From IMG/VR virus record IMGVR_UViG_3300035145_001509, positions 1 through 23,833 of that record: a DNA stretch of 23,833 bases. One strand, written 5' to 3'. The stretch is from a virus. Below are positions 1 through 23,833 of the stretch, piece after piece; positions within the stretch are counted from its first letter, which is position 1; the number at the start of each line of letters is the position of its first letter. The translations under genes were made by a program, and so were the position numbers. The notes beneath the pieces were generated by a model, which saw only the letters and a program-made list of their open reading frames with translations, searched no databases and was not told the origin of the DNA.

Positions 1-1138
1 AGACGCTATTCTGAAGCAACAAGTAATTGCCTTTCTACACAGAATGCGAGCTAATCCGCACCCCGAAGACCTTCTCGGTGTCAAGGAGCAAGCGCTTCAG
101 TTCTGTAAGCGTCAAGCTTTCAAAGAAGCTCTCGTAGAAGCCGTAGAACTAGCAAAGGGCGACAATTTCGAATCAGTCGTAGACTTAATGAAGAACGCTG
201 TCTCTGTAGGGATGGAACAAAGTGTTGGCCACGATTTCTTCGATGATATGGAAGCTCGTTTCCAAAACATCGTTAGGATCACTAGTCCTACTGGGTTGGA
301 AGAATTGGATCAAAAAGATGTCTTGGATGGTGGATTGGGCCAAGGTGAGCTCGGGGTGGTTGTAGCCCCAACGGGTGTGGGTAAGTCCCATTGGCTCGTA
401 GCTATGGGAGCAGAAGCTCTGCGTAGAGGTAAGACAGTGGTTCATTACACTTTCGAGCTTTCCGAAACCCTTACCGGTAAACGTTATGATGCTAACTTAA
501 CTGGTGTTCCTGTCTCCGACCTTATCGAAGAGAAAGAATTAGTCATCAAACACTATGAGGACAATCCAGACTATGGAAGACTCGTTATTAAATACTATCC
601 TTGTAATTCAGCTACGGTCACTACGTTACGTAACCACCTTGAAAAGCTAAAGTTTAGAGGATACATGCCATCGCTTGTGATCGTAGACTATGCGGATGAG
701 ATGCGTTCAACCCGACAATACGAAGCACTGCGACATGAATTGAAATTAGTTTATCAAGAATTACGACAATTTGCTGCAGACATGAGTGTTCCGGTATGGA
801 CAGCGTCACAATCAAATAAGAGTGGTGCAGACTCCGAGATTGTCGGCTTGGAGAACATGGGCGAAGCCTACGGTAAAGCACAAGTGAGTGATTTTGTGGT
901 AGGATTATCACGGAGGCCAGAGGAGAAGGACAAAGGAATTGCGAGACTATTTGTTGCAAAAAACCGAGCCGGACGAGATGGTATCAAAATGTTTATGAAA
1001 ATAGACACCGCAAGAAGCCAATTCTCCGTGATGGATCACGATGAATGGGCAGAACAAGACCCTAAAAACCTTCTGAAAGAAGCGTGGGGCAGAGTTAAAA
1101 AAGTCAGAGAAGAAATGGGAGAATACGATGACGAATAA
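1..1138 (+). CDS. Replicative DNA helicase, DnaB/T4 gp41-like (5' end cut by window edge)
   Basis: An ATP-driven hexameric helicase that unwinds DNA at the phage replication fork. The reading frame is open from base 2 with no stop before the first ATG at 44, and the residues upstream of that ATG (DAILKQQVIAF) look like helicase sequence, so the gene begins outside the window. The RecA-like core shows a Walker A box (APTGVGKS, about nt 365-388), a Walker B box (LVIVDYADE, about nt 674-700), a sensor-like strand with TASQSNKSG (about nt 812-838), and an FVAKNRAGRDG arginine-finger region (about nt 950-982). The N-terminal part resembles the linker of phage gp41-type helicases. No DnaG-type primase domain is visible in the portion present. 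The last 11 nt overlap the start of the reductase gene, which suggests translational coupling of replication and dNTP supply. Confidence 0.93.
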   Translation, partial: DAILKQQVIAFLHRMRANPHPEDLLGVKEQALQFCKRQAFKEALVEAVELAKGDNFESVVDLMKNAVSVGMEQSVGHDFFDDMEARFQNIVRITSPTGLEELDQKDVLDGGLGQGELGVVVAPTGVGKSHWLVAMGAEALRRGKTVVHYTFELSETLTGKRYDANLTGVPVSDLIEEKELVIKHYEDNPDYGRLVIKYYPCNSATVTTLRNHLEKLKFRGYMPSLVIVDYADEMRSTRQYEALRHELKLVYQELRQFAADMSVPVWTASQSNKSGADSEIVGLENMGEAYGKAQVSDFVVGLSRRPEEKDKGIARLFVAKNRAGRDGIKMFMKIDTARSQFSVMDHDEWAEQDPKNLLKEAWGRVKKVREEMGEYDDE

Positions 1139-3629
1139 AACGTTCGAGCAAGAACATGTTAGGGAAGCAACCCTAGAATACTTCGGAGGTGACGAACTTG
1201 CTACATCTGTGTGGATGAACAAGTATGCACTTCGAGACGAGACCGGAGCACTCGTAGAATTGACTCCAGATGATATGCATAAACGATTGGCAGCGGAATT
1301 TGCTAGAGTTGAGCAGAAATACGATAACCCAATGAGTGAAACGGAAATCTATAGTTTGTTTCAAGGTTTTCGATTTATTGTTCCGCAAGGATCACCTATG
1401 TCAGGCATCGGAAATGAACAGCAAATCCAATCGATTTCAAATTGTTTCGTAATTGACGCACCTGAAGACAGCTATGCTGGTATTCTAAAAACAGATCAAG
1501 AACAGGTACAGATTATGAAACGACGAGGTGGCGTAGGTTTTGATGTGTCTACGATTCGACCGAAGGGTATGGCTACTTCTAATGCTGCCAAAACTACCGA
1601 CGGTATCGAAGTCTTTATGGATCGGTTTTCTAACTCCTGTCGTGAGGTTGCACAAGGTGGTCGTAGAGGAGCCCTGATGTTGTCTATCTCGGTTCACCAT
1701 CCGCAGGTCATGGACTTTATTAGGATCAAACGTGATCTAACTCGTGTAACAGGTGCAAACATCTCTGTGCGTATCACAGATGAATTCATGAACGCTGTAA
1801 AGGGTGGCGATTCATACGAACAACGATGGCCAGTCGATTCAAGCAATCCTGAAGTTTCGAACACAGCGGATGCTACAGAAATCTGGAATGCTTTGATTGA
1901 AGGTGCACATGCATCGGCGGAGCCGGGTGTTCTTTTCTGGGATACTGCTACTCGAATGACACCGTCTGACGCATATTCAGATGTAGGCTTTGGTTCTGTC
2001 TCAACGAACCCGTGCGGAGAAATTATCCTTTCGCCATACGATTCATGTCGCCTTATGTTAATGAACCTCACATCCTTCGTTGACAACGCATGGACGGATG
2101 AAGCAAGTTTCAATTGGGGCAAGTTCAGAAACTACTCTCGTAAAGCACAACGATTGATGGATGACATGATCGATCTAGAGATTGAACAAATCGATAAGAT
2201 TCTCGCAAAAATCGACAATGATCCTGAAGCTGAGAAAACTAAATATTACGAGCGAAACTTGTGGAACACTATCCGTGAAGTTGCTTCCAATGGCCGGAGA
2301 ACAGGGCTGGGTGTCACAGGTCTTGGAGATGCTATCGCAATGCTGGGACAACGATATGGCTCAGACGAATCTATCGAGACTGTAGAAGAAATCTACAAGT
2401 GGCTGTCTCTTGCTTCCTACGAGGAGTCTATTCAGCTTGCGAAAGAACGTGGGGCATTTCCAATCTTTGATGCATCCAAAGAAGAAGGTCACGAGTTTCT
2501 CGATAGGGTTCTCGGTTCCCTAACAGAAGAAGTACAAGCTGACTATAGACAGCATGGTAGACGAAACATTGCGAACACAACGACAGCTCCTGCCGGTTCA
2601 GTTTCTTGTCTTACCCAAACTACGTCAGGTATCGAACCTGCCTTCATGTTATACTACAAGCGACGCAAGAAAGTACAAAACGGTGAGAAGGTAATGTTCG
2701 TAGATGATCTTGGTGACGAATGGACAGAGTTTAACGTGTATCATCATGCTTTCAAACAATGGTTAGATAGTGACCATGGAACAACCGCCTCAGTCGATGA
2801 CTTGGATCACGCAGTCGCTTTTAGCCCATATCACGGTGCTACCGCCAATGAAATTGATTGGCGTGCAAAAGTAAAACTACAATCAGTTGCTCAAAAATGG
2901 ATCTGTCATGCGATCTCGAATACCACGAATCTTCCAGCTGACATTGATGTTGAAACCGTGAAAGACATCTACATGCTCGGATGGGAGCTAGGATGTAAAG
3001 GTGTAACCGTATATCGAGATGGAAGTCGTTCAGGAGTTCTTGTATCGACCGATGACACAGGCTCTGATGATACAGACGTCTTCACTGATAGACATGCCCC
3101 TAAGCGCCCTGAGACTCTTGAATGCGACATCATCCACACTGCCGTAAAGTTGGATCAATGGGTAGTTCTCGTGGGCCTCATGAATGGTCGACCATACGAA
3201 ATCCTCGGAGGAAAAGCGGAACAGATCCAAGTCCCAAGGAAGTATAGAAATGGTAAAATTACGAAACGTACGTTTAAAACAGTTCCTTCAAAATATGACC
3301 TCGTTATGGGCGAGGGTGATGAACAGATGGTTATTAAAGATATCGTCTCGGTCTTTGACAATGCAAATTATGCTGGATACACTCGTACTATTTCTTTGGC
3401 TCTTCGTCATGGCGCGCCTGTCCAATATATTGTAGAACAGATGCAAAAAGACAAAGAGGCTGATATGTTCTCATTCTCGAAAGCTATCGCGAGATGTTTG
3501 AAGAAATACATCAAAGATGGCACGGAAGCTTCGGACAAGGTGTGCCCAGATTGTGGCGCAGAAGGTTCGTTGGTATACCAAGAAGGATGTGTTACGTGCG
3601 CATCATGCGGAAATTCAAAATGTAGCTGA
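1128..3629 (+). CDS. nrdJ: Adenosylcobalamin-dependent (class II) ribonucleotide reductase
   Basis: Reduces ribonucleotides to deoxyribonucleotides with a cobalamin-generated thiyl radical, without needing oxygen or a small subunit. The 833-residue protein has first redox Cys106 (SNCFVI), the KRRGGVGFD and AQGGRRGALML segments, and the NPCGE active-site motif with Asn294, radical Cys296 and Glu298. Second redox Cys307 follows at SCRLML. The conserved NTTTAPAGS and TSGIEPAF loop and the GCKGVTVYRDGSR segment come later. Residues of about 665-760 resemble the TSCPD domain found in NrdJ. A cysteine-rich tail (CPDC, CVTCASC, NSKCS) would carry the shuttle cysteines or bind zinc. Length fits class II enzymes. 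No NrdB-like gene is present, which supports class II. The start overlaps the helicase by 11 nt, and a terminator follows. Confidence 0.95.
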   Translation: MTNKTFEQEHVREATLEYFGGDELATSVWMNKYALRDETGALVELTPDDMHKRLAAEFARVEQKYDNPMSETEIYSLFQGFRFIVPQGSPMSGIGNEQQIQSISNCFVIDAPEDSYAGILKTDQEQVQIMKRRGGVGFDVSTIRPKGMATSNAAKTTDGIEVFMDRFSNSCREVAQGGRRGALMLSISVHHPQVMDFIRIKRDLTRVTGANISVRITDEFMNAVKGGDSYEQRWPVDSSNPEVSNTADATEIWNALIEGAHASAEPGVLFWDTATRMTPSDAYSDVGFGSVSTNPCGEIILSPYDSCRLMLMNLTSFVDNAWTDEASFNWGKFRNYSRKAQRLMDDMIDLEIEQIDKILAKIDNDPEAEKTKYYERNLWNTIREVASNGRRTGLGVTGLGDAIAMLGQRYGSDESIETVEEIYKWLSLASYEESIQLAKERGAFPIFDASKEEGHEFLDRVLGSLTEEVQADYRQHGRRNIANTTTAPAGSVSCLTQTTSGIEPAFMLYYKRRKKVQNGEKVMFVDDLGDEWTEFNVYHHAFKQWLDSDHGTTASVDDLDHAVAFSPYHGATANEIDWRAKVKLQSVAQKWICHAISNTTNLPADIDVETVKDIYMLGWELGCKGVTVYRDGSRSGVLVSTDDTGSDDTDVFTDRHAPKRPETLECDIIHTAVKLDQWVVLVGLMNGRPYEILGGKAEQIQVPRKYRNGKITKRTFKTVPSKYDLVMGEGDEQMVIKDIVSVFDNANYAGYTRTISLALRHGAPVQYIVEQMQKDKEADMFSFSKAIARCLKKYIKDGTEASDKVCPDCGAEGSLVYQEGCVTCASCGNSKCS

Positions 3630-3645
3630 AGCCTCCCACTTCAGC
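3625..3645 (+). other. Hairpin spanning the nrdJ stop codon
   Basis: GCTGAAG (3625-3631) and CTTCAGC (3639-3645) form a perfect 7-bp stem with a 7-nt loop. The TGA stop of the reductase lies inside the left arm. There is no U-run after it, so it is not itself a terminator. It sits 9 nt before one and may stabilise the 3' end of the transcript. Formation in vivo is inferred. Confidence 0.5.
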
Positions 3646-3654
3646 TCTGACGTT

Positions 3655-3685
3655 AAGGTCGGCCCTTTTGGGCTGGCCTTTTTAT
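3655..3685 (+). terminator. Rho-independent terminator after nrdJ
   Basis: AAGGTCGGCCC (3655-3665) pairs with GGGCTGGCCTT (3670-3680) as an 11-bp stem containing two G-U wobbles, with a TTTT loop. It is followed directly by TTTATTTG, which with the end of the arm makes a run of five T. It closes the helicase-nrdJ transcription unit and insulates it from the promoter that follows. Confidence 0.85.
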
Positions 3686-3706
3686 TTGTCAAAAACTATG
3701 CACACT

Positions 3707-3748
3707 GGTACAAAATGAGCTCAAGCGAGGATACATTACACTTGTAAT
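3707..3748 (+). promoter_or_regulatory. Repeated phage promoter/operator, site A
   Basis: GGTACA (3707-3712), 19 nt, TACATT (3732-3737), then the perfect inverted repeat ATTACA-CT-TGTAAT (3735-3748). It shares box sequences and exact spacing with sites at 4099, 4940, 15313 and 20812. If TACATT acts as a -10, transcription starts near 3744, giving a leader of about 29 nt before the ATG at 3773. The inverted repeat would then overlap the -10 and start point, as an operator would. Function is inferred from recurrence and position. Confidence 0.7.
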
Positions 3749-3772
3749 AATCACACATCACAGGAGAATCAA

Positions 3773-4084
3773 ATGACTGATAACCAACGTTTCAAGGCCT
3801 TCCAGCAAAAAATCCGCAAAATGCGTTTTGGCCACCACGTAGAGATCCCGTTCCCGACAAAAGTCGTAGTTCACGTATGGACGGATAAATCAGATGCAAA
3901 ATCCCGCAAGCAAATCGAGTTCACGATGCAAGCGGGTATGAAGGCAGTCGATGCTGGCACGATGGCTGATTCGCTCACCAAGATGCAGTTCGGAATGACC
4001 CGGACAGAAATGGAATACTCTGCAACGCACTGCTCGCAGATTGACATCATGTGCGCATCAACCGGAAAGAAACTTAAAGTCTAA
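3773..4084 (+). CDS. Small orphan protein, 103 aa
   Basis: I do not recognise a family. It follows promoter site A and a clear AGGAG ribosome site, and has its own downstream promoter before the next gene, so it is probably a single-gene unit. The N-terminal half is strongly basic (KIRKMRFGHH, KSRKQ). A predicted beta segment (KVVVHVWTD, about residues 33-41) precedes an alanine/methionine-rich helical part with several Met and two Cys (THCSQIDIMC). No signal peptide or membrane segment is seen. Position and promoter suggest an accessory gene expressed together with other small proteins, such as a host-takeover factor, but nothing in the sequence shows a function. Confidence 0.75.
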   Translation: MTDNQRFKAFQQKIRKMRFGHHVEIPFPTKVVVHVWTDKSDAKSRKQIEFTMQAGMKAVDAGTMADSLTKMQFGMTRTEMEYSATHCSQIDIMCASTGKKLKV

Positions 4085-4098
4085 AAACAATACAGGTC

Positions 4099-4140
4099 TG
4101 GACAAAACCATCAGTGGCCTGGATACATTACACTTGTAAC
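4099..4140 (+). promoter_or_regulatory. Repeated phage promoter/operator, site B
   Basis: TGGACA (4099-4104), exactly 19 nt, TACATT (4124-4129), then TTACA-CT-TGTAA (4128-4139). It lies between the stop at 4084 and the ATG at 4169. It shares the GGACAAAACCA box with site C and the GGATACATTACACTTGTAA block with sites A and C (A has G-A-G-G-A before TACATT, B and C have T-G-G-A). Confidence 0.72.
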
Positions 4141-4168
4141 AAACATCACACACTCAAAAGGAGAATAC

Positions 4169-4363
4169 ATGATTATCAATGCGAAAAACATCAAAAATTA
4201 CATTGGCAAAGAAGTTTACTTGACTGACGATACTGGTCGTTATCTTGGCCTGTTCACCCTATTGGGATGGCAAGCTAAGGAAAAAGACCTTGTCGCACTT
4301 GTTGATAAACTCGACGACGTCGTTATTCAAGGTAAAATCCAAAATCTTGTATATTGGGGCTAA
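4169..4363 (+). CDS. Small orphan protein, 64 aa
   Basis: Follows site B and an AAGGAGA ribosome site 6 nt before the ATG. The 64 residues look like a compact beta-rich fold: short strands such as KEVYLTD, YLGLFTLLGW and DLVALVDKL, ending VYWG. No cysteine, transmembrane stretch or known motif is seen. I cannot assign a family. The following gene begins about 60 nt downstream without the repeated promoter, so the two may be co-transcribed. Confidence 0.72.
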   Translation: MIINAKNIKNYIGKEVYLTDDTGRYLGLFTLLGWQAKEKDLVALVDKLDDVVIQGKIQNLVYWG

Positions 4364-4425
4364 GATATAGCTCTTCAACACAAATCAAATTATTCTGAAA
4401 CAAACATCACACTAAAGGAGTCAAT

Positions 4426-4641
4426 ATGACACAAGAATATACCAACGCAAAAAACACCCTTGTAACTATCAAGCGATATATCTACGGAGAAGCCAAAGCT
4501 GGTCGCACTGTTTCTGACCAAATGGAAGCCGCATTGATCGTACAAGCACATGCTTGCTATAAGGCAATGGGAGTTAAAAATCCAGGCGCTTCAGCAATTT
4601 CCTACGTATCTTCCACTGTTCAAAACTCAAAACGTCGCTGA
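4426..4641 (+). CDS. Small orphan protein, 71 aa
   Basis: Strong ribosome site AAAGGAG 7 nt before the ATG. The protein looks all-helical and basic, with an Ala/Lys-rich middle (QMEAALIVQAHACYKAMG) and a polar C-terminus ending NSKRR. No known family is recognised. Only 8 nt separate its stop from the next start, so the two are probably translated from one message that begins at site B upstream; the 62-nt gap before it holds no TACATTAC element. Confidence 0.7.
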   Translation: MTQEYTNAKNTLVTIKRYIYGEAKAGRTVSDQMEAALIVQAHACYKAMGVKNPGASAISYVSSTVQNSKRR

Positions 4642-4649
4642 GAGGGAAT

Positions 4650-4922
4650 ATGACCGGATTTCTACTGATGCAATTGATCGACTACGAAGGAGCTCATGTT
4701 CTTGGGCTCTTCTCGGAATTGTCTGACATCGAAGAATTTCTCAAGGAACACCGAGTCTTTAGCGAGCAAGTCGTGGATTTGCAAATGGGTCAACCGATCC
4801 AGTTTCATCCGGACGAACACTTGGCTAATAAATGGAATGCTCCACGTGGCACTACAGCTTGCTGGAAAGTCCACGGTACGCTGGACTGTACTTTCGTCGT
4901 CTATTCGTTTGCATTATCTTAA
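4650..4922 (+). CDS. Small orphan protein, 90 aa
   Basis: Starts 8 nt after the previous stop with a GAGGGA ribosome site. It begins with a hydrophobic strand (TGFLLMQLIDYEG), then an acidic helix (SELSDIEEFLKEHR), and ends hydrophobic (CTFVVYSFALS). Three segments could form a small alpha/beta fold. There is no catalytic motif or membrane helix long enough to call. A longer ORF in another frame overlaps it and runs past the next promoter; I regard that as a shadow because it lacks a ribosome site. Confidence 0.65.
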   Translation: MTGFLLMQLIDYEGAHVLGLFSELSDIEEFLKEHRVFSEQVVDLQMGQPIQFHPDEHLANKWNAPRGTTACWKVHGTLDCTFVVYSFALS

Positions 4923-4939
4923 CAAGAACAGTGCAGATA

Positions 4940-4980
4940 TGGACAAAACCAAAGCCTCAGTGGATACATTACACTTGTAA
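4940..4980 (+). promoter_or_regulatory. Repeated phage promoter/operator, site C
   Basis: TGGACA (4940-4945), exactly 19 nt, TACATT (4965-4970), then TTACA-CT-TGTAA (4969-4980). It starts 18 nt after the stop at 4922 and precedes the ATG at 5003. It is almost identical to site B in both boxes, while the 19-nt spacer differs in sequence, which points to selection on the boxes and their distance. Confidence 0.72.
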
Positions 4981-5002
4981 CAATCATCACACAGGAGTCT
5001 TC

Positions 5003-5173
5003 ATGACAGAATACAGAGTTTTTTACACGTTGATCCGCAAAGACGGATCCCGCAACGAGTGTGAGCATGTAGTGAATGCCGCATCCACCGCAGAGGCAAA
5101 GGAAGCAGTTATTTCTATGTGCCATCAACAAGGGGTACAAGCCCGTAACATTCAAGCTATCGACAATGCCTAA
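5003..5173 (+). CDS. Small orphan protein, 56 aa
   Basis: The start at 5003 is chosen because AGGAG lies 8 nt upstream and promoter site C lies just before it; the frame stays open further upstream but would run through the promoter. The protein has a beta strand (EYRVFYTLIRKDG), then a helix rich in Ala and Glu (STAEAKEAVISMC), then a strand with VQARNIQAI. This strand-helix-strand pattern resembles small phage proteins with a ferredoxin-like half, but I cannot name a family. The next gene starts 9 nt later, so this is the first gene of a short operon of three (5003-5631). Confidence 0.7.
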   Translation: MTEYRVFYTLIRKDGSRNECEHVVNAASTAEAKEAVISMCHQQGVQARNIQAIDNA

Positions 5174-5182
5174 GGAGTCATC

Positions 5183-5398
5183 ATGAAAAGTCCATTTATC
5201 ACTCTCAGAAAGACAAGAAACGGTAGAACCGTCAGCATCAATATCAACAACATCTGCCACGTAGAAGACCAAACATATTCGGACAGCCAAGGTAGATGCA
5301 CATATATCTCACTAAATAGCCCAGGTGTCACTACGATTCACGTGAGAGAAAATTATGAATACGTCATGTCACTAATCAACGAATACTACGGACAATAA
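5183..5398 (+). CDS. Small orphan protein, 71 aa, FlbD/LytTR-like strand pattern
   Basis: AAGGAG lies upstream, overlapping the previous stop region. The sequence alternates strands: FITLRKTRNGR, VSININNICHVED, CTYISLNSPG, TTIHVRE, then a helix (YEYVMSLINEYY). This layout (a short beta sheet with an ITLxxG start and an hVxE/Exxxxvxxli end) resembles small FlbD-type or LytTR-like phage proteins; that is a weak similarity and not a functional call. It sits in a three-gene set with tight spacing on both sides (9 and 11 nt). Confidence 0.68.
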   Translation: MKSPFITLRKTRNGRTVSININNICHVEDQTYSDSQGRCTYISLNSPGVTTIHVRENYEYVMSLINEYYGQ

Positions 5399-5409
5399 AG
5401 GAGAAAATT

Positions 5410-5631
5410 ATGGGAAAATTCAGTGCACAGCTAAAAATGCTCAAACAAAAGATGGATCGAGAGTCTCGTCTTAATAACAATCGAGAGAACCAATATACAG
5501 TGGTCGCCACCAACGAAGAAGGCATCGAACGTACCTTTCGTACACAAGGAACTCGAACTTTTATACAAAACTATATGGACGAACTCCGCGAGAAAGGGTT
5601 CACCAATGTCGCAATCATCGCTGAATACTGA
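5410..5631 (+). CDS. Small orphan protein, 73 aa
   Basis: AAGGAG lies 8 nt before the ATG, 11 nt after the previous gene. The N-terminal 25 residues form a basic amphipathic helix (AQLKMLKQKMDRESR), followed by a beta part (YTVVATNEEG, ERTFRTQ) and a helix-strand end (YMDELREKGFTNVAIIAEY). It could bind nucleic acid or a partner protein through the basic helix, but no known family is recognised. It is the last of the seven small genes; a new promoter region begins at its stop codon. Confidence 0.68.
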   Translation: MGKFSAQLKMLKQKMDRESRLNNNRENQYTVVATNEEGIERTFRTQGTRTFIQNYMDELREKGFTNVAIIAEY

Positions 5632-5634
5632 GCT

Positions 5635-5669
5635 TGTACTCAGCGTCAACACACAATACTATTATAATA
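5635..5669 (+). promoter_or_regulatory. Candidate promoter of clpP, variant of the repeated element
   Basis: TGTACT (5635-5640), 19 nt, then TATTAT (5660-5665) inside the palindrome TATTATAATA (5660-5669). The spacing and the presence of an inverted repeat at the second box match the five TACATTAC sites, but the box sequences differ. TATAAT (5663-5668) could also serve as a -10 with another upstream contact. The leader to the ATG at 5703 would be about 30 nt. Confidence 0.45.
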
Positions 5670-5702
5670 CAACACTCAATACCACAGATCCAAGGAGATC
5701 AA

Positions 5703-6305
5703 ATGCAATATAATCTAACCAACCACGACAATATCAAAGAAGTCGAATTCAAGTTTCCGCCTGTAGTCATTACAGTTAACGAGTTTAACGAGGATGCAGC
5801 TAAGAAGTTCTGTTCAGAAATCGCTCGAGCTCAAAATACTGGCCAGACTATTATTCCGGTTGTTATCGACTCTTACGGTGGACAAGTATACTCGTTGCTT
5901 CGTATGATCGATGCAATCAATTCCTCGAAAGTTCCCGTAGCAACTATTGTCGAGGGTAAAGCTATGTCTTGTGGCGTGGTTCTCGCTACTTGTGGAGCAG
6001 AAGGCCATCGATATATCGGCCCTAACGCTACTCTCATGGTGCACGATGTTAGTTCAGGTAGCTTTGGTAAGAACTCAGAAATCCAAGCAAGTGCGGAAGA
6101 AACAAATCGATTGAACGACAAAATCTATAAGATCATGTCTGATAACACGGGCAACTCAGTGAAATGGTTCCACAAGAAGATTATGGAACGAGGTCGTGCG
6201 GATTGGTTCTTGGAGCCAGAGGAAGCTATCGAATTGGGCTTCTCAGATCATGTGAAAGTTCCAACCCTCAATATCAACGTGTCTCTCGACTATAACTTCG
6301 GCTAA
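5703..6305 (+). CDS. clpP: ClpP-like serine protease
   Basis: A self-compartmentalising serine peptidase that normally forms a double-heptamer ring and degrades substrates delivered by ClpX or ClpA. The start at 5703 follows AAGGAG with 8-nt spacing; an upstream in-frame ATG lacks this. The 200-residue protein carries a complete catalytic triad: Ser89 (GKAMSCG), His114 (LMVHD), 25 residues later as in E. coli ClpP (97 and 122), and Asp167 (RADWFL). IDSYGGQV matches the oxyanion-loop region. Two cysteines beside Ser89 and in ATCGAE are unusual. No prohead-protease-type context (portal, scaffold) is in the window, so use as a proteolysis subunit is likelier than as maturation protease, although ClpP-fold proteases do mature some capsids. 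No Clp ATPase is present here; ClpS is at 13834. Confidence 0.9.
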   Translation: MQYNLTNHDNIKEVEFKFPPVVITVNEFNEDAAKKFCSEIARAQNTGQTIIPVVIDSYGGQVYSLLRMIDAINSSKVPVATIVEGKAMSCGVVLATCGAEGHRYIGPNATLMVHDVSSGSFGKNSEIQASAEETNRLNDKIYKIMSDNTGNSVKWFHKKIMERGRADWFLEPEEAIELGFSDHVKVPTLNINVSLDYNFG

Positions 6306-6338
6306 ACAAAAATACTTCGAGGGTTTCGATAACAACGA

Positions 6339-6363
6339 TATAATTACTTCTACTTAAGTAGAA
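6339..6363 (+). promoter_or_regulatory. -10 element with 16-bp palindrome upstream of Dps-like gene
   Basis: TATAAT (6339-6344) is followed 3 nt later by TTCTACTTAAGTAGAA (6348-6363), a perfect 16-bp palindrome lying where transcription would start. No good -35 is seen 16-19 nt upstream, which hints at activator dependence or an extended -10. The palindrome ends 5 nt before the AGGAG ribosome site of the gene at 6378. It fits a dimeric repressor or activator site, or an mRNA hairpin close to the ribosome site. Confidence 0.5.
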
Positions 6364-6377
6364 TATCAGGAGTAGTT

Positions 6378-6836
6378 ATGTTAATCGAAACCTTTCGGGA
6401 TTGGATTGGTTATCACAAGGCCTTGGAGCTTTGGTTCCACAATGCACATCACAGCGTAAGAGGCGGAAGTTTTGCTGGAGATCATGCAATTCTATATGAT
6501 AACTTGTATACCGTTGTCTTTGGTGACTCTTTTGATGGCGTAGTAGAACGTGGCATTGGTTTAACTGATGACCAATCACTGGCAGACGCTGTAGAATACG
6601 CTATCAACGCACATAATAGGCTTAAGGGTTGGCCTACTCCATCTTCGCTCTCCGCAGAACAATTAGCTGCTGAGGGTGTTACTCGTATCACGGAGTACTT
6701 AGATTTCCTACAGTGGATGAGAGAAAGCCTAGAGTTTACCGGAGAGTTGACCCTAGGCCTTGACGATATGATCGCTGGAATGTGTGACGTGCTAGAGACT
6801 GAAACGTACAAATTAAAACAAAGATCGGCCCTATAA
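6378..6836 (+). CDS. Dps/ferritin-like protein
   Basis: Dps proteins form 12-mers that oxidise and store iron and shield DNA from peroxide damage. The family call rests on spaced ferroxidase residues: His24 and His36, 12 apart exactly as in E. coli Dps (His51, His63), within HHSVRGGSFAGDH, and Asp53-Glu57-Arg58 (FDGVVER), 4 apart as in Dps (Asp78, Glu82). The gap between the second His and the Asp is 17 rather than 15, so two residues are inserted. The remaining helices (DAVEYAINAH, ITEYLDFLQWMRE, DMIAGMCDVLETETYKLKQR) fit a ferritin-like bundle, and 152 aa is normal for Dps. It follows clpP with its own promoter-like element and may be co-transcribed with the tagged genes after it. Confidence 0.72.
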   Translation: MLIETFRDWIGYHKALELWFHNAHHSVRGGSFAGDHAILYDNLYTVVFGDSFDGVVERGIGLTDDQSLADAVEYAINAHNRLKGWPTPSSLSAEQLAAEGVTRITEYLDFLQWMRESLEFTGELTLGLDDMIAGMCDVLETETYKLKQRSAL

Positions 6837-6846
6837 GGAGCGAACA

Positions 6847-7140
6847 ATGCGTCTTACCGAATCCCAATTAAAAAGAATAATCAGGCAAACGATACGAGAA
6901 GGCCGTCCATTTTACAGAAACCCATTCGGAAGGTTTCGTTCTTTGGAGAATTTTCTCATGACCGTTATCTATCCTTGCTTTGAAATGGGCTACAATGCTG
7001 ACTATTGTTATTCCCATAGCTTGGGTGCGGAAGAGATGCAGATCATGAGAGCTAATATCAACGAAATCCATGGGCTTTTCGGAGACCCAGAATTTGAAAA
7101 TTATGCAACCGCAATTGCGGAACTTTGCTTAGGAGAATAA
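6847..7140 (+). CDS. Small protein with basic N-terminal tag (possible packaged virion protein), 97 aa
   Basis: AAGGAG precedes the ATG, 10 nt after the Dps-like stop. The first 19 residues (MRLTESQLKRIIRQTIREG) form a basic amphipathic helix ending in IRE-G, and nearly match the N-terminus of the next gene. Such openings are frequent in marine and jumbo phage proteins as I recall. The IRE site fits the (L/I)-x-E rule of T4-type prohead proteases, so it may be a cleaved capsid-targeting sequence; this is a hypothesis. The remainder (residues 20-97) is helical with aromatic and Cys residues (YPCFEMGYNADYCY) and has no family I recognise. Confidence 0.72.
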   Translation: MRLTESQLKRIIRQTIREGRPFYRNPFGRFRSLENFLMTVIYPCFEMGYNADYCYSHSLGAEEMQIMRANINEIHGLFGDPEFENYATAIAELCLGE

Positions 7141-7141
7141 T

Positions 7142-7699
7142 ATGAGAATCAAAACATCAACCCTTCGACGTATCATTCGAGAAGAATATAGTAGGCTAAA
7201 GAGACAAGGACTCATCCGTGAAGAATTCGATATGGAAGCTGCTAGAGCTGATTACACCAGAGCAGGTGACGAAGACAGATCGGAATACACAGATGCGGAG
7301 TTGGACATGATCGCTGATTACGATCTCGAGCCAGGCGATGATCTTACCGATGCTGAATTGAACATGTACGCTGACTATGGAATGAAAGTGCCTGTGAATC
7401 GTATGCAAAAGAAAGGCGGAAAACGCAGAGCTTCTGATTTCGCAACAAATGAATCACGTCTTCGACGTAGACTCAGAAGAGCTATTAACGAAGCGATGAT
7501 GTCTCCTGATGACCCAGATTACAATGCAGTCGGCAACGTGATCATGAATGTAATGAGAGCGGTAATGTTCGGACATATTCAAGGACCAAATGCTATTCAC
7601 GAAATGATCGTAGAAGAAGCTGGATACGAAGGCGTTTCACATCATATCGATTATATCGGTGAAAAGGTATTCGAAAAAATCCAAGCAATGGGCCTATAA
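7142..7699 (+). CDS. Protein with duplicated N-terminal-type tag and internal repeat, 185 aa
   Basis: Starts 1 nt after the previous stop. It opens with MRIKTSTLRRIIREEYSR, matching the preceding protein, and a second, similar basic helix occurs inside (ESRLRRRLRRAINEAM, about residues 102-117). Each ends in an (I)-x-E site (IRE, INE), as does LIREE at about residue 24. Between them lies an acidic tandem repeat: TDAELDMIADY then TDAELNMYADY, 19 residues apart. The C-terminal 65 residues are helical (VIMNVMRAVMFG). Family unknown. The two tags could mark two processing sites, giving separate mature peptides. It probably shares a transcript with the endolysin gene 12 nt downstream. Confidence 0.72.
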   Translation: MRIKTSTLRRIIREEYSRLKRQGLIREEFDMEAARADYTRAGDEDRSEYTDAELDMIADYDLEPGDDLTDAELNMYADYGMKVPVNRMQKKGGKRRASDFATNESRLRRRLRRAINEAMMSPDDPDYNAVGNVIMNVMRAVMFGHIQGPNAIHEMIVEEAGYEGVSHHIDYIGEKVFEKIQAMGL

Positions 7700-7711
7700 G
7701 ATAGGTGAACG

Positions 7712-8605
7712 ATGGCTGTCGATAAGAATTTTTACAACGAAGCTAGCGCAGCGAAACTCGGTTGGAATCCTGATTGGTTCCTTCCGGGGCATCATCTATT
7801 CGATGCAAAATTGGTCAAAGCGATCAAGGAGTTTCAAGTTGAGCATGACCTATTAGCTGACGGAATGTGCGGACCCACAACACACCGCAGATTGGTCGCT
7901 AAGATGGAAGCTGAGTACCCTTTCGTGGGCCCACCTTGGGAACCGACAGAGACGTCACACCTTTGGTATAATGGTGAACCCGTGGATATACACTGGCCTG
8001 CAGACAAAGTGCACACATTCCGTGATGAGGGATTTCCTTTCGATATATCTGAGGGCTTTTCTGGGTACAACAAGCCACGTAAGGTTAAGAGTTTTGTTGC
8101 ACATTGGGACGTTTGCCTTAGTTCACAATCCTGTGCCAAAGTGTTGAAAAAGCGTAATGTTTCGGTACACTTTTGTATTGACAACAACGGGGACATTATT
8201 CAGCTTCACGATATGAACGATGCAACATGGCACGCCGGTGTTAGCAAGGTTAATCATTCATCCGTGGGTGTGGAAATCAGCAATGCCTACTATCCTAAAT
8301 ATCAAGGGTGGTACGAGAACAACGGTTTTGGAACCAGACCCGTAGTCACAGATGCGCGTGTTAATGGAAAACGATTGGGCGAACATTTGGGATTCTATGA
8401 CGTGCAAATGGAAGCATTAAGTGCGCTGATGCAATCCGTTCATGAACGCTTCGATATTCCATATATAGTACCAGACCGTTGGGACTATTATTCGCCAGAA
8501 ACGAGATCGGGTTCGTGGACAGGCTTCATGAATCATTTTAATTGTTCAAAGAAAAAAATCGATTGTGGCGGATATAATTTAGAAGATTATTTTAAGAGAG
8601 AGTAG
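7712..8605 (+). CDS. Endolysin: peptidoglycan-binding domain plus N-acetylmuramoyl-L-alanine amidase
   Basis: Cleaves the amide bond between N-acetylmuramic acid and the stem peptide, freeing progeny phage or aiding entry. Residues 1-65 resemble a PG_binding_1 domain (LVKAIKEFQVEHDL-LADGMCGPTTHRRL). The Amidase_2 domain follows at about 90-295, with zinc ligands His131 (VAHWD), His275 (MNHFN) and probably Cys285 (KIDCGG); T7 lysozyme also uses His, His, Cys. GVEIS (188 is the Glu) and NVSVHFCIDNNG are further family segments. No signal peptide is visible, so release needs a holin or the protein is virion-borne. An N-terminal binding domain is typical of endolysins from phages of Gram-negative hosts with large genomes. 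It overlaps neither neighbour but is spaced 1 nt from the next gene. Confidence 0.9.
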   Translation: MAVDKNFYNEASAAKLGWNPDWFLPGHHLFDAKLVKAIKEFQVEHDLLADGMCGPTTHRRLVAKMEAEYPFVGPPWEPTETSHLWYNGEPVDIHWPADKVHTFRDEGFPFDISEGFSGYNKPRKVKSFVAHWDVCLSSQSCAKVLKKRNVSVHFCIDNNGDIIQLHDMNDATWHAGVSKVNHSSVGVEISNAYYPKYQGWYENNGFGTRPVVTDARVNGKRLGEHLGFYDVQMEALSALMQSVHERFDIPYIVPDRWDYYSPETRSGSWTGFMNHFNCSKKKIDCGGYNLEDYFKRE

Positions 8606-8606
8606 T

Positions 8607-10865
8607 ATGTTAGTTAATCAAAGACCGTTGACACGCAGAGAAGAAATCCAAGCTATCGAATATCTAACGGAAGCAGGATCATGGGACCGACAATTCCTTT
8701 GGGCCACTAGAAACTCGGAAACTACGAAGAAGCAGTTGAACGAAGTGTTCTTTCTTCTCGCTGGCTTGGCTATGTTAGGATCCGTATTTGGTGCGTTATA
8801 TTTGGGTGCTAAATTTCTTGACAAATATGATTTCAGTGGTAAAGGTGTCAAGCCCAAAGACGAAAGCACTCTAAAGAAATCAATCACGGATTTGATGGGA
8901 AAACATAAGGGCTTGAATGACAAAGCTATCAAAGAGCTCCGCAAGAAGATGGAAGATATGGGGCTTGAAAAAGAACAGATTGACGCCATCATCGCAGACT
9001 TGCAAAAAGAAAGCTCAGCCCAACGAGAGAAAAACGGAAAAGAGTTGGGCGCACTTAATGCATGGCTAGCCGAGAACCCACCGGAAGAAAAAGGTTGGAA
9101 AACAAAGTTTACGAAATGGGTCACCAAAAACATGAAATCCGTTGGGCTTCAAGTGGGTATCGGTGAGGAAACTTGGACTATTAGTGGCGAAGAGGACGTC
9201 AGCGAATTAAAAGATCGTATCCCAGATCTGCGGAAAGAGTTTATCAACCAAGGAGTAAAAATCCCAGAAGGCTGGGTCGAAACGTTAGAATCGTTTTATG
9301 AAGAGTTCGAACTTCCAAAATTGGTCACACTCGAAGAATTGGAAGCGGATGCTAATTCCAGTTCTCAAGTTGCAGAAGGTGCAGTTATTTATCGTACAGG
9401 TCGAAGACAATTTGATCTTATCATGGAAAATACAATCAATTTGATCATGGAAGAATCTGACACATCAGAAAAAGTACTAGATGCCGTAAAATACGGTTGG
9501 GATTTTAGTCAAGCAGTTACAACCGGTGGGATGTCTTTATTGCCGACTCTAATAGACAGGGTGGATGCACAGTGGAAATCAATGGACGACGAATCCACAA
9601 ATGCAGAAGAAATAGTGAACGATGTCAATGATCAGTTAGAAGATTTAAAAATTGAAGTGATCATTACGGAACCTCCTACGGATGAAGAAGAACGTAAAGA
9701 AGTTTACGAACGAATCCGTAAAGAATTTCAGACCACTTATCCGGATGACAAAGAAGGCTCTTATTTCATTTATGACACGACAGACTACAATAAGCTGGTC
9801 AATGATATCGAAAGTGACGAAGAATACAAGCCATTTTTGGAATTGCTGAAATTGTACGGGCTACGAAATATCACCCTATCTGATGAGTATAAAGAAAACA
9901 CTAAAGATATTATAAAACATGCTACTGCAGTGACCCTTTGGAACGAAAAAGTTCGTGAAGCTTTTGGTGCTAAGAAAAAAGAACAAGACGATGCGAATGC
10001 TGCCGAAGAGGCAAGTGAAAAAGAGCAAGCGCAAGCTCAAGCAATTGCTGATGCGTTGGACCCCGATAAGGAGGACAACGATGATCTACTGAGCAGTATT
10101 GTAGGTGGTTCCGCAGATATTGGGTCATCTATTTTAGGAGGCGTGAAATCTGCTTTGTCTGGTGGTGGAGCTCTTCTTGAATGGCTATGGAATAAGTTCG
10201 GTAAAGAAAAGGGTGGAAGAGCTTTTTGTTTTTCTATTGTCAAACAATGCATGGCTCTTGCAGGTACCGAAATTGCCTCAGGTGGTTTGTCCACTCCTGT
10301 TGTGCTAGGGTTAGCAACAACGATTATCCCAACAGCGTTAAAGGCTGCAGAAAAAGCAGACTCAGCGTGGACATTAGCCGGAGGTGTTGACGGCTTGGTC
10401 AAAGAGATATTCGATAATTTTGGTGAAAACAAAGAACCTATGGCCGAAGACAAGTTCTTAGAATATATCAAAACTCATGGTGACAACGTTTCACCAGAGA
10501 CCAAAAAATTAATCACTGTCATGACCAAACATTTTAAGGGCAATACAGGTGGTGCATTGAGTGCGTGTCGGAAAATTTTAGACCTATGCAGAAATGATAA
10601 CTTATCAGCTGAGCTTGTCGTGCGAAGTTTCCTCGAACATATCACGCCCGAAAACCTTCCAGACGTAGCCGTCTCAATTTGGGGTACTATGGAAAAAATC
10701 GTAGGTAAAGAGCCTGTACAAACAGCTTTTAAGGAATACATGAAGACACAGAATATCAAGATTGAAAACCCCGATGATAGCTCGCCGGGATCTGAAAATA
10801 GCTCGTACAACAGAGAGGGCAATGTAATCTTTGAACGATGGGGCCGTTTGGCTGGCTTGATATAA
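8607..10865 (+). CDS. Large membrane-associated protein, probably virion or lysis related, 752 aa
   Basis: Family not recognised. Starts 1 nt after the endolysin stop with GAGAG upstream. One clear transmembrane segment lies at about residues 46-70 (FFLLAGLAMLGSVFGALYLG), after a polar N-terminus. Next comes a charged helical stretch (about 85-150), then acidic mixed regions. Residues 498-530 are glycine-rich and amphipathic (SILGGVKSALSGGG), followed by hydrophobic segments to about 580. A 17-residue motif, xEGxVI(Y/F)xxxxRxxxLI, occurs at about 256-272 and again at the very C-terminus. LIMEN and LIMEE at 271-283 fit (I/L)-x-E prohead cleavage. Being next to the endolysin, it may be an ejected internal protein, a tail-lysis component or a holin-like partner. 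Confidence 0.75.
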   Translation: MLVNQRPLTRREEIQAIEYLTEAGSWDRQFLWATRNSETTKKQLNEVFFLLAGLAMLGSVFGALYLGAKFLDKYDFSGKGVKPKDESTLKKSITDLMGKHKGLNDKAIKELRKKMEDMGLEKEQIDAIIADLQKESSAQREKNGKELGALNAWLAENPPEEKGWKTKFTKWVTKNMKSVGLQVGIGEETWTISGEEDVSELKDRIPDLRKEFINQGVKIPEGWVETLESFYEEFELPKLVTLEELEADANSSSQVAEGAVIYRTGRRQFDLIMENTINLIMEESDTSEKVLDAVKYGWDFSQAVTTGGMSLLPTLIDRVDAQWKSMDDESTNAEEIVNDVNDQLEDLKIEVIITEPPTDEEERKEVYERIRKEFQTTYPDDKEGSYFIYDTTDYNKLVNDIESDEEYKPFLELLKLYGLRNITLSDEYKENTKDIIKHATAVTLWNEKVREAFGAKKKEQDDANAAEEASEKEQAQAQAIADALDPDKEDNDDLLSSIVGGSADIGSSILGGVKSALSGGGALLEWLWNKFGKEKGGRAFCFSIVKQCMALAGTEIASGGLSTPVVLGLATTIIPTALKAAEKADSAWTLAGGVDGLVKEIFDNFGENKEPMAEDKFLEYIKTHGDNVSPETKKLITVMTKHFKGNTGGALSACRKILDLCRNDNLSAELVVRSFLEHITPENLPDVAVSIWGTMEKIVGKEPVQTAFKEYMKTQNIKIENPDDSSPGSENSSYNREGNVIFERWGRLAGLI

Positions 10866-10886
10866 TAGCTCAAATACTCATAATAT
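10857..10886 (+). promoter_or_regulatory. Candidate promoter before the Dam-type gene
   Basis: TTGATA (10857-10862), 18 nt, TAATAT (10881-10886) matches the sigma-70 pattern moderately. It overlaps the end of the preceding gene. TATAAT at 10907-10912 is a better -10 but has no convincing -35 at 16-19 nt. One of the two probably starts the methylase message. Confidence 0.4.
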
Positions 10887-10896
10887 ACTACTCCGT

Positions 10897-10935
10897 AAAC
10901 TCTCGTTATAATTTCTATTATTTCGGGAGTTTTTT
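10897..10935 (+). terminator. Hairpin with T-run overlapping the ribosome site of the Dam-type gene
   Basis: AAACTCTCG (10897-10905) pairs with CGGGAGTTT (10924-10932), 9 bp with one G-U, around an 18-nt loop, followed by T to 10935. This looks like a long-loop intrinsic terminator of the upstream gene. The right arm also holds the only ribosome site (GGGAG, 10925-10929) of the ATG at 10936. ACTCC (10889-10893) could compete for GGAGT. The element could terminate, or control initiation, or both. Confidence 0.5.
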
Positions 10936-11919
10936 ATGATCATTAATGACACCGTCGAGAGAGACGACAAGGTACACGGCAAGTTCCAACATCCGGAGAA
11001 GCCACCTATCAGATATGCAGGTGCTAAATCCAGAATGTTTAAGAAGTACGACGTTAACGGCTTTTTTCCACAGAAGGCACCTAGCATCTTCGTAGATATG
11101 TTTGGTGGCAGTGGTTCTATGGCTATGTGGGTCAGGGAACGATATCCCGATGTCCCGATTGTCTTCAATGATAATAATCGGGAGATGATGCAAATGTTCG
11201 GTGTTATAAGGGACTATATCGGCGTCATGGAACCGTTTAACGAATCATTAAGGTTAGCATACGCCCCATTGGATATACCGGATAGAAAGAAACTGTACTA
11301 CGATGTGAGACAAAAGTATTTAGACGGAGAGTTCTCAGGCCCGATAGAAGAAAGTGCGATGCTACTGTTTATGATGCGCACTAATTTCAACGGTTTCTTC
11401 GGAAATGGCTTGAAAAATTATCCGGATAGATATAGTGGTACGGCTGGCACGATGATCTGGAAAGCAGACGGTACTCTTTTCGATCCAAAAAGACTGCGCA
11501 AGTTTTCGGAAGCTCTGAAGACTTTTGTTTTAGCCAATGGTGACTTCGAAGAGATCGCTTCCCTATATGAGCAGGACAACGCTTGGTTCTACGCAGACCC
11601 TCCTTACAGATTAAGTACAACGGAATATCACGAGAAAGGTTGTGCAGATGATGATATTCAGATGCGGTTGATTCGATATATGCAACACTTGGACAGTAAA
11701 GGAATACATGTAGCTATGTCTAATCGAGAACACCATGACATGGGTGATTTGAAATGGAATTTTACTAGTTTGGGTAAAGATCATGTTTCGGGGCTTTGGT
11801 TTGGCGACAAGTTCGACAGTAATTTCAATATTACGCTTTATAAACATAAGTACACGTCTGGACGACACAACAAGGGTGATGGTGTAAAGGCTACGGAAGT
11901 CTTAATCAAAAATTATTGA
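10936..11919 (+). CDS. dam: DNA adenine-N6 methyltransferase, Dam/D12 class
   Basis: Transfers a methyl group from AdoMet to adenine in DNA. The D12-class order is visible: an N-terminal IRYAGAKSRM segment (family PxRYxGgK), AdoMet motif I FVDMFGGSGSM (about residues 52-62), NDNN at 78-81, and catalytic motif IV DPPY at 221-224 (FYADPPYR), followed by HVAMSNRE. The 327 residues are close to family size; E. coli Dam is 278, and extra length is at both ends. The target site cannot be read from the sequence, though GATC is common in this window. It could protect phage DNA from restriction or guide replication. Downstream there is a long gap, so it is probably the last gene of its transcript. Confidence 0.9.
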   Translation: MIINDTVERDDKVHGKFQHPEKPPIRYAGAKSRMFKKYDVNGFFPQKAPSIFVDMFGGSGSMAMWVRERYPDVPIVFNDNNREMMQMFGVIRDYIGVMEPFNESLRLAYAPLDIPDRKKLYYDVRQKYLDGEFSGPIEESAMLLFMMRTNFNGFFGNGLKNYPDRYSGTAGTMIWKADGTLFDPKRLRKFSEALKTFVLANGDFEEIASLYEQDNAWFYADPPYRLSTTEYHEKGCADDDIQMRLIRYMQHLDSKGIHVAMSNREHHDMGDLKWNFTSLGKDHVSGLWFGDKFDSNFNITLYKHKYTSGRHNKGDGVKATEVLIKNY

Positions 11920-12154
11920 TATTTTTCGATATAGCCGTATGTAAAGCACCGATTCATTTTCATATAATAGCTTGCCGCCCACGTTTTGGAGAGAGGGAGA
12001 GAGGAGGGGGAAATATATTTGTGTACAACGTGCTCCGTTGCATACGGGAACGTGCAATTATAGTTCTTATTAGCTTTGTAGCTGCATAATTAGTTCTAAG
12101 TTACGTTACAGTTTCGGTCCCCATCATTACGAAAATTTAAGGAGGGCACCAGCC
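11920..12154. other. 235-nt non-coding region: promoter, purine tract and repeats
   Basis: The largest gap in the window. It holds a TATAAT (11963-11968), a 26-nt uninterrupted purine tract (11988-12013) with runs of G2, G3, G2 and G5, the direct repeat AACGTGC (12027-12033 and 12049-12055) flanking a small CCGT/ACGG stem-loop, and the imperfect repeats GCAATTATAGTTCTTA and GCATAATTAGTTCTAA (from 12054 and from about 12083). CACGTT (11980-11985) could pair with AACGTG (12027-12032). A 22-codon GTG frame (12021-12089) follows the purine tract but is not supported as a gene. A structured leader, small RNA or replication site are all possible. Confidence 0.4.
11940..11968 (+). promoter_or_regulatory. 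Candidate promoter upstream of the structured leader
   Basis: TGTAAA (11940-11945), 17 nt, TATAAT (11963-11968). The -10 is perfect and the upstream box is close to the TGTAA box of the promoters at 15657 and 22013. It would produce a leader of about 180 nt before the ATG at 12155, or a separate short RNA. Confidence 0.5.
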
Positions 12155-12484
12155 ATGCCAGCAGATCAGAATAATGACAATTGGGGCGAATATTCACGAC
12201 TAGTACTTAATCAATTAGACAGATTGGTTACGGAAGTCCACGGATTGCAGACCCAAATGTCCCAAATTAAAGTAGAAATCGGAGAGATCCGAGCTCAAGA
12301 AACAAGAGTCGAGTCGTTAGAGAATTGGAAGAGCCGTGTCGATGAGATCGTATCTCCAACTCAGTTACAGCAGAAATTAGATGAAATCGAAAAGTTAAAA
12401 ACGTTTAAAACGCAAGCCATGATGGTGTTCAGCGTGGTCCAAGTTGCTTGGGCAATTTTTACGTTTGGAGCAGATTACCTTTAA
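12155..12484 (+). CDS. Coiled-coil protein with C-terminal membrane segment, 109 aa
   Basis: AAGGAGG upstream of the ATG is a strong ribosome site. Residues of about 12-70 form a heptad-like coiled coil (LDRLVTEVHGLQTQMSQIKVEIGEIR), and residues 90-107 are hydrophobic (MMVFSVVQVAWAIFTFGA) and can cross a membrane, ending three residues later. The middle LENWKSRVDEIVSPTQL segment recurs in phage proteins of unknown function as I recall. A coiled coil plus a C-terminal anchor resembles XhlA-type haemolysin/holin helpers and some tail-anchored lysis regulators. Lying 4 kb from the endolysin, it is a holin-complex candidate, but nothing proves it. It is flanked on both sides by long non-coding stretches, so it forms its own unit. 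Confidence 0.72.
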   Translation: MPADQNNDNWGEYSRLVLNQLDRLVTEVHGLQTQMSQIKVEIGEIRAQETRVESLENWKSRVDEIVSPTQLQQKLDEIEKLKTFKTQAMMVFSVVQVAWAIFTFGADYL

Positions 12485-12679
12485 TTTCAAGTTAATACGA
12501 GTATCTCGAGGCAAGAACGTTATTCCACACAATTAAAAGCTGTTCACGTTTTTATATATCGTGACCACAATGGGACAACAATAGTAGGGTATCGGTCTTG
12601 CCGTTCTTTTTGTGCTATGTAATCTATGTAATGTGTCAGTATTATGTTAGTATATACGCACAATTACAGGAGATACGAG
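12485..12679. other. 195-nt non-coding region with alternative pairing and T-run
   Basis: GGCAAGAACG (12510-12519) can pair either GGCAAG with CTTGCC (12597-12602) or AAGAACG with CGTTCTT (12602-12608). The second leaves a T-run (12607-12611) and would resemble a terminator. Between them lies TCACG/CGTGA (12544-12548 and 12560-12564) around an AT loop. A 9-nt tandem repeat CTATGTAAT (12615-12623, 12624-12632) follows. The stretch probably ends the previous unit and starts the fpg unit; a riboswitch or small RNA is possible but not matched to any class. Confidence 0.4.
12617..12645 (+). promoter_or_regulatory. Candidate promoter of fpg
   Basis: ATGTAA (12617-12622), 17 nt, TATTAT (12640-12645). 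The upstream box TGTAATC is shared with the promoters before dnaE and the thymidylate-synthase-family gene, at the same 17-nt distance. It sits inside the CTATGTAAT tandem repeat. Confidence 0.45.
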
Positions 12680-13486
12680 ATGCCGGAAGGTCCAGAAGTT
12701 AAAATTATTGCAGAAGGTATCGCACACGTTCTGACCAATAAAACTATTACAAAAGTTTCGATTCTATCGGGAAGGTACAAGAAAAAAGCCCCAGATGGTT
12801 GGGATGAATTGCAAAGTGCTCTACCTCTCAAAGTCGTAGGTGCCGGATGTCATGGAAAGTTTATTTTTGCACTGTTCGAGAATGAGCGATATCTTTGGTC
12901 AACACTTGGCATGACGGGATCATGGAACCCTCATGAGAGCAAGCATGCTAGAATTAAGATCGAAACCCTCGAAGGAGATGTCTTGTACTACAATGACATG
13001 CGCAACTTTGGTACCTTAAAGTTTGTTATCGGAAAGAACGCTATGGTTAAGAAGCTTAAGTCGCTAGGACCTGACCTGTTATCCCAAGACGTAAGTACCG
13101 ATGATTTCAAAAAAGCTTTGCTAGCGAAACCTAAGGACACCATCGCCCAAACATTGATGAACCAAAAATTGATCTGCGGTGTAGGCAATTACGTTAAGGC
13201 GGAAGCTTTGTATCATGCTCGTATATCACCACATAGGGAGACTCAAAGCCTCACAGATGACGAATTTGCACGCTTGAATGATGCATGCAAGAAGGTTCTT
13301 CGAGACTCCTATGACATGGGTGGTTCTACTATCAGATCGTATTACACGTTCGATGGAAAACAGGGTGGTTATTCGGAACAGTTCTGTGTTTACGGAAGAA
13401 AAACAGATCCAATGGGGAACGATGTCGTAAAAGAAGAAACCAAAGATAAACGTACTACCCACTGGGTACCGAAACTACAAAAATAA
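12680..13486 (+). CDS. mutM: Formamidopyrimidine-DNA glycosylase (Fpg/MutM) with zincless finger
   Basis: Removes oxidised purines such as 8-oxoguanine and nicks the abasic site. The start at 12680 (AGGAGA ribosome site) gives MPEGPEV, so Pro and Glu become the catalytic N-terminus after Met removal; an in-frame ATG at 12644 would bury them. Lys60 (HGKFIF) matches the conserved Fpg Lys57, and LGMTGSW, NDMRNFG, GPDLLS, ICGVGNY and GGSTIRSYY follow the family order (H2TH region about 145-190). In the C-terminal finger the Arg258 of KRTTHW is kept, but all four zinc cysteines are replaced (Met245, Asp248, Val263, Leu266). This is a zincless finger as in NEIL1. The gene heads a tight cluster with 13495, ClpS and a J-like protein. 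Confidence 0.92.
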   Translation: MPEGPEVKIIAEGIAHVLTNKTITKVSILSGRYKKKAPDGWDELQSALPLKVVGAGCHGKFIFALFENERYLWSTLGMTGSWNPHESKHARIKIETLEGDVLYYNDMRNFGTLKFVIGKNAMVKKLKSLGPDLLSQDVSTDDFKKALLAKPKDTIAQTLMNQKLICGVGNYVKAEALYHARISPHRETQSLTDDEFARLNDACKKVLRDSYDMGGSTIRSYYTFDGKQGGYSEQFCVYGRKTDPMGNDVVKEETKDKRTTHWVPKLQK

Positions 13487-13494
13487 GGAAAACC

Positions 13495-13833
13495 ATGTCT
13501 GCTAACACCGTGCAAGAAATCAAAGCTAGACTTAAAGAGTTAAGCGCTATCGAAGAACAAGTAAAACATCGAAGAGTAGAGTTGAGGCTATGGGAACGTC
13601 AGCTTCTCCTAGCTTTGATCGATGAATCCGTTGACGAACTACCTAAACACTTGTGGGGCCCCGATGAAAAAGCGCCATCACATCAAGTGATGGCTAGTAT
13701 TATTGAAATAGCTCAAAACTTCGTAAAACTCGATGAAATAAAAGATAAAGTAAAAGACGAACAAAAAATGTTGACAGCGATAATTCAAGGCCTTCAAGGC
13801 GGAACTGACGATCAAGACAAGGGTGATAAATAG
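13495..13833 (+). CDS. Helical orphan protein, 112 aa
   Basis: AAGGAAA lies upstream of the ATG, 8 nt after fpg. Almost all residues are predicted helical: a coiled coil at about 1-50 (EIKARLKELSAIEEQVKHRRVEL) and another at about 60-100, separated by a WGPDEKAPS turn. The C-terminus is acidic and disordered (GGTDDQDKGDK). There is no Cys and no membrane segment. No family is recognised. Its stop codon TAG is immediately followed by the ATG of clpS (no gap), so the two are likely produced together; it may act as a scaffold or partner. Confidence 0.72.
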   Translation: MSANTVQEIKARLKELSAIEEQVKHRRVELRLWERQLLLALIDESVDELPKHLWGPDEKAPSHQVMASIIEIAQNFVKLDEIKDKVKDEQKMLTAIIQGLQGGTDDQDKGDK

Positions 13834-14172
13834 ATGACACAAAAGAAAAAAGACTATGGCACCGGAGGAGCCGGCACTGACCTTCTCGATAAGAACGAGG
13901 ATAAAGAAAAGATCAAGCCACCTTCGAAATATAAAGTTATTTACTACAATAACGACCACACTCCTATGAATGTAGTTGTGATTTCGCTAATGACGATATA
14001 CAGGCATGATGAGGATACTGCTACAAAAATTATGTTTGCTGTTCACGAAAAGGGTCGAGAAATAGTGAAGTCTGGCCTTAGCAAACAAATAGCGGAAACT
14101 CTCGTTGATAAAACAATTAGATGGTTTCAACAAGTAGGGTATCCGTTAGAATGTACTTTCGAGAAAGAATGA
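13834..14172 (+). CDS. clpS: ClpS-like N-degron adaptor
   Basis: ClpS delivers proteins with N-terminal Leu, Phe, Tyr or Trp to ClpAP. The 112 residues start with a charged, flexible N-terminal part (1-28), then PPSKYKVIYYNNDHTPMNVV, closely matching E. coli ClpS (PPSMYKVILVNDDYTPM). The residues contacting the substrate alpha-amino group are kept: Asn39, Asp41 and His71 (E. coli Asn34, Asp36, His66; the 32-residue Asn-His spacing is identical). The Asp35 position is Asn40. MFAVHEKG and IAETLVDK also match, and the end YPLECTFEKE resembles the E. coli end HPLLCTLEK. Being in one genome with ClpP suggests phage control of N-end-rule proteolysis. It begins directly at the preceding stop. Confidence 0.9.
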   Translation: MTQKKKDYGTGGAGTDLLDKNEDKEKIKPPSKYKVIYYNNDHTPMNVVVISLMTIYRHDEDTATKIMFAVHEKGREIVKSGLSKQIAETLVDKTIRWFQQVGYPLECTFEKE

Positions 14173-14202
14173 TTAAAATATAAACTAACCAAGGAGATCG
14201 TT

Positions 14203-14517
14203 ATGAGCGAAACAACACAAACCCAACAAACTTTTAAATTAACCGATGACGTGATCAGTTACGTAGCTAAAAATCTTCAGCTTTGTATCCTCACAGGTAC
14301 AGACATTGTAGATCATCTCAGAATGATGGAACTTACGACAAACTCGGAAGGAAAACTGGTTCCAACTGATAATTATATTCAGGTGTTCGATAACAATCAG
14401 AAAGTATTGTTAGCCAGAGCAGAAGAGTTAGCGGTACAGTTACAGGCACAGCAAGAAGGAACTGAGAACGGTACATCCGAGACACCAGCCAGTGAGGGTA
14501 GTTCCTTTACGTTATAA
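14203..14517 (+). CDS. Orphan protein, 104 aa
   Basis: AAGGAGA precedes the ATG. The folded part (about residues 10-85) begins FKLTDDVISYVAKNLQL and contains LTGTDIVDHLRMMEL, a helix-turn stretch I recall in other large-phage hypothetical proteins beside clpS-like genes, without a known role. The C-terminal 25 residues are disordered and rich in Glu, Ser, Thr and Gly (EGTENGTSETPASEGSS). There is no Cys cluster and no catalytic motif. It lies between clpS and the HPD-motif protein with short gaps (30 and 9 nt), so it probably belongs to that functional group. Confidence 0.72.
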   Translation: MSETTQTQQTFKLTDDVISYVAKNLQLCILTGTDIVDHLRMMELTTNSEGKLVPTDNYIQVFDNNQKVLLARAEELAVQLQAQQEGTENGTSETPASEGSSFTL

Positions 14518-14526
14518 GGGGACACT

Positions 14527-15300
14527 ATGTTAAATCGAAGAGAAAAACGGAAAATCAAAGAGCTAGCTGAAAGAGCGAGGTCTACTTACGAGATCAGAGA
14601 CTCAATGAAAGCTACTGCGGATGAAGCGTTACAAGAAATACAAGATATGTTAGCTCTCTTCGATAAAACCATCAAAGGCACTTCTGATGTTACGGCATTG
14701 GCGGTGCCTTCTCTTGATTTAGAGCTACGGGATCAAATAGGCCAGATTTTGAACGATATTCTTAGTGGTAAATCGGGATCGGGTCAAGAATTTCGAAATT
14801 CTGCAAAGGGTGCAAACCCTAATAATGGCGAATCATCCGGAGATAATGAGTCAACGAAATCCGAGATGGACGAGATCCCAGAATGGGCTAAAAAACTAAA
14901 AAAACGAATTGCAAAACTCTGCCATCCCGATGCAATCGCTAGAAGCAACCTCAGTGCTTTGGAGCAATTTAGGAGATCCGAATGGTACGATGTATCTAAT
15001 CGTGCATATGAAGCTCACGACTGGAACGAATTGTTGCTCGTCGGTGTGTATTTAGATTTGTATCCGGAAGAACTTCCAGCGAAAAATCAGAAAATGCGAA
15101 TCTCGAGATGCTTTCAAAAAGTCAGCTCCGAAGTAAACGACATTAGAAAATCAATAGCATACAAGTGGTCGGAGCATTGGAACGATTACGAATTAAAATG
15201 GACTATCCTTGAGTTCTACATGTCCAGAAATGGCATGCCAATCCCCGATAAGGTCGAAGCAGTAAAAAAGATCAGAGAATACGAAAATTCTTTATCATAA
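14527..15300 (+). CDS. Protein with DnaJ-like HPD motif, 257 aa
   Basis: J-domains recruit and activate Hsp70 (DnaK) through an HPD motif between two helices. Here residues 118-165 read as helix (EWAKKLKKRIAKLC), HPD at 133-135, a short loop, then a helix ending in NRAYEAHDWNELLLVG, like the R/A-Y-x-x-L/D-x-L pattern after the HPD of phage J-like proteins. Residues 1-85 are a basic-to-acidic helical domain, and about 85-115 are a disordered Ser/Gly/Asn linker. About 166-257 are helical with unknown family. It could divert the host DnaK. Because HPD motifs can occur by chance, the call rests on the surrounding helices. It ends the fpg-clpS cluster. Confidence 0.6.
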   Translation: MLNRREKRKIKELAERARSTYEIRDSMKATADEALQEIQDMLALFDKTIKGTSDVTALAVPSLDLELRDQIGQILNDILSGKSGSGQEFRNSAKGANPNNGESSGDNESTKSEMDEIPEWAKKLKKRIAKLCHPDAIARSNLSALEQFRRSEWYDVSNRAYEAHDWNELLLVGVYLDLYPEELPAKNQKMRISRCFQKVSSEVNDIRKSIAYKWSEHWNDYELKWTILEFYMSRNGMPIPDKVEAVKKIREYENSLS

Positions 15301-15312
15301 ACGAAGCAAGTT

Positions 15313-15354
15313 TGTACAAGACTGTTCTCCAATGGATTACATTACTAATGTAAT
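15313..15354 (+). promoter_or_regulatory. Repeated phage promoter/operator, site D
   Basis: TGTACA (15313-15318), exactly 19 nt, TACATT (15338-15343), within ATTACATTACTAATGTAAT (15336-15354), a 9-bp perfect inverted repeat around one base. This is the longest palindrome of the set. The ribosome site GGAG (15355-15358) follows immediately and the ATG is at 15364. If TACATT is a -10, the leader would be about 14 nt. Confidence 0.72.
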
Positions 15355-15363
15355 GGAGATAAA

Positions 15364-15654
15364 ATGCCTGATAAAAAATTCAACACAGAAACTGTATACC
15401 GTTTTTCCCGTCATAGTCCGGAATATGGGGTGTTCGTGAGAGAACATGAAGAAGATGTTTATGTTTTCGGAAAGCCCGACCCTGTGATAACTACAGTATA
15501 CACATTCTTGCGTGGCATTCGTTTCAAGCATTATGTCAGAAATCCGGATCCAAAGCAAGAGGGATTCGCTATCATCCAAGAAAAACGTCAAGGTCGTTTT
15601 GTTTTCGATGTTATAGAATCTTTCAAAGGCCCCGTCCACATCACTGAGGCCTAG
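15364..15654 (+). CDS. Small orphan protein, 96 aa
   Basis: Driven by site D with a GGAG ribosome site 5 nt before the ATG. The sequence is beta-rich with aromatic residues (TVYRFSRHS, DVYVFGKPD, TTVYTFLRGIRFKHYV, GRFVFDVIE). It has no Cys, no membrane segment and no recognised family. A short palindrome, AGGCCTAGGCCT, spans its stop codon but lacks a U-run. It has a promoter of the same class as the small genes at 3.7-5.6 kb and so is probably expressed in the same phase as they are, unlike its neighbour dnaE. Confidence 0.68.
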   Translation: MPDKKFNTETVYRFSRHSPEYGVFVREHEEDVYVFGKPDPVITTVYTFLRGIRFKHYVRNPDPKQEGFAIIQEKRQGRFVFDVIESFKGPVHITEA

Positions 15655-15656
15655 GC

Positions 15657-15685
15657 CTGTAATCCAACACTTTACATCATAAAAT
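15657..15685 (+). promoter_or_regulatory. Second promoter class, before dnaE
   Basis: CTGTAATCCAAC (15657-15668) begins 3 nt after the previous stop; its CTGTAA lies 17 nt before TAAAAT (15680-15685). The identical 12-mer, also 17 nt from a TATAAT, precedes the thymidylate-synthase-family gene (22013-22041). The spacing is that of a sigma-70 promoter, unlike the 19-nt class. The leader to the ATG at 15717 is about 25 nt. Confidence 0.55.
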
Positions 15686-15716
15686 ACACACATATATCAC
15701 ACAACAAGGAGTCTTA

Positions 15717-18700
15717 ATGACACGTAGAATTACTCAAGCAAAACCACCCGCAAGATTCGTATCTTTGCATAGCCATTCCGGATTTTCTGTTTTCGACGGA
15801 ATGGATTACCCTCAAGAACATATCGACTTTGTCGTAGAAAACAATCAACACCAATTAGCTAACGGCGAATCAATCGCTTGGGCCCTGACAGACCACGGTC
15901 AAATGAATGGATTTGCTCATGCATATTTACATGCGAAAAAGCTTCGTAGTAAAGGTATCAACTTTAAGTTCATCCCTGGTTGCGAAATGTACGTTCATCC
16001 GGATCTGTCTCATTGGGAATTGCAGAACGAGTTCGCAAAAGCACAAAAGAAAAACGATGAACCCATGATGCAACACTTAGAGTACCGTGCTGAAAAGGCT
16101 GGTTATCCACCACTTGGTAAGGGTCTCGATAAGATGGACGCAGAGTTTGACAAGAACTCTAGTGGTGATGATGCTGGTCTTACCGTAGAAAACGAGGAAG
16201 CTTCTAAGTCTTCTAAGTATCTTGACCCTCGTAAACGTCGTCATCATCTTGTTGTGCTTCCTAAAACATCCGAAGGCCTCGAAAGACTGTTCGGATTGGT
16301 GTCTCAGGGTTACTTGGAAGGATTTTACCGTTTCCCACGTGTTGACTATTCTATGCTCAAGAAAGCCGCATTCGATGAGGAAGGCAATAGTCATCTTATC
16401 GTAAGTACAGCATGTATTGGTGGTCCACTTGGTTACGAAGTATTTTCACGTTTTCCAGACCTTGCGTTCGATGATCTCAAGCCAGAGTTGTTAGACGATC
16501 CAGATGTATGGGAAGAAATCGATAACGCAATGCACGAGACTTATTATAAATTGGTCGATGCTGTCGGGAAAGAAAATGTGTTTCTTGAGCTTCAATTTAA
16601 CAAACTCAATGCGCAACACCTCGTGAATAGAGCTATCATTCAGTTTGCATCTAAACGTAAATTACGTACAAAACTTATTGTTACGTGTGACTCTCACTAC
16701 TCTCGTCCTGAAAAGTGGCAAGCTCGTGAGATGTACAAGAAGTTAGGCTGGCTAGGATATGAAGGCATTACGCCAGACTCGTTACCTCAATCTAAAGATG
16801 AACTCAAGTGTGAGTTGTATCCAAAGAATGAAATGCAAGTATGGGATAGTTATCTCGATACAACCGGTGATTATGACTTCTATGAAGACAAGCTGATGCG
16901 ATATGCTATGGAACGCACACATGACATCGCTTTCGAGATGATCGGTGATGTTCAAGCTGATACTAGTGTCAAGCTCCCATCTTTCGTTATTCCAGAAGGC
17001 GAAACTGCTAACAAAGCTTTGATTCGAATGTCTCGAGAAGGTTTGGTTAAGAAAGGTTTACACGTCAAGCCCGAATATGTAGAACGCATCAAAGAAGAGC
17101 TACGTGTTATCCTGTCTAAAGACTTCGCACAATATTTCTTGACTATGAAAAAAATCGTAGACATCGCTAAGAGACGAATGTCTGTAGGACCGGGAAGAGG
17201 CTCTGGAGCGGGGTCTCTTGTGAATTATTGCCTTGGAATTACCAATGTCGATCCAATCAAATACGGATTGTTTTTCTCTCGCTTCCTTGATCCGACTCGT
17301 ACGGACCTTCCTGACATCGACACTGACTTTGGTGATCGTGATTTGTTAATCAAGATGTTGCACGAAGAGTTCGGAGAAGATAACGTTGTCCCTATCTCAA
17401 ACTACAACCGTTTTCAACTTAAGTCTCTTGTCAAAGATATTTCTCGTTTCTATGGATTGGATTTCAGCGAAGTTAACTCTGCGTTAGCAACGTTAGAAAG
17501 CGACATCAAGTCTGGCTTGCGTTCTGACAATGTAGAAACCAATGGTCCGATCCAACCGACTCTCGAGTGGGCTAAGAAGTACTCACCACGTTTCCTTCAG
17601 TTCCTCACTGACCACCCTGAGATCGAACCCCATATTGAAAACTTACACAAGCAAAACAAAGCTCTTGGCCGGCACGCTGGTGGCGTTATTGTTTCAGAAA
17701 ACATCGCAGAACGTATGCCACTTATTCTTGCTCGTGGTGAACGTCAGACCCCATGGGTAGAGGGTGCATCATACAAGCATCTCGAAGAGTTCGGCTGGGT
17801 TAAGTTTGACTTGTTGGGTCTCGGTACCCTTCGATGTATCGACCGAACTATTGAGTTGATCTTGCAACGTAAACACGGTATCAAAAACCCAACCTTCGAT
17901 GAAGTTACCGAATGGTTCGAAGAAAATATGGGTAATGATGTGATCGACTGGGATGATCAAAAAGTTTACGAAGTATACCGAGATGGTCGCTGGGCTAATA
18001 TCTTTCAATGTACTAATGACGGTGCTCAACGTATGTTCCAGAACATCGAACCAACATCGATCCTTCACTTGGCTATTGGTACTTCCCTATATCGTCCAGG
18101 TCCGCTTGGTATGAATATGGATAAAAAGTATATCCGCAACAAGCGTAACCCAGAAGATGTGACTTATGACCATCCAATCCTCAAAGAGATTCTCGGTGAG
18201 TCCGATGGTGCATTGGTATTCCAAGAACAAACGATGGCTATCGTGAACAGACTCGGCCAAATTCCTCTTGAAGAGTGTAACTCCATTCGTAAGATGATGA
18301 AGCCTCAACAATCCTCGGGTGATGCGAAGAAAAAAGCAAAAGCTCTTAAAGATCGTATCATGGCAGGTTTCAAAGCGAGTGGTCTGTCAACACGTCAAGC
18401 AGACAGCTTGTACGATAACATCATGCAGTTCACGGCTTATTCGTTCAACAAATCACATGCCGTATCTTATGCGATGATCTCGTACTATTGTGCATGGATG
18501 TTGACTTACTACGAAGAAGAATGGCTATGTGCATATCTCGAAACAATGCAAGGTTCCGATGATAAGAAGAAAAAAGCTGCTAGTGAAGTGAAGTCACTTG
18601 GTTACACTTTCGAAAGAGTCGATGTTAACTATGCAGACCATTCTTGGACGATCCTTCCGGGTAAAAAGTTCATGCCATCGTTCTCGTCTATCAAAGGTGT

Positions 18701-19406
18701 AGGTGACATCGCTGTTGATGAATTGATCAGTATCCGTGAAGCTCTTCGACAGAAAAACGGTATTGGCATCACTTCTCTTGAAGAACTCCTGTACAACGAC
18801 GATATGAAGTGGCAAGTGAGTAAGTTCAACAAGAAAGCGATGGATTCGTTAATCAAAATGAAAGCATTCGAGTCCTGCGGTTTTGTTGGTGCTGGTAAAA
18901 CATTCGAGAACTATCAGCACATGGAACAAGCAGTTATTCCGAACTGGTCGAAGTGGAAGAAAAAGCTAAAGACCAATCCAACTATCGGATACACTTCTTT
19001 GCTAGAGTCTATCGAAGAGCATCGTGAGACTCAACCATATACTCGGAACCAAATCATCCAGAATGAAGTGAAACTGATTGGTAACGTATCTATCGATACA
19101 GTTATTCCGCCACGTTATGTGCAGCGTTTTGAAGATGAGATGTGGAACTGTATCGATGACTATCGTGGTCCTTATGATCCTCATTGGTTTATCGTAACTC
19201 AAGCTTTTCCGAAGAAAACGAAAAATGGCAAGTTCTATCTTCGGTGTAAAGTCATCGGAGAGTCCGGCAAGACCAGCTGGATGAATATGTGGGGCTGGAA
19301 TGGCAAAGAGTTGCTAGAACCGTACACAGTCTGTGTAGCAATGGTAAAACATAACCAATACGGGTTCTCGACATCTTGGTCCAAGGTCGAAATCTTCCTT
19401 GACTAA
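15717..19406 (+). CDS. dnaE: DNA polymerase III alpha subunit (family C replicative polymerase)
   Basis: The replicative polymerase of the phage. The 1229 residues carry a PHP domain followed by a complete palm: GPGRGSGAGSLVNY (about 490-503), PDIDTDF with catalytic Asp535 and Asp537, and KFDLLGL with Asp698. ALGRHAGGV, YRPGPLG, QEQTMAI and FNKSHAVSYAM complete the family signature, SIKGVG marks the helix-hairpin-helix, and the C-terminus looks like an OB fold. The PHP domain keeps all nine metal ligands known from bacterial DnaE1: His18, His20, Asp27, His60, Glu90, His177, Cys233, Asp325, His327, so it may proofread. About 60-80 extra residues (95-172) interrupt the PHP domain. The ribosome site is AAGGAG. 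It probably needs a host or phage sliding clamp, which is not in this window. Confidence 0.96.
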   Translation: MTRRITQAKPPARFVSLHSHSGFSVFDGMDYPQEHIDFVVENNQHQLANGESIAWALTDHGQMNGFAHAYLHAKKLRSKGINFKFIPGCEMYVHPDLSHWELQNEFAKAQKKNDEPMMQHLEYRAEKAGYPPLGKGLDKMDAEFDKNSSGDDAGLTVENEEASKSSKYLDPRKRRHHLVVLPKTSEGLERLFGLVSQGYLEGFYRFPRVDYSMLKKAAFDEEGNSHLIVSTACIGGPLGYEVFSRFPDLAFDDLKPELLDDPDVWEEIDNAMHETYYKLVDAVGKENVFLELQFNKLNAQHLVNRAIIQFASKRKLRTKLIVTCDSHYSRPEKWQAREMYKKLGWLGYEGITPDSLPQSKDELKCELYPKNEMQVWDSYLDTTGDYDFYEDKLMRYAMERTHDIAFEMIGDVQADTSVKLPSFVIPEGETANKALIRMSREGLVKKGLHVKPEYVERIKEELRVILSKDFAQYFLTMKKIVDIAKRRMSVGPGRGSGAGSLVNYCLGITNVDPIKYGLFFSRFLDPTRTDLPDIDTDFGDRDLLIKMLHEEFGEDNVVPISNYNRFQLKSLVKDISRFYGLDFSEVNSALATLESDIKSGLRSDNVETNGPIQPTLEWAKKYSPRFLQFLTDHPEIEPHIENLHKQNKALGRHAGGVIVSENIAERMPLILARGERQTPWVEGASYKHLEEFGWVKFDLLGLGTLRCIDRTIELILQRKHGIKNPTFDEVTEWFEENMGNDVIDWDDQKVYEVYRDGRWANIFQCTNDGAQRMFQNIEPTSILHLAIGTSLYRPGPLGMNMDKKYIRNKRNPEDVTYDHPILKEILGESDGALVFQEQTMAIVNRLGQIPLEECNSIRKMMKPQQSSGDAKKKAKALKDRIMAGFKASGLSTRQADSLYDNIMQFTAYSFNKSHAVSYAMISYYCAWMLTYYEEEWLCAYLETMQGSDDKKKKAASEVKSLGYTFERVDVNYADHSWTILPGKKFMPSFSSIKGVGDIAVDELISIREALRQKNGIGITSLEELLYNDDMKWQVSKFNKKAMDSLIKMKAFESCGFVGAGKTFENYQHMEQAVIPNWSKWKKKLKTNPTIGYTSLLESIEEHRETQPYTRNQIIQNEVKLIGNVSIDTVIPPRYVQRFEDEMWNCIDDYRGPYDPHWFIVTQAFPKKTKNGKFYLRCKVIGESGKTSWMNMWGWNGKELLEPYTVCVAMVKHNQYGFSTSWSKVEIFLD

Positions 19407-19419
19407 AATTAAGATTTAA

Positions 19420-19463
19420 TTGTGTGATATTCGGGATAGTGTGGTATTATCTGCACTATCCCG
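19420..19463 (+). promoter_or_regulatory. Promoter within a strong hairpin before the cytosine methyltransferase
   Basis: CGGGATAGTG (19432-19441) and CACTATCCCG (19454-19463) form a perfect 10-bp inverted repeat with a 12-nt spacer containing TATTAT (19445-19450). TTGTGT (19420-19425) lies 19 nt upstream. No T-run follows, so it is not a normal terminator. If TATTAT is the -10, the right arm covers the transcription start, as an operator does. Autoregulation by the methyltransferase or binding of a phage repressor is possible. Confidence 0.55.
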
Positions 19464-19500
19464 TTACAATTTATACATAACAATCAATCGGAGGTCACGA

Positions 19501-20727
19501 ATGACTACTAACATTAAATGGGCTAATATTGTCCCACTTATCGGAGGTTCCGCCATTGGGTGTGAACAAGCTACGGGAACAGAACCAGTCTATAACATGA
19601 GTTACGGAGCTTTTGCAAAGAACGAAAGTCACTACCACAGATACCGGCCCAATGTTCCGAATTACGTGCTAGATTCGACTGATGCAAAAGAATCGAATGT
19701 ACCCTCGATCAAGGAAACAGGACGACTTGATTTCGTTAATTCGGTGTGTCCTTGTGCTGGTCTGTCCATGCTTACGACGACAAAGCCTGGAGCTAATAAT
19801 AAACAACGGCAAGCTGCGAATAACTGGATGCGTCTGTCGACAGAATACGTTTTGGAAAACCTAAAGCCTCGAGTGTTCTGGGGTGAAAACGCACCAACAA
19901 TGTTTACGAATAGTGGCAAATACATGCGGGACGAGCTGATCGAATACGCACAGCAACATGGATACTCCATGACATTTTATAAAACGTCTACAGCGTTCCA
20001 TGGTATTCCTCAGCGTAGAGACCGCACTTTTTACTTCTTTTGGGAAACGGAGACAGCTCCAGTCCTGAGTTGGTACAATCGCCCTAAGAAAACTTTCAAA
20101 GAGTATATCACGGAAATGCCGCAGGGCCTACCTAGTTCAGATGAACGTCCAATCTCAAGGACTTTGCAGGATTTTCCAATCTATTCGTTCTTCCGAGAGC
20201 ATTTGGGCTTGGACCATGAATCTATGATTGACAAACTTTCGACTCTTCCGAAGAAAAGACCTAACATGATGCACATCTGTGAAAAAGGCGGCCTATGGGA
20301 TGATTATCAACTTTGGCTTGAAAATAACGATCTTACCGAACATAGAGCTTATAAGGAACTTCTTCGTATCCGTGCAAAGAAAGCAGCGGGCAAGAACTAC
20401 ATGACTATGGCGCCGTATGTGTGGGGATCCGAAACAAATGCTATGGTTGGTCATCAATTGAAAGCTTCGATGCATCCGACAGAACCTAGGTTCTTGAACA
20501 CTCGAGAAGTGATGCACATGATGGGACTTCCACATGACTTCGAATTCACGAAAGCTAATCAGTTTACAGCTCCTAATATGCTAGCTCAAAACGTTCCCAC
20601 CGTAACAGCAAGAGATATGGCTGCTGAAGTAGTTAAGTTTCTTAACGGAGAACTCGAAGACTCAGGGCACACTGTGTCAATGCAGGATAATTGGAAGCAA
20701 AAGTCGTGGGGATATACGAAAGACTAG
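19501..20727 (+). CDS. dcm: DNA cytosine-C5 methyltransferase
   Basis: Methylates C5 of cytosine in DNA, using AdoMet. The start at 19501 follows GGAGG with good spacing; the frame is open upstream, but that part would cross the promoter hairpin. The 408 residues show AdoMet-binding motif I (NIVPLIGGSAIGCEQ, an unusual variant lacking the common Phe), motif IV with catalytic Cys85 (CPCAGLS), motif VI as ENAP (residues 129-132) in place of ENV, motif VIII QRRDR (171-175), and motifs IX-X near the C-terminus (NMLAQNVPTVTARD). The target-recognition region lies at about 210-330. The substitutions are common in phage-encoded enzymes of this type, as I recall. The target sequence is unknown. A strong terminator follows. 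Confidence 0.9.
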   Translation: MTTNIKWANIVPLIGGSAIGCEQATGTEPVYNMSYGAFAKNESHYHRYRPNVPNYVLDSTDAKESNVPSIKETGRLDFVNSVCPCAGLSMLTTTKPGANNKQRQAANNWMRLSTEYVLENLKPRVFWGENAPTMFTNSGKYMRDELIEYAQQHGYSMTFYKTSTAFHGIPQRRDRTFYFFWETETAPVLSWYNRPKKTFKEYITEMPQGLPSSDERPISRTLQDFPIYSFFREHLGLDHESMIDKLSTLPKKRPNMMHICEKGGLWDDYQLWLENNDLTEHRAYKELLRIRAKKAAGKNYMTMAPYVWGSETNAMVGHQLKASMHPTEPRFLNTREVMHMMGLPHDFEFTKANQFTAPNMLAQNVPTVTARDMAAEVVKFLNGELEDSGHTVSMQDNWKQKSWGYTKD

Positions 20728-20764
20728 GTATAATTCCATAGCTTCTGAGACTGGCGCAAGCCAC

Positions 20765-20791
20765 GGGCACCTAAAAAGGTGCCCTTTTTTT
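20765..20791 (+). terminator. Rho-independent terminator after the C5 methyltransferase
   Basis: GGGCACC (20765-20771) pairs with GGTGCCC (20778-20784) as a perfect 7-bp GC-rich stem with loop TAAAAA, followed by seven T (20785-20791). It is the clearest intrinsic terminator in the window and ends the dnaE-dcm region. Confidence 0.92.
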
Positions 20792-20811
20792 ATGCAATTA
20801 CAATGCAGCCC

Positions 20812-20852
20812 AGTACAAATCAAGCCTCTTGTGGGATACATTACTTATGTAA
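20812..20852 (+). promoter_or_regulatory. Repeated phage promoter/operator, site E
   Basis: AGTACA (20812-20817), exactly 19 nt, TACATT (20837-20842), then TTAC-TTAT-GTAA (20841-20852); the inverted repeat can also be read as TACAT-N5-ATGTA (20837-20851). It lies just after a terminator and 35 nt before the ATG at 20887, so the next genes form a new transcript. Confidence 0.68.
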
Positions 20853-20886
20853 CAAACACACAAAACACATCACAATAGGAAATCAT

Positions 20887-21186
20887 ATGAAAAAAGTTCA
20901 TGTCGTTATCATCCACAACCGAGACGGAATCCTCGAAACCCTAACTTATGGAAGTAAGAAAAGAGCAGAAGAAGCAAAAGCTCGATTCGAACGTACTTGG
21001 CAAGAGTACTACGAAGCTGAAGACCAAGCAGGTGGTTGGACAAACTACGCAGATCGCATCAAGGTCACTCTAAAATCTACAGAGCTGCAACGAGAGTATC
21101 GTGGCCCAAATCCATACAAATATGGGCAAGCAAAAGCAGGAAGAGCTGCAGCGAAAGCAGTAGCAGAAGCAAGAGGTGAAAAATAA
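20887..21186 (+). CDS. Small orphan protein, 99 aa
   Basis: The start at 20887 is chosen for the AGGAA ribosome-like site 6 nt upstream and because promoter site E lies inside the longer upstream open frame. The N-terminus KKVHVVIIHNRDG is a beta strand and turn, then helices rich in Lys, Glu, Ala and Arg (KKRAEEAKARFERTWQEYYEAED). The C-terminal tail is very basic and Ala-rich (GRAAAKAVAEARGEK). No family recognised; such short basic tails often bind nucleic acid. The stop TAA overlaps the next ATG by one base (TAATG), so the two are translationally coupled. Confidence 0.72.
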   Translation: MKKVHVVIIHNRDGILETLTYGSKKRAEEAKARFERTWQEYYEAEDQAGGWTNYADRIKVTLKSTELQREYRGPNPYKYGQAKAGRAAAKAVAEARGEK

Positions 21187-21431
21187 TGTTAGGTTTACTA
21201 CTGGGTTTATTAACATTCGACACTGTCACTACAGTTAATAACAATATCAAGAAGAAGCAGCAAGCTCGTAAACGAGATTTTCGTATCTATGAGATCAAGA
21301 GAAAATTAAATCGTGGCTTGGTCAAAGCTCATGGTCGAGGATGCCCATGTCCAAAATGCGAAACAATCCGTCTAGAACTTCGCACAGAATTAAGAACACT
21401 AGTCACACAAAAAACACAGGAGTCAAAATGA
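21186..21431 (+). CDS. Small protein with hydrophobic N-terminus and CPCPKC motif, 81 aa
   Basis: Begins inside TAATG of the previous gene. Residues 1-17 (MLGLLLGLLTFDTVTTV) are hydrophobic and could be a membrane anchor or signal, followed by a strongly basic stretch (KKKQQARKRDF) as expected for an inside-positive anchor. A CPCPKC cluster at about 53-58 could bind a metal ion. The remainder is helical and ends TQESK. Function unknown; a small membrane or metal-binding accessory protein is plausible. Its last 4 nt overlap the next start (ATGA), which supports a coupled cluster of three genes. Confidence 0.68.
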   Translation: MLGLLLGLLTFDTVTTVNNNIKKKQQARKRDFRIYEIKRKLNRGLVKAHGRGCPCPKCETIRLELRTELRTLVTQKTQESK

Positions 21432-22018
21432 CGAATATAACGAAATCAGAACGCCTTACTTGGATCCATGTGATCTGCATGTACATTGATGATAATCCGA
21501 ATTCAGAAATCCGATATTCGGACATCATGAGACATATGAACACAGTACGTCTTGGTCGTGCACCCTCTACTCGTTGTGAGAAAAACTGGGGTAACCGTTA
21601 TCTTTCCGTAAGTTTTAATCCAGGGTACTATCAAGTGTATAATTCACCTGAAGCTAGACAAGAGTGTAAGGACGTAAACTGCAACCCTAAGAATTGGACC
21701 TGTACACACCTAACTTACCGTAAGAGTGGTAGAATAGCTCCACGTGGACGTTATTACGATACTCATAAGAAGCGTTTTTATCTAACTTCAGAAGGTAGAG
21801 CCAAAGCTCAAGAAGGACGAAAAATCCTCGAAAGCTTGGATTTAAATCCAATGGATACTGTATTGTCGACAAAAAAAGGTAGTATCAATTATCGTGGTCG
21901 GGGATTGCCTCCGAAGATGATCGAAGAAGTGTGCCAAAATGGCTTGGGTGTGAAAGCTATAGATGCTAACGGGGATACAACATATATTCCGTTGCCTAAA
22001 TTGGTCAAAGTTCTGTAA
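21428..22018 (+). CDS. Orphan protein, 196 aa
   Basis: The start at 21428 (AGGAG upstream, ATGA overlap with the preceding stop) is preferred to an ATG in the same frame further upstream. The N-terminal region (KSERLTWIHVICMYIDDNPN then RYSDIMRHM) may be a winged-helix-like or helical domain, and the middle contains three Cys and several Trp/Tyr (CKDVNCNPKNWTC). The C-terminal part has RFYLTSEGRAKAQEG, which resembles the C-terminal helix region of small winged-helix regulators, then a beta end. I cannot assign a family. If a DNA-binding fold is real, it could be a regulator of the repeated promoters. Its stop overlaps the promoter of the next gene. Confidence 0.72.
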   Translation: MTNITKSERLTWIHVICMYIDDNPNSEIRYSDIMRHMNTVRLGRAPSTRCEKNWGNRYLSVSFNPGYYQVYNSPEARQECKDVNCNPKNWTCTHLTYRKSGRIAPRGRYYDTHKKRFYLTSEGRAKAQEGRKILESLDLNPMDTVLSTKKGSINYRGRGLPPKMIEEVCQNGLGVKAIDANGDTTYIPLPKLVKVL

Positions 22019-22041
22019 TCCAACGGTTCTAGAACTATAAT
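22013..22041 (+). promoter_or_regulatory. Second promoter class, before the ThyA-family gene
   Basis: CTGTAATCCAAC (22013-22024), with CTGTAA 17 nt from TATAAT (22036-22041), which is a perfect -10. The box includes the TAA stop codon of the upstream gene. GTTCTAGAAC (22026-22035), a 10-bp palindrome directly before the -10, could be an operator. The same 12-mer and distance precede dnaE. Confidence 0.6.
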
Positions 22042-22060
22042 AAAGTAAACGGAGGTGCGA

Positions 22061-22957
22061 ATGCACAAGTATAAAAATCTTAACGAAGCTTTCTGTGAGG
22101 GTCTACATCTCGTAGCAACAGAAGGTCGAAATGTCTCCTCGAGAGGCACGAACCAAAAAGAACTTATGTTCCACCAGATCCAGATCGAAGACCCTACGGA
22201 TCTCAGCATCATGCCAAGAGCTCGCAATTTCCAACCTAAATACGCTATCGCCGAATGGCTTTGGTACCTTAGTGCAAACCCGTCCGTTGTGAATATTGGG
22301 AAGTGGGCATCTATCTGGAACGACATTGCCGACGACAAAGGCCGAGTTGAATCCAACTATGGAACATATATCTTTAGTACAGGTGGACTTCTTCATGAAT
22401 ATTCGAATCGTGGTACTCAATGGGCTTGGGTGATTGATGAACTGATTCGTGATCGTGACACTCGTCGTGCAACTATTATGATCAATCAGCCACATCATAA
22501 GTTCAAAAACTCAAAAGACTATCCGTGCACCAATAACATGCATTTCTTCATTCGAGATAATCAGCTACACCTAGGCGTGAACATGAGAAGCAATTGCTCA
22601 GTACACGGCTTTTGTAATGATGTATGGACATTCTGCATGTTCCAACAGATGATGCTCAATGAGCTTAATACGAGACTACCAGAAGATGAACAAGTTACTT
22701 TAGGCACGTATACTCATTCCGCAGGGTCATATCACGTATACGAACGTCATTGGTCAATGATGCAAAAAATTGTCGATAACTATCGTGCACAGAATACTGG
22801 TAACTATCCAGAACTTCCTAAATGGAAATTGAAGCCTAATGTCACGATGGGTCTCGTGATAGAAGAGTGGATGTATTTGCCATATAAAGACCTTACAATA
22901 GAAGAGATCAACAAACACACAGAACAAATAATGGAGAAAATCTATGAACAACAATAA
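22061..22957 (+). CDS. Thymidylate synthase-family enzyme, candidate dCMP hydroxymethylase
   Basis: The family transfers a one-carbon unit from methylene-tetrahydrofolate to the C5 of a pyrimidine deoxynucleotide. I choose ATG 22061, 5 nt after GGAGG; GTG 22055 is in frame but overlaps the ribosome site. Catalytic Cys156 (YPCTN) is in place, as are Arg176-Ser177 (MRSN), IAEWLWYL, RRATIMIN and HVYERHW. The residue equal to E. coli ThyA Asn177 (dUMP recognition) is Asp187 (GFCNDV), at ungapped offset 31 from the Cys. T4 dCMP hydroxymethylase has Cys148 and Asp179, also 31 apart. The position of ThyA Asp169 is Cys179. So dCMP is the likelier substrate than dUMP; whether the product is methyl- or hydroxymethyl-dCMP cannot be read. 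Confidence 0.88.
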   Translation: MHKYKNLNEAFCEGLHLVATEGRNVSSRGTNQKELMFHQIQIEDPTDLSIMPRARNFQPKYAIAEWLWYLSANPSVVNIGKWASIWNDIADDKGRVESNYGTYIFSTGGLLHEYSNRGTQWAWVIDELIRDRDTRRATIMINQPHHKFKNSKDYPCTNNMHFFIRDNQLHLGVNMRSNCSVHGFCNDVWTFCMFQQMMLNELNTRLPEDEQVTLGTYTHSAGSYHVYERHWSMMQKIVDNYRAQNTGNYPELPKWKLKPNVTMGLVIEEWMYLPYKDLTIEEINKHTEQIMEKIYEQQ

Positions 22958-23459
22958 CGACAAACCATCAATAGCTCAACGAGCTCACTCGATCATTAAC
23001 GAACGATCCGAAGAGAAAGAACGACAGTATGGCCCGATTGGAGAAGGCTTTGAAAGAGCCGCACTTATCGCATCAGGCATGTCAGGCAAAGAGTGGAACG
23101 CACACGATATGTTCGTAGCCATGCTAGCCCTCAAGTTTTCCAGACAATCCTACAATTTTCGTGAAGACAACATGATGGATGCAATGGCTTATATGCAAGG
23201 TTGGCAGAACTATATCGATGAAACCGAGGCAACAAGCTTTAAGAAATTTGACGAGTCCCAAGTCCAGTCCGTGGAGAACGATCCGGATCAACTTCAGCTT
23301 CCTTTTGAATTAGCTTCCGATTACGAATTAGGCGAGTTTTCTATCTCCAAGCCAAAAGGTGTAACGGCCAAACCGATTTCCCCATTGTCAGGAAAACTTG
23401 AAGCTTTTAATGAAAAGCCACAGATTGATTTAAAACCACGATTTTCACGATATACCTAA
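22944..23459 (+). CDS. Phage protein, DUF6378-like helical domain, 171 aa
   Basis: Overlaps the ThyA-family gene by 14 nt, with GGAG upstream of its ATG. Residues of about 10-95 show a pattern I recall from a phage helical family: RxxxYGPI (about 27-32), an F-x-x-A stretch, then MFVAMLALKFSRQ with an Asp two residues before it, and DNMMDAMAYMQGW with Asp at the start and before AMAY. Spaced D/K/R and D/D residues like these suggest a MazG-like nucleotide-metal site, but that is only a resemblance. The C-terminal 70 residues are low-complexity. Coupling to a nucleotide enzyme supports a role with dNTPs or DNA modification. Confidence 0.62.
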   Translation: MNNNNDKPSIAQRAHSIINERSEEKERQYGPIGEGFERAALIASGMSGKEWNAHDMFVAMLALKFSRQSYNFREDNMMDAMAYMQGWQNYIDETEATSFKKFDESQVQSVENDPDQLQLPFELASDYELGEFSISKPKGVTAKPISPLSGKLEAFNEKPQIDLKPRFSRYT

Positions 23460-23468
23460 GGAGGACTA

Positions 23469-23833
23469 GTGAACATAGAACAGGAACAGACTCAAAGAGA
23501 TACAATCAATGCATTGCAAAGATATTTGTCAGAACTTTTCCCGGAAGACACAGTGTCTTTCTTCAAGGATGGTAACCAATATCAGCTTTACTTTAACACT
23601 ACGCCATTAACGAAGTTCAATGAAGGTGTAATCAATTCAATCACTGACATCATTGCTTACACGGCAGCTCGAGAGTCCAATATTTCTCTTACCCTGATTG
23701 AAATTATCCACAAGTGTGTTTTCAACATCAAGGTGGCAAAAGAAGTTCTCAATCACGGAGATCATTCACGTGCTATGGAGACAGCAATGCAGTTTTCCGA
23801 TGCAGTATATAAGAGGTTGGTAAAAAGCTGTCC
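23469..23833 (+). CDS. Orphan protein beginning at GTG (3' end cut by window edge)
   Basis: A GTG at 23469 follows the strong ribosome site AAGGAGG with suitable spacing, 9 nt after the previous stop, and the frame stays open to the end of the window (121 codons). The visible part is alpha/beta: a charged N-terminus (EQEQTQRDTINALQRYLSE), a strand pair (VSFFKDGNQYQLYFNTT), and long helices (NEGVINSITDIIAYTAA, IEIIHKCVFNIKVAKEVL). There is no recognised motif. It continues the nucleotide-metabolism transcript. The rare start codon may lower its expression. The complete gene is needed for a family call. Confidence 0.75.
   Translation, partial: MNIEQEQTQRDTINALQRYLSELFPEDTVSFFKDGNQYQLYFNTTPLTKFNEGVINSITDIIAYTAARESNISLTLIEIIHKCVFNIKVAKEVLNHGDHSRAMETAMQFSDAVYKRLVKSC

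Follow-up and report, generated by a model that had tools for sequence, protein, structure and literature searches.

The DNA analysed here (the window) is a 23.8-kb IMG/VR virus record, in which two adjacent open reading frames (ORFs) with basic N-terminal tags sit between a conserved 152-aa gene and the gene of an amidase endolysin. The features of this region are the following.

6378..6836, + strand: conserved 152-aa gene that borders the hot spot on the left; PHROG match weak, to a DNA-binding protein; position conserved in 25 distinct loci
6847..7140, + strand: ORF of the 97-aa tagged protein, candidate head cargo; begins MRLTESQLKRIIRQTIREGRPF
6847..6900, + strand: N-terminal tag (residues 1-18) of the 97-aa protein, with TIRE at its end; assigned from the tag family and (L/I)xE enrichment
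7142..7699, + strand: ORF of the 185-aa tagged protein; begins MRIKTSTLRRIIREEYSRLKRQGLIREEFD
7142..7222, + strand: N-terminal tag (residues 1-27) of the 185-aa protein, with LIRE at its end; IRE-14 is an alternative site
7451..7492, + strand: internal tag copy ESRLRRRLRRAINE of the 185-aa protein, residues 104-117, ending INE at residue 117
7712..8605, + strand: amidase endolysin with Amidase_2 and peptidoglycan-binding domains, bordering the hot spot on the right
8607-10865: 752-aa protein; a single hydrophobic segment lies near residues 44-68

Helicase, B12-type ribonucleotide reductase, DNA polymerase III alpha-like, and thymidylate synthase-like genes were recognized by eye among the ORFs, and from this reading the window phage looks like a large tailed phage. 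Profile searches confirmed its endolysin, ClpP, and ClpS, and no near DNA relative of the window was found in the cultured-phage collection. The fragment encodes both a ClpS adaptor (13834-14172) and a ClpP-like protease (5634-6305), and two further ORFs (10936-11919 and 19420-20727) resemble, by eye, DNA methyltransferases of the adenine and cytosine types.

The preliminary description of this DNA called the basic starts of the two small proteins near-identical, which is too strong: the tags on the adjacent ORFs are related, but their common part is L(K/R)RIIR plus basic and polar neighbours. The tag of the 185-aa protein is nearer to tags of other phages than to that of the 97-aa protein, its residues 1-27 being 63-78% identical to several tags in loci L103, L122, L221, and L223, with the 78% reached by one L223 tag. 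The tags had also been described as ending at IRE or INE; this holds for TIRE-18 of the 97-aa protein, where a cut is predicted before GRPFYRN, and for INE-117 of the internal copy, while the end of the 185-aa N-terminal tag is probably LIRE-27, with IRE-14 as a second possible site. For the body of the 97-aa protein, Pfam gave no match, PHROG gave only a weak one, and no relative was found; among the fetched loci its tag alone retrieves relatives. The internal copy claimed for the second protein is indeed present (residues 104-119 read ESRLRRRLRRAINEAM), and it is like variant tags found at the same locus in L103 and L118. Because the L103 variant, MNKRQLRKTLRRVINEAM, resembles this internal copy, the 185-aa protein is read as probably a fusion of two tagged units in tandem. 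Such tandem proteins are not unique to the window, as two or more tags occur in one protein in several relatives (L198:6361-7784, L100:9111-9965).

Both window proteins contain more (L/I)xE sites than their shuffled versions (5 versus 1.8 and 6 versus 2.1), and the window holds two N-terminal tag matches, where the rate inside proteins predicts 0.06. In six fetched relatives, the observed and expected numbers were 10/0.4, 19/0.7, 11/0.3, 7/0.2, 6/0.3, and 6/0.6, and in most fetched relatives the N-terminal rate exceeds the within-protein rate about 10- to 40-fold. With the same pattern, no N-terminal match and no tagged cargo was found in the fragment G006, a relative at 84% by its reductase. 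The tag is basic and predicted to be helical; an AlphaFold model of the 185-aa protein from its single sequence, of low confidence (mean pLDDT 45), places a helix at residues 5-21. The 97-aa tag has a notable hydrophobic moment (reached by 95 of 5000 shuffles), the 185-aa tag and the consensus do not, and the amphipathic-helix argument was dropped for that reason.

The 752-aa neighbour had been grouped with the two small proteins on account of its LIMEN and LIMEE motifs. Both motifs are present, around residues 271-283, but they carry no weight as evidence, as the protein contains 12 (L/I)xE sites against 13.1 +/- 3.2 in shuffles, and its membership of the packaged set was rejected on this count. 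The only relatives found (26% over 150 aa) lie in L010 and L011, at the same place after the endolysin, and a separate search of viral contigs gave no confirmed relatives.

The site that holds the tagged genes is itself variable. The 152-aa gene and the endolysin gene are adjacent (12-37 bp apart) in 15 of the 25 distinct loci having both, and a gap of at least 288 bp separates them in the window and eight other loci; eight of these nine hold ORFs with a tag or variant tag, with different bodies. The site beside the endolysin is a hot spot of variable cargo, unoccupied in most relatives, and a ClpP-like gene lies just upstream of it in the window and in relatives. At the hot spot of L091 (13764-14532), a 255-aa protein carries a tag-like stretch, SETKLRKLIRESIKRRMKWL, at its C-terminus rather than its N-terminus.

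Across viral contigs, the tag was found in 76 stretches with a first, narrow DNA pattern and in at least 120 with a second one, and the fetched contigs, whose gene starts were called by a simple script, have up to 19 tagged genes each. The tags are 18-27 residues long and share a basic core with the consensus M(K/R)ITxxQLRxIIREE. The bodies behind them are mostly unrelated, with nearly no family matches: those of 166 non-redundant tagged ORFs fall into 88 clusters, and those of 212 tagged ORFs in the second set, among the matches listed, into 172 clusters (identical copies were checked inside each set separately). A short N-terminal leader is thus common to proteins with unrelated bodies, as expected of a capsid-targeting propeptide of the T4 type. 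Two tagged bodies, at L065:1801-2358 and L076:8080-8532, carry zeta-toxin/AAA_33 P-loop kinase and NUDIX hydrolase domains (loci assigned by reading the sequences). Within a genome, the tags differ mainly synonymously, with pN/pS values of 0.15-0.29 for tag codons and of about 0.95, like unrelated sequence, for the bodies; judged from these codon comparisons, it is therefore the peptide itself that is under selection at the amino-acid level.

The first pattern gave only seven matches in 257 Gb of bacterial and archaeal genomes, and because only two of them are true tagged ORFs, both in MAG contigs, the tag is essentially a phage feature. A tblastn search of cultured phages with three tag queries returned only weak matches (a 484-kb uncultured record and three Streptomyces phages, E about 2). 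Tag matches are at chance in Flavobacterium phage immuto and Rhodothermus phage RM378 (1/233 and 1/164 genes), and the head regions of Microcystis phage Mel-JY01 and Xanthomonas phage XacN1, the parts of these genomes that were read, contain no clear tag. No cultured carrier was found in these searches, and no description of the tag was found in the literature search.

T4 gp21 cleaves after L/I-X-E (PMC9026906), and a site of this kind is enriched behind the core of the tag. Among the 166 tagged proteins, 72% have (L/I)xE in the 17 residues after the core, compared with 27% in composition-preserving shuffles (z 14). As the first pattern was biased towards a hydrophobic residue at position 16, the test was repeated with a pattern specifying nothing there, and in the resulting 212 ORFs, among the matches listed, the proportions were 63% and 21% (z 16). 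LxD, LxK, and LxQ are at chance in the same stretch in both sets, and [VMFA]xE is at the shuffle level among the matches listed for the 212-ORF set. In that set, again among the matches listed, the Glu falls mostly at residues 21-22 or 27; the residue that follows it is often G, A, S, M, or Q. The leader thus ends in L/I-x-E both in the window (TIRE-18, LIRE-27) and, by enrichment, in the family. About one third of the tagged ORFs have no (L/I)xE in the tested stretch, and these may be miscalled tags or may have other sites or other roles.

Genes for a head of the T4 type are found in tag-bearing relatives. No prohead protease gene was found in the window fragment, which also has no head genes, but the gp21-type enzyme (Pfam Peptidase_S77) is present in such relatives: 21 of 50 records have it, among them all nine reductase relatives of at least 92 kb. 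The Gp23 capsid gene was found in 20 of 35 records, all 20 of which also have the protease; the two occur together in every tag-bearing relative with a Gp23 gene, and neither was found in the window fragment. An HK97-type capsid was found in none of 23 tag-selected records. Of the 20 capsid proteins, 19 have an N-terminal region closing with ENQ....L(R/K)E, the Glu lying at residue 59-61, the expected propeptide end; T4 gp23 loses 65 residues (PMC9958956) and has LTE at 65. The prohead protease of record G048 is encoded in a frame of 576 aa (L270:3117-4847). Several hundred residues interrupt its Pfam match, and the interruption, at the conserved GEC(D)H motif (GECVDGETECL...), looks like an intein.

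The head operon also encodes, directly or one gene after the protease, a protein starting with LKxIVKECLVEILxEG, and after it there is often a small basic protein with the start (L)TPxLLKKIIxEE. A search seeded with the former gave 80 loci, a few of them already known. In all 78 readable loci this tagged head-operon protein has an L-x-E in which the L and the E are invariant and the middle residue is free, a pattern that has the look of a gp21-type site, and in all 76 contigs with a detectable protease it lies at most 1.5 kb from that gene. AlphaFold predicts a helix at residues 3-25 of the protein, with block pLDDT values of 73-88 over residues 1-20. Among the first four genes downstream of the protease, tagged genes are about ten times over-represented (24/76 versus 71/1627 genome-wide), the genomes being related, which inflates the significance.

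The T4 capsid-targeting sequence provides the model for a scheme of docking, cleavage, and ejection (PMC9026906, PMC9958956). As in T4, a short N-terminal leader ending in I/L-x-E stands on otherwise unrelated small proteins, those tag-bearing relatives in which a Gp23 gene was found also have a gp21-type protease, and cargo genes lie beside the endolysin gene, just as T4 ipII and ipIII adjoin the lysozyme gene e. In contrast, the T4 sequence is MKTYQEFIAE, of 10 residues, with no detectable similarity to the present tag beyond M-K, T, and I-x-E, and up to 19 cargo genes occur per genome here as against three IPs plus Alt in T4. As its sequence is not that of T4, the tag would be a functional analogue of the T4 capsid-targeting sequence rather than a member of its family. 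N-terminal propeptides also target inner head proteins to the prohead in the giant phages SPN3US and phiKZ, where they are removed by a gp21-related protease (PMC5694885), but those are mostly longer than 100 residues and are cut after AxE or SxE, whereas the present tags are short and show enrichment of LxE.

We therefore consider it probable, at about 0.75, that both small proteins are carried inside the head of a T4-like phage as internal cargo and that their tag is a T4-like capsid-targeting propeptide. For these two proteins, the capsid-targeting reading of the preliminary description is strongly and independently backed by the reuse of the tag, the LxE enrichment, the link to protease and Gp23, and the tagged head-operon protein; for the 752-aa protein it is not supported. 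By analogy with T4, the basic N-terminal tag (18 and 27 residues) would dock the cargo onto the scaffolding core during prohead assembly, a gp21-type prohead protease would cut after (L/I)-x-E and free the bodies inside the head, and the freed bodies would stay with the DNA and probably be delivered to the host; docking, cutting, packaging, and ejection are all inferred steps. The 185-aa protein, as two units, may be cut in two.

The main rival to this scheme is that the tagged proteins are prohead core components like T4 gp67 and gp68, attaching to the scaffold through the tag and then being broken down by the protease instead of being kept and ejected. The head operon has genes for two tagged proteins next to the protease gene, and, like T4 gp67, gp68, and gp22, such proteins are encoded with the portal, protease, and capsid genes and carry L/I-x-E, at which the T4 proteins are cut. 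T4 core proteins are cut into several pieces, and the excess of (L/I)xE sites along the window proteins would suit such a fate. Unlike gp67, gp68, and gp22, however, the window genes lie outside any head operon, in the variable site by the endolysin, and the bodies are highly diverse and include a few enzymes (the NUDIX hydrolase and the zeta-toxin-like kinase), unlike conserved scaffold parts. The enzyme-like bodies and the turnover of the hot spot count against degraded core parts as the general case, and we regard this explanation as unlikely.

Less probable still is a docking helix for another phage process, such as replication, transcription, or DNA/RNA binding, in which (L/I)xE would merely reflect the composition of a charged helix. 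The basic, predicted helical character of the tag and the mostly unknown function of the bodies would fit this, but the enrichment is specific to LxE and does not extend to LxD, LxK, or LxQ, the head-operon protein keeps L and E invariant while the middle residue varies, and in the genomes it is the head protease to which the tag is linked. The ClpP-like gene just upstream of the hot spot and the ClpS gene in the window suggest a further possibility, a degradation signal that the ClpP and ClpS of the phage itself would read; ClpP is present in 14 of 17 relatives. However, ClpS was found in none of those 17 records, ClpP was not detected in the tag-bearing G033, and tags are concentrated beside the gp21-type protease. 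This signal was rejected as the main reading on the two Clp results, and its probability is very small.

The chances are roughly even that, in a large uncultured branch of T4-like phages, a single portable leader brings many proteins with a rapid exchange of members into the head, to be delivered together with the genome. Should the tag be a head-loading signal, phage heads could be loaded with chosen proteins by a second capsid-targeting sequence, different from the T4 one. To our knowledge, it is usually only virion proteomics of cultured phages that reveals which phage proteins enter the host. If the leader is the head-loading signal, it would be readable from the sequence alone, so that the injected-protein repertoire of uncultured phages could be listed, a single motif search yielding the candidates, most of which have no known family. 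T4 IPI acts against host defences, and some of these candidates may do the same.
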